DNA from: Methylomonas sp.
GTDB lineage: Bacteria; Pseudomonadota; Gammaproteobacteria; Methylococcales; Methylomonadaceae
Direction: 5' to 3'
Assembly: GCA_002928965.1 (NCBI GenBank)
Contig: PERU01000018.1
Coordinates: 1 to 64,000, forward strand
Length of the DNA stretch: 64,000 bases
Position numbers and translations under genes: made by a program. The notes under the pieces were generated by a model. That model was not told the DNA's origin, did not search any database, and saw only the letters and a program-made list of their open reading frames with translations. The first letter of the stretch is position 1. Every line of letters begins with the position of its first letter. Below, piece after piece: positions 1 to 64,000 of the stretch.

Positions 1-3000
1 TTGGGTGACCGAGTTTGGGCTGATTTGGACGGCGACGGCATACAGGATCAAGGCGAACTAGGCATAGCTGGTGTCAATGTCACCTTGTTGGCCGATCTGG
101 ATAATGATGGCGAGTTGGATGATGTGGTTGATACAGCAACTACAAATGCTAGCGGCAACTATGCGTTTACCAACCTGACCCCAGGCGATTATCGTGTTCA
201 ATTTGACGCTCCAACAGGCTATTTCTTCACCCAAGCCAACTCAGGTGCCGATGACGCATTGGATTCCGATGTCGATCCGTTTGAAGGTTTGTCACATGTG
301 GTTACTTTGGACGCGGGCGAAAACGATCTGACCATTGATGCCGGCTTGGTATTGCCTGATTGGATTCCGGAAGATGTGATCGGTATCGATATTGAAAAAT
401 ATGTACGCGGCCGTTTCACCGATGAAACAGGCGGTGGCGAAGGCTTAACACCAGGCTTCTGGAAAACGCATTCCAAATATGGACCTGCGGTTGAAGCCGG
501 TTGGGGCGAAACCGGATACGATCCAGATGCAAGCTACGAAACTATCTTTGGTGTGGATGTAACTGGTACACCCAGTTTGCTTGACGCGCTGGGTGCCAAC
601 GGTGGTGGATTGAGTGCCTTGATGAGACATTCTGCGGCGGCGTTGTTGAATGCTTCAAACCCTAATGTGGACTATGCCTATAGCAAAGCACAAGTCATCA
701 GCATGACTCAAGCGGCTATTAATAGCGGCAGCTATGAGACCACTAAAAACCTGTTCGAAGTCCAAAACGAGTTGGGTGCCGACCTTGATACCCCAGCGGG
801 TGGTGGCACAGAAGTCGTTACCGAGTGGTTCGATGCAGATGCTCCAACAGGCCCCTATATTCCAGTCGGCGGCACAGCCGAGTTTAAATACGAAGTCAGA
901 AATACCGGTGATGTGGCGTTGTCCAACATTGAGGTGACTGATGACCGTATTGCCACTCTGACTTTTGTGGGCGGCGATACCGATAACGACGGCATGCTGG
1001 ATATCAACGAAGTATGGACTTACACCGCCAGCGAAGCAGTGAAACCCGGCGTGCAATATGTCAATGTCGGTACTGCAACAGGTGAGTATGTACCCGGTCT
1101 GACGGTTTCTGATTTCGATTTGGCGCACTACAACACGTCCGCACTGACTGCCAGTATCGGTGATCGCGTCTGGTTGGACAGCAATGGTAATGGCATCCAG
1201 GATAATGGTGAAAACGGGGTGTCCGGTGTGACGGTGAGATTGTTGAATGCTGCGGGTACAGTGATTGGCACACAATTGACCGACAGCAACGGTAATTACC
1301 TGTTCACCGATTTGGCACCGGCTGATTATGCTATTCAAGTGGTGACGCCGAATGGTTATGGCTTTACGGGCAGAGACTTGGGTGCAAATGACGAAAAAGA
1401 CAGCGACGTCAATGTTCTGACCGGAAAAACCGTAAACACAACCATTTCTGCAGGTGAGAATGATTTGTCCTGGGATGCAGGTTTAATCGTGTTGGCACCC
1501 GGTATCGACATCGAGAAAACCACCAGTGGTTCCAGTAACTCCAATACTGTTGCGGCAAATTATGACAATGAAGATACCGCAAACGGTGTGGGCGTGCCGG
1601 TTCTGACCGTTGGTTCTGATGTAACCTGGACTTACAAGGTAACCAATACCGGTAATGTCAATTTTGCCAAGGCCGATATTAAAGTGGTCGATGACAACGG
1701 TACTGTCAGCAATACGGCTGACGACATGTCGATTGCCAATGGTAAGATTGCCTATGTATCGGGCGACGACGGCGATAATATCCTGGAAGCAGGTGAGTCC
1801 TGGATTTATAAAGCCAGCGATACCGTTAAATCGCAAGGCACCACACTGGGAACTGCGGCGATTATTGATTTTAGTGGTAGTAGCGCCACCGACGGTACCG
1901 ATGGCAATAGCCGGACCTATAGCGCTGGCGGCGTTAACATCACTGCAAACGCGTGGAGCCGTGATAAAGGTACCGATAGCTGGCAAAAAGCCTTTCTGGG
2001 TGCTTATGGCGGTGGTTTGGGTGTAACAGATAGCAGCGAAGGTACAGGTGCTAGTGACTCTACCCATACCGTTGACAACAATGGTCGCGACAATTACATC
2101 GTGTTCCAGTTCTCGAAAGATGTGGTGGTGGACAAAGCTTTCTTGGGTTACGTAATCGGGGATAGTGATTTAACCGTTTATGTGGGTTCATCTTCAACGG
2201 CGATCACCAGCATGAATAACGCCAAGCTGGCGGGTATGGATTTGAAAGAGTTCAATGATACTTCTTCAACCAGTGCGCGTTGGGCTGATTTCAATGCGGG
2301 TAAAGTGGAGGGTAATGTGTTGATCATTGCTGCTCGCGATGATGGACACTGTGTTGACTATTTCAAAGTTGAACAGTTGGTGTTTCAGGCCGTGCAACAG
2401 TCCGATGGTATTTACTCAAACAAAGCCACAGTCACCGTAGGATCGTTGAGTGATTCTGATCTTAGCCATTACAAAGCGGTTGAAGCGGCTCCAGTCTTGA
2501 CCAAAGTGGGTGATTACGTTTGGGAAGATAGAAATTTCAACGGTATCCAGGATAGCGGTGAAAAAGGGATCGCCAATGTTACCGTCAGGTTGCTGAGTTC
2601 GACCGGTTCCATATTAAAAACAACCACTACAGACGTCAACGGCAAGTATGGCTTTGATGTGCTTGCTGGTAATTATATGGTGGAAGTGGTGAGACCCAGC
2701 GGCTATTTTGTCACCAAGCGAGATCAAGGTAGTAATGACGGAATGGACTCAGACATCAATGCCTCCACTGGACGGACAGCGCTGTTCACGGTCAATGCTG
2801 GCCAGCAAAATCTGACTTTGGATGCCGGTTTGTATCGTAAAGCCAGCATCGGCGACCGGGTGTGGGAAGATTCCGATCATGACGGTATTCAGGATGTGGG
2901 CGAATTCAATATCGCCAATGTCAAAGTCATGCTGCAAAACAGCAGTGGAACTACCATAGCAACCACGTATACCAACAGCACAGGCAACTACAAATTTGTC

Positions 3001-3864
3001 GATTTGGATCCGGGCGTTTATCGTTTGGTGTTTGACAAATCCAATGTCTGGCATAAGTCCTATTGGGGTAGCACGTTCAACATGAACGACTGGTTTTGGA
3101 ATGTGAAAGCCAATGTGGGTACCAACGACAATATCGACTCTGATGTGTTAACCGACGGTACCAAGAAAAATGTGGTTACCACCCACTATACCACTCTGGA
3201 GTCCGGCGAAAACGACATGAGTTGGGATGCGGCGATTACCCCGATTGTGATTGACTTGAACGGTGATGGCATCAAAACCATTGCCCGTGCGGATGCCAAA
3301 GGTACATTTGATTTGTTTGGCAATGGCAAAGCCATTCAGTCTGGTTGGTTATCTGCTGAAGATGGTTTCCTGGCAGTTGATAACAATGGTAACGGTAAAA
3401 TTGATGACATTTCCGAGCTGTTCGGAGGCACCAGCAAAGGCACCGGTTTTGCCAAACTGGCGGATTTTGACAGCAATGGCGATGGCCTTGTTAATGCTGA
3501 TGACGCCAATTTCTCAAGCCTGTTGATTTGGCGGGATCTCAATGGCAATCATCAAAGTGACGACAATGAGCTCTTTAGCTTGAGTGATGCCGGTGTCAGT
3601 GAATTGGTGGTGGGTTTTACAGAGCTGCCATTTATTGATGCGCAAGGCAATTTGCACTTTGAAAGAAGTAGCGCGACTCTGGTAACCGGCCAAACCGTTG
3701 ACATGACAGACGTGTACTTCAATGTTTCGCTTGCTGATGCAACGGCAGCGGGTGTTGAGGTGAACAGCATGGCTGATTTGTTGGCTGATACGGGTTATGC
3801 AGAACAATCTGTCGTAATCGAACCAGTCGGTGTGGCTACGCTGGAACCTGCATTTTTGGGTTAA
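1..3864 (+). CDS. Large SdrD_B-repeat surface protein, 5' end outside window
   Basis: C-terminal 1287 residues of a big secreted or surface protein; the reading frame is open at base 1, so the true start and any signal peptide lie upstream. Four SdrD_B/Cna_B-like beta-sandwich repeats are visible, each opening with a G-D-x-V-W-x-D...G-I-Q-D-x-G-E pattern, at about residues 1-115, 385-498, 835-944 and 948-1072. Between them are a TPGFWKTH motif (150-157), and DUF11-like segments beginning GIDIEK. The last 200 residues hold Asp/Asn/Gly-rich loops (DLNGDGIKT, DNNGNGKIDD, DSNGDG) like EF-hand or RTX-type calcium sites. Such proteins are usually calcium-stabilised adhesins. No LPXTG, PEP-CTERM or clear RTX secretion tail is seen at the C terminus, so the export route is unknown. 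A terminator follows. Family call is firm; function is inferred. Confidence 0.85.
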   Translation: MGDRVWADLDGDGIQDQGELGIAGVNVTLLADLDNDGELDDVVDTATTNASGNYAFTNLTPGDYRVQFDAPTGYFFTQANSGADDALDSDVDPFEGLSHVVTLDAGENDLTIDAGLVLPDWIPEDVIGIDIEKYVRGRFTDETGGGEGLTPGFWKTHSKYGPAVEAGWGETGYDPDASYETIFGVDVTGTPSLLDALGANGGGLSALMRHSAAALLNASNPNVDYAYSKAQVISMTQAAINSGSYETTKNLFEVQNELGADLDTPAGGGTEVVTEWFDADAPTGPYIPVGGTAEFKYEVRNTGDVALSNIEVTDDRIATLTFVGGDTDNDGMLDINEVWTYTASEAVKPGVQYVNVGTATGEYVPGLTVSDFDLAHYNTSALTASIGDRVWLDSNGNGIQDNGENGVSGVTVRLLNAAGTVIGTQLTDSNGNYLFTDLAPADYAIQVVTPNGYGFTGRDLGANDEKDSDVNVLTGKTVNTTISAGENDLSWDAGLIVLAPGIDIEKTTSGSSNSNTVAANYDNEDTANGVGVPVLTVGSDVTWTYKVTNTGNVNFAKADIKVVDDNGTVSNTADDMSIANGKIAYVSGDDGDNILEAGESWIYKASDTVKSQGTTLGTAAIIDFSGSSATDGTDGNSRTYSAGGVNITANAWSRDKGTDSWQKAFLGAYGGGLGVTDSSEGTGASDSTHTVDNNGRDNYIVFQFSKDVVVDKAFLGYVIGDSDLTVYVGSSSTAITSMNNAKLAGMDLKEFNDTSSTSARWADFNAGKVEGNVLIIAARDDGHCVDYFKVEQLVFQAVQQSDGIYSNKATVTVGSLSDSDLSHYKAVEAAPVLTKVGDYVWEDRNFNGIQDSGEKGIANVTVRLLSSTGSILKTTTTDVNGKYGFDVLAGNYMVEVVRPSGYFVTKRDQGSNDGMDSDINASTGRTALFTVNAGQQNLTLDAGLYRKASIGDRVWEDSDHDGIQDVGEFNIANVKVMLQNSSGTTIATTYTNSTGNYKFVDLDPGVYRLVFDKSNVWHKSYWGSTFNMNDWFWNVKANVGTNDNIDSDVLTDGTKKNVVTTHYTTLESGENDMSWDAAITPIVIDLNGDGIKTIARADAKGTFDLFGNGKAIQSGWLSAEDGFLAVDNNGNGKIDDISELFGGTSKGTGFAKLADFDSNGDGLVNADDANFSSLLIWRDLNGNHQSDDNELFSLSDAGVSELVVGFTELPFIDAQGNLHFERSSATLVTGQTVDMTDVYFNVSLADATAAGVEVNSMADLLADTGYAEQSVVIEPVGVATLEPAFLG

Positions 3865-3890
3865 TTCGGTAGCTAAATCTTGACTGCTTT

Positions 3891-3916
3891 GCCACTCCGG
3901 TTTTAGTCGGAGTGGC
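3891..3916. repeat. Perfect 9-bp stem hairpin after the SdrD_B gene
   Basis: GCCACTCCG (3891-3899) pairs with CGGAGTGGC (3908-3916) around an 8-nt loop. No T-run follows directly. It probably helps stop transcription or protects the 3' end together with the terminator just downstream. Confidence 0.5.
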
Positions 3917-3936
3917 ACGATCAGACTGGAAAATGT

Positions 3937-3976
3937 AAAAAGGCGATTTCCTTATCCAGGCAATCGCCTTTTTTTT
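3937..3976 (+). terminator. Rho-independent terminator
   Basis: AAAAAGGCGATT (from 3937) pairs with AATCGCC (3962-3968), followed by a run of eight T. The A-run before the stem makes it potentially bidirectional. It closes the SdrD_B gene and isolates fabV. Confidence 0.85.
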
Positions 3977-4155
3977 GCGGCGATGACTTTGTTTTTCCTG
4001 GCTGACGGTTGCCGGATAAGGTTTATCGATTGGTCATGGCGTAATATTAATTTTCTGTTAGCTCATGGCATGGGATAAACTTTAAGGTTTACAAGGAATA
4101 ATGCCTGCCAGCGCAGGTATTGTCTTATTTTTAATGGCTTGATTTGAGGAGCATC

Positions 4156-5346
4156 ATGATTATCAAACCTCGCGTGCGCGGTTTTATGTGCGTCACTACC
4201 CACCCGGTCGGCTGCGAAGCCAATGTCAAACAACAAATTGATTATGTAAAAGGCTTTGGTGCTATCGATAACGGCCCAAAAAATGTACTGATTCTGGGGG
4301 CTTCCACAGGATATGGTCTGGCGTCACGTATTGTCTCTGCGTTTGGCGCCGGCGCAAAAACCTTGGGTGTTTTCTTTGAACGCGAAGGTGCCGCGGATAA
4401 GCCGGGCACGCCGGGTTGGTACAATTCATCGGCTTTTCATAAATTTGCCGAAGCCGAAGGCTTGTACGCTAAAAGCATTAACGGTGACGCTTTTTCTGAT
4501 GACATCAAACAAAAAACCATAGACGCGATCAAACAGGATTTTGGCCAAGTCGATCTGGTGATATACAGCTTGGCCGCGCCACGCCGGACTCACCCTAAAA
4601 CCGGCGTGACACACAATTCGACTTTAAAACCCATCGGCAAAGACTTGGTGCAAAATGGCATTGATACCGATAAAGAGGTGATCAAAGAATTTACCTTGCC
4701 GGCAGCCACCGAAGAAGAAATAACCAACACCGTGGCGGTTATGGGGGGCGAAGACTGGCAAATGTGGATAGATGCCCTGGCTGAAGCGGATGTACTGGCG
4801 GAAGGTGCCAAAACCACGGCTTACACCTATTTAGGCGAAAAAATCACCTGGGATATTTATTGGGATGGCACTATCGGCGCGGCCAAAAAAGACCTGGATA
4901 AACGCGTTTTGGACATTCGTAGTAAATTGGCAGCTATTGGTGGCGATGCGCGCGTGTCGGTTTTAAAAGCGGTAGTAACCCAAGCCAGTGCGGCCATTCC
5001 GGTCATGCCATTGTATTTGGCGTTACTGTTCAAAATCATGAAAACAGCCGGTACTCACGAAGGCTGCATCGAGCAGGTTAATGGTTTGTTCCGTGACAGC
5101 CTGTATGGCGCCAACCCGGTTCTGGACGAAACAGGCCGCTTACGCGCGGATCTGAAAGAATTGCAGCCGGAAATTCAAGACCAAGTTTCGGCGTTGTGGC
5201 AGCAAATCAACAATGACAATATCCACGATTTGAGCGATTTTGCCGGCTACAAACATGAATTTCTCAAGCTGTTTGGTTTTGAAGTCGACGGCGTTGATTA
5301 TGATGCCGACGTGAATCCGGAGGCGCCGATAGCCAATATGGTTTAA
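4156..5346 (+). CDS. fabV: Trans-2-enoyl-CoA/ACP reductase FabV (NADH)
   Basis: FabV-type enoyl-ACP reductase, which reduces the enoyl-ACP double bond in the last step of each fatty acid elongation cycle, in the cytoplasm. 396 residues, the usual FabV length. Visible are the Rossmann nucleotide-binding segment [11 protein letters not shown] near residue 50 and the family signature Y235-x8-K244 ([10 protein letters not shown]), longer than the Y-x6-K of FabI. An in-frame TTG at 4144 is less likely than the ATG at 4156, which has a GAGGAG Shine-Dalgarno 4 nt upstream. Monocistronic by context: a terminator lies upstream and a hairpin downstream. A weak CCTGC/GCAGG stem with a T-rich tail (4101-4126) lies in the leader; whether it acts is unknown. 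FabV is typically insensitive to triclosan; this is family knowledge. Confidence 0.95.
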
Positions 5347-5367
5347 TTAGCGCACTGCCTGTTGTTG

Positions 5368-5395
5368 GTAGAGACGCACTATTTTGCGTCTCTAC
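5368..5395. repeat. GTAG-headed 10-bp perfect hairpin
   Basis: GTAGAGACGC (5368-5377) and GCGTCTCTAC (5386-5395) form a perfect stem with an 8-nt loop. It lies in the fabV/transporter gap. It resembles short dispersed intergenic hairpins with a GTAG head; there is no T-run, so classical termination is not supported. Confidence 0.6.
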
Positions 5396-5448
5396 ATCAT
5401 AATAGAGCTATGGATGTCGAATGCCAGTTACCCCGGCACTGATGTAGA

Positions 5449-7635
5449 ATGCCGACAAGTTTTTCCTGTTTTTGTCGCCTAATGGTCAACAATTTGTCGT
5501 TCCCAAAAATCAGCAATTTTCTCCTGACGCTGTTGATGTTTTCGCAAACCGCTTGCGATATTTCCCAGCTGAACGATCCTTATCCCGAAGCCGATCGGGG
5601 TCAATCAATTTTATATTCGTCCTTCTCCGAGCGACCCAAGCACCTGGACCCGGCTGTGTCCTACAGCAGTGACGAATACGGTTTTATCGCCCAGATTTAC
5701 GAGCCGCCACTGCAATACCATTTTCTAAAAAGGCCTTATCAATTACAGCCTTTGACAGCAGCACAACTGCCGATGGTGCGATACCTGGATAAACAAGGTC
5801 AGCCATTACTGGACAATGCGCCGGAATCGGATGTGGCCTTTAGCGAGTATTTGATCGACATCAAGCCCGGTATTCAATACCAACCGCACCCGGCTTTCAG
5901 TAAAGATGCGCAAGGACAGTTTTTATATCATCAACTGAATCAACAACAACTTAGCAGCATCGATACATTGAGCGATTTAACGCAAGCGCAAAGCCGGGAA
6001 CTGGTTGCTGAAGATTATGTGTATCAAATCAAACGGCTGGCGTATCCTAAAACGCAGTCGCCGATTGCAGAGTTGATGGCTGGCTATATCGATGGTTTCA
6101 GTGAGTTTGCTCAAGCCAATGCGGGCATTGCCATTCAAGATTTAAAGAATCAGCCATTGCGCGGTGTTGTAGCCGTTAACGATCATCAATACCGCATCCG
6201 CATCAAAGGCAAATATCCGCAATTTCAATATTGGCTGGCAATGCCGTTTTTCGCCCCGATGCCGTGGGAAGCCGATGCGTTTTATGCGCAACCGGAATTG
6301 AAAAACAAAAACATCACCCTGGATTGGTATCCCATAGGCACCGGTCCTTACTGGCTGGAAGAAAATAATCCTAACCGACGCATGGTGCTGAGCAAAAACC
6401 CGAATTACCATGCCGACGTTTATCCCACTGAGGGCGATGCCGGTGATCAGGAAGCCGGCTGGCTAAACGATGCCGGTAAGGCTTTGCCTTTCGTCGATAA
6501 GGTCATTTACACCCTCGAAAAAGAGACAATTCCTTATTGGGCCAAATTTTTACAGGGCTATTACGATGCTTCCGGCATTGCCTCGGACAGTTTCGATCAG
6601 GCCGTGCAGTTTTCCGGGAGCGGCGATCCGCAACTGACGCCGATGATGCAGGACAAACACATTCAGCTGCAAACCTCGGTGGCCACTTCGGTGTTTTACA
6701 TGGGTTTTAATATGCTGGATCCACTGGTTGGTGGTACAACAGAACAAGCCCGCAAGTTGCGGCAGGCCATTGCCATTGCAGTCGATTACGAAGAATTTAT
6801 CGCCATATTTGCCAATGGCCGTGGTGTGGCCGCGCAAGGCATATTGCCCCCGGGTATTTTTGGTTATCAGGATGGCGAGGCGGGCATCAACCCGCTGGTG
6901 TATCAATGGCAAAATGGCAAACCGCAACGTAAAACCATCGATAAAGCCAAGCAACTGTTAGCGGATGCTGGTTATCCGAATGGTATTGATCCTAAAACCG
7001 GTCAGGCATTGTTGTTGTATTTTGATACCACCGCCACCGGTGCGGATGACAGAGCCTTGATGAACTGGTATCGCAAGCAATTTGAAAAGTTGGGTATTCA
7101 ATTGGTGATACGTGGCACCGATTACAACCGTTTTCAGGAAAAGATGCGTACCGGTGCTGCGCAATTATTTGTCTGGGGTTGGAACGCCGATTACCCCGAT
7201 CCGGAAAATTTCTTCTTTCTGTTGTATGGCCCCAATTCCAAGGTCAAGCAGGGCGGCGAAAATGCCGGCAATTACAGCAATCCCGAATTCGATCGGCTGT
7301 TTGAGCAAATGCGTAACATGAGCAACGGCCCGGAACGGCAAATCATTATCGACCGCATGCAAAGCATTTTGCGTCAGGATGTGCCGTGGCTATTTGGTTA
7401 TTACCCCAAGGATTTTGCCTTGCTGCACAGCTGGTATAAAAACCTTAAACCAGCACGAATGATCAGTAACCGGCTGAAATACAGCCGCATCGACACTGAA
7501 TTACGAGCGCAAAAACGTGAAGAGTGGAATCGGGCCGAATTTTGGCCGTTGTTGCTGGGTATTTTAGGTTTGGGGATCCTGATTTATCCGGCAACAAAAG
7601 CCTATCGCCGTCGTCAGCAGGAGACGCAATCATGA
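5449..7635 (+). CDS. Peptide/oligopeptide ABC transporter substrate-binding lipoprotein (YejA/DppA type)
   Basis: SBP_bac_5 family periplasmic binding protein, the ligand-capturing part of a peptide importer. 728 residues from the first ATG; ATG 5482 is a possible alternative and neither has a strong Shine-Dalgarno. A hydrophobic segment ending in the lipobox SQTAC (Cys36 from the first Met) predicts a lipoprotein. The family core follows (YSSFSERPKHLDPA; DWYPIGTGPYWLEENN; GWNADYPDPENF). Odd point: after the binding domain there is a C-terminal hydrophobic helix (about residues 700-716) followed by a basic tail KAYRRRQQ, so the protein may be anchored in the inner membrane as well. The usual E. 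coli YejA is about 600 residues. Its stop overlaps the next permease start (ATGA). Confidence 0.85.
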   Translation: MPTSFSCFCRLMVNNLSFPKISNFLLTLLMFSQTACDISQLNDPYPEADRGQSILYSSFSERPKHLDPAVSYSSDEYGFIAQIYEPPLQYHFLKRPYQLQPLTAAQLPMVRYLDKQGQPLLDNAPESDVAFSEYLIDIKPGIQYQPHPAFSKDAQGQFLYHQLNQQQLSSIDTLSDLTQAQSRELVAEDYVYQIKRLAYPKTQSPIAELMAGYIDGFSEFAQANAGIAIQDLKNQPLRGVVAVNDHQYRIRIKGKYPQFQYWLAMPFFAPMPWEADAFYAQPELKNKNITLDWYPIGTGPYWLEENNPNRRMVLSKNPNYHADVYPTEGDAGDQEAGWLNDAGKALPFVDKVIYTLEKETIPYWAKFLQGYYDASGIASDSFDQAVQFSGSGDPQLTPMMQDKHIQLQTSVATSVFYMGFNMLDPLVGGTTEQARKLRQAIAIAVDYEEFIAIFANGRGVAAQGILPPGIFGYQDGEAGINPLVYQWQNGKPQRKTIDKAKQLLADAGYPNGIDPKTGQALLLYFDTTATGADDRALMNWYRKQFEKLGIQLVIRGTDYNRFQEKMRTGAAQLFVWGWNADYPDPENFFFLLYGPNSKVKQGGENAGNYSNPEFDRLFEQMRNMSNGPERQIIIDRMQSILRQDVPWLFGYYPKDFALLHSWYKNLKPARMISNRLKYSRIDTELRAQKREEWNRAEFWPLLLGILGLGILIYPATKAYRRRQQETQS

Positions 7636-8609
7636 TGCATTACATCATTCGCCGCTTTTTATATGCATTGCCCTTATTGATGGCAGTCAATGTGCTGACT
7701 TTTGTGCTGTTTTTCGTGGTCAACAGCCCGGATGACATGGCCCGTATGCAATTGGGTCAAAAACACGTCACCGAGCAGGCCATTCAAAACTGGAAACATC
7801 AGCATGGCTACGATTTGCCATTGCTATGGAATGATGCTGCCGAGAGCGGTAAACAACTGACCGAAACCATTTTTTATCAAAAATCCGTCAATCTGTTTAT
7901 GTTCGATTTTGGCATCTCGGACAGCGGCCGCAATATCGGTACGGACATTCGCCAACGCATGTGGCCCAGTCTGGCGTTGGCGCTGCCTTCGCTGATCGTC
8001 GGTTTGTTGGTGAATATCACCTTGGCCTTGCTGATGGTGTTGTTTCGTAACACCTATGTCGAATTGGGTGGCAGCGTGTTGCTGGTGATGCTGATGTCGG
8101 TGTCGTCGTTGTTTTACATCATCGGCGGGCAATTTTTTATCAGCAAACTGCTGAAATTGGTACCGATTTCCGGTTACGACGAAGGTTTGACAGCCGTAAA
8201 ATTTTTGATTTTGCCGGTCGTCATCAGCGTAGTGGCCGGCATTGGTTCCGGCGTGCGCTGGTATCGCACCCTGTTTCTGGAAGAAGTGGAAAAAGATTAT
8301 GTGCGCACCGCTCGCGCCAAAGGCTTGAGCGAAACCCAGGTGCTGTTCAAGCATGTGTTAAAAAACGCCATGATTCCGATTTTGACCGGCGTTGTGGTGG
8401 TATTGCCGCTGTTGTTCATGGGCAGTTTGATTATGGAGTCGTTTTTCAGCATCCCCGGTTTGGGTAGCTATACCATTGATGCCATCAATCGTCAGGATTT
8501 TGCCATCGTCCGCTCCATGGTGTTTTTGGGTTCGGCTTTATATGTCGCGGGTTTGCTGCTCACCGACATTTCTTACACGCTAGTCGATCCGCGCGTGAGG
8601 TTAAGCTGA
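7632..8609 (+). CDS. Peptide ABC transporter permease 1 (YejB type)
   Basis: Inner-membrane permease of the importer, 325 residues. The start at ATG 7632 overlaps the upstream stop in an ATGA; a longer frame reaching back to 7524 lies inside the upstream gene and is rejected. About six hydrophobic segments are visible, the first at residues 8-30. A periplasmic loop with QKHVTEQAI, common in YejB/DppB proteins, follows. The cytoplasmic EAA loop that docks the ATPase is present (YVRTARAKGLSETQVLFKH). It overlaps the next gene by one base (TGATG). Family assignment is firm, peptide substrate inferred from the family. Confidence 0.88.
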   Translation: MMHYIIRRFLYALPLLMAVNVLTFVLFFVVNSPDDMARMQLGQKHVTEQAIQNWKHQHGYDLPLLWNDAAESGKQLTETIFYQKSVNLFMFDFGISDSGRNIGTDIRQRMWPSLALALPSLIVGLLVNITLALLMVLFRNTYVELGGSVLLVMLMSVSSLFYIIGGQFFISKLLKLVPISGYDEGLTAVKFLILPVVISVVAGIGSGVRWYRTLFLEEVEKDYVRTARAKGLSETQVLFKHVLKNAMIPILTGVVVVLPLLFMGSLIMESFFSIPGLGSYTIDAINRQDFAIVRSMVFLGSALYVAGLLLTDISYTLVDPRVRLS

Positions 8610-9949
8610 TGATGGTGTTATGGACAGATGCCTTGGTTTATTTGCTGGTGGTGGCTGCGGCTGTGCTGGCAGTTTATATGTCCCGGCAAGCCCACATGCG
8701 TCGGCCTTTGCATAAAATTGCCGCAGGCCCTGTAGCGATGGCTTCGCTGACCCTGCTGTTGTGTTTTGTGATGATAGGTCTGGCCGATTCGATTCATTTT
8801 AAAGATGACGATAGCCGCGGTAACGATATCATCAGTTTGCTGGATGTGGCTTGCCAGAAAATGCGCAAACAAACCGAAAAAACCTATTCGGCCCCGTTTG
8901 CGACGCATTTATACGCTAAGGAAACCATCGCTCAGGAAGACGGTTCCACGCGTTGGGATTACCCGCGTCTGCAACACGGCGGCGCGCATTTGCAAAATCC
9001 TGAAAGCGAGTGGGCCGGCGACGTATTCAAAAAGACCCTCAGCGGCTTCAGTAAAGGTGCCGGCTTGATGTTGATGATTTTGCTGTTGGCCTGGAGCGAC
9101 CAACACGAACAGCGCAAGCATTTAGTCCGTAGCGCCAGTGCCAAGGCTGTATGGGCCACCTTGTTTATTATGGTCAGCTTTACCTACACCTTGTTTTCGC
9201 TGTCAGCGTTTTATCATGTGCTGGGCACCGATAAGGTCGGCGAAGATGTGTTTTATCAAACCCTGAAAAGCATACGCACCGGTTTGGTGATCGGCTCGTT
9301 GACTACCTTAGTGATGCTCCCGATGGCCATCGTGTTCGGCATCATGGCCGGCTTTTTCAAAGGCTGGGTCGACGACGTGATCCAGTTTATCTACACCACG
9401 CTCAATTCCATTCCCAGTGTGCTATTAATCGCCGCCTCGATTTTGATGGTGCAGGTGTACATGACCAATCATGCCGACGATTTCAATAATTTGTTGGTGC
9501 GCGCCGATATGCGCTTGCTATTTTTATGCCTGATCTTGGGTGTCACCAGTTGGACAGGCTTATGCCGCTTACTGCGTGCTGAAACCCTGAAACTGCGGGA
9601 AATGGAATACGTGCTGGCCGCCCAAGCCCTGGGTGTGAAGCCAGCCATGATCTTGTTCCGGCATATCCTGCCGAATGTCATGCATATCGTATTGATTGCG
9701 GTAGTGCTGGATTTTAGTTCGCTGGTATTGGCCGAAGCCGTGCTGTCGTACATCAATATCGGCGTCGATCCTACCACCCACAGTTGGGGCAACATGATCA
9801 ACGGCGCCCGCCTGGAAATGGCCCGCGAGCCGGTGGTCTGGTGGTCGCTGACCGCCGCATTTTTGTTCATGTTTGCCCTGGTGCTGGCGGCGAATCTGTT
9901 TGCCGATGCGGTGAGAGATGCGTTTGATCCGAGAAAGGTAACTGTATAA
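8609..9949 (+). CDS. Peptide ABC transporter permease 2 (YejE type)
   Basis: Second permease, 446 residues, longer than typical DppC (about 300). The N-terminal half adds hydrophobic segments near residues 8-25 and 38-56 and a soluble, polar stretch of about 90 residues before the BPD_transp_1 core, as in YejE-type permeases. The core has the EAA loop (YVLAAQALGVKPAMILFRH) and closing motif VDPTTHSWGNMI. Starts by TGATG overlap with permease 1. Its ATPase partner would normally follow directly; here the gene after a 48-base gap is an AAA ATPase of an apparent defence pair, and the transporter ATPase only comes 3.6 kb later. Confidence 0.87.
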   Translation: MMVLWTDALVYLLVVAAAVLAVYMSRQAHMRRPLHKIAAGPVAMASLTLLLCFVMIGLADSIHFKDDDSRGNDIISLLDVACQKMRKQTEKTYSAPFATHLYAKETIAQEDGSTRWDYPRLQHGGAHLQNPESEWAGDVFKKTLSGFSKGAGLMLMILLLAWSDQHEQRKHLVRSASAKAVWATLFIMVSFTYTLFSLSAFYHVLGTDKVGEDVFYQTLKSIRTGLVIGSLTTLVMLPMAIVFGIMAGFFKGWVDDVIQFIYTTLNSIPSVLLIAASILMVQVYMTNHADDFNNLLVRADMRLLFLCLILGVTSWTGLCRLLRAETLKLREMEYVLAAQALGVKPAMILFRHILPNVMHIVLIAVVLDFSSLVLAEAVLSYINIGVDPTTHSWGNMINGARLEMAREPVVWWSLTAAFLFMFALVLAANLFADAVRDAFDPRKVTV

Positions 9950-9997
9950 TAACGAAATGCGCAACTAATCGACAAATTAAACTTTGGAATTCTATTT

Positions 9998-10969
9998 ATG
10001 GCTAGGGCAGATGTTTTAGTTAGCCTAATTCGCTCAGGAAGCAGAGGGGATCAAGTTGCTTTTCGCAAAGCGGCGGAATCCTTAATTGCTGACGAGCGTG
10101 ACAAAGGGCATCGGATTCTAGCAGATCGACTACAAAATTCTTTTGGTACCGAATTAGTTCCTCAGCGCTCTATTACGGCGCAAAAACAAAATGACTTAGT
10201 TTATGAAATAACGCCTAAACGTTTGCTATCGACAGTCTATGTTCCAGAGCTAGCTCTGGAACAAATTAATGATCTAATCGAAGAACAGCACCGTTCAGAA
10301 TTGTTACACGCTTATAGTTTGTCAGCTAGAAATAGAATTTTGTTGGTTGGTCCACCCGGTAACGGTAAAACCAGTTTGGCCGAAGCGATAGCAACCGAAT
10401 TAATGTATCCCCTGGTTTCCATTCGTTACGATACGTTAATTGGCAGCTACCTGGGTGAGACCGCCAGCCGGTTGAAACAAATCATCGATTATGTAAAAAC
10501 TCAACGTTGTGTTTTGTTTTTGGATGAGTTTGAAACAATAGGCAAAGAGCGTGGCGATACCCATGAAACTGGTGAAATCAAGCGCGTGGTGAGTTCATTA
10601 CTACTGCAATTGGACGATTTGCCGGACTATGTCGTGGTAATCGCCGCCAGCAATCACCCCGAACTTCTGGACAAAGCCGTCTGGCGTCGTTTCCAGGTAA
10701 GAGTCGAACTACCCCTTCCTTCACGCGATAAAATCGCTTTATTTATTGCAGCGATGGAACAAAAGACATCGGTCAAATTCGGATTAGCTGCCGAAACGAT
10801 GGCTAAGAAAATGCTAGGTACAAACTTTTCCGAAATTGAAGAGGTCTGTCTGACTATTGTCCGGCGAGCAATATTAAGTAAACAAACCGATAATGCCAAA
10901 AATATCACCACGGCTGTATTGCATCAATGGCAAAGCCGATATAAGCCTAAACCACAAGGAATGGAGTAA
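9998..10969 (+). CDS. ietA: AAA ATPase of an IetAS-type pair
   Basis: 323-residue AAA+ ATPase. Walker A GPPGNGKT at residues 118-125, Walker B with D176-E177 (FLDEFE), sensor-1-like IAASNHPELLD and an arginine-finger-like WRRF. The N-terminal 100 residues are helical and lack a recognisable domain. The partner is the subtilisin-like protease downstream, whose ATG overlaps this stop (TAATG). An AAA ATPase next to an S8 protease is the layout of IetAS, first described for plasmid stability and later as an anti-phage system; the match is on architecture and needs a search to confirm. The gene sits between the second permease and ATPase of a peptide transporter. The pair looks more A+T-rich than its flanks by eye, suggesting acquisition. 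Confidence 0.75.
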   Translation: MARADVLVSLIRSGSRGDQVAFRKAAESLIADERDKGHRILADRLQNSFGTELVPQRSITAQKQNDLVYEITPKRLLSTVYVPELALEQINDLIEEQHRSELLHAYSLSARNRILLVGPPGNGKTSLAEAIATELMYPLVSIRYDTLIGSYLGETASRLKQIIDYVKTQRCVLFLDEFETIGKERGDTHETGEIKRVVSSLLLQLDDLPDYVVVIAASNHPELLDKAVWRRFQVRVELPLPSRDKIALFIAAMEQKTSVKFGLAAETMAKKMLGTNFSEIEEVCLTIVRRAILSKQTDNAKNITTAVLHQWQSRYKPKPQGME

Positions 10970-13548
10970 TGGCCGAGTTACCTTTATTGATTTTTCCCCA
11001 AGCAAAAATTGTTGACCCTCCAAAGGGAAAAGCTGGTTTCCCCCCACTGAATGCACCGTCAAAACAAGTACAAATTTCACGGTTAACCCCGCAGTTTGAA
11101 AATCTAGAGAAACAGTTTCTTGCTGATCAGGCGATATTGTCCGCTTCAATTGGCGGCCTGGAACCTGAAATGGTTTTGGTGATTGAAACGGCGGGGCGTA
11201 TAGAAGATTTTCAACGTGCCATTGCCAATACGCCTGGGTTGGAATGGCTGGCCGAATGGGACGAGGAATTCGAGCCAGATGAGTATTTTTTCAACAAAGA
11301 CAGCAAACAACAGAAAACCGATAAGCGTGTTGATGGCCGATTGTATCTTGCTATGACTAATCAACAAGGTTTGTCGGAATTGTTAGCCCTTTGGAAGCAA
11401 TGGCAAAAAACAAACGATTTACCTCCGGGTAAAGCCAAATGGAGAGACGTATTCTCCCAAATCAAGGTTATTCGGCGTTGGGGGATACAAGAGCAATTAA
11501 TAGAAACCGGTGTTCTCGATATTTGGCGCGAAGATTTGGAGTACGAGGACACCGCACACCAACACATCAATTTCCAAGTAGAGTTTTTCTACCGTAAGGA
11601 CAGACAGACTAGAAAACAAAACGAAGTAATTTTTAAAACCTTACTGGAAGAATTGTCCGGACAGTTAATCAGTCCATTTCTTGAGTACTCGGAAATCGGC
11701 TTTCATGCGGCAAAAGCCCAATTATCCAGAAATAGTATTCAAACGATAGTCGAAAAGATTGATCGCAACGAGTTGGACGTTCATTTACTGAAGCTGCCGT
11801 CGATAATGTTTTTTCGCCCAACCGGACAATCGTTGACCAGTTCTCCCGATGAGACGGCGGCAATTGAAAATGCGCCGGAATATCCAGTCAGCGGTGATCC
11901 GATAGTTGCAATTTTAGACGGCGTACCGTTCAGCCAACATACATGGTTAAAAGACCGGTTAATTTTGGACGATGCTGACGAATTGGAAAACGAATATCAG
12001 CCCGGCGACAGAAAACATGGCACTGCGATGGCTTCGTTGGTCATACATGGTGAGTTGGATGCTAACCAAGTTCCGTTAACTAGACCAGTTTATCTTCGCC
12101 CTATTTTGCAACCAAACCCGCATGCGCCAAATCGGGATGAACATGTGCCGGACGAGATTTTTTATGAAGACCGCATCGAACGTGCCGTCCGACGTATGTT
12201 TGAAGGCGAAGGTGACGTTCCCGCCCAAGCCGATACAGTAAAGATCATTAATCTGTCTTTTGGCGACCTAACTCGGCCGTTTATTCATGCGCCGAGTCCG
12301 TGTGCGAAATTGCTGGATTGGCTGTCATGGAAATATAGAGTGCTATTTTGTATTAGCACTGGAAATATCAGTGAGTCGGTCAATCTCGGTGTTTCGGAGG
12401 ACGAGTTCAATCGCTTGAACGACACGGAAAAAACTCAACTAACGCTGGCTAAGATCAACGAGACGGCCCATTTACGACGAATCATTTCTCCGTCCGAATC
12501 ACTGAACGCCATTACGGTGGGAGCCAGCCATAGTGACAGCTCAATTGTTTCGAATTTAGCCAGGCGTGTCGATATTCTGCCGACGCCCAAATTATTTAGC
12601 CCGATTAGTCGTTTTGGGCATGGCTTTCGCCGATCAATCAAACCGGACATTTTATTGCCAGGTGGCAGGCAACTATTTAACTCGCCGCCAATAGGCAGCA
12701 TCTTTAAGGCTTCTTTGACCGGTTTGCCTCCAGGGCAAAAAGTTGCTGTTGAAGACAATAAGGGCGATCAGTCGGCTTCGAGCTATATGCGGGGTAGTAG
12801 TAATGCTACCGCTTTGGCATCCAGAGCTGGTGCAATGATTTATGAAGTCATTGAAAGTCTTAGAACTCAAATGCCTGATGCCATTCAGGGGGATCAAATT
12901 GCTGTTCTGATTAAAGCGTTATTAGTACATGGCGCGTCCAAAAAGGATGTAGACGAAGTATTGAAACAACATTTGAAGCCAACACCTGATCCGCGTCAAT
13001 TAAAAAGCTTCTCCAGCAAATCCGCGGGCTACGGCCATGCGAACGTCTCCAGAGTGCTAGCTTGCACAGAACAACGAGCCACAGTGATCGGCTGCGGGCA
13101 TATAAACGAGAAACAAGTCCACGAATACCGTTTTCCGCTGCCACCTTCCTTAGCAAACGAAAAATACTGGCGGCGTTTAACCATTACCCTGGCATGGTTC
13201 ACACCAATCAACTCAAATCATCGCTATTTGCGTCAAGCCAAACTGTTTTTTGATGCTCCCAAAAATACCGATGTGCTGGGTTTGAGTCGCCAAGAATCGG
13301 ATTGGACTCAGGTGAGGCGAGGAACAGTTCAACACGAAATATTGGAAAGTATTAAGGTATCCGATTATCAGGATGGCGATGAATTGGTCATTCCTGTGCA
13401 ATGCAATGCCGACGCAATTGATAAACTGGACGAACAAATTCCTTATGCTCTCGCGGTCACTTTGGAAGTCAAAGAAGGGGTTCCTATTTCGATTTATCAA
13501 GAAATTCGTAGTCGTATTCAAACTCAGATCAAGATTAAAGAAAGCTAA
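10969..13548 (+). CDS. ietS: Subtilisin-like (S8) serine protease of an IetAS-type pair
   Basis: 859 residues, no signal peptide, so probably cytosolic. The S8 catalytic triad is readable: D317 (AILDG), H350 (RKHGTAMASL) and S611 (GSSNATA), with the oxyanion Asn N466 (STGNIS). The first 300 residues form an N-terminal domain of unknown fold and the last 200 a beta-rich C-terminal domain, as in large IetS-like proteases. Between Asp and His the spacing is short (33 residues), typical of S8. Coupled to the AAA ATPase by TAATG, and its own stop overlaps the ATG of the transporter ATPase (TAATG), so all three should be translated from one message. Target unknown; by analogy the ATPase may regulate or deliver substrates to the protease during phage attack. 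Confidence 0.78.
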   Translation: MAELPLLIFPQAKIVDPPKGKAGFPPLNAPSKQVQISRLTPQFENLEKQFLADQAILSASIGGLEPEMVLVIETAGRIEDFQRAIANTPGLEWLAEWDEEFEPDEYFFNKDSKQQKTDKRVDGRLYLAMTNQQGLSELLALWKQWQKTNDLPPGKAKWRDVFSQIKVIRRWGIQEQLIETGVLDIWREDLEYEDTAHQHINFQVEFFYRKDRQTRKQNEVIFKTLLEELSGQLISPFLEYSEIGFHAAKAQLSRNSIQTIVEKIDRNELDVHLLKLPSIMFFRPTGQSLTSSPDETAAIENAPEYPVSGDPIVAILDGVPFSQHTWLKDRLILDDADELENEYQPGDRKHGTAMASLVIHGELDANQVPLTRPVYLRPILQPNPHAPNRDEHVPDEIFYEDRIERAVRRMFEGEGDVPAQADTVKIINLSFGDLTRPFIHAPSPCAKLLDWLSWKYRVLFCISTGNISESVNLGVSEDEFNRLNDTEKTQLTLAKINETAHLRRIISPSESLNAITVGASHSDSSIVSNLARRVDILPTPKLFSPISRFGHGFRRSIKPDILLPGGRQLFNSPPIGSIFKASLTGLPPGQKVAVEDNKGDQSASSYMRGSSNATALASRAGAMIYEVIESLRTQMPDAIQGDQIAVLIKALLVHGASKKDVDEVLKQHLKPTPDPRQLKSFSSKSAGYGHANVSRVLACTEQRATVIGCGHINEKQVHEYRFPLPPSLANEKYWRRLTITLAWFTPINSNHRYLRQAKLFFDAPKNTDVLGLSRQESDWTQVRRGTVQHEILESIKVSDYQDGDELVIPVQCNADAIDKLDEQIPYALAVTLEVKEGVPISIYQEIRSRIQTQIKIKES

Positions 13549-15146
13549 TGCAGCAATCTCTTTTAACCGTTGTTAACCTCACTGTCACATTCGGCGAAAG
13601 CAAAGTCGTAGACGACATCAGCTTCAATATCCGCCCCGGCGAAACCTTTGCGTTGGTCGGTGAATCCGGTTCCGGTAAATCCATTACCGCCTTGTCGGTG
13701 TTGCGGTTGTTGCCGCCTGCGGCACGCATGCAGGCGCATTCGATTGCGCTGCAAAACCAGGATTTATTGACCATTCCAGAAATAGACTTTTGCAAGCTGC
13801 GCGGGCGGCGGATTGGGTTTATTTTTCAGGATCCGATGTCGTCACTGAATCCGGTGATGACTATTGGTCAGCAAGTCGCGGAAGTATTGGAAATCCATTT
13901 TCAGCTTAGTGCCGAGGAAGTCAGGCAACGGGTAATGGAATTACTAGCACAGGTGGAAATTCCTGATCCCGAACGCCGCATCCAAGAATATCCGCATCAA
14001 CTGTCCGGCGGTCAGCGCCAACGGGTGATGATTGCAATTGCCTTGGCTGGTAAGCCGGAATTACTGATTGCCGACGAACCGACTACTGCACTGGATGTGA
14101 CGATACAGGCACAAATACTGACATTACTGAAAAAACTGCAGCGTGAAACTGGCATGGCTTTATGGCTGATCAGTCACGATTTAGCGCTGGTATCGAATAT
14201 CGCCGACCGCATCGCGGTGATGCAAAACGGCGGGATTGTTGAAACCGCCAACACCCAGGACTTTTTCAAACAGGCGCAACATCCGTATAGCCTGAAATTG
14301 CTGGCCGCATTGCCGAAGATGGACAGTTGCATCGGCAAACAACCGCAAACTAACGCGCCACTGTTGAAAGTGGAGAATTTCAAAGTCTATTACCCGATCC
14401 GTAAAGGCATTTTCAAACGCGTAGTCGGCCATGTCAAAGCTGTAGACGGGGTTGATTTTGAATTGCGGGCGGGCAGCACTTTGGCGCTGGTGGGTGAATC
14501 CGGTTGCGGCAAGACCAGCATGGGCAAGGGCTTGTTGAATCTGATTCCATCCGAGGCTGGTAAAGTTTTGCTAAATGGTGCGGATATGACTCAGCTGCAA
14601 GGCGAAACCCTGCGCCGCAAGCGGGCGGAGATGCAGATTGTGTTTCAGGACCCGTTTGCGGCGATGAATCCGCGCATGTTGGTCGGCGATATTATCGCCG
14701 AGGGCATCACCGCCTTGCGTCCCGAAACCCCGACCGACGAAAAACAGCGGCGGGTCGCTGAATTGCTGCAACAAGTCGATTTACCAGCAGAGTCAGCTTT
14801 ACGCTATCCGCACGAGTTTTCCGGCGGCCAACGCCAACGAATTTGCATCGCCCGGGCGCTGGCGGTCGAACCCAAACTGATTATCTGCGATGAACCGACC
14901 AGCGCACTGGATGTGTCGGTGCAGGCGCAAATTATCGAGCTATTAAAAAATCTGCAAAAGCAGCAGGGTTTGAGCTATTTGTTGATCACCCACAATCTGG
15001 GTGTGGTCGCCGAAATGGCGGATGAGGTGGCGGTGATGTATCAGGGTAAGATTGTCGAACACGGCCTGGTCGAGCAAGTGTTGATGCAGCCACGACACGA
15101 ATACACCAAAACCTTGCTGTCAGCAGTGCCGCAGTTGCAAGGGTAA
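13548..15146 (+). CDS. Peptide ABC transporter double ATP-binding protein (YejF type)
   Basis: 532 residues with two complete ABC ATPase domains, fusing the roles of DppD and DppF. Domain 1: Walker A GESGSGKS (38-45), signature LSGGQRQR, Walker [13 protein letters not shown]. Domain 2: Walker A GESGCGKT (316-323), signature FSGGQRQR, Walker [13 protein letters not shown]. It powers the two permeases upstream but is separated from them by the AAA/S8 pair, whose protease stop overlaps this ATG. Translation therefore probably depends on passage through ietS. It ends back to back with the convergent SOUL gene (no gap). Confidence 0.92.
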
Positions 15147-15767
15147 TCATTCAATATCGATATGCACTTCGTTACGACGCAAGGCCGGTAGCGTCCAGGG
15201 TGGATCATAAGCCGCTGATCGGGCAGGAGACAGTATTTTCAAGCCGCGTTGTTGTAGCCAGTTGGTTAATTCGTTGGCTTTTTGGTTGATGTTTTCTTCG
15301 TTTAAACTGCCGGAATAACGAATTACCGCTACTTTTTTAGCGGGTATTTGCTTGATTTCAATCAAAGGATCAATCGGTACCGGCAAGCTTTCCAGGGTAT
15401 ATTCTGTCGGCATCACAAAAGCCATGCGCCACTGATTGCTGGTTTTTTGTTGTAGCACCGGCGCAGTCATGGCAATTTTTTCGTTTCCAGGTTCTCGGTA
15501 CACGGGCGTGGTCATCGCCACTTTTTCCTGGTTGCGATTATTGCCAAAAATAAAGCCTGCCAAGCGATTGAAACCAATCGAGCCGCTATTAGCATAATCG
15601 GCGTCGATGACGGTTTCGGCAACCAGAATCGGTGCATACTGGCGAATTTCAATTTCGCCGTGTTGCTCTATGAGCGTATATCCGGCCTCCGCGCTATTGC
15701 GTATGCCAACCATGGAACACCCCGCGAAAAAAATGCTTAAAAGTAGCTGGCTTAAAGATTTGAACAT
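15147..15767 (-). CDS. SOUL/heme-binding family lipoprotein
   Basis: About 206 residues from the chosen ATG. Lipoprotein signal MFKSLSQ... with lipobox FFAGC, then a SOUL domain (GYTLIEQHGEIEIRQYAP; VAMTTPVYRE; IAMTAPV), the family of HBP/SOUL heme-binding proteins. In-frame starts at 15800 (TTG) and 15779 (ATG) exist; 15767 is preferred because it puts the signal peptide at the very N terminus and has a GGGCGG upstream. The protein would sit on the periplasmic face of a membrane. Heme binding is family knowledge; no ligand residue can be assigned here. Convergent with yejF and not obviously in an operon. Confidence 0.85.
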   Translation of the reverse strand: MFKSLSQLLLSIFFAGCSMVGIRNSAEAGYTLIEQHGEIEIRQYAPILVAETVIDADYANSGSIGFNRLAGFIFGNNRNQEKVAMTTPVYREPGNEKIAMTAPVLQQKTSNQWRMAFVMPTEYTLESLPVPIDPLIEIKQIPAKKVAVIRYSGSLNEENINQKANELTNWLQQRGLKILSPARSAAYDPPWTLPALRRNEVHIDIE

Positions 15768-15867
15768 GCTGCCGCCCATTGAGTTTTTGTTTATTTTCAA
15801 TTAGCAGTATGCCGCAAAATAATTTTTTCGCGGTAGATTAAACTCACTGAAAACCACACAAGCCGCT

Positions 15868-16332
15868 ATGAACCTTTATCAACTCTATCGCCGGCAATGC
15901 CTGAAATTATCTCCGCAAGCCGCCTGGGACTTTTTTTCCTCGCCGTATTATTTAAACGAAATCACCCCTGACTTTTTCAGGGTAGACATCATCTCGCCCG
16001 TGCCCGACAAAATTCATATCGGTTTGATGATTGCCTACCGCATGCAGGCAGTTTTCGGTTGGACTATGCCTTGGCTGTCGGAAATCAGTGTTTGTGAGGA
16101 GCCACAGCGATTTATCTATCAACAAGCCATAGGCCTGTTTAAGTTTTGGAGCCACGAAGTGCGTATTACCGAGCAAGACGGGCATATCGTCATGGAAGAT
16201 ATTGTGTTTTACGCCATGCCGTTTGGCTGGTTTGGGCAAATCATGCATGCGTTGTTGATCGGTGCCAATCTACGGCAGATTTTCGACACTCGCCAGCAAT
16301 ATTTGCAGGCCAAATGGGGCGTTGACGTGTAA
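15868..16332 (+). CDS. SRPBCC (START-like) family protein
   Basis: 154 residues, soluble. N-terminal pattern SPQAAWDFFSSPYYLNEITP and the aromatic-rich body (PWLSEISVCEEPQRFIYQQ, GLFKFWSHEVRI) match the SRPBCC/polyketide-cyclase-like fold often annotated as cell-division-inhibitor-like or ligand-binding in bacteria. No catalytic residues can be named. It lies 30 bp upstream of a small membrane protein gene on the same strand, possibly one transcript. Function unknown. Confidence 0.75.
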   Translation: MNLYQLYRRQCLKLSPQAAWDFFSSPYYLNEITPDFFRVDIISPVPDKIHIGLMIAYRMQAVFGWTMPWLSEISVCEEPQRFIYQQAIGLFKFWSHEVRITEQDGHIVMEDIVFYAMPFGWFGQIMHALLIGANLRQIFDTRQQYLQAKWGVDV

Positions 16333-16361
16333 ATTAGCGGCTTTATCCATCCAGCGACTTG

Positions 16362-16880
16362 ATGCTTATGCCTATCTTTATTTTATTGTGTTTACTGTTG
16401 GAAGTTTTGATACAAACCCAAAGCCCTTATTTGCCGTTAATGCTCAATGAAACGGTCTGGATGGCCGGTGTAGTGGTGGCTTGCGGGTTTTTGCTGGCGG
16501 GGTGTTTAAAAAAAATCGCCAGCAGCGTCTGGCATGATGGTTTTGCCAGCGGTGTGTTGTGGGCTTGGTATGGTTATTGGGAGCCGTTGTTTAGCAAAGG
16601 CTCGCCGATTTTCGATGGGTTTCCAGTCTATTTTGCCGCACTCAGTGGCTGGATGTGGTTGGCGTTCATCAATAAAAGCCATCGTTTCGATGAGGCCTCC
16701 CAGGATGCTTTGCGGTATTTACAGAATTATCTGGTGCGTTTCGACACCTGTTGGTTGGCGGGTTTGGTTTTGATCGGTCTGGCGTTGCCTGATCATTACT
16801 TGTCTTATCCGTTAGCGATGACTTTTTTCATTGTTCGCAGTGCCTTCCAGCGTTGCATGGAAATTATCGATAGCCAATGA
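16362..16880 (+). CDS. Small integral membrane protein, unknown
   Basis: 172 residues from ATG 16362 (a TTG one codon earlier and an ATG at 16368 are alternatives; no clear Shine-Dalgarno). Four or five hydrophobic segments are visible: residues 1-16, 36-55, about 92-108 and 132-165. No family recognised. It follows the SRPBCC gene and precedes the recA promoter region. Confidence 0.65.
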   Translation: MLMPIFILLCLLLEVLIQTQSPYLPLMLNETVWMAGVVVACGFLLAGCLKKIASSVWHDGFASGVLWAWYGYWEPLFSKGSPIFDGFPVYFAALSGWMWLAFINKSHRFDEASQDALRYLQNYLVRFDTCWLAGLVLIGLALPDHYLSYPLAMTFFIVRSAFQRCMEIIDSQ

Positions 16881-16928
16881 GCGCCAAAGCGGCTTCAAAA
16901 CCATCTGCCGCAGCCCTTTGGATACTAT

Positions 16929-16961
16929 TTTACAGGCGGCTATCTGTGTGATAATGCACAG
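16929..16961 (+). promoter_or_regulatory. Candidate recA promoter with overlapping palindrome
   Basis: A -35-like TTTACA (16929-16934) and -10-like GATAAT (16950-16955, with an extended TGT before it) are separated by 15 bp. The palindrome CTGTG-N8-CACAG (16944-16961) overlaps the -10. recA is normally under LexA control, but the classical gammaproteobacterial box is CTGT-N8-ACAG (16 bp) and this one is two bases longer, so LexA binding is only possible. Confidence 0.45.
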
Positions 16962-16994
16962 TTTTAAACAATAGCGGATTTTGTGGGTACTAAA

Positions 16995-18050
16995 ATGGAC
17001 GAGAACAAGAAAAAGGCGTTAGGCGCTGCATTGATGCAAATCGAAAAACAATTCGGTAAGGGTTCAGTGATGCGAATGGGCGATGTCGCTGCCTCCCGTG
17101 ATATTGAAGTCGTATCGACCGGATCGCTGTCGCTGGATATTGCTCTGGGGGTTGGCGGCTTGCCGCGAGGCCGCATAATCGAAATTTACGGACCTGAATC
17201 GTCTGGTAAAACTACTTTAACGTTGCAAACCATCGCCCAAATGCAAAAATTGGGTGGGACCGCCGCGTTCGTCGATGCCGAACATGCCTTGGATCCGGTG
17301 TATGCGCAAAAAATCGGCGTTAACATTGACGATTTGCTGGTTTCTCAGCCCGATACCGGTGAACAGGCACTGGAGATTACCGACATGCTGGTGCGTTCCG
17401 GCGCGGTTGATATCGTGGTCATCGACTCGGTGGCGGCCTTAACGCCAAAAGCTGAAATCGAAGGCGACATGGGCGATTCGCACATGGGCTTGCAAGCCCG
17501 TTTGATGTCGCAAGCCTTGCGCAAACTGACTGCCAACATCAAACGCTCCAACACCCTGGTGATTTTCATCAACCAGTTGCGGATGAAAATCGGCGTAATG
17601 TTCGGCAATCCGGAAACCACCACCGGCGGTAACGCGCTGAAGTTTTATGCCTCGGTGCGTCTGGATATTCGTCGTATCGGTGCCATCAAAAAAGGCGACG
17701 AAGTCATAGGCAACGAAACCCGCGTCAAGGTTGTCAAAAATAAAGTCGCGCCCCCGTTCAAACAAGCCGATTTTGAAATTCTGTATGGCGAAGGCGTGTC
17801 CTTCTTCGGTGAATTGGTGGATTTGGGTGTCGAATACGGCTTTGTGCAAAAATCCGGCTCCTGGTACAGCTATAACAACGACAAAATCGGCCAAGGCAAA
17901 GACAACGCCAAGCAGTTTTTAAGAGATAACCCGGACAAAGCGGTCGAACTGGAAAAGGCCATTCGCGAAAAGGCTTTTGCCAAATTAGCGACCTTACCGC
18001 CAGCTGCGCCAGATGCAGAAGAAGACGCCGAGTTCGTCGACGCCGACTGA
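16995..18050 (+). CDS. recA: Recombinase RecA
   Basis: DNA strand-exchange ATPase and co-protease for LexA. 351 residues from ATG 16995; a GTG at 16983 would add four residues (MGTK) and is less likely because RecA proteins usually begin directly with the DENK... helix. Walker A GPESSGKT at 66-73; canonical family segments [28 protein letters not shown] and [13 protein letters not shown]. The acidic C-terminal tail ([12 protein letters not shown]) is typical. recX overlaps its 3' end by 38 bp. Confidence 0.98.
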
Positions 18051-18513
18051 GCGTCGTCAACAAATCGAAGCCGTCTGTTTACGTTTGCTGGCCCGGCGCG
18101 AACATAGCCAAAAAGAATTGCTTGATAAGCTGGCGTTGCGCGGTTTTATGCGTGATGAATCGCTACCGGTCATTCAGGCAATGGCAGAACAAAACTGGCA
18201 AAACGATCTTCGGTATGCAGAATGCTATCTACGTCAGCGGATTGCAACTGGGTACGGACCGGTGCGGATACGTTACGAGTTGCAGCAGCGCGGCATAGAC
18301 GATGCCGATCTGGATGCCCAGGCCGAGGAACAAGGCGGCTGGCAAAATCTGCTGCTGGATGTGTATGCGCGTAAATACGATGATGAAAAATCGCTAAGCC
18401 AAAACGAATGGCTGAAACGTAGCCGGTTTTTACAGCAACGTGGGTTTAGTGGCGAGATGATTAAACGGTTGTTTGGTGAATTGAAAATAAAATTAAATTC
18501 GCGAGGTGGATAA
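18013..18513 (+). CDS. recX: Regulatory protein RecX
   Basis: Modulator that caps and inhibits RecA filaments. 166 residues, helical, with the RecX three-helix repeats ([43 protein letters not shown] as visible fragments; [18 protein letters not shown]). The only usable start is ATG 18013 inside recA; no later in-frame ATG/GTG precedes the first conserved helix, so the 38-bp overlap is probably real. Its stop overlaps the next small gene (TAATG). Confidence 0.92.
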
Positions 18514-18725
18514 TGGCTAATACCTTGAATGAAGTGGAGTTATTGGAACAGCGAATCGCAGCGTTGGATAATGTTGCCTTTGCAAAATTACGGGATTGGT
18601 TTATCGATTTCGAGCAAAGACGTTGGGATCAGAAGATCGAAACCGATCAGTCGGAAGGAAAGCTGGATTTTCTAATAAATAATGCATTGACTGAGTACCA
18701 AGCAGGCAAGGCACGCGAGCTTTGA
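18513..18725 (+). CDS. Putative antitoxin of a RelE/ParE-type pair
   Basis: 70 residues, charged and helical (ELLEQRIAALDNVAFAKLRDWF ... RRWDQKIETDQSEGKLD), ending TEYQAGKAREL. This is the pattern of small antitoxins that sit before RelE-like toxins in many proteobacteria. Starts by TAATG overlap with recX and overlaps the toxin start by four bases. Its DNA-binding mode is not recognisable. It may still be expressed although the toxin's end is altered. Confidence 0.7.
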   Translation: MANTLNEVELLEQRIAALDNVAFAKLRDWFIDFEQRRWDQKIETDQSEGKLDFLINNALTEYQAGKAREL

Positions 18726-18964
18726 AACACCACGCATCATCGGCGTTTTGGTCGAGTTACGACCAATTGCCAATTGAAATCCAACGTTTGGCTGACAAAA
18801 ATTTTGAATTATTAAAAATCGATTCAAGCCATCCTTCGTTACAATTCAAAAAAGTCGGCAAAGTTTGGTCGGCTCGAATTGGTATTGGCTATCGGGCCTT
18901 AGCAGAACTCGTAGCTCCGAATAGCGAAGCGTATTCGGAGGAAAGTGAAGTCCGTAGGCGTTGA
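18722..18964 (+). CDS. RelE/ParE-family toxin with C-terminus replaced by a REP hairpin
   Basis: 80 residues from a TTG start overlapping the antitoxin stop. Residues 1-61 match the RelE/HigB-like pattern (ADKNFELLK, HPSLQFKKVGKVWSARIGIGYRALA). In relatives the protein continues into a W/F-rich strand with a catalytic or structural WIGTHxEYD-like end; here it switches to ELVAPNSEAYSEESEVRRR, encoded by a GTAG-headed palindrome (18911-18940) and the 21 bases after it, then stops. The toxin is thus probably inactive, since the last strand is missing. The continuing presence of the antitoxin supports decay rather than a new function. The homologous end is recalled from the family. Confidence 0.65.
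   Translation: MKHHASSAFWSSYDQLPIEIQRLADKNFELLKIDSSHPSLQFKKVGKVWSARIGIGYRALAELVAPNSEAYSEESEVRRR
18911..18940 (+). repeat. REP-like element inside the toxin gene
   Basis: GTAG (18911-18914) followed by CTCCGAATA (18915-18923), loop GCGAAGCG and TATTCGGAG (18932-18940): a perfect 9-bp stem with a GTAG head, the layout of REP elements mobilised by RAYT transposases. The AGCGAAGCGT centre is shared in variant form by hairpins at 23128 and 43228. Confidence 0.75.
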
Positions 18965-18996
18965 ACAAAAAAATACTAACCAACGAGATAAGTAAA

Positions 18997-19257
18997 ATGA
19001 CTGCTAATTTTTTAAATGAACTTATGCCGTCGACTTCGCAATTTAGGCAAGTGTATGACGATGCACCGGAGGCAATTGTTATTCCCAAACATTTGCAACA
19101 CCACCGCGTCGTAGTTACGGTGTCACTGCTGTATGAAGATCAATCGGTTACGCCGAGCAGAAAACGCATACCACCAGCCCAATTCGCGGGGAGAGTTAAG
19201 GAGTTGGGTGACGTCATCAACACGCTGTCCGCCGATGACTGGGGGATGACTGATTGA
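18997..19257 (+). CDS. Putative VapB-like antitoxin
   Basis: 86 residues from ATG 18997 (a TTG at 18961 just after the previous stop is an alternative). Middle and end: VIPKHLQHHRVVVTVSLLYED then PPAQFAGRVKELGDVINTLSADDWGMTD, an acidic Trp-containing tail resembling VapB-type antitoxins that wrap their PIN toxin. Overlaps the PIN toxin start. Family call rests on position and tail pattern. Confidence 0.7.
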   Translation: MTANFLNELMPSTSQFRQVYDDAPEAIVIPKHLQHHRVVVTVSLLYEDQSVTPSRKRIPPAQFAGRVKELGDVINTLSADDWGMTD

Positions 19258-19655
19258 TCGTATTGGATACGCATATTTGGCATTGGTGGATTAATCAGAT
19301 TCCGGGGCGTTTGTCGTCCGGTATTGTCGATTTAATCGAACAGGCCGATGAAGTAGCGGTTTCTGCCATTTCCGTTTTCGAGATGGCGTGGTTGGTTCGG
19401 CATGGCCGAATCGATTTGGGCGGCGAATTCGAGGCATGGCTTGAAGATGTCATTGAATCGGAATGTGTCAAATTTTTGCCGCTTACCCCGCAAATCGCCA
19501 GTTTGGCCGTGGCTTTGCCAGAGCAGCATAAAGATCCGCAAGATCGTTTGATTATTGCCACGGCGTTAATTGAGGATGCACAATTATTGAGTTTTGATAA
19601 GGCGTTTCCGGCTTATCTTGAATTGCAAGGCCGGCTGATTAGCCGAGATTATTGA
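19254..19655 (+). CDS. VapC-type PIN-domain toxin
   Basis: 133-residue PIN-domain ribonuclease. Acidic residues expected at the Mg2+ site are visible: D5 (LDTHIW), E43 (SVFEMAWL), D94/D97 (DPQDRLI). Starts with TTG in a TTGA overlap with the antitoxin stop. VapC toxins cleave tRNA or rRNA; the target here is unknown. Complete length for the family, so this pair looks functional, unlike the RelE-type pair just upstream. Confidence 0.85.
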   Translation: MIVLDTHIWHWWINQIPGRLSSGIVDLIEQADEVAVSAISVFEMAWLVRHGRIDLGGEFEAWLEDVIESECVKFLPLTPQIASLAVALPEQHKDPQDRLIIATALIEDAQLLSFDKAFPAYLELQGRLISRDY

Positions 19656-19699
19656 ATCCAAATCTGAAAAATTGAAATAAATTAACCGACATAACCACC

Positions 19700-22312
19700 A
19701 TGAAAAAAATGACCAGCGCCGAATTGCGGGCCGCCTTTTTGGAATTTTTCCGCCAACACGGCCATGCCGTGCGTCCTTCCAGCTCATTAGTGCCGGGTAA
19801 CGATCCGACCCTGTTGTTTACCAACGCCGGGATGGTGCAGTTTAAGGATGTATTTTTAGGGCGTGAGAAACTTGATTACAACCGTGCCGCTACCAGTCAG
19901 CGCTGCGTGCGCGCCGGCGGCAAGCATAACGATCTGGAAAACGTCGGCTACACCGCCCGCCATCACACCTTTTTCGAGATGCTGGGTAATTTCAGTTTTG
20001 GTGATTATTTCAAAAAAGACGCCATTCATTTTGCTTGGGACTTTTTGACTCAAGAACTGGGCATCCCGGCGGAACGGTTGTGGATCACGGTATTTAACGA
20101 AGATTCGGAAGCCGAAGCTATCTGGCTGGAAGATGTCAAAATTGACCCGACGCGTTTTTCCCGCATCGGCGCCAAAGACAATTTCTGGTCCATGGGCGAT
20201 GTCGGTCCTTGCGGACCTTGCACCGAAATTTTCTACGATCATGGCGAACACGTGGCCGGTGGTCCTCCAGGTAGCCCGGATGAAGACGGCGACCGATATA
20301 TCGAGGTCTGGAACTTGGTATTCATGCAATATGACCGTGACAAAGACGGTAACCTGACGCCGTTACCCGCACCTTCTGTGGATACCGGTATGGGGTTGGA
20401 ACGGATTGCAGCGGTATTGCAGGGCGTGCACAGCAACTACGAAATTGACTTATTCCAAAACTTGCTGAAAGTGGCCGCCAAATTGGCAGGCACACCCGAT
20501 TTAAGCAACAGTTCCCTACGCGTGATTGCCGATCATATTCGTTCTTGCGCGTTCATGGTGACTGACGGCGTGCTACCGTCCAACGAAGGTCGAGGCTATG
20601 TATTGCGCCGTATCATTCGTCGCGCCATCCGCCATGGTTATCGTTTGGGCATCCGCGAAGTGTTCTTCTACCAATTGGTCGCGCCGCTGGTTGCACAGAT
20701 GGGTGAGGCTTACCCGGAGCTGGCCAAAGCGCAGGAACAAGTTGAAAGGGTGCTTAAAAAGGAAGAAGAGCGCTTCGCCGAAACCCTGGAACAAGGCATG
20801 AAAATCCTGGAAGCCTGCGTCGCCAAGCTGGATGGGCATGTCATCCCCGGCGATGTGGTGTTCCAGTTATACGACACCTATGGCTTTCCGGTGGATTTGA
20901 CCGCCGATTTTGCCCGCGAAAACAATCTCAGCGTCGATCACGCCGGTTTTGAAGTGGAAATGAGCGCCCAACGTGATAGGGCAAGGGCTGGTGGCAGTTT
21001 TGCAGCCGATTACGATCAGGATATCAAACACGATAGCGCTACCGATTTTACCGGGTATTACAGCTTGAACGGCTCAGTAGAAATCATTGGGCTATATAGA
21101 AAAGGTCAGCCGGTGGAAAGTCTGGAAGCGGGCGATGAGGGTGTGGTGATTCTGGATCAAACCCCGTTCTATGCCGAATCCGGCGGACAGGTCGGCGATA
21201 CCGGTTTGATCGAATGTGACGGCGCGGTATTTGAAGTACACGATACCCAAAAGCAGGGCGGCAAACTGTTCCTGCATAAAGGTAAAGTGTTGCAAGGCAC
21301 ACTGACGGCGGGACAAGCCTGCGAAGTCAGTGTCGATGCAGACATTCGTAAAGCCACCGAGCGCAACCATTCCGCCACGCATTTGTTGCATGCGGCTTTG
21401 CGCACCACCCTGGGCGAGCACGTGGCGCAGAAAGGGTCGCAGGTAAATTCTGAGCGCTTGCGTTTTGACTTCTCGCATTTCGAGCCGATGACGCCTGCAG
21501 AAATCGCCATTATCGAAGATATGGTCAATGAGCAAATTCGATTGAATAATCCGGTTGCTGCGGAAGTGATGGCCAAAGACGAGGCCATGAAAGCCGGCGC
21601 GATGGCGTTGTTCGGCGAAAAATATGGTGACGAAGTACGGGTACTGAAAATCGGTGAATTCTCCACCGAGCTATGCGGCGGAACCCACGTGGATAGAGCC
21701 GGCGATATTGGCTTGTTCAAAATCATCGGCGAAACCGGCGTTGCCGCAGGCGTGCGTCGCTTGGAAGCAGTTACCGGCAAAGCGGCTTTGGATTGGATAG
21801 CGCAGCGTGAATACGCTTTAAACTCTATCGCGGGTGCATTAAAAACCTCTGCGGATAAAGCCGTCGATAAAGTTCAGCAGTTGCTGGAGAAAAACCGTAC
21901 GCTGGAAAAAGAGCTGGAAAAGCTTAAATCCAAGCTGGCCAGTTCTGCAGGCGATGAAATGACCAGTCAGGCCGTTGATGTCAATGGCGTCAAAGTGCTG
22001 GCTGTCAAACTAGACGATGTTGATCCCAAAGCCCTGCGCGATTTGGCTGATCAATTGAAAAACAAACTCGGCACAGCGGCATTGGTTTTGGCGGTGGTCA
22101 GCGGCGATAAGGTCAGTCTGATCGCCAGCGTGTCCAAAGACGCCATGGACAAGGTCAAAGCCGGCGAACTGGTCAATTTTGTTGCCACTCAAGTCGGCGG
22201 CAAAGGCGGTGGTCGGCCGGATATGGCGCAGGCTGGCGGTAATGATCCAACAAATCTGGCCGCAGCATTAAAATCGGTGCCGGCGTGGGTGAGGGAGCGG
22301 TTAGCCGGTTAG
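19700..22312 (+). CDS. alaS: Alanyl-tRNA synthetase
   Basis: Charges tRNA-Ala. 870 residues, near the E. coli length of 876. Catalytic core motifs [17 protein letters not shown] and [12 protein letters not shown]; editing-domain zinc ligands H557/H561 (HSATHLL), C659 and H663 (CGGTHVD); C-terminal Gly-rich tail [15 protein letters not shown]. The ATG at 19700 gives the normal N terminus; M4 is a minor alternative. Sits downstream of recX as in many gammaproteobacteria, but with two toxin-antitoxin pairs in between. Confidence 0.98.
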
Positions 22313-22333
22313 TGTGCTGAGTGGTGGATTACG

Positions 22334-22594
22334 ATGCCTTATGTATCGATGTTTTTTGGAATCATCATCCGGATGTTTCATAACGACCATAATCCACCGC
22401 ATTTTCATGCCGAATACCAAGGTCAACGCGGTGTGTTCGGTATGGATGGCAATATGATCAAGGGCAACATAAATTCCAAAACCGCCAAAAAATTGATTCA
22501 GGAATGGGCTTTACTCCATCAAGAAGAGTTGATGCAGAATTGGCAGAAAGCCAACCAAGGTAAACAGATTGATAGAATCGAACCTCTCAATTGA
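22334..22594 (+). CDS. DUF4160 family protein
   Basis: 86 residues. Recognisable by the N-terminal block with F-x-G-I-I-I-R-M-F and the His-rich NDHNPPHFHAEYQG. Almost always found next to a DUF2442 gene, as here 12 bp downstream. The pair is suspected to be a toxin-antitoxin-like module, but no biochemical role is established to my knowledge. Both lie right after alaS. Start ATG 22334. Confidence 0.85.
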   Translation: MPYVSMFFGIIIRMFHNDHNPPHFHAEYQGQRGVFGMDGNMIKGNINSKTAKKLIQEWALLHQEELMQNWQKANQGKQIDRIEPLN

Positions 22595-22606
22595 CGGAGA
22601 AAAATT

Positions 22607-22849
22607 ATGCAGTACATGCCCGTTGTTGTTGATGCCGAATATTTAAGCGATTACAAAATTAAACTGACTTTCGATAATGGCGAAAAACGAATTGCAGATT
22701 GTTTGAAATGGCTGAATGGCGAAGTTTTCGAGCCTTTGAAAGATAAGCAGTATTTTCAGAAGTTTTTTGTCGATGGCTGGAGCATATCTTGGCCGAATGG
22801 AGCGGATATAGCGCCGGAGACTTTGTATGAAGAGGGTGAGGTTGTTTGA
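22607..22849 (+). CDS. DUF2442 family protein
   Basis: 80 residues, all-beta with the DUF2442 pattern VVDAEYLSDYKIKLTFDNGE...W-x-N-G-A-D-I-A-P-E-T-L-Y. Good spacing of GGAGAAAAATT before ATG 22607. Partner of the DUF4160 gene. Its last 27 bases, encoding LYEEGEVV and stop, are repeated with one mismatch at 23272-23298 beyond a 450-bp repeat-filled insertion. Confidence 0.85.
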   Translation: MQYMPVVVDAEYLSDYKIKLTFDNGEKRIADCLKWLNGEVFEPLKDKQYFQKFFVDGWSISWPNGADIAPETLYEEGEVV

Positions 22850-23127
22850 GTTATTGTATCGCTATCGCGACGGATTATTTTGAAGTCGGTTCTCGCACCG
22901 ACGAGCGAGATACTTTTCTTTGCTTATCCAAAGAAAAGTATCCAAAAGAAAAGACACCCGGATGCCGCGTTGATCCTGCGCCCCGAAGGCTTTGAACGGG
23001 GTTTTCCGAAGGTGCATCCCAGCCCCTACGTAAAACGCGATGCATCCTTGCATCGCCCCACTAGGGCAATTCCGTTCAAAACCTCCGGTGCTCGGCGCGG
23101 CATAACGGGACAAAAACCTATCCCAAT

Positions 23128-23180
23128 GTAGGGTTAGCGATAGCGTAACCCAACATTTCGGAGCGGAAATCGTTGGGTTA
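23128..23180 (+). repeat. REP-like hairpin followed by a second nested stem
   Basis: GTAG at 23128, then GGGTTA (23131-23136)/TAACCC (23146-23151) around GCGATAGCG. The right arm also pairs onward: AACCCAAC-ATTTC (23147-23159) with GAAAT-C-GTTGGGTT (to 23180), so two alternative hairpins share one arm. Confidence 0.65.
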
Positions 23181-23192
23181 TTTTTAGTTTTT

Positions 23193-23267
23193 GTAGGCTG
23201 GGTTGAATGAAATGAAACCCTGCGTCGATTTTTATTGTTGGGTTTCGCGTTGCTCTACCCAGCCTAC
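23193..23267. repeat. 75-bp palindromic element with GTAG ends
   Basis: GTAGGCTGGGT (23193-23203) and ACCCAGCCTAC (23257-23267) are perfect 11-bp terminal inverted repeats; inside, GAAACCC (23214-23220) pairs with GGGTTTC (23240-23246). No coding capacity. MITE- or REP-pair-like. Confidence 0.7.
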
Positions 23268-23326
23268 GGCCCTTTGTATGAAGAGGGTGAGATTGTTTAG
23301 CTCGGGAGAAATCACCCCATCCTGAT

Positions 23327-23468
23327 GAGGTTGTCGTAAAAGTCTCCTCTCCTCGCGGGAGAGGGCTGGGGTGAGGGGAATATATAATGTAAACAGCTGA
23401 TTTATATACCCTCATCCTAACCTTCTCCCGGTGGGAGAAGGAACTGTTTCGACTTTTACGACAACCTC
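23327..23468. repeat. 142-bp nested inverted repeat
   Basis: Perfect 18-bp arms at 23327-23344 and 23451-23468 enclose GC-rich CTCCC/GGGAG segments that can pair with each other (23345-23380 with 23410-23441). Non-coding. The interior type (ccctcacccc...ctctcccg) recurs at 23866. Confidence 0.7.
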
Positions 23469-23608
23469 CTGATGGAGAGGGTTGGGGTGAGGAGAATTAT
23501 ATTAATGTGCCGTTATCGCAATGGGCTGTTTTGAAGTCGGGCCGAGAACCGACGTTAAAATAATCCGTCGCGACAGCGACACTAAAATTAACGAATATTG
23601 AAAATTAA

Positions 23609-23794
23609 GTGATTACCAAACACGATCTGCATGAGCTCGGAACCAATCTAAGCCAGGACATTAAGCAATCTGAACTGCTGCTCCAAGCCAAAATGTCGGA
23701 AAACAAAGCCCAGATGGTGCGCTGGGTTGTCGGTGTCGGTATGTTGCAAATTACGTTAATAACAGCGTTGTTATTACGGCTGTTGCCGGGATAG
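23609..23794 (+). pseudogene. Remnant or short form of a DUF1640-like coiled-coil membrane protein
   Basis: 61 residues from a GTG. TKHDLHELGTNLSQDIKQSE then a coiled coil and a C-terminal transmembrane helix (about 39-58). This is the C-terminal portion of DUF1640-like proteins, which normally carry a further N-terminal half with repeats of TKxDLxEL. The N-terminal half is absent; upstream DNA is repeat. Either a truncated relic or a small membrane peptide. Confidence 0.5.
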
Positions 23795-23865
23795 GCTAAA
23801 TCATTTATGCCGTTTGCCGGTGGATGCCGGCATTAAAGAATCCGTCGCAATAGCGACACATTATT

Positions 23866-23899
23866 CCCCTCACCCTAGCTCTCTCCCTGAGGGCGAGGG
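23866..23899. repeat. GC-rich CCCTC/GAGGG repeat upstream of lysC
   Basis: CCCTC...GAGGGCGAGGG block of the same type as the interior of the 23327-23468 element; can form a short hairpin 40 bp before lysC. No regulatory role is demonstrable. Confidence 0.5.
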
Positions 23900-23938
23900 C
23901 ATTTAGGGGGTGTTATAAAGCCAAAAGGTCAATAAAAC

Positions 23939-25159
23939 ATGGCATTGTACGTTTATAAATTCGGCGGTACGTCCGTCGGTACGGTTGAGCGCATTAAAGC
24001 GGTGGCCGAGAAAGTTAAAAAATCCCAGGATGCGGGGGATCAGATTGTGGTGGTGGTGTCTGCGATGAGCGGCGAAACCAACCGATTGGTGGGGCTGGCG
24101 AAAGAAATGCAGCCGCAGCCGACCGATCGTGAGCTGGATGTGTTGTTGTCAACCGGCGAGCAGGTCACCATTGCGCTGTTGTCCATGGCTTTACACAATT
24201 TGGGTTGCGAGGCACGTTCGTATACCGGCGCGCAGGTGCGGATTCTGACGGATAGCGCGCACACCAAAGCTAGGATTCGCGAGATTGACGAAGCCAACAT
24301 GCGTGCCGATCTGGATGCAGGTCGAGTGGTGGTGGTGGCAGGGTTTCAGGGGGTTGATGAGCATGGCAACATCACCACGCTGGGCCGTGGTGGTTCAGAT
24401 ACCACAGGCGTGGCGCTGGCGGCGGCCTTGAAGGCTGACGAGTGCCATATCTACACCGACGTGGATGGTGTTTACACCACTGACCCGCGCGTGGTGCCCA
24501 AAGCCCGCAGGCTGGATCGGATTACTTTTGAAGAAATGCTGGAAATGGCCAGTTTGGGTTCCAAAGTGTTGCAAATCCGTTCGGTCGAATTTGCCGGCAA
24601 ATACAATGTCAAACTGCGCGTACTGTCTTCGTTCATGGAAGGCAACGGCACCCTAATTACCTACGAGGAATCAGAAATGGAAAGAGCGTTAATTTCAGGC
24701 ATCGCATTTAACCGGGACGAAGCCAAACTGACTTTGACCGGTGTGCCTGATTTACCGGGCGTGGCGTCAAAAATTTTGGGGCCAATCGCCGCCGAGAATA
24801 TCGAAGTGGATATGATCGTGCAGAACATCTCTGAAAATGGCACCACAGATTTCACCTTTACCGTCAATCGCAACGATTTTACCCGTGCCAAAAATGTGCT
24901 GGAAGGTTTACGTAGTGAATTGGGTGGTAGCACAACCTTGATTGGCGACAACAGCATCGTCAAGGTGTCTATTGTCGGCGTCGGTATGCGCTCGCATGCC
25001 GGTATCGCCAGCACCATGTTTAAGACCTTGGCCGATGAAGGGATCAACATTCAAATGATTTCCACCTCCGAAATCAAGATTTCTGTAGTGGTCGATGAGA
25101 AATATCTGGAGTTGGCCGTGCGTTCTCTGCACAAGGCTTTTGGGTTGGATCAAGACTAA
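23939..25159 (+). CDS. lysC: Aspartate kinase
   Basis: First step of the aspartate pathway to Lys, Thr and Met: phosphorylation of aspartate. 406 residues, monofunctional type. Kinase motif KFGGTSVG (7-14), TLGRGGSDTT, and TDVDGVYTTDPR; two C-terminal ACT-type regulatory domains (from about residue 265: TLTGVPDLPGVASKI, and about 345: VSIVGVGMRSHAGIAS). ACT domains imply feedback by Lys and/or Thr. Weak Shine-Dalgarno AAGGTC. Downstream of alaS and the repeat region; csrA, which often follows lysC in gammaproteobacteria, is not here. Confidence 0.97.
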   Translation: MALYVYKFGGTSVGTVERIKAVAEKVKKSQDAGDQIVVVVSAMSGETNRLVGLAKEMQPQPTDRELDVLLSTGEQVTIALLSMALHNLGCEARSYTGAQVRILTDSAHTKARIREIDEANMRADLDAGRVVVVAGFQGVDEHGNITTLGRGGSDTTGVALAAALKADECHIYTDVDGVYTTDPRVVPKARRLDRITFEEMLEMASLGSKVLQIRSVEFAGKYNVKLRVLSSFMEGNGTLITYEESEMERALISGIAFNRDEAKLTLTGVPDLPGVASKILGPIAAENIEVDMIVQNISENGTTDFTFTVNRNDFTRAKNVLEGLRSELGGSTTLIGDNSIVKVSIVGVGMRSHAGIASTMFKTLADEGINIQMISTSEIKISVVVDEKYLELAVRSLHKAFGLDQD

Positions 25160-25467
25160 GCAAATTAGTTGATATTGCCTGTGACAAGACGGGTTATATC
25201 GATTTGTTTTACTTTCGGTTTGATGCCTGTTTCTGTACGGAATGGGCGTCAACTGGCTAATCCGAAAGCGTTGGGTCTGGAGTCGAAGGGTTTGTTCTTG
25301 ACTTGCATGGTGGATTGACCTAGTTTTAATTCGCGTTTACAACGCTATGTCATCCAATAACAATATAAATTCGCCATGACAAACCATCTTCTTGCATCGA
25401 TTGTGAATTGTTCAAATTACTCTGTTCGATGTACAACCCATAACGCCTTCAAATGGGACAGACCGCT
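25160..25467. other. Intergenic stretch with no recognised content
   Basis: 308 bp between lysC and the GAPDH-like gene. No open frame of note, no tRNA, no csrA and no clear terminator were found. The sequence 25200-25320 looks like decayed coding DNA but no family was recognised. Confidence 0.5.
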
Positions 25468-26517
25468 ATGAGTTTACGTGTCGGAATAGTGGGGCTGGGT
25501 CGGATTGGCGGCGGGGTGTTGCGAAATAATTTCGCGCAGGCACCAGGCGGAAAATACGATATTTGCGTGGTTTGCGATGTAATGCCGATTGACCATGTGG
25601 CTTATCTGATTGCCCACGACAGCACCTATGGCAGGCCGCCGTTTACAGTCGATTACGAGGGTAGCGATCTGATACTGGGTGGTAAGCGGGTGCATTATCA
25701 GCGGGTCGATCGCCGTCGCAGCCCGCCCGAGCAGGATAGCTTTGCGCCGCTACGTCAATTTGATCTCGACGTGCTGTTCGATGCGACCGGCACAGCATCA
25801 ATCAACGATTTTCGGGCGTTGATTCAGCAGAAAATAGCCAGGAAAATCCTCTGTACCTGGAATGTGGCCGGGTGCGATTTGAGTGTGGTGTTTGGTGTCA
25901 ATCATCAGGACTATAATCCGCAGCTGCATGATGTGCTATCGGCCAGTACCTGCACGGGTAATGCGATGGTGCCGATGTGTGACATGTTGAGCAAGCAGTT
26001 TGGTATTGATTACGCGCGTATCATCACCATTCATCCTGCGCTTTCCGACCAAAAGGTGTTGGATGGTTATCATCCTGCTTCGCAATTAGGCAGGGCCTGC
26101 GCGGTGTCGATTGTGCCCACCCCAACCAATGTTGGCAAATCCACTGCCTGTGTATTGCCTGAATTGGAAGGCAAACTGGATTCTTTATCGTATCGAGTGC
26201 CAACCGCTATCGTGTCGGTAATCGATTTCACCGCTACCTTGTCCCGAGACACCTCTTTGGACGAAGTGACTGACTTATTCAATAGCTATGCAAAAGGCTC
26301 TTTGGCGGGGATTATTCATTGCGAATATGGTGCTTGGGGTCATCAAAAAGCCAGTATCGATTATCAGGGCACGGCATATTCGGCAATTATTTTGATGGAA
26401 CATCTCACTCTAAGCAATCGGCGGCAGTTGGGCGTGGCGCTGATGCACGACAATGAACATGGCTATTGTTGTCGGGTGTTGGATGTATTGGGCATGCTGG
26501 AAACGCATACCGGTTAA
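25468..26517 (+). CDS. Divergent glyceraldehyde-3-phosphate dehydrogenase-like protein
   Basis: 349 residues. N-terminal Rossmann motif GIVGLGRIGGGVLR and the GAPDH layout: IAHDSTYG, a catalytic-loop STCTGN with C162 where GAPDH has SCTTN, then ALMHDNEHGYCCRVLD near the end where GAPDH has WYDNExGYS. Start at ATG 25468 places the Rossmann strand at residue 3; ATG 25453 would add five residues. Differences: S/T-C-T-G-N catalytic motif, and RRRSPPEQ in the region where GAPDH has the KILSERDP block. It may act on another phosphorylated aldehyde (erythrose-4-phosphate or similar). It stands alone, without glycolytic neighbours. Confidence 0.85.
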   Translation: MSLRVGIVGLGRIGGGVLRNNFAQAPGGKYDICVVCDVMPIDHVAYLIAHDSTYGRPPFTVDYEGSDLILGGKRVHYQRVDRRRSPPEQDSFAPLRQFDLDVLFDATGTASINDFRALIQQKIARKILCTWNVAGCDLSVVFGVNHQDYNPQLHDVLSASTCTGNAMVPMCDMLSKQFGIDYARIITIHPALSDQKVLDGYHPASQLGRACAVSIVPTPTNVGKSTACVLPELEGKLDSLSYRVPTAIVSVIDFTATLSRDTSLDEVTDLFNSYAKGSLAGIIHCEYGAWGHQKASIDYQGTAYSAIILMEHLTLSNRRQLGVALMHDNEHGYCCRVLDVLGMLETHTG

Positions 26518-26550
26518 GTTAGTCGGGGCGTTACTGGCGATCTTGTCATG

Positions 26551-27303
26551 TCAGCTTTGCAGCGTGCGCAGCAGATTTTGACAATTCAGCATGACTTGTT
26601 CAGCTATAAACTGCTGCCACTCCAAAGGCTGTCCAGTTTGCGCGAGGTTGAATGCCTTGATGTAGGCATTCCTGGTTGGAGTATTGCTGGCAATAGTCAT
26701 GATTGGGAAGCCTTCGCTCAATAGAATCAGGTTCATCATTAATCGCGCGCACACACCGTTATTGTTCTGGAAAGGTTGCAGCGCTAATAGTCGCAAATGG
26801 GCTTCGGCTGCAAAAACAACAGGATGCAAGAATACGCCATCCTTGTTCAGCCATTGCAATTGTTCAGCAAGCTGCTGTGGTATGTGGTCTGCAGAGGGCG
26901 CTGTCTCGCCGTTGAGCAGATGAGCGGACTGGTTGCGATAAGCGCCACCGAGTTGATGCTGCAGTCCTCTCGATAGCATGATGTGAATTTTTTGCAGGGT
27001 GCTGATCGATAACAGGTTTTGTTCTGCAGCTTGCTCGCGGATAAATTGAATCGACTGGTAATGGTTCAATGCGGTCAGATTGTCTGTCATTGGCTTGCCG
27101 GGCAACATCAGTCCGTGCTTGATCACCATTCCGGTTTCTGCCAGATCAAGGCAACCATCTTCCAGTCTAAGGCTGTCGTGGGTATAGACAATGTCCAATT
27201 GTTGCTGCAGTGCCGGATCAATCTCCGCGCATTGTAAGTGGAGGTCGGCCTTGAGCAGATCGATTTCTGCCAGTAATAAATCCAGATTGTCGGTAGCGCT
27301 CAT
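26551..27303 (-). CDS. Fic-family protein with degenerate catalytic motif
   Basis: 250 residues. The N-terminal half matches the class II/Fic_N region (HDSLRLEDGCLDLAETGMVI; LNHYQSIQFI) including an inhibitory-helix-like SxxxE. The catalytic loop, normally HPFxxGNGRxxR, reads QPFQNNNGVCAR at 176-187: catalytic His is Gln176, the first Gly is Asn181 and the phosphate-binding Arg is Val184. The final Arg187 is kept. Canonical AMP transfer is therefore unlikely; it may be an inactive paralogue, a regulator, or use different chemistry. The frame is otherwise intact at normal length, arguing against simple decay. Lies 24 bp upstream of tgt on the same strand. Confidence 0.8.
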   Translation of the reverse strand: MSATDNLDLLLAEIDLLKADLHLQCAEIDPALQQQLDIVYTHDSLRLEDGCLDLAETGMVIKHGLMLPGKPMTDNLTALNHYQSIQFIREQAAEQNLLSISTLQKIHIMLSRGLQHQLGGAYRNQSAHLLNGETAPSADHIPQQLAEQLQWLNKDGVFLHPVVFAAEAHLRLLALQPFQNNNGVCARLMMNLILLSEGFPIMTIASNTPTRNAYIKAFNLAQTGQPLEWQQFIAEQVMLNCQNLLRTLQS

Positions 27304-27327
27304 CAGCGATCGTCTCCTGCGATGATG

Positions 27328-28482
<1,155 letters not shown>

Positions 28483-28499
28483 GAGCATTAGGCGAGTGA

Positions 28500-29012
28500 T
28501 TAAATATCCATTAGCAGCATAGGGATGCCATAAGTCATCACAAAGTAACTAAAGGCATAAATAAGACTGACACTGGTTGGGTAGTTAAAAAAACGTCTGA
28601 AAATGTAGCTGACGATGGATATATACCAAGTCACTAGAAACACCGCCATGCCAATGGAAATTTCTTCGCGATATTCCTGATGAATCATCACCATCCATAA
28701 ATCCAGCATTTCTGCGGAAATCGCCAAGGTCATGATGAAGTTTTCACAGACGAAAATCGATGTATACAAGCGGCTGTAATACTCCCATTTTTTTTCCAGC
28801 AGCAGCAAAATGGCGACAGAGGTAAAGGCCATGATGGTGCGTCCGGTGACTTCTAAGGTGCCATCAGCCGGGTCGGCAATCAAGCCTTCCACGATGCAGC
28901 CGGAGACGAAATAAAAGATCACGTTCTTCCACATAAATGATTTAGGTGGCGTCAATTCGGCTGGATTTTTGAGAAACCAACAGCTGGACAGGTATTTTAA
29001 GAGTAATGACAT
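28500..29012 (-). CDS. Integral membrane protein, unknown
   Basis: 170 residues with about four hydrophobic segments (near residues 30-48, 58-72, 118-138 and 146-168) and several aromatic charged loops (LEKKWEYYSRLYTS). No family recognised. Own terminator downstream. Start ATG 29012. Confidence 0.65.
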   Translation of the reverse strand: MSLLLKYLSSCWFLKNPAELTPPKSFMWKNVIFYFVSGCIVEGLIADPADGTLEVTGRTIMAFTSVAILLLLEKKWEYYSRLYTSIFVCENFIMTLAISAEMLDLWMVMIHQEYREEISIGMAVFLVTWYISIVSYIFRRFFNYPTSVSLIYAFSYFVMTYGIPMLLMDI

Positions 29013-29157
29013 GTCAGAAATGGTGCTACGGATCGGTTTAATTGGGCTAGGGACATAGTATAACCGGCGAGACTACTGTCAATGCCACGGTTTAATGACT
29101 AGAGGCTGAATTTTGAGAAGTCGTATTTAAGGGAGTCGTTTTGAGAGAGGGTTTAAA

Positions 29158-29345
29158 TGAGATCTCCCGCCTGCGCCGTCTGATGCTTTCGTCCTTGAAC
29201 CGGAGGTTCAAGTGGAAACCAAATCCAGTCAATCAGGCTTCCTGAATAAACAGGCATGCACACCATGAAAGGCAAAAAGTTTCCGGGGTAAAAACAGGTT
29301 CAGGAAACACCCAGCACTGCTCGAACGCCGCAGGAGATAGGGCAG
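29158..29345 (-). ncRNA. ssrS: 6S RNA
   Basis: Regulates sigma70 RNA polymerase by mimicking an open promoter. On the minus strand the segment starts near ATCTCCTGCGGCGTTCG and ends GCGCAGGCGGGAGATCTC, forming a long closing stem. It contains the conserved TTGAACC-x3-GGTTCAA hairpin (29196-29211 as read on plus) close to the 3' side, as in E. coli 6S. About 188 nt, the normal size. It lies directly downstream of zapA, the conserved position in gammaproteobacteria. The ends are estimated to a few bases. Confidence 0.87.
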
Positions 29346-29360
29346 GCATTGTAAACAGGT

Positions 29361-29645
29361 TTAGGGATTTTCTAAAACGTTTTCTATTTTTTGGCGCAAA
29401 TCAATCAGACGAGTGCAGATGTCGAGGTCGTTGGCACTGCCTTTGATGGTGCTGGCCAGATTCAACGCTGCTAATACGGCTATTCGGTCTGCGCCTGCCA
29501 CTTTGCCGGTATCGCGGATTTTGCGCATTTGCTTATCCAACTCTTCAGCGGTATTGATCAGACCGGCTTGTTCTTCCGGTGCGCAGGCAATTTTGTACTC
29601 TTTGCCGAGAATATTCAGCGATACAGCTTGGGTCGGTCTGCTCAT
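29361..29645 (-). CDS. zapA: Cell division protein ZapA
   Basis: Bundles FtsZ filaments at the division ring. 94 residues, N-terminal VSLNILGKEYKIACAPEEQ, then a long coiled coil, typical ZapA. Its ATG overlaps the stop of the upstream coiled-coil gene (ATGA); 6S RNA follows 16 bp after the stop. Complete. Confidence 0.93.
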   Translation of the reverse strand: MSRPTQAVSLNILGKEYKIACAPEEQAGLINTAEELDKQMRKIRDTGKVAGADRIAVLAALNLASTIKGSANDLDICTRLIDLRQKIENVLENP

Positions 29646-29869
29646 GAGTCGTGTTCCATTGCTTTTAAACGGGCAATCATCGCCTCGACGCGGGCGCGGG
29701 CCAGAGTGGTTTTTTCCAGTAATTTGGCTTTTTCCTTAACCAAGGCATCCTGTTTTACTTTAAGCGACTTGTTTTCGTTTTTCATTTGCGCAAATTGTGC
29801 AATCAACGTATCCAGTTTCGCTTCCAGCGCTGCCAATTCGGTTGATGGGTCTTGTTCTGATTGTGACAT
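29642..29869 (-). CDS. ZapB-like coiled-coil protein (TIGR02449 family)
   Basis: 75 residues, almost wholly coiled coil (LEAKLDTLIAQFAQMKNENKS...LLEKTTLARARVEAMIARLKAM). Small proteins of this type precede zapA in many gammaproteobacteria and are thought to work with it in division. Divergent from ygfB, with both promoters in the 110-bp gap. Confidence 0.88.
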   Translation of the reverse strand: MSQSEQDPSTELAALEAKLDTLIAQFAQMKNENKSLKVKQDALVKEKAKLLEKTTLARARVEAMIARLKAMEHDS

Positions 29870-29980
29870 AGCAATTTAGGTTGGCCGATAAGACATTAAA
29901 ATCATCCAAAATGGCGAACAATGTTAGCATAAGCGCCGGTTTTAAACAGCTTTAACACAAGTAAGCAAGATAGGAAAATC

Positions 29981-30505
29981 ATGTATCAGGCTGTCAACAC
30001 AGTATTGGAAAAATATGATGCCGATATGGGCGCGGCAGAGGCGCACGGCATTGCTGTAGGCATGTTATGTGTCGAACTCAAGGCCGATGTGCAAAATTGG
30101 TTGCATGAACTGTTTGTCGAACAAAACGATTTAACGGCTGAAGACCAAACCATCATGGTGGATTTGTTCGAGCGTAGCCGAGAACTACTTGATCCGGAAA
30201 CAGAGGAATTCAGTTTCGATTTGTTGCTGCCGGACGATGATGAGTCGCTTAGCGAGCAGGTCGAAGCGTTGCGTGTCTGGTGTCAGGGGTTTCTGTTTGG
30301 GGTGGGTTATGCACACACCAGTGCCGAATGGCCGGGCGATAGCGCCGAAGTGATGCGGGATTTGATCGAACTGACCAAAATCGACAGCGATGTCGACGGC
30401 GATGATGATGAAGCGGCATTGATTGAAATCCATGAATATCTCCGGGCAGCGGTACTGACAGTGCGCGATCAATTTGCTGAATCTAAAAACACTTCAATGC
30501 ACTGA
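29981..30505 (+). CDS. ygfB: UPF0149 family protein YgfB
   Basis: 174 residues, acidic, with the YgfB pattern GAAEAHGIAVGMLC at the N terminus and VWCQGFLFGVGYA later. Widely conserved first gene of the ygfB-pepP-ubiH cluster, as here. YgfB homologues are linked to regulation of cell-wall/antibiotic responses in Pseudomonas; here the role is only inferred. Confidence 0.92.
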   Translation: MYQAVNTVLEKYDADMGAAEAHGIAVGMLCVELKADVQNWLHELFVEQNDLTAEDQTIMVDLFERSRELLDPETEEFSFDLLLPDDDESLSEQVEALRVWCQGFLFGVGYAHTSAEWPGDSAEVMRDLIELTKIDSDVDGDDDEAALIEIHEYLRAAVLTVRDQFAESKNTSMH

Positions 30506-30518
30506 CAGGTAGTTGCTG

Positions 30519-31826
30519 ATGAAACAAGCCGAGTTTAAAAAACGCCGCGCCACGCTGATGAAGCAAATCGGCAAAGGCAATATCGCCATCATTGCCAGTG
30601 CTCCGCATCAGACCCGAAATCGCGATGTACATTATCCCTACCGGCAGGACAGTGATTTTTATTACCTGACCGGTTTCAATGAAGCCGAATCGCTGGCGGT
30701 GTTTATTCCCGGTCGCGAACAGGGCGAATACGTGCTGTTCTGCCGCGAATTCGACGAGAAAAAAGCCTTGTGGGAAGGTGCTCATGCGGGTTTGGAAGGG
30801 GCGACCAAACACTTCGAAGCCGATGATTCCTTCCCCATCGATGATCTGGACGACATTTTGCCGGGCATGCTGGAAAATAAAAGCAAGGTGTTTTACCCCA
30901 TGGGTAAAGACAGCGAGCTGGATCACAAGCTGTTGGACTGGATCAATCACATTCGCAAACAATCGCGTTCCGGGGTAACTGCACCGGGTGAACTGGTGTC
31001 GCTGGAGCATGTGCTGCATGAAATGCGCTTGTTTAAAAGTCCGGAAGAATTAAAACTGATGCGGCGTGCAGCGGAAGTCTCGGCGCGTGCGCATGTGCGA
31101 GCCATGAAAGCCTGCAAAGCGGGACTGTATGAATATCAAATTGAAGCCGAACTGATACACGAATTCATTCAGGACGGCTTGCGGGCGGTTGCCTATCCAT
31201 CGATTGTGGCGGGCGGCAAAAATGCCTGTGTACTGCATTACATCGAAAACAAGGACAAATTACGTAAAGGTGATTTGCTGCTGATTGACGCCGGCGTGGA
31301 ATGTGACCACTATGCGGCGGACATTACCCGCACCTTTCCGGTGTCCGGCACATTCAGCGAACCGCAAAAATTGCTGTATCAGTTGGTACTGGATGCCCAG
31401 GCTGCAGCGCTGGAACAGATCAAACCCGGCGTGCCCTGGAACAAAGCCCATGAAGCGTCGGTCGAGGTGCTGACCAAAGGTCTGGTAGGGCTGGGATTGC
31501 TAAAAGGCAAAGTCAAAAAGCTGATCAAAGACGAAAAATATAAACAGTTTTACATGCACCGCATCGGCCACTGGCTGGGCATGGATGTGCATGATGTCGG
31601 CGATTACAAAATCAAGGATGAATGGCGTTTTCTGGAAGCGGGCATGGTGCTGACCGTTGAGCCGGGTCTGTATGTGCCAGCCGATTGCGAGACTGTGGAT
31701 GTTCAGTGGCGAGGGATTGGGATTCGGATTGAGGATGATGTATTGGTGACCAAGCACGGTCATGAGATTTTAACGTCGGCTGTGCCGAAAAGCATTGCTG
31801 ATATTGAAGCCTTGATGCAGGGGTAA
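30519..31826 (+). CDS. pepP: Xaa-Pro aminopeptidase
   Basis: Removes N-terminal residues before proline. 435 residues from ATG 30519; a TTG two codons earlier is rejected. Creatinase-type N-terminal domain then a pita-bread metalloprotease with both-metal ligands visible: DAGVECDHYAADITRTF (two Asp), HRIGHWLGMDVHD (His), VEPGLYVP (Glu) and IRIEDDVLV (Glu). Second gene of the ygfB-pepP-ubiH operon, three bases before ubiH. Confidence 0.95.
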   Translation: MKQAEFKKRRATLMKQIGKGNIAIIASAPHQTRNRDVHYPYRQDSDFYYLTGFNEAESLAVFIPGREQGEYVLFCREFDEKKALWEGAHAGLEGATKHFEADDSFPIDDLDDILPGMLENKSKVFYPMGKDSELDHKLLDWINHIRKQSRSGVTAPGELVSLEHVLHEMRLFKSPEELKLMRRAAEVSARAHVRAMKACKAGLYEYQIEAELIHEFIQDGLRAVAYPSIVAGGKNACVLHYIENKDKLRKGDLLLIDAGVECDHYAADITRTFPVSGTFSEPQKLLYQLVLDAQAAALEQIKPGVPWNKAHEASVEVLTKGLVGLGLLKGKVKKLIKDEKYKQFYMHRIGHWLGMDVHDVGDYKIKDEWRFLEAGMVLTVEPGLYVPADCETVDVQWRGIGIRIEDDVLVTKHGHEILTSAVPKSIADIEALMQG

Positions 31827-31829
31827 ATC

Positions 31830-33044
31830 ATGCAAAGTCATTTTGATCTGATCATTGTCGGGGCCGGTTTGGCTGGCAACTGTCTGGCTCTGGCGCTAAA
31901 AGACAGTGGCCTGAATATCGCCATTGTGGAAGCATCCAGTCGTGAACAGTTGCGGGATTCGCCGGCAGGAGATAGAGCCTTGGCTTTGGCCGCCGGCACG
32001 GTGGAATTGTTGGATTCGATGGGTGCTTGGGCGGGCGTGGCGGATAAGGCCACCGCCATCAAGAATATCCATATTTCCGATCGCGGTCATTTTGGTAAAA
32101 CCCGTTTGTCGTCTGCCGCGAATGGCGTACCTGCTTTAGGGTATGTGATTGCGGCGCGGGACATTGAATCACATCTGACCGATCTGGTTGCTCAAACGGC
32201 CTCGACCTGTTTGTATGAAACCCGAGTGGCGGGTTTGATGTCCGGCACTGATGCAATAAATGTCAGTTTGAAGCAATACAATCAGTCGCTGAATCTGACA
32301 TCGCGACTGTTGGTGGGCGCCGACGGCGGACAATCGACAGTGCGTAAATTACTGGATATTCCTCAGCAAATCACTGAATACGGGCAGACTGCTTTGGTTA
32401 CCACCGTCCAGGCCGGTTTGCCGCATCAACATACCGCTTATGAGCGATTTACCGAGCAAGGTCCGCTGGCATTTTTGCCGGTTTCCGGTCGGAATATCTC
32501 GGTGGTCTGGACGCGTAAACACGAGCAGGCCGAAGCCTTGATGGCAGGTGGCGAAGCGGAGTTTCTGGCCGAATTGCAGGATTGTTTTGGCTATCGATTG
32601 GGAGCGTTAAAACTGGTGGCTCCTCGGCGTGCGTTTCCATTGAGTCTGATTCGCGCAGAGAGCATGGTGTCTGGTCGTGCAGTGATTATTGGTAATGCTG
32701 TTCATCAATTGCATCCGGTGGCCGGACAAGGCTTTAATCTGGGTATTCGTGATGTGGCTGAATTGGCTGAGCGTTTGTTAAGTCAACACGGTAAGCAAGG
32801 TGATGTTGGCGATGCCGATTTTTTGAATGCCTATGTCAGGGAGCGGCTGGAAGATCACCGGAAGACCATAGGCTTCACCAATAATCTGGTGCATATCTTT
32901 TCGAATGACTGGTTGCCGGTTGCGGCATTGCGCAATACCGGTTTGACCTTATTGGATCATTTGCCGTTTGCCAAAAAAATCCTCACCCGTCATGCGATGG
33001 GGCTGGCTAAACCCTTGCCCAAGTTAGGCAATCAAGGGGGGTAG
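31830..33044 (+). CDS. ubiH: 2-octaprenyl-6-methoxyphenol hydroxylase UbiH
   Basis: FAD monooxygenase of ubiquinone ring hydroxylation. 404 residues. FAD motif IIVGAGLAGNCLALAL at 8-23, middle signature VGADGGQSTVRKLL, and the second flavin motif GNAVHQLHPVAGQGFNLG. The conserved genes before it (ygfB, pepP) favour UbiH over the close paralogues UbiF and UbiI; UbiI could be read as an alternative by sequence alone. Membrane-associated by family. Confidence 0.9.
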   Translation: MQSHFDLIIVGAGLAGNCLALALKDSGLNIAIVEASSREQLRDSPAGDRALALAAGTVELLDSMGAWAGVADKATAIKNIHISDRGHFGKTRLSSAANGVPALGYVIAARDIESHLTDLVAQTASTCLYETRVAGLMSGTDAINVSLKQYNQSLNLTSRLLVGADGGQSTVRKLLDIPQQITEYGQTALVTTVQAGLPHQHTAYERFTEQGPLAFLPVSGRNISVVWTRKHEQAEALMAGGEAEFLAELQDCFGYRLGALKLVAPRRAFPLSLIRAESMVSGRAVIIGNAVHQLHPVAGQGFNLGIRDVAELAERLLSQHGKQGDVGDADFLNAYVRERLEDHRKTIGFTNNLVHIFSNDWLPVAALRNTGLTLLDHLPFAKKILTRHAMGLAKPLPKLGNQGG

Positions 33045-33056
33045 GTTGGGGGAGTT

Positions 33057-33542
33057 ATGCTAATTACCTGTTTACGTCATGCCACTGCCCAGATGCAGAT
33101 GATGTCGATAAACGATGCCGAACGTGAATTGATAAAAAAAGGCGTAAGCCAAATTCGCCGCGTCGCTAAATTTTGTCACAAGAATGGTTTATTGCCGACC
33201 TCGTTATATTCCAGTCCCTTGGTCCGCGCCGAACAGACGGCAAATTTATTGCAGGCCTATTTGCCCGATTGTCCGGTCGTTCAGGTTGTTGACTGGTTGG
33301 CGTTGGGCTTTGAGCCGCTAAATACCTGTGCCTCGCTCAGAATGCTGGAAAAATCGGGCAGCAAAGATGTCTGGTTGGTAGGTCATGAACCGGATATATC
33401 CGGATTGCTGGCGCGATTGCTCAATGCGCCGAAAGATTTTATCGAAATTAAAAAAGCCTCACTGACGCGTATTCAAGTCGATTTTTCCAACCCTTCGAAA
33501 TCACAGTTATTATGGACAATTCCGTGTGGTTTGATGCATTGA
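33057..33542 (+). CDS. sixA: Phosphohistidine phosphatase SixA
   Basis: 161-residue histidine phosphatase. RHA motif at residues 7-9 (LRHATA), SSPLVRAEQTANLL and VGHEPDISGLL with the second His give the catalytic core. SixA removes phosphate from histidine in phosphotransfer proteins (for example PTSNtr). Follows ubiH by 12 bp. Confidence 0.9.
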   Translation: MLITCLRHATAQMQMMSINDAERELIKKGVSQIRRVAKFCHKNGLLPTSLYSSPLVRAEQTANLLQAYLPDCPVVQVVDWLALGFEPLNTCASLRMLEKSGSKDVWLVGHEPDISGLLARLLNAPKDFIEIKKASLTRIQVDFSNPSKSQLLWTIPCGLMH

Positions 33543-33643
33543 AGCGTTTGGGTTTTGGTGCTTGATTTATGGAAAAGGCTTGGTTAACTAAGGTTGGAGA
33601 TACAGGATTATGGTTATTTCCAGTCTCTATGGGTTGTTTTATG

Positions 33644-33671
33644 GCGACAGACGCGTTATAGGGTTTATAAT
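33644..33671 (+). promoter_or_regulatory. Candidate secA promoter
   Basis: -10 TATAAT (33666-33671) is a perfect consensus; -35-like GCGACA (33644-33649) lies 16 bp upstream. It places the start about 30 bp before the secA ATG. Confidence 0.55.
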
Positions 33672-33706
33672 CGCTAGCTTTGAATTCAACACACATTGGA
33701 AGTATC

Positions 33707-36460
33707 ATGCTGGGTAAGCTGGTTAAATTGGTAATTGGTAGCCGTAATGACAGGCTTATCAAGAGAAAACGCAAGCTGGTCAAAAAAGTCAACGTCTTGG
33801 CTGCAGACTACGAAAAACTCTCCGACGCGGCTTTAAAAGCCAAAACTGAGGAATTTCGTGATCGTCTGACGCAAGGTGAAAAACTCGACAATCTGATACC
33901 CGAAGCTTTTGCAGTCGTGCGTGAAGCCTCTACCCGCGTATTCGGTATGCGGCATTTCGATGTGCAGTTGATCGGCGGTATGGTGTTGCACAGCGGTAAA
34001 ATCGCCGAAATGAAAACCGGTGAGGGTAAAACCCTGATGGCAACCTTGGCCGCTTATTTGAATGCTCTGCCAGCCAAAGGGGTGCATGTCGTTACCGTCA
34101 ACGACTATCTTGCCCGCCGTGACGCCGATACCATGGGCAAACTCTACGGCTTTTTAGGTTTGACCACCGGCGTGATTGTCAGCGACCTGGATCACGACCA
34201 ACGTAAATCAGCCTACGCAGCGGATATTACCTACGGCACCAATAACGAATTCGGTTTCGATTATCTGCGAGACAACATGGCTTTCAGCCTGGAGCAGAAA
34301 GTTCAGCGTGATTTGAACTTTGCGATTGTCGATGAGGTAGATTCCATTTTGATCGACGAAGCCAGAACGCCGCTGATCATTTCCGGTCAGGCAGAAGGCA
34401 GTACCGATATTTATCTGAAAACCAATCAGGTGATTCCTTACCTGACCCGTCAGGAAAAAGCCGACGATCCTGAAATGCAGGATCAAATGCCCGGCGATTT
34501 TTTCGTCGATGAAAAATCCCGTCAGGTGCATTTGACTGAATCCGGTTACGAACGGGTCGAGCATATGCTGGCCGATCTGGGCTTGATTCAGGAAGGCTCC
34601 ACACTGTATGACCCCGCCAACATCCGCTTGATGCATTACCTGAATGCGTCATTGCGTGGACATGTTCTGTTTCAAAAAGACGTGGATTATGTGGTCAGGA
34701 ATGATCAAATCATCATCGTCGATGAATTTACCGGTCGGATGATGACCGGACGGCGTTGGTCGGAGGGTCTGCATCAGGCCATCGAAGCCAAAGAAGGTGT
34801 GACCATTCAGAATGAAAACCAGACGCTGGCGTCGATTACCTTCCAGAACTATTTCCGGTTGTACAACAAACTGTCCGGTATGACCGGCACAGCTGATACC
34901 GAAGCGTTTGAGCTGAATAAAATTTACGGTTTGGAAGTGGTGGTGATTCCCACTCACAGACCGATGGTTCGCAAGGACATGGGCGATTTGGTCTACTTAT
35001 CGGCGCGTGAAAAATACAACGCGGTTATCGAAGACATCAAAGATTGCTTCAAACGCGGCCAGCCAGTCCTGGTGGGCACTACCTCCATCGAGAAATCCGA
35101 GCTGATTTCAGCTTTGCTCAAACAGCACAATATTCCGCACGAGGTTTTGAACGCCAAGCAACACGAACGCGAAGCGCACATTGTCGAAAATGCCGGTATG
35201 CCGGGTGCGGTGACCATCGCCACCAACATGGCCGGTCGAGGAACCGACATCGTTTTGGGCGGTAATTTAAGCGCTGAACTGAGCGCCTTGGGCGAAGATC
35301 TTGGCAATGCCGAAAAAGAAGCGATTCGAGCGGCTTGGCAAAAACGTCACGAACAAGTGGTGGCGGCAGGTGGTTTGCATGTGATCGGTTCCGAGAGGCA
35401 TGAGTCCCGCCGTATCGATAACCAGCTGCGCGGTCGTTCCGGTCGTCAGGGTGACCCCGGTTCATCACGTTTTTATCTGTCGCTAGAAGATGATTTGATG
35501 CGTATTTTTGCATCGGATCGTGTCGCCGGTTTGATGCAAAAACTCGGTATGGAAGAAGGCGAGGCCATCGAACATCCATGGGTAACGCGTTCCATTGAAA
35601 GTGCCCAGCGTAAAGTCGAAGGCCGCAACTTTGACATTCGTAAAGAAATTCTGGCGTATGACGATGTCGCCAATGATCAACGTAAAGTGGTCTATGCGCA
35701 GCGTAACGAACTGATGGCAGCAGAACACATCAACGACATTATTTCGGCGATTCGCAATGATGTGATCAATGATGTGGTTACCCAATACATTCCGCCCAAA
35801 ACCATGGAAGAGCAATGGGATGTTCATGGTCTGGAGTTGCATTTACAGCAGGAATTGAACCTGTTCATGCCGATTGTGGAAATGTTGAATAATGATCGTA
35901 CGTTGAATGAGCCTAAATTGCGGCAATTGATCATCGAAAAAGCTGCGCAGGAAAGCGATGCCAAAGCTGATTCTATCGGTGTCGATGTCATCAGGCATTT
36001 CGAAAAGTCTGTCATGCTGCAAGTGTTGGATAATAGCTGGAAAGAACATTTGGCCGCCATGGATCAGTTACGTCAGGGTATCCATTTGCGTGGCTATGGG
36101 CAGAAAGATCCGAAGCAGGAATACAAGCGTGAAGCCTTTGAAATGTTCAATAGTTTGCTGGAACATATCAAGCTGGAAGTGGTGACTATTCTGGCCAAAG
36201 TGCAGGTTACCCGCGAAGAGGATGTCAAAGTCATAGATGAACAGCGTCAGGCACCTATAGAAATGCATTATGAGCATGCCGAAGCGCATTCTGCATTCGA
36301 AACTGAAGCACAAGAGGACGCTGGACAGCCATTGGCGGATAATAATGCTCAAGTCAGCGAGCAGCCGTTTGTCAGGGATACGCAAAAAGTGGGTCGTAAC
36401 GATCCATGTCCATGCGGTTCAGGCAAAAAATATAAGCAGTGCCACGGCAAATTAACCTAG
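33707..36460 (+). CDS. secA: Preprotein translocase ATPase SecA
   Basis: Motor of the Sec export pathway. 917 residues from ATG 33707 with a GGAAG Shine-Dalgarno; the TTG nine codons upstream is rejected. Walker A MKTGEGKT with K108, as in E. coli. Other landmarks: [39 protein letters not shown] and [17 protein letters not shown]. The C-terminal zinc SecB-binding tail is intact ([18 protein letters not shown]). No secM-like leader was noticed upstream. Confidence 0.98.
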
Positions 36461-36489
36461 AAATTCATGTGATTGTCGGGTTAGTAAAC

Positions 36490-36521
36490 CTGCGTCAGAG
36501 TTGAAAAGCTGGCGCATTTTT
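36490..36521 (+). terminator. Rho-independent terminator after secA
   Basis: TGCGTCAG (36491-36498) pairs with CTGGCGCA (36509-36516, one G-T pair), then five T. Confidence 0.75.
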
Positions 36522-36525
36522 CTAC

Positions 36526-36594
36526 CTGATTATAAATACGCTTCAACAACAATGTCTTTCCGGCATACCCTTCGGGGCTCAAGTGGATTGCCGG
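36526..36594. repeat. Dispersed palindromic repeat, copy 1
   Basis: ACCTGATTATAAATACG-type head then a CCGGCA...TGCCGG block (36560-36594). The 35-base block is nearly identical (about 33/35) to the reverse complement of 53490-53524, and the head is also present at 53447 in direct orientation. A weaker copy lies near 50715. Confidence 0.7.
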
Positions 36595-36674
36595 AATCCA
36601 CACCTCATGGATGTGCTCGGCGCACACCAACCATGGCTTATGGATCTCGGCAATCCCTGCCGAGATGACGATTT

Positions 36675-36701
36675 TTGACTTAACTGATTGATCTTTATAA
36701 T
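36675..36701 (+). promoter_or_regulatory. Candidate glgP promoter
   Basis: TTGACT (36675-36680), 15-bp spacer, TATAAT (36696-36701). Strong boxes with a slightly short spacer, 66 bp before the glgP start. Confidence 0.6.
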
Positions 36702-36766
36702 TAGATTTTTGCTTAAGATCTAGCTACGTAGCCATTCAAATTTCTCATCAGAGTAGGGTAAAAACG

Positions 36767-39271
36767 ATGCAACATAAAGTCTTCCGTAAAAGTAACCCGA
36801 AAGCCGACATCACCAAGCTTCCCAAACTGGGGATGGAACAAAAGCAGATCACGGCTGATTTCAAACACTACTACAGTCACCGTCTGGGACGCGACGAAAA
36901 CTGCCGCTCACCACATTACGCTTACGAAGCATTATCACTGGCCATCAGCGACCGACTGGTAGAACGCTGGAAAAAAACCTATAACGTGTATCGCGACGAA
37001 GACTGCAAAAAAGCCTTTTACCTGTCGATGGAGTTTTTGATGGGGCGTTCGTTAAGTAACGCCATGTTAAATCTCGGCATAGACGACGAAGTCAGCAAGT
37101 CCTTGTATGACATGGGCTTGGCTGCTGAAGAACTGTTGGAAAGTGAACCCGATGCGGGTTTGGGCAATGGCGGTTTGGGCCGTTTGGCAGCCTGCTTTAT
37201 CGATAGTTGCGCTACTTTGCAATTGCCGGTAACCGGTTACGGTTTGCGCTATGAATATGGCATGTTTACTCAGGAAATCGTCAATGGCGAACAGTTGGAA
37301 AAACCCGACCATTGGTTAAGAAATGGCAATGTCTGGGAGATCGAACGCCCTGAGTACATGACCCGCGTGAAGTTTGGCGGCCGCACCCAAACCCATATCG
37401 ACGAGCACGGCAACAGGCGTACCAGTTGGGTTGATACCCATGATGTGCTGGCCATGCCATACGACACGCCAATCCCAGGCTACAAAAATGGTACCGTCAA
37501 CACTTTGCGCCTATGGAAAGCCATTGCCACTGAAGAATTTAATCTCCAGGAATTCAACGCCGGTGATTATGCAGAAGCGGTGGCGCAAAAAAACACTGCC
37601 GAAAACATCACCATGGTGCTGTACCCGAATGATGCCAACGAAAACGGCAAGGCATTGCGCTTACAGCAACAATACCTGTTGGCCTCAGCCAGTTTGCAGG
37701 ACGTAATCGCCAATTGGGTTGGGCGACATGGCAGAAATTTTTCCAAATTTGCCGAGAAAAACTGCTTCCAGCTTAACGATACTCACCCCAGTATCGCAGT
37801 GGCAGAACTGATGCGCCTATTGATGGATATTCACGGTCAGAGTTGGAACGATGCCTGGAATATTGCCCGTAACACCATGGCATACACCAATCATACGCTG
37901 CTGCCGGAAGCGCTGGAAAAATGGTCTGTCAATCTGATGCAAAGTTTGTTGCCGCGTTTGATGGAAATTATTTTTGAAATCAACGCCCATTTCCTGGCAG
38001 AAGTATCGGCGCATTGGCCGGGCGATAACGGGCGCATGGCCAGAATGTCGCTGATCGAAGAGGGGCACGAAAAACAAGTCCGCATGGCCTATCTGGCGAT
38101 CGTCGGCAGTTTTTCGGTCAATGGTGTCGCCGAACTGCACTCGAAATTGTTAAAAGAAGGCTTGTTCAGAGACTTTTACGAATTGTGGCCGCATAAATTC
38201 AATAACAAAACAAACGGTGTGACCCCCAGACGTTGGCTGGCGGCATGTAATCCGGAGTTGGCGGAATTTATTACTGCCACAATCGGTGATGCCTGGATTA
38301 CCGATTTATCTGAATTGGCCAAACTCAAGCCATATGCCGAAGATGCCGACTTCCGCAAAAAATGGCGGGATTTGAATCAAGCCAGCAAACAGCGTCTGGT
38401 CGATTTCAAAAAATCCGAGCTGGACATTGAAATCAATGTGGATGCGTTGTTCGATGTACAGGTCAAACGGATTCATGAATACAAAAGGCAAATACTCAAT
38501 GTGCTGCATGTGATTCATTTATATGACCGCATCAAACGTGGCGATACCCAAAACTGGGTAGACCGTTGTGTGTTGATTGGCGGCAAAGCCGCGCCCGGTT
38601 ACGTGATGGCGAAAAAAATCATCAAGCTAATCAATAACGTGGCCAATGTCATCAACAATGATCCTGATGTGGGCGATAAACTGAAGTTGATCTTTTTGCC
38701 CAACTACCGGGTTTCCGCGATGGAGAAAATCTGTCCGGGCGCAGATCTGTCCGAGCAAATTTCCACCGCAGGCAAGGAAGCGTCCGGTACCGGTAACATG
38801 AAATTCATGATGAATGGTTCCCTGACCATCGGTACGCTGGATGGAGCGAATATCGAAATTCGCGAAGAAGTTGGGGAAGAAAACTTCTTCCTGTTTGGCT
38901 TGACCGAAGCAGAAGTCGAAGCGTTGCGTCCGCATTACAATCCGCAAGCGTTCATTGATAGGGACACCGATTTGCAAGGCGTGATGCATTTGCTGGAATG
39001 TGGCCACTTCAACCAATTTGAACCGGGTATTTTCGATGATGTGATTGGCTCCATCAAAAGCCCGCACGATCCATGGATGACGATTGCCGATTTTCGTAGC
39101 TATATCGATGCGCAAAAACGTGTCGATCACGCTTGGCGCGATCAGGAACATTGGACCCGCATGAGTATTCTCAATACGGCGGCCAGTGGTAAGTTCTCCA
39201 CCGATCGCACCATCAGTGATTACAACCGGGAAATCTGGAAATTAAGCCCGGTTGACGTTAACAGCAAATAA
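36767..39271 (+). CDS. glgP: Glycogen/starch phosphorylase
   Basis: Releases glucose-1-phosphate from glycogen. 834 residues, usual length. Pyridoxal-phosphate site EASGTGNMKFMMNG with the Schiff-base Lys; other family blocks YLSMEFLMGRSL, GNGGLGRLAACF, RIHEYKRQ. Two-base gap class: trmL starts three bases after the stop, so the two genes are probably co-transcribed although unrelated in function. Confidence 0.97.
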   Translation: MQHKVFRKSNPKADITKLPKLGMEQKQITADFKHYYSHRLGRDENCRSPHYAYEALSLAISDRLVERWKKTYNVYRDEDCKKAFYLSMEFLMGRSLSNAMLNLGIDDEVSKSLYDMGLAAEELLESEPDAGLGNGGLGRLAACFIDSCATLQLPVTGYGLRYEYGMFTQEIVNGEQLEKPDHWLRNGNVWEIERPEYMTRVKFGGRTQTHIDEHGNRRTSWVDTHDVLAMPYDTPIPGYKNGTVNTLRLWKAIATEEFNLQEFNAGDYAEAVAQKNTAENITMVLYPNDANENGKALRLQQQYLLASASLQDVIANWVGRHGRNFSKFAEKNCFQLNDTHPSIAVAELMRLLMDIHGQSWNDAWNIARNTMAYTNHTLLPEALEKWSVNLMQSLLPRLMEIIFEINAHFLAEVSAHWPGDNGRMARMSLIEEGHEKQVRMAYLAIVGSFSVNGVAELHSKLLKEGLFRDFYELWPHKFNNKTNGVTPRRWLAACNPELAEFITATIGDAWITDLSELAKLKPYAEDADFRKKWRDLNQASKQRLVDFKKSELDIEINVDALFDVQVKRIHEYKRQILNVLHVIHLYDRIKRGDTQNWVDRCVLIGGKAAPGYVMAKKIIKLINNVANVINNDPDVGDKLKLIFLPNYRVSAMEKICPGADLSEQISTAGKEASGTGNMKFMMNGSLTIGTLDGANIEIREEVGEENFFLFGLTEAEVEALRPHYNPQAFIDRDTDLQGVMHLLECGHFNQFEPGIFDDVIGSIKSPHDPWMTIADFRSYIDAQKRVDHAWRDQEHWTRMSILNTAASGKFSTDRTISDYNREIWKLSPVDVNSK

Positions 39272-39274
39272 CGC

Positions 39275-39745
39275 ATGCTGGATATTGTCTTGTTTGAGCC
39301 GGAAATTCCGGCAAATACTGGCAACATCATCAGGTTGTGCGCCAACACCGGCGCACACCTGCATTTGATTCAGCCGCTGGGTTTTGAGCTGGACGATAAA
39401 CGCTTGCGTCGGGCCGGGCTGGATTACCATGAGTGGGTCAGTGTCCGGCAGTATGCATCGTTAAATGATTATATCGAGCGAGCCAAACCCAAGCGGGTGT
39501 TTGCCTTAACCACCAAAGGCAGCCAGTGTTACAGCAAAATCAACTTTCAAACCGGCGATGCGCTGTTGTTTGGTCCCGAGTCGCGCGGCTTGCCAGCCGA
39601 GTTATTGAATCAGTACCCCCCTGGCTTGAAGTTGTATTTACCCATGCGTCAAGAAAGCCGCAGCCTCAATCTATCCAATACAGTGTCCATTGTGATGTAT
39701 GAAGCCTGGAAGCAGATGGGGTTTCCGGGTGCGCAGCCACGCTGA
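39275..39745 (+). CDS. trmL: tRNA (cytidine(34)-2'-O)-methyltransferase TrmL
   Basis: SPOUT-class methyltransferase that methylates the wobble ribose of certain tRNA-Leu. 156 residues. Motifs: LFEPEIPANTGNIIRLCANTG, LFGPESRGLP, and the knot-forming SRSLNLSNTVSIVMYE. Starts three bases after glgP. Confidence 0.95.
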   Translation: MLDIVLFEPEIPANTGNIIRLCANTGAHLHLIQPLGFELDDKRLRRAGLDYHEWVSVRQYASLNDYIERAKPKRVFALTTKGSQCYSKINFQTGDALLFGPESRGLPAELLNQYPPGLKLYLPMRQESRSLNLSNTVSIVMYEAWKQMGFPGAQPR

Positions 39746-39818
39746 ATACCGAATGTCACGCCATTTGGCTCATCATCTGTTGGATGTTGCTTTATCCTAA
39801 AAAGAGCCGTTGGCGTTT

Positions 39819-39869
39819 GTGGTGGGCCGTTTGTGCTGAGCCATGTCGAAGCCATGGACGGCCCACCAC
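39819..39869. repeat. 12-bp stem hairpin after trmL
   Basis: GTGGTGGGCCGT (39819-39830) pairs perfectly with ACGGCCCACCAC (39858-39869). Inside and after it (to 39932) are degraded forms of the cgttcgccctgag-type dispersed repeat also seen at 43269-43294. Confidence 0.65.
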
Positions 39870-40011
39870 ACAAGCACCCGTTGGGTGAATGAAAAAATCC
39901 CGCCCGGTCTTCGACCAACTCAAGGCGAACGGCATTTTTCATAGCACAACTGCCCTTTATAGGTTGATGTCATGGATGATTTTTATCTGAAAAGCTAATG
40001 TAAAAAACAAA

Positions 40012-41511
40012 TTAGCGTCTGCGCCCGTCACCGAGCAAGGAGCCCAACACGCCACGTATCAATTGTCGGCCTACTTCCCGGCCTATGCTGCTGGCAGCGC
40101 TTTTGGCGGCCGATTCCAACACACCTTGACGCCTGCCGCCTCGCGGGCCGGTGCTGCCTAGCAAAATATCAGCCAAGCCGATGCCGGCATCTGCTTGTTG
40201 GCCCACTGTCGGCTTTTGCGCACTGGCGGCTGTCTGTGCGGCGCGGCCCTTCAAAATTTCATAGGCCGATTCGCGATCAACTTGTTTTTCATAGTGACCG
40301 TAAATTACCGAATTTTGGATAGCCTGTTGGCGTTCCTCATTGCTGGCCGGGCCGATGCGAGAATGTGGCGGTTTGATCAAAGCCCGTTGAACCGGTTGCG
40401 GTGTGCCTTTTTCATCCAGAAACGATACCAGCGCCTCGCCGACGCCCAACTCAGTGATTGCGGTTTCCACATCAAGTTCTGGGTTGCTTCTGAAGGTTTC
40501 TGCAGCCGCTTTCACGGCTTTTTGATCGCGCGGCGTGAAGGCGCGCAAGGCATGCTGTACCCGATTACCGAGCTGGCCGAGAATTACATCAGGAATATCC
40601 AATGGGTTTTGACTGACAAAATACACCCCCACCCCTTTAGAGCGGATCAAACGCACCACTTGCTCGATTTTTTGCAGCAAGGCGGCTGGCGCATCGCTAA
40701 ATAATAAATGCGCTTCGTCGAAAAAGAACACCAGCTTGGGTTTGTCCAGGTCGCCGGCTTCCGGCAAGTTTTCAAACAGTTCCGATAGCAGCCATAGCAA
40801 CAAGGTGGCATACACCCGCGGCGAGTTATACAGCGTGTCGGCCGCTAGGATATTAATCACACCGCGGTTGCCATCGGTTTGCAGCAAATCATTAAAATCC
40901 AGCGCCGGTTCGCCAAACAGGTTTTCCGCGCCTTCGTGTTCCAGTTGCAGCAAACCACGCTGGATGGCGCCCACGCTGGCCGCAGAAATGCTGCCGTATT
41001 CGTTGCGCAATTCGGAGGCGTTATCGGCAGCAAATTGCAGCAGCGCCCGCAGGTCTTTCAAATCCAGCAACAACCAGCCATTGTCATCGGCAATTTTGAA
41101 GGCGGCGGTCAAGACGCCGGCCTGGGTGTCATTCAGATTCAGCAAGCGCGCCAGTAACAACGGCCCCATTTCCGAGATGGTGGAGCGTAACGGATGGCCT
41201 TTGGCACCGAACACATCCCAAAACAGCGTAGGCACGGCGCGATAATTAAAATCGCTAAGCCCCAGTTCTTTAACCCGCGCTTCCACCTTGCTGTTGCCGC
41301 CGCCGGTTTGGCAAATACCCGATAAATCGCCCTTTACATCGGCCATAAACACCGGCACGCCGATGTCAGCAAAGCTCTCCGCCAGGGTTTGCAAGGTAAT
41401 GGTTTTGCCGGTACCGGTAGCCCCGGCAATCAAGCCATGGCGATTGGCCATGGCCGGCAAAATACAGCAGGGTCCAGCGTTGGATTGGGCGATTAGCAGC
41501 GGCTCAGTCAT
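40012..41511 (-). CDS. HerA/FtsK-like ATPase, YjgR (DUF853) family
   Basis: 499 residues. Walker A GATGTGKT at 30-37, DVKGDLSGI, Walker B-like [25 protein letters not shown]. YjgR-type proteins are HerA-like ATPases of unknown role. The C terminus is Gly/Arg-rich (GGRRQG... SLLGDGRRR). A nuclease-domain gene follows upstream on the same strand 180 bp away; no direct coupling is seen. Start ATG 41511. Confidence 0.88.
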
Positions 41512-41692
41512 GACAATTTCCCTAAAAATAAATGAACGCCGGCAACCATATCATGCTTCAGCGGCAGAGGCATCCTATATACGATTACGCCATTTATAAA
41601 GTCAGGGAGTCGCCAATTTCAACCATAGGCAACGTGTTTCTGGTTTTCTAGTTCCCAGCTAGAGCTTGGGAGCCAGATGAAATTTAAATTGA

Positions 41693-43063
41693 TTACTGCC
41701 ATTGATCTTGCGATAGTCGACGTAAAAATTGATCAACTTTTGCAATCAAGCCGCAGGCATCAGCCCATACAATCTGATTCTTTAAAGCATTTCGTTTCTC
41801 CCAACTCTTATAAATGATCGGGATAGTTAGCGGTTCTGGCGCTTTCTGTTCTGTCTGAAATTTATCCGCGTATTCCAATAACATTTGCCAAAGATTTTGC
41901 CAGCTTTCTGAGTTTGGGCAAATCCTACCCTCGGTAGAACAATATTCAATCAACGAAATGGCTGTTTGAGATAGCTCGGTTTTTCCTGGTAACTCGGTTT
42001 CCTTGTCAGAAAGACTTGCTAATCGAGAATCAATAATACTTTTAGCCCACACAAAAGAAGCATTTTTATTGCCGTTTACTGGATATTTGCTCCATAGCGC
42101 GAATCGATTATCACCATCAATTTCAAACCCAGGCAATCTAATTCGCCCTAGTTTAAAGAAACCAAGAGCGAGCAATGCGGCTGTTAGTATGTGCTTTTCA
42201 TCTGTTTTTATTACGCCATTTGATTGATTTACAAGCGTATTAAATAAAGGGGTAAATGCTACAACATCAGGCCCATATAAGGGATCAGTGCTTGATTCCA
42301 AAAGCTCAGATACTAACAACTCAATTCTATTAGGTGGAGGGTTATCAAAAACTGGCGGTGATGAGGGGCGATTGTTTTCCATTAAGTGTACAAACATCGT
42401 ATCCCATTCCTTCTGCCGAATATTTGGGATGGCTACACCTGCTTCCAAAAAACGCGCGCGTAAGTTGGAAAACTCAGCCATATTTCTATTAGAAAACTTT
42501 AATGTATGTCCTTTAATTGTAATTTTAGCGCTAGTCAGGCTTTGTCTTTCAAAACTTTCAACTTGCAAACTTGTACGACTTGGTTGTTCATCGCGTTGTA
42601 AGGGGGTTGGGCTATCAGTAGACATTCCCTTGAACAAAGGAATATCTGATTGAAACATCCCATTATTACTGATGCAAAATGAATCGTTTTTTGATACTGC
42701 ACATCCAAAAGGGGCTTTTGTTATTGCTAGATAAGATTCTAATTGCGCGCGAGTATTTTCATCTATCTCCTGTTTTTTTACTTCAATAACAATGTATGGA
42801 TTCGATAGATCATCAAGTATGACAATATCTGCCCGCTTTTTAGTTGATCCCATTTGAATAGGATATTCCAAAATAATATTCTGTTCGGGATAGTGATAAT
42901 GGTGGATCAATGACAGAGCGCATAACTGTCTAATAATTTCTTCTGGTCGCGCACGTTTAAAATCATAGTGTGGAACTCCCTGAACGTAAAAAACCCCTTT
43001 TTCACGCTCATCAAAGATTAGGCGACTAAGTATTTCCGGGTTGAGAAGGTTTTTATGAATCAA
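41693..43063 (-). CDS. Stand-alone restriction-type (HsdR_N-like) nuclease domain protein
   Basis: 456 residues. The N-terminal 130 residues resemble type I restriction HsdR_N / PD-(D/E)xK domains: RPEEIIRQLCALSLIHHYHYP, then D79 (KKRADIVILDD) and E94-V-K96 (IVIEVKK), and LESYLAITKAPFGCAVS. No helicase motifs or HsdM/HsdS neighbours. The remaining 300 residues have no recognised domain. The start is a TTG at 43063; a stop three codons upstream excludes a longer frame. More A+T-rich than neighbouring genes by eye, so it may be acquired and may serve phage defence, but that is inference. Confidence 0.68.
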   Translation of the reverse strand: MIHKNLLNPEILSRLIFDEREKGVFYVQGVPHYDFKRARPEEIIRQLCALSLIHHYHYPEQNIILEYPIQMGSTKKRADIVILDDLSNPYIVIEVKKQEIDENTRAQLESYLAITKAPFGCAVSKNDSFCISNNGMFQSDIPLFKGMSTDSPTPLQRDEQPSRTSLQVESFERQSLTSAKITIKGHTLKFSNRNMAEFSNLRARFLEAGVAIPNIRQKEWDTMFVHLMENNRPSSPPVFDNPPPNRIELLVSELLESSTDPLYGPDVVAFTPLFNTLVNQSNGVIKTDEKHILTAALLALGFFKLGRIRLPGFEIDGDNRFALWSKYPVNGNKNASFVWAKSIIDSRLASLSDKETELPGKTELSQTAISLIEYCSTEGRICPNSESWQNLWQMLLEYADKFQTEQKAPEPLTIPIIYKSWEKRNALKNQIVWADACGLIAKVDQFLRRLSQDQWQ

Positions 43064-43227
43064 AACAAATTACCTGAATTTTCTGTTCAAAAACTGATCA
43101 ATTGGGTTACCTTTAAATTTGTAAAGGTGATATTTCAGCATCAACGCTTGATAGCATCGGTAGATGCGGCAATGCGATTGCGTCGATAGTTTGACATGAG
43201 AAAAGTTTAACCGATTTGGCGGATTTT

Positions 43228-43257
43228 GGCGGATGACGCTGCGCTTATCCGCCCTAC
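43228..43257 (-). repeat. REP-like element, minus orientation
   Basis: On the minus strand GTAG (43257-43254) then GGCGGAT...ATCCGCC arms around AAGCGCAGCGTC. Same head and same AGCGxAGCGT centre as the elements at 18911 and 23128. Confidence 0.75.
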
Positions 43258-43268
43258 AGCCTGAAAAG

Positions 43269-43294
43269 CCCTTCGATAAACTCAGGGCGAACGG
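43269..43294. repeat. Dispersed CGTTCGCCCTGAG-type repeat containing the exosortase stop
   Basis: On the minus strand the sequence CCGTTCGCCCTGAG...CGAAGGG spans the last three codons (R-S-P) and the stop of the exosortase gene. A decayed copy lies at 39908-39932. The repeat therefore forms the gene's 3' end. Confidence 0.65.
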
Positions 43295-43968
43295 TATTGA
43301 AGGCTGGTTAACATTACCAGCACAAAAACCGGAAAACCGATGACCCAAAATAAATGCTGCACATTCGGTAAGGCGCTGCCAAGTAAATAGGCCCGAAACA
43401 CTGGCATTAACACGGTGACGCTTAAGTAGATCAATGCTGCTGTCACCGCCATCTGCCTGAACCGTTGCACATCAAAAGCCGATAGCTGTATCCACAGGCA
43501 GGAAAAGTACACCGCAATACCGATTAAACGATGACTGGCTGCTTCCGTGCTGCTGATCAACATTGCTAAGGGCGCTTGTGCGTAAATGCATAGCAAGATG
43601 CGCAAGCTGTTAGCCAGTAAAGCGGTTAGCCAGGCTAAAACCAACGCACGCATCAGTACCCAAAGCGGCATGGGCCGATCACGCCACAGCCAGCAATAGC
43701 CCAGTAGTGAAATGATCAGAAAATTGATGCCGGCGCACGCTTTGACTAGGCTGATGTGATGAATGGGATCCAGCCATTCGCCATTGGCAGTGGGCTCGAA
43801 CAGCAAATCGCTCAAGGCCTCCAGAGTTATCACCAGAGGATACAACTGCCATTGCAATTGCGCGGCGGTGGCCGCGCTGTAGAACTGTTTTAAGGCTACT
43901 AACATGATGGCTACGCATAACCAATAGCCAAGCTGTTTTGCGCGTAGCGGCAGGTTATTGGCAAACAT
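43282..43968 (-). CDS. Exosortase family protein (dedicated system)
   Basis: 228 residues, multi-spanning. The exosortase triad is visible: C78 (KACAGINFLI), R123 (LANSLRI) and H146 (ASHRLIG). Shorter than the usual EpsH-type and not next to EPS genes; instead it overlaps by 14 bp the gene for a VIT/VWA protein that carries a PEP-type C-terminal sorting signal. That is the layout of a one-target exosortase system; the sub-family could not be fixed by eye (XrtK or a related small type is possible). The last codons and stop lie in a dispersed repeat. Confidence 0.82.
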   Translation of the reverse strand: MFANNLPLRAKQLGYWLCVAIMLVALKQFYSAATAAQLQWQLYPLVITLEALSDLLFEPTANGEWLDPIHHISLVKACAGINFLIISLLGYCWLWRDRPMPLWVLMRALVLAWLTALLANSLRILLCIYAQAPLAMLISSTEAASHRLIGIAVYFSCLWIQLSAFDVQRFRQMAVTAALIYLSVTVLMPVFRAYLLGSALPNVQHLFWVIGFPVFVLVMLTSLQYRSP

Positions 43969-44345
43969 GCTGTCTGTCTCTCAGCCAGTACTTCAAACCA
44001 TAGCCTGCCAGTAACAGCAGGATTAACAGCGTCAATTCAGGTTCCGGCATCGGTTGAGCTGCCAGCGCGGATGTTTCCACACCCTGCGGTAAAGGCAGCG
44101 GTTGTTGCACATTTTTGGCGTCGCGGTTTGGGTTGGCAATCACTTCATCGACGGCAATGAATGCGGTGTAGCGGCTCAGCAGCGAATATTTCAGCGCTAA
44201 GTCAATGATTTCCGAGCGATTCAATTCCACCGCATTGCCGGCCCAATCGGACAGGCGCATTAGTTTATGACGCGCCCATAAGATTGGTAGCAATTCTCCC
44301 TGATCAGTCTGTTGAGCAGTATTGATAGGCAACTCGATTGTATTG
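43955..44345 (-). pseudogene. Separated C-terminal part of the VIT/VWA protein with exosortase sorting signal
   Basis: Open frame 43955-44428. From its residue about 26 on it is the true continuation of the upstream protein: SNSNTIELPINTA then QQTDQGELLPILW ... and a C-terminal signal PMPEPELTLLILLLLAGYG followed by KYWLRDRQ, i.e. a PEP-CTERM-like motif, a membrane helix and basic residues. The frame is out of phase with the main gene because of the 67-bp insertion at 44319-44420. Without the insertion the joined protein would be about 668 residues. As it stands, the exposed N-terminal part has no anchor. A sequencing or assembly error cannot be excluded. Confidence 0.7.
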
Positions 44346-44420
44346 CTGTTGGATTTAATGGTAATGTATAGGCAATAAAAAGGCCGTATTGATAGGCAAC
44401 TCGATTGTATTGCTGTTGGA
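44319..44420. repeat. 67-bp frameshifting duplication: 35-bp direct repeats with 32-bp spacer
   Basis: Bases 44319-44353 and 44386-44420 are identical (35 bp), separated by 32 unrelated bases (44354-44385). The offset 67 is not a multiple of three, so the VIT/VWA frame is broken here. The two frames both encode SNSNTIELPINTA. Confidence 0.85.
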
Positions 44421-46028
44421 TGCCGCAATACCGGTCAGCTGCAGACTAGCCGAATCACCCGCGTTACGGTATTTACCAAATATCACCACCGGGCGTTCGG
44501 CCAGCATCACTGGAATAGTGTTGGGTTCCATGTCGTACAACTCCACGCCATTACCTTGCAAATGAATATGGCTCAACAGTGGCGCTTCCACATAGCGACG
44601 GAAACGTGCGCCCACCTCCGGAATCTGACTTTGATCGGTTACCACAAATGGCTCGCCAGCGCCGGCTTGCGCCATGGATTCGATCAAATAGCGGTTTACC
44701 GAGCTGCCGATACCAAAGGCAAACAAGTTGGTGGTATTTAAATGTTTGGCAATCAAATCGTAGGCATCGCGTTCGGCATTGATGTAACCGTCTGTGACCA
44801 CTACGACACTGCGGGCAATCTCAGTATTACTCGGCATGGCATAGGCGGTTTGCAATGCGTTCACCAGTTCTGTGCCGCCACTGCCTTGGTAATCGTCTAG
44901 ACTGGCCAGCGCTTGTTGAATATTAGTCGGCGTTGCTGGCAGCGGTTTGTCGGAGAACACTTCCGAGCCACCGGAAAAGAACAGCATATTGAATGATTCG
45001 TGCGGTTTCAGATTGCTTAGCAATTGCCGCATCAAGGTTTTGGCGGTATCTAATGAAAAGCCGTGCATCGATCCGGATACATCCAGCACAAACACATATT
45101 CGCGCGGCAGGATGTGTTCCGGCTTTACCCGCTCCGGTGGTTGCACCATGGCCAAAAAGAAGTGTTCATCAGCTTGTTGATAAGTCATCAAACCAGACAT
45201 GATCTGATTATCCTGTAAACGGAAATTTAAAATAAAGTCGCGGTTGCCGGCGTTGGTTTCGCTGGCATCCAGGTTGATTTTGGCTGATTTGGCATCGTGC
45301 CAGCGGGTCTGGATTTTATGCTGGGTCGAGTTCAAATCTTTAACGGCAATCGGGCTGGCTAAAGTAATGTTCAGCGATGTGGCTGTTGCAGCCAAATTGC
45401 TGTCATCGGGTTGATTGGCGACGAAGGGATTGCCGATCCAGGCCGCGTCAGACGCTAGCTGGAATGGATCACTGCCATAACGCGGGCCGACGACGGTGGG
45501 ATATACAAATTGGTAGACACCTTGCTCCGGCACCAGCAACTCGCTGTAGGTCAATTCCAGTTCAAGGTCGTCGCCCGGCATCAAATTGGCGGTGTCCATC
45601 ATGAACACATTGGGCCGCTGTTGTTCCAGCAAGGCTGCGCGTTTGCCCTGCGCTTTGGCTTGTTCGAAGGCTTGCTTGGCTTCCTGCTTTTCCTTGATTT
45701 TGGCTTTGATGACTCGTTCGCCAACTTTCATGGTTAAGCCGTGCACAGCAGCACGTGTCGAGCCGGGAAACACGTAACGGGCATTGATCGCCCGGTTACC
45801 GGTATTTTGGTAATGCTGGGTCACGGTGACTTGGGCAATCGGGCCGTTGATGCGAACCTCGGCATGGCTGGATTTGAGCGGCAATTGATCCAGCGCAGGG
45901 TCGCCGTCGGGTATCCACACGCGTGGTGCCAGGCTTTGGGTGCAATCGTCACAGCCCGGCTCAGCCTGCGCAGTTGATAACAAAGCTGCCAGGCTGCAAC
46001 TGATGATGAATAGGGCAATGCGGAACAT
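44355..46028 (-). CDS. VIT and von Willebrand A domain protein, exosortase target (frameshifted end)
   Basis: 557 residues in this frame. Signal peptide MFRIALFIISCSLAALLSTAQA; a VIT domain at about 48-165 (VTVTQHYQNTGNRAINARYVFP; TANLMPGDDLELELTYSE); a VWA domain from about 310 with MIDAS D316-V-S-G-S320. The last eight residues (FLLPIHYH) are the product of the 67-bp insertion; the true end with the sorting signal is in another frame downstream. VIT/VWA proteins are surface or periplasmic binding proteins; in several bacteria they are paired with a sortase or exosortase of their own. The exosortase gene follows. Own signal peptide means it would still be exported, but released rather than anchored. 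Confidence 0.85.
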   Translation of the reverse strand: MFRIALFIISCSLAALLSTAQAEPGCDDCTQSLAPRVWIPDGDPALDQLPLKSSHAEVRINGPIAQVTVTQHYQNTGNRAINARYVFPGSTRAAVHGLTMKVGERVIKAKIKEKQEAKQAFEQAKAQGKRAALLEQQRPNVFMMDTANLMPGDDLELELTYSELLVPEQGVYQFVYPTVVGPRYGSDPFQLASDAAWIGNPFVANQPDDSNLAATATSLNITLASPIAVKDLNSTQHKIQTRWHDAKSAKINLDASETNAGNRDFILNFRLQDNQIMSGLMTYQQADEHFFLAMVQPPERVKPEHILPREYVFVLDVSGSMHGFSLDTAKTLMRQLLSNLKPHESFNMLFFSGGSEVFSDKPLPATPTNIQQALASLDDYQGSGGTELVNALQTAYAMPSNTEIARSVVVVTDGYINAERDAYDLIAKHLNTTNLFAFGIGSSVNRYLIESMAQAGAGEPFVVTDQSQIPEVGARFRRYVEAPLLSHIHLQGNGVELYDMEPNTIPVMLAERPVVIFGKYRNAGDSASLQLTGIAASNSNTIELPINTAFLLPIHYH

Positions 46029-46364
46029 GATGTCTCTCCTCGTGATGTTTGGGGTGAGACCAGGATACGCAAGCGAGATGTGGGTTTTATGGGGTGTTTG
46101 TGTGATTTATGTGTGGAATGTATGCGTAGTGTATTTCCAGTATGAGGACGGCCTGTCGGTTTTTTTTGCGTAAAAAGAAGAGATTTTTTGTGGTGCCAGA
46201 TTGTCAAGCCAAAATAGCCCATTTGTTGACTTGGATAACATTAAATGAGAATCTAAGGCCGCCCAGTTTGGCTGCTTGTGTGATTTTGTTAGCCAGCGCA
46301 TCAGCTCCATAGGGAAATTATAGAGTTCAGTTTATTCAATCAAATTTAAATGTAGGATCATTTT
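46029..46364. other. Divergent promoter region between VIT/VWA and PEP-CTERM genes
   Basis: 336 bp between divergent starts. Open frames here are overlapping shadows. A TTCAGTTTATTCAATCAAATTT-type A+T-rich stretch and AGGATC Shine-Dalgarno precede the PEP-CTERM gene. Nothing else was recognised. Confidence 0.5.
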
Positions 46365-46997
46365 ATGAAATTAACCGTAGTCACTTTTGCGCGTACTATG
46401 AGTATGGTGGGTATTTTATTTGCAGGTAGTAATGCCATGGCATTTACTACGGGTGATTATGTGACCAGTCAAAATTATGTAATCGATGCGGCACAAAGTA
46501 GCATTTCTTATAATCCAGGAATATTAGCGTTCGGTGCAGATGATATTGACTCAAGCCTATCTACAGTGACTTATAATGTAGCTGGAACATTTACTTTAAA
46601 TATCAATCATTTTTCCTGGAGTACTCCTAGTGACTGGGTGCAGTTCACCAACTCGGCAGTAGTTGTAAATGGTCAGATACCGGGATTTCAGTTGCCTTTG
46701 TTTTTCAGTGAATTGACTTCACCCACTCAATTTTCAGGGAATGATGGACCTTGTTCAGGACCAAGAACTCCAGATACATTTTGTACTGGCTTTCAAAATG
46801 GTCCTAGCTCGTCGCTATCAGGACAATTTCAAGATGGCAAATTACTATTGACTGGTTATCAACCCAATGAGAATTACTTATTTGGAGGGGGGTACAATTA
46901 TAGTTTTGTAGCGACTGTTGTACCTGTGCCTACAGCTTTTTGGTTATTCGCGTCTGCATTAGGTTTTTTTGGCATGTCCAAGAGAGCGAAGAAATAA
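46365..46997 (+). CDS. PEP-CTERM sorting-domain protein
   Basis: 210 residues. N-terminal signal peptide (SMVGILFAGSNAMA), a beta-rich Ser/Thr/Asn body of unknown function, and the C-terminal signal VPVPTAFWLFASALGF then KRAKK, the VPVP-type PEP-CTERM motif (P, helix, basic tail). This type is usually handled by an EpsH-like exosortase, which is not in this window; the exosortase at 43282 seems specialised for the VIT/VWA protein. Divergent from that gene. A perfect 12-bp stem hairpin follows. Confidence 0.85.
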   Translation: MKLTVVTFARTMSMVGILFAGSNAMAFTTGDYVTSQNYVIDAAQSSISYNPGILAFGADDIDSSLSTVTYNVAGTFTLNINHFSWSTPSDWVQFTNSAVVVNGQIPGFQLPLFFSELTSPTQFSGNDGPCSGPRTPDTFCTGFQNGPSSSLSGQFQDGKLLLTGYQPNENYLFGGGYNYSFVATVVPVPTAFWLFASALGFFGMSKRAKK

Positions 46998-47008
46998 TCT
47001 GATAACTT

Positions 47009-47036
47009 ATGCCATATTCTTCCTGTGAAGAATATG
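47009..47036. terminator. Hairpin between convergent genes
   Basis: GCCATATTCTTC (47009-47020) and GAAGAATATGGC (47025-47036), perfect 12-bp stem with a CTGT loop. No T-run; probably a bidirectional 3' end structure. Confidence 0.5.
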
Positions 47037-47065
47037 GCTAGAAGATTAATAAAGCTAGCACTTCT

Positions 47066-48508
47066 TTAGTTTGACGGGAATGCCAGTACAGCTTCTGTTC
47101 CATTTTTATCCGCAGTCAGTCTTACCATCCCATGGTGTAACTCCATCACTTCCTTAACAAAACTTAACCCCAAGCCAGAGCTACGCACTTGGTTGTCAGG
47201 GCGAGGTAGGGAATAAAAACGTTCGAAGAGTCTGTCTTTGGCGTACTCCGGGATGCCGGGGCCTTGATCGCTTACACTGATCAGTATGTGCTGTGCTTCG
47301 ACAACTGCGCTGAGCGTAATCAGGCCGCCGATTGGCGAGTAGGCGATAGCATTATCAAGGATATTGAATAAGGCTTGGCGGATTAAAAAACGTTCTCCTT
47401 GAAGTGTAATGGGATCGGTCTGCTCGATAACCAGATTGATGTGTTTTTGGCTGAGTGCGGCATGCAATGATGAGGCGATTTCCTGCACAATCTCGTCTAT
47501 CGCCAGCGGTTGTTTATCGATAACACCGTGGCGGTTTTCCACTGCGGCCAATTCCAGCAAGCGTTGGATCAAATTCAAGGCCCGCTGATTTTCGGATTGG
47601 ATATTCTCGATAAAGCGTTTTCGTTGCGCAGGTGGCATGTCTTCCAGCAACAACTCTGCAGATGCTTTGATTGATGTTAACGGGCTTTTCAGTTCATGCG
47701 CCAAGGTTTGCGTGTAGCGTTCTATGTATTGCTTGCCATCCAGTGCTTGCCGCATGGCAGATATGGCATCGGCGACGCTGCCTATTTCATTGTCTCCCAG
47801 GTCCGGCGTGGTCAAAGTTTCGCCTTGGGCGATGCCTTTGGCAAATTGCGCGACTTGGTACAACGGTCGGCTGATCCACAGATACAGCAAGGTCACGGTC
47901 AGCAATGCTAGCAAGGCAATGCCGGCTACCGCCCACAGCAAATCCTGGCGGGCGGTGAGAATAAATTGGGTAACGTTGACTTTGGGCTTGCCGACACTGA
48001 GGACGCCGACCAAATCGCCTTCCCGCAAAATGGGCGCAGCCACATAGGCAATCGAGCGGGCTTCGCGGTCGTCGTGGCGCAGCGGGATTTCCGTTAACGG
48101 CGACGAACGAACGCCATAGTGGCCTTGCAGCGTCAGGTGCACGTCACGCCAGTTGGCAAAGTTTTGGCCCAGCGCTTTGTGCTGACTGTCGAATACCACC
48201 TTGCCGTTGCGGTCGGTGATATAGACACGGACATCGATGTCGTTTTTGTGCAAACCGTAAATATCGGCGTTGGGATTGCGTTGATAGACCCTTTGGAAGG
48301 CGGTTTGCAGGTTTTTAAATTCCGGCTGTGGGCGGTCGAATTCCTGGCCGGCGATTTCCGCCAGGATATTGGCCATATCCACTAACGGCTCTTCAAACGA
48401 CTGATAATAGCGTGGGCGCAGTTCCAGGCTGAGCCAGCGTTCCAACGCAAAAAATCCGCTGAACAGCGCCAGTAAAAACACCAGCAGAATACGCGAACGA
48501 ACGGTCAT
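47066..48508 (-). CDS. creC: Sensor histidine kinase CreC
   Basis: 480 residues. TM1 at 7-22 and TM2 at about 190-211 bracket a periplasmic sensor domain with ELRPRYYQSFEEPLVDMANILA, typical of CreC. HAMP from about 212, H-box TLAHELKSPLTSI with H271, then N, G1 and G2 boxes (DNAIAYSP, DQGPGIP, SSGLGLSFV). Response regulator creB is upstream with a 3-bp gap. CreBC responds to metabolic state in enterobacteria; the signal here is unknown. Confidence 0.92.
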   Translation of the reverse strand: MTVRSRILLVFLLALFSGFFALERWLSLELRPRYYQSFEEPLVDMANILAEIAGQEFDRPQPEFKNLQTAFQRVYQRNPNADIYGLHKNDIDVRVYITDRNGKVVFDSQHKALGQNFANWRDVHLTLQGHYGVRSSPLTEIPLRHDDREARSIAYVAAPILREGDLVGVLSVGKPKVNVTQFILTARQDLLWAVAGIALLALLTVTLLYLWISRPLYQVAQFAKGIAQGETLTTPDLGDNEIGSVADAISAMRQALDGKQYIERYTQTLAHELKSPLTSIKASAELLLEDMPPAQRKRFIENIQSENQRALNLIQRLLELAAVENRHGVIDKQPLAIDEIVQEIASSLHAALSQKHINLVIEQTDPITLQGERFLIRQALFNILDNAIAYSPIGGLITLSAVVEAQHILISVSDQGPGIPEYAKDRLFERFYSLPRPDNQVRSSGLGLSFVKEVMELHHGMVRLTADKNGTEAVLAFPSN

Positions 48509-48511
48509 GAT

Positions 48512-49201
48512 TTATTGCAGCGAATAGCCAATGCCGCGATGGGTGCGAATCACATCATCGCCGGGTCTTACTGTAAACAGTTTGGCGCGGAGAGTTTTGA
48601 TGTGGGTATCGATAGCGCGGTCTAGTCTATGTTCCGGGGCGTCCCAGCAGCGGCTTAGCAATTCTTCGCGGCTGAATACTCGTTGCGGTTGCTGGATTAG
48701 GGTTTGCAGCAAACGAAATTCATGCAAGGTTAATAGCAGCGGCATGCCGTGGTAGTGAATTTCAAAGCGTTCGGCGATGATTTTGAAACGGGTTTGCTCT
48801 GGCCGTGGTGGTTCGGTGATATTAGGCTGGCTGCGTCTAAGTACCGCTCTTACCCGTGCACACAATTCCCGTGGGCTGAAGGGTTTGCTGATGTAATCGT
48901 CTGCGCCCAGTTCCAAACCGACGATACGATCGATTTCTTCGCTACGGGCGGTGAGGAAGATCACAGCCGGCGGGGTTTCTAACTGGGTTTGTAATCGCCG
49001 GAAAATCTCAAAGCCGTTAGTGTCAGGTAAGCCGATGTCCAGTAGAATCAACTGCGGATACAGGGTTCTGGCACATTCGATACCTTCATGGCCGGTGCTG
49101 CGCCAGTGTGTCTGAAAGCCGTCTGTGCTCAGTGCATAACAAATGGTTTCGGCAATCGCCGCTTCGTCTTCAATGACAAGAATCACACGCGCTTCAGTCA
49201 T
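48512..49201 (-). CDS. creB: Response regulator CreB (OmpR family)
   Basis: 229 residues: receiver domain with acidic E11-D12, phospho-acceptor D55 (LLDIGLPD) and K (SKPFSPREL), then a winged-helix trans-act domain (LTLHEFRLLQTLIQQPQRVFSREELL). First gene of the creB-creC operon. Confidence 0.92.
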   Translation of the reverse strand: MTEARVILVIEDEAAIAETICYALSTDGFQTHWRSTGHEGIECARTLYPQLILLDIGLPDTNGFEIFRRLQTQLETPPAVIFLTARSEEIDRIVGLELGADDYISKPFSPRELCARVRAVLRRSQPNITEPPRPEQTRFKIIAERFEIHYHGMPLLLTLHEFRLLQTLIQQPQRVFSREELLSRCWDAPEHRLDRAIDTHIKTLRAKLFTVRPGDDVIRTHRGIGYSLQ

Positions 49202-49305
49202 AGCGTTTTTCCAAATTGAGGTTATTCAGCTGAGCAGTATTAGGGGCGATTTTACGCGTAAATTGCTAAGGAGAAGGCATGCCAACATAAGCTGCTCAGC
49301 ACGCG

Positions 49306-50625
49306 TTATGAGTGTGCTGCAAAGCCTTTTTGCAATACCCCGTCGAGATAATATTTGCGAATATCAATGCCATAATCCTGGGCGCGCACGATGGCTTTGA
49401 TGGTCAGCAGATTGCCGTGTTCATCCACAGGCATATCGGCCAAATTGGTTAGCTGCTCCGGCAGCGGCTGTTTGTCAGCATCCAGCAGGATGATGATTTT
49501 GGGGCGTAATCTGATCCATTCATTGATTTCCACCACAATTGCGATGGCGCCGTTGGTCAATATCACGACACAACCGGGCGGATACACACCCATCGATTGG
49601 ATAAACTTGGTGACCAGTCGTTCTTCCAGGTTATCACCGCTCATGTCAGCCAGAATGCTGGTGGCTTCCAGATGGGTTCGGCCTTTTTGATAGACCCGGT
49701 CGCTGGTCATGGCGTCGTAAATATCAGCAATGGTCACAATGCGGGCAAACAACGGAATGTCGCGATGCTTTAACCGATTGGGGTAGCCTTTGCCATTGAG
49801 CATTTCATGATGCATCAAGGCGGTTTTAATTGCCCCCGGGTACATGTTATCGCTGGAACGCAGTAATTCATAACCTTGGGTGGTGTGGCTGCGCATGATC
49901 TCCATTTCGTCGGGTTCCAGTTTGCCGGGCTTGTTCAAAATCTGATCCGGCACCAGCATTTTGCCCATATCGTGCATCAAACCGCAGAGACCGACATTGT
50001 GCAGGCTGGTGTTGGATAGGTTGATGTGTCGACCCAGCACAATAGACAGCACGCTGACGTTCAGGCTGTGTTGGGCGGTATATTCGTCGCGGTTTTTCAG
50101 CTGAATCAGCCATAAAAAAGCATCCGGCGATTGCAAAATACTGGCGACGCATTCTGCAACCGCCGCATTCGCCATTTTAGTATCAACAGTCTCGCCAAAT
50201 CTGACGCGCTGCATGGTTTCGGCGACGAACTGGCTGACCTGCTGATAAACCACTTCAGCGCGCTGAATTTCGCTTTCAAAGTTGCCCAGTTTTGCTGGTG
50301 GTGTGCCATAGTCCTGCGTTGCTTCGGCCAACGGCTGGTTGTGGCTGATGAACTTGCCGAAGCGGCGTTTGCGTTTGATGGTGGTGTCTATGTAGACGTA
50401 ATCACAACAGTTTTTGAGTTGCAGGATTTCATCCTGGTTTTTTATTTCAAAGCCTTGAAACAAAAATGGACTTTCCAGCCACGGGCGATCCAGCTCTATG
50501 ACATACATGCCGATTTCCAGCAGGTGAACCGGCGTATATAGCCGTTCGGGTATGTTGTATTCGACGGCGATTCGGTCAAGTTGTTTCTTCTTGTTCCAAA
50601 ATGGCCAGAGTTTTCGTAAACGCAT
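49306..50625 (-). CDS. HD-GYP cyclic-di-GMP phosphodiesterase
   Basis: 439 residues. N-terminal DUF3391-like domain (TPVHLLEIGMYVIELDRPWLE), then HD-GYP domain: H186 (YTAQHSLNV), HDMGK at 218-222 and HHEMLNGKGYP at 272-282, so the metal and GYP residues are complete. Predicted to hydrolyse c-di-GMP in the cytosol. Lies upstream of creB on the same strand with a 104-bp gap. Confidence 0.9.
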   Translation of the reverse strand: MRLRKLWPFWNKKKQLDRIAVEYNIPERLYTPVHLLEIGMYVIELDRPWLESPFLFQGFEIKNQDEILQLKNCCDYVYIDTTIKRKRRFGKFISHNQPLAEATQDYGTPPAKLGNFESEIQRAEVVYQQVSQFVAETMQRVRFGETVDTKMANAAVAECVASILQSPDAFLWLIQLKNRDEYTAQHSLNVSVLSIVLGRHINLSNTSLHNVGLCGLMHDMGKMLVPDQILNKPGKLEPDEMEIMRSHTTQGYELLRSSDNMYPGAIKTALMHHEMLNGKGYPNRLKHRDIPLFARIVTIADIYDAMTSDRVYQKGRTHLEATSILADMSGDNLEERLVTKFIQSMGVYPPGCVVILTNGAIAIVVEINEWIRLRPKIIILLDADKQPLPEQLTNLADMPVDEHGNLLTIKAIVRAQDYGIDIRKYYLDGVLQKGFAAHS

Positions 50626-50850
50626 GGATTAGAGTGGGTTTCCGCAAAGGGTAAAAAAATCAGCGCACAGGTTGGTTCTGCTTTGTTTTATTGAAGTAAC
50701 AGCCTGAATTCCGGCAATCCCCTTGTGCTCCAGAGGTTAAGCCGAAATGTCGAGTAACTATACGAATCCACAAAGTGGAATCAGGTGGAAGCAGAATAAA
50801 TCAAACTGACTGGATGGCGCAGAAAAAATTGCAGATGAATGATTGCCGTC
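50626..50850. other. Intergenic with decayed dispersed repeat
   Basis: 225 bp between the HD-GYP and ATP-grasp-like genes. 50707-50750 carries a diverged copy (TTCCGGCAATCCCC...GCCGAAATG) of the dispersed palindromic repeat at 36526 and 53446. No gene or terminator recognised. Confidence 0.5.
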
Positions 50851-52161
50851 TCATGTAGTGGCCGTTGTGTCGATGCTTTGCGGGACGACTACCACTTGTG
50901 CAAAACCGCCGCCTGGGGTTCGGAAGTTGGTGGTTTGGCCTTGATAGAGACGGGCGCAGCTGGATTGGATGTGGCCTTGATAGACGTAATTGCGCAAATC
51001 CAATTTTAATTCCACTGCTTGCGCGTCAATTTGCAATTGTCGCTCACTGGGTTGCACCAGGGTTTGGGCAACATAGTCGGCCTGCAAAATCTCGCTAAAT
51101 ACCCTGCGAGTGAGTTTGTCGCCGCGATAAGCGGCTTTGCTGCCAAAGCCTTTGGCTGGTTTGAAAAACAAGTGTTTGCGCTGTTGCCACAGTGCGTCTT
51201 CTTGTTGAGGATTTACGAGTATGGTTTTGGCGATACCCTTTAACAGTAGGGTTTTGATCGCTGCATCGACGCCGATATTATCCAGAAATTCAGGATCGGT
51301 CAGCAATGTCAGATTGCGTTTATCGGCGTAAAGCGCGTGGCATCTCGGATGCGGTGTCACGGTTATTGCAGCGTCCAGATAAGCCTTGCGTAATATCTGT
51401 TGTCCGGGTTCCTCCAGGGCAAAATCGGTAAGGCGGTTGTAAACCAAGTCAATGACGGTATCGTTGTGCCTCAGTTTGTTGTCTCGGAACGTCAGTTCGG
51501 ACGGGTCGCAAATCACCGCCTGTATGCCATGACGGGTAAACAGGTTTTGAAACAGTATGAACTCCGGCAGCATGTATTGGCTTTGCGGCTGATCATCAAC
51601 AATGGCGATGCTGCTTAGTGGGTGTAAATGCCCTTCCAGTCGCCATTCGTTACGGAACATGGCGATCAATGTGTGTTCGGCATTGGCGGCATGCTGTGGA
51701 AAATCCAGTTGGCATGGACAGCTGTCGCAAGCATCGTGGGCTTTGCTGAGCAATAGGTTGATCAAAGCCCCGCCGGCATTGCTGTTGATTTCGATCAGAC
51801 GCGGGCCGTTTTGATCCAGATGAAAGTCATAGCCCAGAAAAACGCCGCTTGCCTTGGGCTGAAATTGCGCCGATGCTGGCGCATAGGCCAATACCTGTTC
51901 CTGATAAGCCGGTAGCGCGATCACACTTTCGATGGCGGCGATGATGTCGGCTTGTTTTTTCTGGCTGGCTTCGGCCACAAAAACCGCCGCATCCGATATC
52001 AGATACGGCCTATCCTCGCATATCATCTGAATCAGGCTGTCGCCATTTGGCTCGTTGGCCAATTGCTGACGCAACTGAGCGCGATTCAATGCCAAACAGT
52101 GGCAATCCTGATTAAGCTGTTCGGCACGTCCTTGTCCCAGATGTTGATCGAAAACAGTCAT
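50851..52161 (-). CDS. ATP-grasp-like protein, unknown
   Basis: 436 residues, soluble. ATP-grasp-like features: GPRLIEINSNAGGALIN (resembling a Mg-binding Asn-containing strand but located in the N-terminal third) and a nucleotide loop FFKPAKGFGSKAAYRG in the C-terminal third. The order hints at a permuted or divergent glutathione-synthetase-type fold. A Cys-rich spot CDSCPCQ occurs at about 144-150. No pathway neighbours; substrate unknown. Start ATG 52161. Confidence 0.6.
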   Translation of the reverse strand: MTVFDQHLGQGRAEQLNQDCHCLALNRAQLRQQLANEPNGDSLIQMICEDRPYLISDAAVFVAEASQKKQADIIAAIESVIALPAYQEQVLAYAPASAQFQPKASGVFLGYDFHLDQNGPRLIEINSNAGGALINLLLSKAHDACDSCPCQLDFPQHAANAEHTLIAMFRNEWRLEGHLHPLSSIAIVDDQPQSQYMLPEFILFQNLFTRHGIQAVICDPSELTFRDNKLRHNDTVIDLVYNRLTDFALEEPGQQILRKAYLDAAITVTPHPRCHALYADKRNLTLLTDPEFLDNIGVDAAIKTLLLKGIAKTILVNPQQEDALWQQRKHLFFKPAKGFGSKAAYRGDKLTRRVFSEILQADYVAQTLVQPSERQLQIDAQAVELKLDLRNYVYQGHIQSSCARLYQGQTTNFRTPGGGFAQVVVVPQSIDTTATT

Positions 52162-52189
52162 GCTTGAATGAACGCGGACAAGGTAAGAA

Positions 52190-52225
52190 AATAAACCGGC
52201 GGCGCAGACGATGCTACGCCGCCGG
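52190..52225 (-). terminator. Rho-independent terminator after yajQ
   Basis: On the minus strand CCGGCGGCG (52225-52217) pairs with CGCCGCCGG (52204-52196), then TTTATTTTC. Separates yajQ from the ATP-grasp-like gene. Confidence 0.8.
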
Positions 52226-52247
52226 CGAATATTGCGAAGGCAACGGT

Positions 52248-52733
52248 TTAATCGCGGAAATTATTGAATTGCAGCGGTTGTCCGACATCTTCCGTGCGTA
52301 GCATTTGAATCACTTCCTGCAGATCGTCGCGTTTTTTGCCGGTGACGCGCAGTTTGTCACCGTTGATAGCGGTCTGTACTTTCAGTTTTTTGTCTTTGAT
52401 CAACTTGACGATTTTTTTGGCCATATCACTTTCAATGCCTTGTTTCAGGGCAATCGATTGCTGGGCGGTTTTGCCGGTGTCCTGAATTTTGCCGCTTTCC
52501 AGACTGGCAATGTCGATGCCGCGTTTGCCCATTTTGGCGTACAGAATCGGCAGCATTTGCTGTAGTTGAAAAGTCGATTCCGCTTTCATGACAATGTTGC
52601 CGTCCTTATCCAATTCAAAGTTGGCATTGCTGCCTTTGAAGTCGAAACGGGTGGCGACTTCTTTATTGGCCTGATCAACGGCATTGGTGACTTCGTGGCT
52701 GTCCAGTTCGGATACGATATCAAATGATGGCAT
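52248..52733 (-). CDS. yajQ: YajQ family nucleotide-binding protein
   Basis: 161 residues from ATG 52733. The open frame runs back to 52883 but the extra 50 residues are not YajQ-like; MPSFDIVSELDSHEV is the standard N terminus. Family proteins bind c-di-GMP in some species (XC_3703 type) and are small two-domain RNP-fold proteins. With an HD-GYP phosphodiesterase nearby (49306) a c-di-GMP link is possible. Terminator downstream. Confidence 0.93.
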   Translation of the reverse strand: MPSFDIVSELDSHEVTNAVDQANKEVATRFDFKGSNANFELDKDGNIVMKAESTFQLQQMLPILYAKMGKRGIDIASLESGKIQDTGKTAQQSIALKQGIESDMAKKIVKLIKDKKLKVQTAINGDKLRVTGKKRDDLQEVIQMLRTEDVGQPLQFNNFRD

Positions 52734-52898
52734 AGTGATAACTTGTGCCCCGGAGGGGATTGGCGATTGAAATAAAGGCGGCTCAATATAATGGTGATGA
52801 GCTTTCAATTCAACCTCTATCTGGTTGTCGGTAGTCAGGGTGGGGTAGGTTAAACTAAAATCGTGGCATTTTATCGACATCAACAGGGGGAATTTACA

Positions 52899-53441
52899 AT
52901 GAAATCAAGATTCAATCAGGCATTGGTGCTGGGGTGTTTGCTAGGTTTGGGTAGCCTGGTAAGCGGTTGCGACTCCAAACCGCAGCCATTGCCGGCGACC
53001 AATACCAGTGTGCAAAAATATGAAGAGGTAAAAACCTTGCAGGGTTTGGTAAGCAATGATGCAGGGCCGCTTAAAACAGGTGTTATCAAGGTATTGACTG
53101 AACAAGAACAGCTTTTGACGCAAATAGATGTGGTCGATGGGCCTCATTATAGTGTTGACGTCCCCGCCGGTACCACATTGCCCATTTTGTTGGCGTATTA
53201 TCCCACTGCGGATGCCGGTGAGGCACAGCGGATGATTGCTGCGGTGGTGCATGCTGCAGCCAGCAAATTTGATATTAATCCCTTAAGTACACGTATCGCC
53301 AAGCAGGCCAAAGACTTGGGCGGCTATACCCATAAAAATCTGGTTCGTGCCGCAGAAAGCACCGGCACTGTGCCCGCGAGTAATAAAACCACGGCGGGTT
53401 TTCATGGCGATCCGACTACCCAGTATGGTGGTTGGCATTAA
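52899..53441 (+). CDS. Small lipoprotein, unknown
   Basis: 180 residues from ATG 52899 with a GGGGGAA Shine-Dalgarno. Signal peptide and lipobox LVSGC (Cys 24), then VQKYEEVKTLQGLVSNDAGPL and a C-terminal Gly/His/Trp-rich end (TTQYGGWH). No known domain recognised; a beta-sandwich like transthyretin-type carboxypeptidase-regulatory domains is possible. Divergent from yajQ. Confidence 0.65.
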   Translation: MKSRFNQALVLGCLLGLGSLVSGCDSKPQPLPATNTSVQKYEEVKTLQGLVSNDAGPLKTGVIKVLTEQEQLLTQIDVVDGPHYSVDVPAGTTLPILLAYYPTADAGEAQRMIAAVVHAAASKFDINPLSTRIAKQAKDLGGYTHKNLVRAAESTGTVPASNKTTAGFHGDPTTQYGGWH

Positions 53442-53445
53442 TATT

Positions 53446-53551
53446 CACCTGATTATAAAGACGGTTCAGCTATGTCAAAAACCGTCATCCCGGCAATCCA
53501 CTCGAGCCCCAGAGGGTATGCCGGAATGACGTTGTTGCTGAAGCGGTTTTA
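53446..53551. repeat. Dispersed palindromic repeat, copy 2
   Basis: CACCTGATTATAAAGACGG at the left and a matching inverted end ...GAAGCGGTTTTATACG at the right flank the CCGGCAATCC...TATGCCGG block (53490-53524). Related to 36526-36594 and to a degraded copy near 50715. Confidence 0.7.
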
Positions 53552-53567
53552 TACGTAGACGGACTGT

Positions 53568-54968
53568 TTAAAACTTGCACTTCAAATGGTACTTTTGTAC
53601 CCGATAACGCAAAGTTTCACGGGTGGTGCCGAGCATGCGGGCGGCAGCAGTGACGTTGGCGTCGGTGCGATTCAAGGCTTCCTGAATAATGAATTTTTCC
53701 ATTTCATGCAGGCTTAAACTGCCATCCAACGGAATGAACAAACCTGCCTGATTGCTGTTAATCAGTCCGGCATGGGCGGGTGCCTTGCCGGGTGGCTGCA
53801 ACTGCAACCACTCGGTAGGCAAATTCTGGCCGTTGGCCAGCAATACGCAACGTTCCAACACATTACGTAATTCGCGAATATTGCCGGGCCAGTCGTAAGC
53901 TTGGATGAGTTGCCAAGCCTCGTCGGGAATAGTGATGACGTTTTTTGAGGATTTCCGGTTATAGGTTGCAACGAACTGTGGCACTAATTGCTGCAGATCC
54001 TGTTTGCGTTCACGCAACGCCGGAACCAGAATGTTGATGACGTTCAAACGGTGATACAAATCACGGCGAAACAAGCCTCTTGAGACTTTTTCCACCAAAT
54101 CCAAATTGGTGGCGGCAATGATTTGTACATCCACGCTGATTTCGGTTTCGCTACCCAGACGGCGGATGCGCAAATCTTCTACGGCTTTGAGCAGTTTGCT
54201 TTGCAAATCCAGGTCCATTTCACCGATTTCATCCAGAAACAGCGTGCCGGTATGGGCTTGTTCAAACAGGCCGCGATGGCGCTTTTTGGCACCGGTAAAG
54301 GCGCCGCTTTCATAGCCGAATAATTCCGCTTCCAATAGCTCGCGCGGTAACGCCGCACAGTTAATTTCAACCAGCGGGGCGTGTGAGCGGCGGCCGGAGT
54401 AATGCAATATGCGGGCAACCATACCTTTGCCGGTGCCGGTTTCGCCGCTGACGATCAGGCTGGAAAATGGCACGTTGATGACTTGAGTCAGCATGCTGCG
54501 CAAGGCTTGCATGGCGGAACTATTGCCGATCAGGCTGGTGATGCTGTAATGGCTGTTTTGTGTGGCAGTTTGGGCTTGCAGTCGGCGTTGCGCTCTGGCG
54601 CTTCTTGCTGCACCTTCGACTAGCAGATTCAAGCGTTCTAAAGAGCACGGTTTTTCGATGAAATCATAGGCGCCGAGACGTACTGCGCGAACCGAGTCAG
54701 CCACGCTTCCGTAACCGGTCAGAAAAATCCACTCACTATTGCCTAGTTCAGGTTTGAGTTTATCGAGTAAATCCAGCGCATTGCCGTCGGGAAGATTCAT
54801 GTCCGACAATACCACCAGCGGATCGAATTGCTCTTCGCGCAATGCAATTTCGGCTTGTTGTATGGAATTGACGATGCTGACTTCCCAGTCTGATTTTCTG
54901 AAGAAGCGGGCTAATTCGGAACTTAAAAGTGCTTCGTCTTCAATGATCAGCAGGGTGTTTGTCATCAT
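53568..54968 (-). CDS. Sigma-54-dependent response regulator (NtrC family)
   Basis: 466 residues: receiver with D56 (VLSDMNLPDG), AAA+ domain with Walker A GETGTGKG (175-182) and sigma54-contacting GAFTGA (222-227), Fis-type HTH at the C terminus (NVTAAARMLGTTRETLRYRVQKY). Activates RpoN promoters. Kinase upstream with a 28-bp gap. The target genes are not apparent. It carries two consecutive ATGs; the first is used here. Confidence 0.93.
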   Translation of the reverse strand: MMTNTLLIIEDEALLSSELARFFRKSDWEVSIVNSIQQAEIALREEQFDPLVVLSDMNLPDGNALDLLDKLKPELGNSEWIFLTGYGSVADSVRAVRLGAYDFIEKPCSLERLNLLVEGAARSARAQRRLQAQTATQNSHYSITSLIGNSSAMQALRSMLTQVINVPFSSLIVSGETGTGKGMVARILHYSGRRSHAPLVEINCAALPRELLEAELFGYESGAFTGAKKRHRGLFEQAHTGTLFLDEIGEMDLDLQSKLLKAVEDLRIRRLGSETEISVDVQIIAATNLDLVEKVSRGLFRRDLYHRLNVINILVPALRERKQDLQQLVPQFVATYNRKSSKNVITIPDEAWQLIQAYDWPGNIRELRNVLERCVLLANGQNLPTEWLQLQPPGKAPAHAGLINSNQAGLFIPLDGSLSLHEMEKFIIQEALNRTDANVTAAARMLGTTRETLRYRVQKYHLKCKF

Positions 54969-54996
54969 AGTCGATGTCTCGGGTCTAAGGCCTTTA

Positions 54997-56418
54997 TCAC
55001 AAATCGTGCGGCAGCGGGATCATTAGTGTAACGCAGCCATGACCTTCGGCGGTGTTTTCCAGTTTCAGCTTGCCGTGTTGCTCGCGAATGAAGCGTTGTA
55101 CCATTACCAAACCCAAGCCGCTGCCTTTTTCCTTCAAACTGACAAACGGGCGGATGCCTTGCTGGATAAACTCCGGGTTAAAGCCGCCGCCGCTATCACT
55201 GACTTTGATGATCAGTTGTTGCTGTTCCTGGATGATGTCGATGATTACTTGGCCGGCCGGATCCTGAATGGCTTGGGCGGCATTTTGTAATACGTTCAAA
55301 AATACCTGCCGAAATTCGATTTCAGGCAAGCGTGCCAATGTCTGGGGTTTGCCGTTGAGGGTAAATTGAATGTTATCGTTGGTTTGATAGCTTAGTAAGT
55401 TGATAAGCTCTGTGGCGACTTGATAGATGTCGATGGTTTGCGCCGCCTCATTACTCGTGCGGGCATTGCTGAGCAAATCATTGAGATGTCTGGTGAGTCG
55501 ATGAACCTCCTGATGCAGTAAGCCGATACGTCCCCTCAATTCCGGGTCGGTGGATTCTGACTGCATGTTTTCCAGTGCTACTTGAATAATGGCCAGTGGA
55601 TTACGCAATTCGTGAGCTGTACTGGCCGCCATCTCGGTCAACGCCGCTAAACGTTCAGCTTTGGCCAAGCGTTGGCTTTGCTCCAGCAAGGCTTGGCTGG
55701 TTTTGCGCACTTGGCTTTCCAACTGCTGAGTGTAGTCCAAATAGGCTTGCTCCAGTTCTATCAAATGCACAACCAGATGGTTATAGCGTTCGAATAAATC
55801 ACTCAGCACCGGATCGGCGGTTTTGTATTTAATAGGCTGTTTAACGCCTTCAACCAAACCGGATAGTAGCACTCGCAACGCTTCCAGTGGTTCAAACACA
55901 TTGTGGCGGAAAAAGTAATGACCGATCCAGAACAACAGCAGTGGCAACATGATTGCGAGTTGTAATTCCAGATTGCTGTCAGCCTCCACATTGATCAGCA
56001 GCTTTTCTTCCTCGATGATTTGCTGGTCCAGTAACTTTCGAATCATATCGACAGTGTTGATCAGTGCGTTGGAATCGCCTTTGATGGCTTTGTCGAATTC
56101 TTCATGCAGGCTGCGTAAATCAATTGGTTCGGCATTGATGGGGCTATGCAGTAAGTCCAGTAGCCGATTTTCCAGTTCATTGATTTGTTCAGTGGTCACC
56201 CCAGGGTCGTTTTGATGCATGGCCAGTTTCGATTGTAGTTGCAGCAATTCGAAAATGCTTTCCTGCAGGCGATGGCCTTTGCCAATGTCAGTTTCAATGG
56301 TGTGTATGCGTTGATTGTTCAGCCAGGTTAGTCGGCCAATCGCCAGCAGTTCACCCAATATCAATATGCCCATGATGAGTGTGACGAAGATAATCGGTCT
56401 GAGTAGAAGTTGGCGCAT
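54997..56418 (-). CDS. Sensor histidine kinase for the NtrC-type regulator
   Basis: 473 residues. TM1 at about 10-30 and TM2 at 151-170 frame a helical periplasmic sensor of about 115 residues. Coiled coil 218-260, H269 (STAHELRNPLAI), catalytic boxes (NVLQNAAQAIQD, DSGGGFNPE, GSGLGLVMV). No PAS domain. Pairs with the response regulator just downstream. Confidence 0.9.
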   Translation of the reverse strand: MRQLLLRPIIFVTLIMGILILGELLAIGRLTWLNNQRIHTIETDIGKGHRLQESIFELLQLQSKLAMHQNDPGVTTEQINELENRLLDLLHSPINAEPIDLRSLHEEFDKAIKGDSNALINTVDMIRKLLDQQIIEEEKLLINVEADSNLELQLAIMLPLLLFWIGHYFFRHNVFEPLEALRVLLSGLVEGVKQPIKYKTADPVLSDLFERYNHLVVHLIELEQAYLDYTQQLESQVRKTSQALLEQSQRLAKAERLAALTEMAASTAHELRNPLAIIQVALENMQSESTDPELRGRIGLLHQEVHRLTRHLNDLLSNARTSNEAAQTIDIYQVATELINLLSYQTNDNIQFTLNGKPQTLARLPEIEFRQVFLNVLQNAAQAIQDPAGQVIIDIIQEQQQLIIKVSDSGGGFNPEFIQQGIRPFVSLKEKGSGLGLVMVQRFIREQHGKLKLENTAEGHGCVTLMIPLPHDL

Positions 56419-56802
56419 CTGGCTTTGAGAGGATAAAGGGTAGTGACTATACTTTTGCTAAGGATGTCGCCAAAAATAACGTCCCACTTTGAAAAAAGGG
56501 GGGGCGAGGGGCCGAGGAGGATTTATTTGAAGAATCTGCCCAGCCCCCTCATTTTCAAAGAGGGGTGCGTACACTGTGCTTTGGTAAGACCAGAGTTTCT
56601 GGAAGTTTATTTACAACCAAATCCCAAGTGGCTTTTGCCAGTCTTGGTATTGTGTGAACTTTGCTATGACATTTTACGCTGTGAACACAAAAGCCAATTC
56701 AAAAAAGTTGGAATTTTCCAAGTACTGCAGCAACAGCATGCCTGCAAGCATGACAGTGTTAATAGTACGCTACTGTTAGACTATGAATGTTGATTTAATT
56801 TA
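56419..56802. other. Intergenic repeat-bearing leader of the cation transporter gene
   Basis: 384 bp. It holds the left 46-bp inverted repeat (56459-56504), a further CCCCCTC...GAGGGG stem (56542-56568) and an A+T-rich leader before ATG 56803. An open frame 56443-56793 crosses the repeats and has no family features; not called. Confidence 0.6.
56459..56504. repeat. Left long inverted repeat flanking the cation transporter gene
   Basis: TAAGGATGTCGCCAAAAATAAC... (46 bp). Its reverse complement recurs, with a few mismatches, at 57810-57855 on the other side of the gene. Confidence 0.75.
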
Positions 56803-57753
56803 ATGACCCAAATGGCTTCTGAACAAACCTCTCTGGCTAGATATGGCTGGTTATCCATTACTGCAGCAGTGGCGACAATCGTGCTGAAAAGTTATGCCTA
56901 CTGGCTAACTGATTCGGTGGGTTTATTATCGGATGCGCTGGAGTCGATGATTAATCTGGTAGCGGCAATTATCGTACTGGTGGTGCTCAGCATTGCCTCG
57001 CGTCCGCCGGATGATGATCACGCCTATGGGCATGACAAGGTCGAGTATTTTTCCAGTGGTGCTGAAGGCATTATGATTTTGTTGGCGGCGTTCAGCATTG
57101 CCTATACGGCCTGGGAAAGATTGCTAAATCCAAATGCCTTGCAGCAACTGGATTTGGGAATAGCCATTTCGGTGTTGGCGTCGGTGATTAATTTGGTGGT
57201 GGCGCGAATTTTGATTAGCGTGGGGCACAGTCGACAATCCATCACCCTGGAAGCCGATGGCAAACATTTGATGACCGATGTTTGGACCACAATTGGTATT
57301 TTACTGGGTATTGGTCTGATTGCTGTTGGCAATCATTTTGAAGCAACCTTGAATCTGGCTAAACAGCTAGGCTTGAATGGCTGGGAAATTTTGGATCCCA
57401 TCATCGCTATTTTGGTTGCCTTGAATATTGTCTGGGCCGGCATACAATTGATTCGCCGCACCGTCGCTGGCCTGATGGATGCCGCCTTACCGGGGGTTGA
57501 GCTGGCGGAAATTGTCGAGGTTTTGGATCGCTTCGCAGCGTCTGAGAAGATTACCTATCATGCTTTGCGCACCAGGTATGCTGGTGCGCGGCGATTCATG
57601 TCTGTGCACATACTGGTGCCGGGAGATTGGTCAGTACAGCAGGGTCATGATTTATTGGAAACCATCGAACAGCAAATTATGGCTAAGTTCGATGGCATTG
57701 ATATTGATACTCACTTGGAGCCCATTGAGGATTTGGCATCTTGGCAGCATTAA
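56803..57753 (+). CDS. Cation diffusion facilitator (FieF/MMT1-like)
   Basis: 316-residue metal/proton antiporter of the inner membrane. Six TM segments are apparent. Metal-site motifs: DSVGLLSDALES near residues 37-48 and HLMTD in the fifth helix region, plus a C-terminal cytosolic domain (about 215-300). CDF proteins export Zn2+, Fe2+ or Mn2+; specificity cannot be read. The gene is bracketed by 46-bp inverted repeats (56459-56504 and 57810-57855), hinting at a mobile or shuffled unit. No metal regulator next to it. Confidence 0.9.
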   Translation: MTQMASEQTSLARYGWLSITAAVATIVLKSYAYWLTDSVGLLSDALESMINLVAAIIVLVVLSIASRPPDDDHAYGHDKVEYFSSGAEGIMILLAAFSIAYTAWERLLNPNALQQLDLGIAISVLASVINLVVARILISVGHSRQSITLEADGKHLMTDVWTTIGILLGIGLIAVGNHFEATLNLAKQLGLNGWEILDPIIAILVALNIVWAGIQLIRRTVAGLMDAALPGVELAEIVEVLDRFAASEKITYHALRTRYAGARRFMSVHILVPGDWSVQQGHDLLETIEQQIMAKFDGIDIDTHLEPIEDLASWQH

Positions 57754-57809
57754 GGATTTGGTTGCAAATAACGTCCAGAAATTCTGGTATTACCAATGCA
57801 CGGTTTACT

Positions 57810-57855
57810 CCCACCTCCTTTTCAAAGGGGGGCGTTATTTTTGGCGAAATCCTAA
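57810..57855. repeat. Right long inverted repeat flanking the cation transporter gene
   Basis: Inverted partner of 56459-56504; both share GCCAAAAATAACG and the GGGG/TTTTGAAA block. Lies 57 bp after the transporter stop. Confidence 0.75.
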
Positions 57856-57943
57856 GGGCAAGAAAGATTACATGTTTTAACCTCAGAAAGCGCCATCCTT
57901 GAATGGCTGAGTTTTTAATGTTTTCAAGTTTTAAATAGGTGAG

Positions 57944-60900
57944 TCAATGAGTTGCATAAACGATATCCGGTAGCACAACGTCCCATCGATCACATTTCAA
58001 ACTTTCATGATCTCCGGTCTTTTTATGCCTAACCTGAATGGCAGAGACCCGCACTGATATGATTTCTCCCGTCGGAGGCGTAAATGCCTGTGCCATACGA
58101 GTAACAGGGATACCCTTTTTATCGGTTATTTCCCAGCCCGGTTTACCGTCACTCCGGGCGAGCAATTTCAGTTCACTGCCAACATCCAGATTAGCAATAG
58201 CTTTATGTATGGGGTTTTCAGACGAAAAATAGCCCGGCCAGGACAGCACAACCTGTCCAGGGCTGGCAACCCAGATCCTTTGCAGCAATGGTTGCAGTTC
58301 ACCGGTAGGTTTAGGCTGCGTTTTAAGGCAAAGAGCTTCGCAATCCCGGATAAAGGGATGATCGGCTGCTTGTCTAGCACATAGAGTCAAGGTTTTACGT
58401 GCCCGAGTCATCGCCACATAAAATAATCGACGTTCCTCGTCACTGCTTTGTTGCCAGCCGCCGCCATCCAGAATCAGCACATGATCAAACTCCAAGCCTT
58501 TCGCCCGATGTGCAGTCAGCAATAGTAAGGGGGCTTGGCGGCTGTTATTTTCCCCTGATTGGTTGCCGGAACGGAATTCATACAACGCGTCGATGATGTT
58601 GCTGACAACTTGCTGACAGCCTGGGGCAAGCGATTCCCAGTCGATGATAAATTGAGCCAGCATCGCCCGGTAGGGATGAGTAATCAGCTCATCAACCGCT
58701 TGACGATAGCGACGCTTGAACCACAAGGACAACGTGCCATACCGCAGCAACACACGAGGTTTTCGAGCGCGGCGGTGTTGATTGTTCAAAAGCGCAAGCA
58801 GGCCGTAGCCTTCACGGGTAGTATGCAGGTCCAGCAACATGTCGTCCCGCAGCAAGCGAACCGGTATGCCTTTTTGCCGGCTAAATGCCGCCATCGGTTC
58901 CAAAGTTTCCCAATGCCGGGCGATTACGGCAAAGCGCCCCCAATAACTGGTTTGGCCTGAGTTTATCAAGGTGTTGATCCGAATGAGTTCGGCCAGCGCC
59001 AATTCGACCTCCGCATAGTATTGTGCGGGCGTTTCGATGATATGCACCCGGCCTTTCGTCAAACTATCCAGTGCAGAAAATTCCCCGCCATCAGGTATTT
59101 CTCGACGGGCGTAATTGACGCCGAGTGTTTGTGCTGTTTTCATCCGGTCGCGCGCGGGCGCAATCACCCGATTGGCGCAAAGGATGATATGGGCTGTCGA
59201 ACGATAATTTTCGATCAGATAATAGGTTTGGGCTTGATAATCGGTGGTGAACTGTTTGATGAAGCGCACATTGGCACCGCCAAAGGCATAAATGTTTTGA
59301 TCGTCATCGCCAACAGCCATCAACGACAGTTTATCTTCGTCAGTGTTTAGCGAACGTCCGACGAGTGCGCTGATCAGCGCGTAATGCTCGGCATTGATGT
59401 CTTGGTATTCGTCGACCAGCAGATAGCGTAAGCCTGACAATAATCGATCGCGTTGGATAGCAGGGCCACTATCGTCGCCGAGTTCCGCTTTTTTCAATTG
59501 TGCGGTCGCCGCTTTGATAACGGCGGAAAAGTCGATGGTTTCCCCTCGTTCAGCAGCCACAGCGTAACTGGTACCGGTCAGACGCATCGCCAAACCGTGC
59601 AATGTCTGAACGGACACTCCGGCAGCATCGGCACCTACCAATGCCCACAGCCGTTTGCGAATTTCGATGGCAGCCGATCGGTTGTAGCTGAGCACCATGA
59701 TGTCTTCTGGCAACACCATGCAATCGCGCAACAACCAGGCAACCCGATGTACGATCACTTTGGTTTTTCCGGAACCCGGTCCCGCCAATACTAAACAATT
59801 GCCTTCTGGCGGCGCAGCGACGATGGCTTGTTGTTCCGGATTTTGCAGATCAGTCAGAATGCGGCGATGCGCGGCTTCGGTGGTAGCCATCTCCAGAATG
59901 TCCTGACGACCGGCAAAGTAACGGCGCACGAACTCATCGCGATCCATGCCAAAATAATCGACGATAAATCCCATCGCTGCTTGAATCTTGTCCAGTGCCA
60001 AGCGCGCATATTCCGCCATCACATGGACTTGGATGATCTTGTCTTTGTAATGCAGAGCCAGTTCGGCGTAATCGGACTTTTTGAACTGGCGGCGTCTGGC
60101 ATCGGCATTGAGTTGAATGCTCATGGCTGCCCGAAATATGGCCTTGCCGCGTGCCAAATGCAGTACCTCGTTGGTGTCGAGATAAATCAGCGCCGCTGCC
60201 AGCGCCACATTCCAATCGCGGACATCCAAATCCTGTAGGGTGAGATCGGCTTGTAAAGCGGCTTCCAAATCACCCTGTTTACAGGTGATCAACAGATTAT
60301 TGCCTTGGCGGTGTGTCAGGAAAAAAGTCAGCAAGGCTTGAGCCAATCGCATGCGTTTTTGACGGATAGTTTCGATATCTTGCCAATTGCGTAATAACTT
60401 TAGGTAGCGATTGTCTTGGCCGGCTGGACGCAACGCAAAAAAGCCGCGTTGACCAGGGCCGCTGCCAAAAGCCTCGGCAAACGATTTCATTAATCGCGTG
60501 AGTCTGTCCGGTTCCAGGTCCACCCCGGCATCACGGCGCAAGGTATCGCAAAGCCGCCGCACATTGAGGATCTGCCATTGCTCTTGATCGGCATCGGGTG
60601 CCGCCTCGCGCAAGCTGGCGATTAGCGCATCTTCCAGTTTTCGTAATGCTTCCAGACGGTCAACCGTATCGGGATCTCGATAAAGCGTGACGCCAATTTC
60701 AGTATCGTTGGATACCAGTTTGAGTCGATCCAGATCTCGCAACATCAGTTGCACCTGATGGGAATCGCGACCTGTGGCCAGCATTAAATCGTCGGTGCTG
60801 ATGCCTTCATCGTCTTCGCTGACAAACAATTGCGAAAGCAAGCTGATGTAGGGCTCGATGTCGGCATTAGGCCCCAGCTTTTTTTCCAGTAAAGCTCTGG

Positions 60901-63103
60901 CTTCCTCCAGACTGGCCACTTGCAGACTGCCAGGAAATACCCGCGTGTGATTTTCCTGACGTTCCAACAAGCGCGCTTCTTCCAGCCAGGCTACGGCAAT
61001 TCGCACTTTAGTATCCGCATCGGCCGCATCGGGGTCGATGCCGTGTTTATCGGGTATTTCCAGCAGGATTTCGCCGCTGGTGACGACTACCGAGCCTTCG
61101 CTGCGATCCTTTTTCTCGATGCTGCGCAGCGCTTTGAGGATGGCGTAAATATCGTGCTGGGTTAGCCTGGAATTACGCAGCAGACGAAACTGCACATCGA
61201 GGTCGGCATCGTCGTAGAGCAATACACACCGAGCCGGGTCTTGATCGCGACCGGCGCGACCAGCTTCCTGCAGATAGTTCTCCAATGAGCCCGGCGTGTC
61301 CAGATGAATGACCAGCCGCACATCGGCTTTATCGACGCCCATGCCGAAGGCATTGGTGGCCGCAATCACACGAAGCTCACCAGCAATAAAGGACTCCTGG
61401 ACCTGGCGCTTTTGCTCCGGTTGCATGCCGCCATGAAAATAGCCGCAGTCCAGTCCGGCTTGTTTCAAAAACTCGGCCATTTCCTCCACGGTTTTCTGCC
61501 GAGCACAAAATACAATGGCGCCCCCCTCATCACGTAAAGTTTCTTCCAACAGTCGCAGCACTTCCGGATATTTGGCTTGCACGGGAACGGCATACACTTC
61601 GTACAGCAGGTTTTCCCGGCGGACACCGCCGGTCAAGGTTTCCAGCGTTATGTCCAGACGTTTGTGAAAGTGATCGACAATGTCCTGCACGACATCGGGT
61701 TTGGCCGTAGCGGTAAAGCAGAATACCGGCGAAGGGGTGTTCTTTTGCCGAATCTTTATAAAACGAGAGACATACAGATAATCAGGACGAAAATCATGTC
61801 CCCATTTGGACAGACAATGCGCTTCATCAAATACCCAAGCGCCGATTTCGCGATGGGCCAGGGCTTTGGCAAAGGCCGTACTGCGAAACTGTTCCGGCGC
61901 CACGAAAATCAGTCCCAAGTCGCCCAGCCGCAACTTATCCAACATGATTTGCCGTTCGAGCGGATTGAGTAGGCTGTTCAAATAACCTGCACAGGTAATG
62001 CCGCGCGCTTCCAGGTTATCGACCTGATCCTTCATCAAGGATTGCAGCGGCGAAATAATCACCGTCAAGCTGCCGTTACGATAATAACGCGCTAACGCCG
62101 GTAACTGAAAACACAACGATTTACCGCCACCGGTTGGCAGAATCGCCAAGGTCGGAGTACCGGCAAAGCCATGTTCGACGATGACTTGCTGTAATGATTC
62201 TCCATCCGGCGTAGTCGGTGTCGGCCGGAATTGCTCGATACCCGGAAAATAACGTGGCAGCAATTGCAGAAGGTCATGCTGCTCCTGGCACCAACTACAG
62301 TCGGGATCGGCACAGGGAATATCGCGCAAGGTAGCAATCAGTTCTCGGGTTTTGGGAAACGATAAGCTGACCCAGGGCGGTAATACCGAATTGCTACCGG
62401 ACACGCGCAACCAGGATAAAACATAGGCCAGCGGCTTATGCCATTGGGAGTCGCCCAAATAATGTTGAACGACCTTCTGCTGGCCGGTTTTACAAACCTT
62501 GTTATCCGTTGCGCGTTGCCATGCTGCTTGTGCATCACTCAAAGATGGACGCAAAGCGGCACGTAACGTTGCGAAAAAAATAGCCACGCCCTTGCCGTTT
62601 TCGGAGGCCAATAGAAAGTGCAGGCATAGTGCTTCGTCTGGATGTTCGGCAACGCGTTGACGCAAGGCATCGGCCTGTTCCATAAACAATTCGTAGGCCA
62701 GCTCGGCATCTCGTACAGGATTGTTGCGTGTGGTGCTATAGAGCTTGTAATCCTTGACTAAGCGATGATAGGGGTTTTGCGGAAAGGCGACGGGCGAAAG
62801 TTCTAACGTATCCACTAAAGGCAGTTGATGTAATGCTAGGTCTGGATGCAGAACAGAAAGGGCCGGGTGATCGAAGGCAATGACGTTATGCCCCAATACA
62901 AATGCGGCACCGTGCGTGATTTGATCCAGCTTTTGAGCCAGGTCTGCCGCTTTACCGTTAATGCGCAAGCGGGCGGAGGTATCCGGTCGATACGCACCGA
63001 TTTCCCGAAGCCTTAAATTGTCATGGCGAGCGGTTTCTATATCGATACAAAGGCACTTGGCTCTGGTTTTTTCGGGTGGTTGAGCCATTAGGTAACAAGG
63101 CAT
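57944..63103 (-). CDS. DEDD exonuclease-RecQ helicase-UvrD helicase fusion
   Basis: 1719 residues, three enzymes in one chain. Residues about 15-165: DEDD exonuclease-like, with D21-I-E23 (CIDIET), an Asp in VIAFDHP and a later Asp in VRDAELA; the general His before it appears to be Asn. Residues about 305-640: RecQ-type SF2 helicase, Walker A K328 (TGGGKS), DEAH at 426-429, and ATNAFGMGVDKADVRLVIH, EAGRAGRD. Then a long linker with RecQ-Ct-like and helical parts. Residues about 1100-1560: UvrD/Rep-type SF1 helicase, Walker A K1113 (GPGSGKT), DEYQDINAEH, GDDDQNIYAFGGA, AHRAKGLEF, YVAMTRARKTL. ATG 63103 chosen; M6 is possible. Probably acts on branched or damaged DNA; role in defence or repair is open. 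Confidence 0.9.
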   Translation of the reverse strand: MPCYLMAQPPEKTRAKCLCIDIETARHDNLRLREIGAYRPDTSARLRINGKAADLAQKLDQITHGAAFVLGHNVIAFDHPALSVLHPDLALHQLPLVDTLELSPVAFPQNPYHRLVKDYKLYSTTRNNPVRDAELAYELFMEQADALRQRVAEHPDEALCLHFLLASENGKGVAIFFATLRAALRPSLSDAQAAWQRATDNKVCKTGQQKVVQHYLGDSQWHKPLAYVLSWLRVSGSNSVLPPWVSLSFPKTRELIATLRDIPCADPDCSWCQEQHDLLQLLPRYFPGIEQFRPTPTTPDGESLQQVIVEHGFAGTPTLAILPTGGGKSLCFQLPALARYYRNGSLTVIISPLQSLMKDQVDNLEARGITCAGYLNSLLNPLERQIMLDKLRLGDLGLIFVAPEQFRSTAFAKALAHREIGAWVFDEAHCLSKWGHDFRPDYLYVSRFIKIRQKNTPSPVFCFTATAKPDVVQDIVDHFHKRLDITLETLTGGVRRENLLYEVYAVPVQAKYPEVLRLLEETLRDEGGAIVFCARQKTVEEMAEFLKQAGLDCGYFHGGMQPEQKRQVQESFIAGELRVIAATNAFGMGVDKADVRLVIHLDTPGSLENYLQEAGRAGRDQDPARCVLLYDDADLDVQFRLLRNSRLTQHDIYAILKALRSIEKKDRSEGSVVVTSGEILLEIPDKHGIDPDAADADTKVRIAVAWLEEARLLERQENHTRVFPGSLQVASLEEARALLEKKLGPNADIEPYISLLSQLFVSEDDEGISTDDLMLATGRDSHQVQLMLRDLDRLKLVSNDTEIGVTLYRDPDTVDRLEALRKLEDALIASLREAAPDADQEQWQILNVRRLCDTLRRDAGVDLEPDRLTRLMKSFAEAFGSGPGQRGFFALRPAGQDNRYLKLLRNWQDIETIRQKRMRLAQALLTFFLTHRQGNNLLITCKQGDLEAALQADLTLQDLDVRDWNVALAAALIYLDTNEVLHLARGKAIFRAAMSIQLNADARRRQFKKSDYAELALHYKDKIIQVHVMAEYARLALDKIQAAMGFIVDYFGMDRDEFVRRYFAGRQDILEMATTEAAHRRILTDLQNPEQQAIVAAPPEGNCLVLAGPGSGKTKVIVHRVAWLLRDCMVLPEDIMVLSYNRSAAIEIRKRLWALVGADAAGVSVQTLHGLAMRLTGTSYAVAAERGETIDFSAVIKAATAQLKKAELGDDSGPAIQRDRLLSGLRYLLVDEYQDINAEHYALISALVGRSLNTDEDKLSLMAVGDDDQNIYAFGGANVRFIKQFTTDYQAQTYYLIENYRSTAHIILCANRVIAPARDRMKTAQTLGVNYARREIPDGGEFSALDSLTKGRVHIIETPAQYYAEVELALAELIRINTLINSGQTSYWGRFAVIARHWETLEPMAAFSRQKGIPVRLLRDDMLLDLHTTREGYGLLALLNNQHRRARKPRVLLRYGTLSLWFKRRYRQAVDELITHPYRAMLAQFIIDWESLAPGCQQVVSNIIDALYEFRSGNQSGENNSRQAPLLLLTAHRAKGLEFDHVLILDGGGWQQSSDEERRLFYVAMTRARKTLTLCARQAADHPFIRDCEALCLKTQPKPTGELQPLLQRIWVASPGQVVLSWPGYFSSENPIHKAIANLDVGSELKLLARSDGKPGWEITDKKGIPVTRMAQAFTPPTGEIISVRVSAIQVRHKKTGDHESLKCDRWDVVLPDIVYATH

Positions 63104-63322
63104 CTATTCAAAATTGATGAAATTTCTTGCTGATCGCTCCTGAGGGGAACATACGCCCTGTAGTCATGCCATCACGCATCAAACAAGAATTTTAGTTGTC
63201 TTTATCGATCTTCCTGTTGGCTTCTACCTATTTCAATATTTTGGTGAGGGTGAAGGCTTTGATTGTGTGGCTATGGTTTTGGGCCCAGGAATTCAATAAG
63301 CCAAGCTGTTGATAGCATGAGT

Positions 63323-63748
63323 TCAAGCTGTTTCTATCAGCCGCAGCGGATATTCTTCTACTGTCTCACCTGAGATTTTAAACCCGCGCATTTCCAGTAC
63401 GCCTTTGGTATTCAGGGAAATAATCAACTGCAATGCCTCGGGATGGCTGGCCTGTTCAATATCGGTTGGCGAGGGTTCCGCTGGCGTACTGGGGTGTGAG
63501 TGATAAATCGCGAATAGCGATTCCTGTTTTTCGCGCATCTGCTGCATGGCGGCGATTTGCTGGCTAGGCTCCAGTAAAAAACGTTTGTCTGGCGTTTCTG
63601 CGCTGTTGGCAACCGGGTAGCAACTGACAGGCAAACCTTCGGCGTTTGCGCCGATCAGTCCGCATACTTCGGCATTAGGCGATAACTGGGCCAAATGTAA
63701 TAGCTGGTTGGTGAGTTTGCGGGGCAAACAAATATCTTGGTTATTCAT
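63323..63748 (-). CDS. JAMM (MPN+) metalloprotease-like protein
   Basis: 141 residues from ATG 63748; an ATG 12 bp earlier overlaps prmC more and is less likely because 63748 forms a 4-bp ATGA overlap with the prmC stop. The zinc site is complete: E27 (AEVCGLI), H83-x-H85, seven residues, S93 and D96 (HSHPSTPAEPSPTD). Bacterial JAMM proteins of this size act as isopeptidase-like or sulfur-carrier-cleaving enzymes (Mec+ type) or in phage-tail systems; no partner is seen here. Confidence 0.88.
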   Translation of the reverse strand: MNNQDICLPRKLTNQLLHLAQLSPNAEVCGLIGANAEGLPVSCYPVANSAETPDKRFLLEPSQQIAAMQQMREKQESLFAIYHSHPSTPAEPSPTDIEQASHPEALQLIISLNTKGVLEMRGFKISGETVEEYPLRLIETA

Positions 63749-64000
63749 GTTGGATTCCATACTCCGGAAGTCACGCGAGGATTGCCGGACAAGTCTTGAT
63801 GCGTGGCAACCTGCTGGTAGTTGAATGCGTTAAAAATGCCTTGTACGGCATTGTGTTGATTGTAGCCGTGTTCGATCAATAAAAATCCGCCCGGTTTCAG
63901 GTGGGTTCTGGCCTCGTCGACCAATATGCCAATATCCCGTAAGCCATTGTCGGCACTGACAAGTGCTGTCTGTGGTTCAAAACGCACGTCACCTAGTTGT
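63745..64000 (-). CDS. prmC: Release factor glutamine methyltransferase PrmC, C-terminal part
   Basis: Frame open at the window end; the visible 85 residues end with the PrmC C terminus (LRFEPQ-like VRFEPQTALVS, LKPGGFLLIEHGYNQ, DLSGNPRVTSGVW). PrmC N5-methylates the GGQ glutamine of RF1/RF2. The catalytic NPPY lies outside. The JAMM gene starts on its stop (ATGA). Confidence 0.9.
   Translation of the reverse strand, partial: QLGDVRFEPQTALVSADNGLRDIGILVDEARTHLKPGGFLLIEHGYNQHNAVQGIFNAFNYQQVATHQDLSGNPRVTSGVWNPT

What the first reader, a model, noticed from the sequence alone, without database searches (positions are those of the whole stretch)
43282..46028. Exosortase with one dedicated VIT/VWA target, currently uncoupled by a frameshift
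Exosortase triad C78/R123/H146 and overlapping VIT/VWA gene with a PEPELTLL-type end form a two-gene sorting system. A 67-bp insertion moves the sorting signal out of frame, so the product would be released. The exosortase is intact.
Basis: partly seen in the sequence, partly recalled or inferred. Interest (0 to 1): 0.65.

Follow-up and report, generated by a model that had tools for sequence, protein, structure and literature searches.

The report
CreBC-linked exosortase pair, target gene broken
A genome from the family of the methane oxidiser Methylobacter carries a protein-anchoring enzyme (exosortase K) beside its single dedicated surface protein, apparently switched by the envelope-stress regulator CreBC, and a recent small duplication has cut off that protein's anchoring tail; the module is an interesting variant, while the breakage looks like an ordinary recent mutation.

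Summary
On the minus strand an intact XrtK-type exosortase (43282-43968; C78/R123/H146) follows a VIT/VWA gene (44355-46028) whose last ~120 codons, with the QPMPEPEL-transmembrane-basic sorting tail, lie in another frame (43955-44428). The cause is a 67-bp insertion: two exact 36-bp repeats (not 35), 31 bp apart. In 17 of 22 pairs compared, one a same-genus relative, the target is one open frame, so the intact form is ancestral. The shifted tail is as conserved as that relative's (33 of 38 near-invariant positions each), so the break is recent, or an assembly fault; reads were not available. None of 21 other pairs has such repeats (longest 12 bp), so phase variation lacks comparative support. 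The truncated product would also lose two helices and a strand of its ITIH-like fold. In the genus only the two genomes with the pair have this CreC, and neither has CreD. Best reading: a CreBC-controlled one-substrate exosortase module, a new variant of a known kind, uncoupled here.

The parts
43282..43968 (-). exosortase, XrtK type, 228 aa, intact; C78, R123, H146
   Evidence: TIGR04287 60.3 bits, cut-off 55; residues checked; invariant in 15 aligned sequences, window included
43955..44428 (-). out-of-frame C-terminal part of the VIT/VWA target (about 130 codons), overlapping the exosortase start by 14 nt
   Evidence: ORF; TIGR03788 positions 502-597, E 6.8e-13, and the end of TIGR04286 MSEP-CTERM, E 0.0014; 33 of 38 near-invariant positions kept
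43958..44056 (-). sorting tail QPMPEPEL / hydrophobic helix / basic end, out of frame
   Evidence: translation; tail alignment A4 of 19 rows, P-E-P invariant
44319..44354 (.). 36-bp direct repeat, copy 1
44355..44385 (.). 31 bp between the repeats; found once in the genome; holds a degenerate 14-base echo of the repeat start (12 of 1000 shuffles as good)
44386..44421 (.). 36-bp direct repeat, copy 2
44355..46028 (-). VIT/VWA target as now readable: signal peptide (by eye), VIT, VWA, truncated at 557 aa
   Evidence: Pfam VIT 6.5e-36 and VWA_3 8.1e-19; TIGR03788 364 bits, below cut-off 551.65
46102..46117 (-). cre/blr-tag-like direct repeat TCCAC-N6-ATCAC, 89 bp upstream of the target start
   Evidence: 8 of 10 to TTCAC-N6-TTCAC; tag as published in PMC4689548 (passages)
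47066..48508 (-). sensor kinase CreC
   Evidence: NF008312 525 bits, cut-off 356
48512..49201 (-). response regulator CreB
   Evidence: NF008296 297 bits, cut-off 273

Best explanation
The locus is a one-substrate exosortase module under the CreBC envelope-stress two-component system. When CreB is active it would bind the tag upstream of the VIT/VWA gene and turn on the target and, by overlapping translation, the XrtK exosortase. The target (signal peptide, ITIH-like VIT/VWA body, PEPE motif, transmembrane helix, basic end) would be exported, cut at its tail by XrtK and attached to the cell surface. In this genome a recent 67-bp tandem duplication with filler has moved the last ~120 codons out of frame: the readable product keeps VIT and VWA but loses the end of its fold and the whole tail, so the exosortase has no substrate. 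Shown: gene identities, catalytic residues, frame break, ancestral intact form, CreBC linkage, tag-like repeats. Inferred: CreB binding, cleavage, attachment, translational coupling, the fate of the truncated product, and that the duplication is real.
For: Pair in 20 of 32 loci of the genome scan (19 with most of the target, L085 with only its end) plus the window and G014. One frame through the tail in 17 of 22 pairs; broken in 3 (window, L072, L078), N-gap in 2 (L077, L085). Window tail 33 of 38 and G014 tail 33 of 38 near-invariant positions. CreC-like match of at least 130 bits in the fetched stretch of 14 of 22 pairs (L068 and L080 cut by an end), and of 2 of 3 XrtQ-type loci. CreC at E <= 1e-120 in 2 of 37 genus genomes (at most 43 candidates scored per genome); these are the only two members of the genus with an XrtK match. 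CreD in neither (0 of 2; the E. coli control rings). Tag-like repeat of 8 of 10 or better at -80..-120 in 12 of 19 loci, against 0 of 19 in each of nine bins beyond -120 (3 and 1 in the two nearer bins); N6 gives the most of 14 spacings (12 of 19; next N3, 8 of 19).
Against: The -80..-120 bin was chosen after seeing where the best matches lay, 7 of 19 loci do not reach 8 of 10, and the loci are related. The half-site in XrtK loci is mostly TCCAC, not TTCAC; among 30 permuted half-sites TTCCA scores higher (7.95 against 7.74), ATTCC equal, and TCCAT and CATTC nearly so, partly because they are shifted readings of the same repeat. A sequence upstream of creD in L075 reaches only 7 of 10. 8 of 22 pairs show no CreC in the fetched stretch. 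The window target body keeps fewer conserved positions than G014's (167 against 175 of 180), so constraint may have eased before the break. Assembly error cannot be ruled out without reads. I saw no biochemistry of XrtK.
Confidence: 0.7

Rival explanations
1. The duplication is an assembly or sequencing artefact and the pair is intact in the cell. (Not exclusive of the module reading.)
For: 85-contig assembly; the tail is undecayed; no reads available. The frame break in relative L072/G060 sits in a contig where a neighbouring gene, by eye a UDP-glucose dehydrogenase, is also split, so such faults occur in MAGs.
Against: The 31 bp between the repeats are found nowhere else in the genome and hold a degenerate echo of the repeat, which is not what collapsing or mis-joining known sequence gives. 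CreC, the exosortase, a HerA-like (name recalled) gene and an alaS-like (name recalled) gene align to G014 in one frame each.
Confidence: 0.25
2. Programmed on/off variation: slippage between the 36-bp repeats switches the target between anchored and released forms.
For: Repeat geometry (36-bp exact repeats, offset 67, not a multiple of 3). Two other pairs have breaks in the same C-terminal region: 3 of 3 sequence-level breaks in about 13% of the pair's length, nominal p 0.0024.
Against: In 21 other pairs the longest exact repeat in the last 500 nt is 12 bp. That p is after the fact; without the window it is 0.018, and without L072 too (indel-prone contig) 0.13. No population data.
Confidence: 0.07
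3. Decay: the module is being lost and the target is a pseudogene, the exosortase a remnant. (Not exclusive of the module reading.)
For: The pair's exosortase is rare in the family (5 of 237 genomes); slightly lower conservation of the target body.
Against: Exosortase and CreBC are intact; XrtK pN/pS 0.41 against G014; tail undecayed.
Confidence: 0.4
4. The truncated 557-aa form is itself selected as a secreted VIT/VWA protein.
For: VIT, VWA and the sandwich after VWA are kept.
Against: The lost part is conserved (38 near-invariant positions) and part of it belongs to the region that aligns with PARP4 and ITIH1; the break looks recent.
Confidence: 0.06

Closest known systems
XrtK / MSEP-CTERM system (NCBIfam TIGR04287 / TIGR04286)
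   Same: Exosortase model over cut-off; single adjacent VIT-bearing target; the window's tail matches the end of the MSEP-CTERM model weakly (E 0.0014). That these two models form one system is recalled, and fits the Kordia locus L092.
   Different: The target is a VIT+VWA protein with a PEPE tail, upstream of xrtK; the MSEP-type proteins are about 890-946 aa, show VIT but no VWA in the 3 scanned with Pfam, and lie downstream of xrtK
Proteobacterial dedicated sortase system (TIGR03788 target, class GN sortase TIGR03784; two-component models TIGR03785/TIGR03787)
   Same: Homologous VIT/VWA target beside one sorter; that this system has its own two-component pair is recalled from the model names
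   Different: Exosortase instead of an LPXTG-type sortase, PEPE tail, CreBC-type regulators (TIGR03785/TIGR03787 match far below cut-off); target below the TIGR03788 cut-off
XrtQ-like and XrtT exosortases with VIT/VWA targets in the same order
   Same: Homologous targets in G038, G059, G069 (XrtQ-like) and G050, G053 (XrtT); CreBC-like genes beside 2 of 3 XrtQ-like loci
   Different: Other exosortase families: XrtT over cut-off in G050; XrtQ best model but below cut-off in G038 (195 against 270 bits); the others assigned by similarity to these. Different tails (VPTTPEP or VPSTPEP; APEPST or TPEPST)
CreBC-CreD regulon
   Same: CreB and CreC over cut-offs and a cre/blr-tag-like repeat upstream of the controlled gene
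   Different: No CreD in this genome or in G014; the tagged operon is the exosortase pair

Membership tests
Exosortase K (TIGR04287) | score over curated cut-off | tested here: met
   60.3 against 55 bits
Exosortase K (TIGR04287) | exosortase Cys/Arg/His triad | tested here: met
   C78, R123, H146, invariant in 15 aligned sequences
XrtK/MSEP-CTERM system | adjacent MSEP-CTERM target (TIGR04286 over cut-off) | tested here: not met
   only a 16.6-bit match of the tail, cut-off 150
XrtK/MSEP-CTERM system | processing of the target by the exosortase | not testable with these tools
   needs bench work
Marine proteobacterial sortase target (TIGR03788) | score over cut-off 551.65 | tested here: not met
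   364 bits (body) and 48 bits (tail); the body is truncated, but the intact XrtQ-type target L058 also scores only 442, the XrtT-type L060 476, while the sortase-type L062 scores 677
Marine proteobacterial sortase target (TIGR03788) | adjacent class GN sortase | tested here: not met
   no tblastn match at 1e-10 to the G056 sortase in the 64-kb window
CreBC two-component system | CreC and CreB models over cut-off | tested here: met
   525 against 356; 297 against 273 bits
CreBC regulon | TTCAC-N6-TTCAC tag upstream of the operon | tested here: inconclusive
   8 of 10 in the window, placed as in relatives; half-sites mostly TCCAC
CreBC regulon | CreD | tested here: not met
   0 of 2 genomes
Phase-variable gene | both forms in one population | not testable with these tools
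   no reads

The most novel reading that the evidence does not exclude
CreBC in this lineage lacks its classical output CreD and drives a surface-anchored ITIH-like VIT/VWA protein instead, with different sorters (XrtK, XrtQ-like) used on homologous targets in different lineages; and in this strain a reversible repeat-mediated frame change in the target switches the protein from anchored to released.
Probability: 0.07. Interest if true: 0.75.

Novelty: new variant of a known kind. Interest (0 to 1): 0.42.

Why it matters
Exosortase systems generally serve many substrates and have no well-known trigger (general knowledge). A one-enzyme, one-substrate pair with a likely sensor, regulator and operator would make exosortase processing and surface attachment easier to test, and would give CreBC, known mainly through CreD and the beta-lactam response, a surface-protein output. 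The frameshift, if real, offers a natural exosortase without its substrate for comparison.

Tried and rejected
Mobile-element origin of the 67 bp: the 31-bp stretch occurs once in the genome and a 36-bp duplication is long for a target-site duplication (general knowledge); rejected. Recurrent frame-break hotspot: three sequence-level breaks and two N-gaps fall in the C-terminal region, but L072 sits in an indel-prone contig, L077 has five N-runs, and without the window and L072 one case remains; rejected as evidence. Strict TYCACANNNNNTYCAC sites in the genome: 6 against 2 in the reversed control, none of them the window's own site; not followed. Solved structures related to XrtK by sequence: none credible, one hit at E 0.1 to an olfactory receptor. 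Literature: searches for exosortase K/XrtK/MSEP-CTERM, exosortase with VIT, exosortase with frameshift or phase variation, exosortase with CreBC/CreD/VWA and CreBC with the tag listed no paper that, by title and start of abstract, describes this pairing; lists were capped at 20 (of 419 and 193). Only listings were seen apart from passages of PMC4689548. Exosortase tree: the XrtK-VIT/VWA rows are one side of a branch with weak support (78/58), and long branches limit it. Target tree: the XrtK-type targets form one group (98). Kept out of the 22-pair count: L071 (contig holds no target), L093 (Acidobacteria; VIT/VWA with a PEPD tail next to an open XrtK-like frame), L056 and L003 (same contig as L072).

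Full report
What is there. On the minus strand, 43282-43968 encodes a 228-aa exosortase with the Cys/Arg/His triad at C78, R123 and H146. It passes the curated cut-off of exosortase K (60.3 against 55 bits), and the triad is invariant in an alignment of 15 sequences, all 15 of which match the exosortase K model at E <= 0.001. Upstream, 44355-46028 encodes a 557-aa protein with a VIT and a VWA domain. Its natural continuation, ending in QPMPEPEL, a hydrophobic helix and a basic end, is in another frame (ORF 43955-44428). Two exact 36-bp repeats at offset 67, with 31 bp between them, cause the shift.

Where it is. The genome has 4.03 Mb in 85 contigs. Its family includes G060, whose 37,818-bp contig is that of Methylobacter sp. 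WM.3.3. The genus was not named by any search.

Ancestral state. The same-genus genome G014 carries the pair with one open frame for the target. A scan of named genomes gave 32 loci. In 20 of them the exosortase lies next to a VIT/VWA target, in 19 with most of the target and in L085 with only its end; L071 holds no target; of L089-L099, ten have a long protein with an MSEP-like end downstream (by eye; only L092 was tested against TIGR04286) and L093 has another VIT/VWA pair. With the window and G014 that makes 22 pairs: 17 in one frame through the tail, 3 broken (window, L072, L078), 2 interrupted by N (L077, L085). The longest exact repeat in the last 500 nt of the 21 other pairs is 12 bp, against 36 in the window. 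The window's shifted tail keeps 33 of 38 near-invariant positions, as many as G014's intact tail, and its pN/pS against G014 is 0.31 (body 0.21, exosortase 0.41; synonymous sites are near saturation). So the break is recent, or an artefact of assembly.

What the break does. In an AlphaFold2 model of an intact relative (L068 target, mean pLDDT 76), the window's break falls just after strand 536-543. VIT, VWA and the sandwich after VWA remain; helices 556-570 and 580-590, strand 597-602, the linker and the tail helix 641-659 are lost. The model's best PDB matches are inter-alpha-inhibitor heavy chain 1 (TM-score 0.60-0.62 by query length), and sequence similarity to PARP4 extends to residue 605, so part of a conserved fold goes with the anchor. 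The out-of-frame tail ORF overlaps the exosortase start by 14 nt, so the early stop may also lower exosortase translation (inference).

One dedicated target. The genome has one VIT match (E <= 0.01). The profile of 19 tails, the window's own among them, finds the window tail at E 1.6e-22; the next best of 7 matches is E 0.007, probably ordinary PEP-CTERM ends (not examined). Two other exosortase-like genes lie elsewhere in the genome (C2 and C51).

CreBC. CreC and CreB, both over curated cut-offs, lie at 47066-49201. A CreC-like match of at least 130 bits lies in the fetched stretch of 14 of 22 pairs (8 show none), and beside 2 of 3 XrtQ-like loci; kinases near the two XrtT loci reach only 109 bits. 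In the genus, CreC at E <= 1e-120 occurs in 2 of 37 genomes (at most 43 candidates scored per genome), the only two of the genus with an XrtK match. Neither has CreD, while the E. coli control rings. A direct repeat like the published cre/blr tag TTCAC-N6-TTCAC (PMC4689548, passages seen) lies at 46102-46117, 89 bp before the target start. Scored with the published tag, 12 of 19 loci reach 8 of 10 or better at -80..-120, against 0 of 19 in each of nine bins beyond -120 and 3 and 1 of 19 in the two nearer bins. Two XrtQ-like loci have perfect tags at -108 (L058; L059, distance corrected). Caveats: the bin was chosen; the XrtK half-sites are mostly TCCAC; rotated half-sites score as well, one slightly better; N3 spacing gives 8 of 19; start codons were chosen by me; the loci are related.

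Sorter exchange. Homologous VIT/VWA targets in the same order sit beside XrtQ-like exosortases (G038, G059, G069), XrtT (G050, G053) or a class GN sortase (G056). On a quick tree the XrtK-type targets form one group (SH-aLRT 98), so this looks like few old exchanges rather than constant swapping.

Verdict. The frameshift is most simply a recent private mutation or an assembly fault; phase variation lacks support. The more interesting part is the CreBC link, which rests on gene neighbourhood, co-occurrence and a positioned repeat, not on any experiment.

Noticed in passing
46365-46997 (+): A 210-aa protein with a PEP-CTERM-like end (VPVPTAFWLFASALGFFGMSKRAKK) lies between CreC and the VIT/VWA gene; it scores below the PEP-CTERM cut-offs and its tail is unlike the XrtK-type tail.
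   Followed up: partly
41693-43063 (-): Protein with an HSDR_N_2 nuclease-type domain between a HerA-like gene (name recalled) and xrtK; no such ORF is listed between the two in G014.
   Followed up: no
43215-43300: REP-like repeated-looking sequence just past and inside the 3' end of xrtK, so the last residues of XrtK may derive from it; the G014 xrtK also ends in a repeat-like stretch. Judged by eye.
   Followed up: no
L056:11414-12732: A gene that by eye is a UDP-glucose dehydrogenase is split into two overlapping frames in Methylobacter sp. WM.3.3 (G060), suggesting an indel-prone assembly.
   Followed up: partly
L091, L092, L094-L097 (about 3100-4440): CreD-like matches end 478-642 bp before xrtK in 6 Kordia loci, hinting that XrtK and Cre functions are linked in Bacteroidota too.
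   Followed up: no
L093:2851-5500: An Acidobacteria MAG has a VIT/VWA gene with a PEPD tail next to an open XrtK-like frame, so the pair reaches beyond Proteobacteria.
   Followed up: partly
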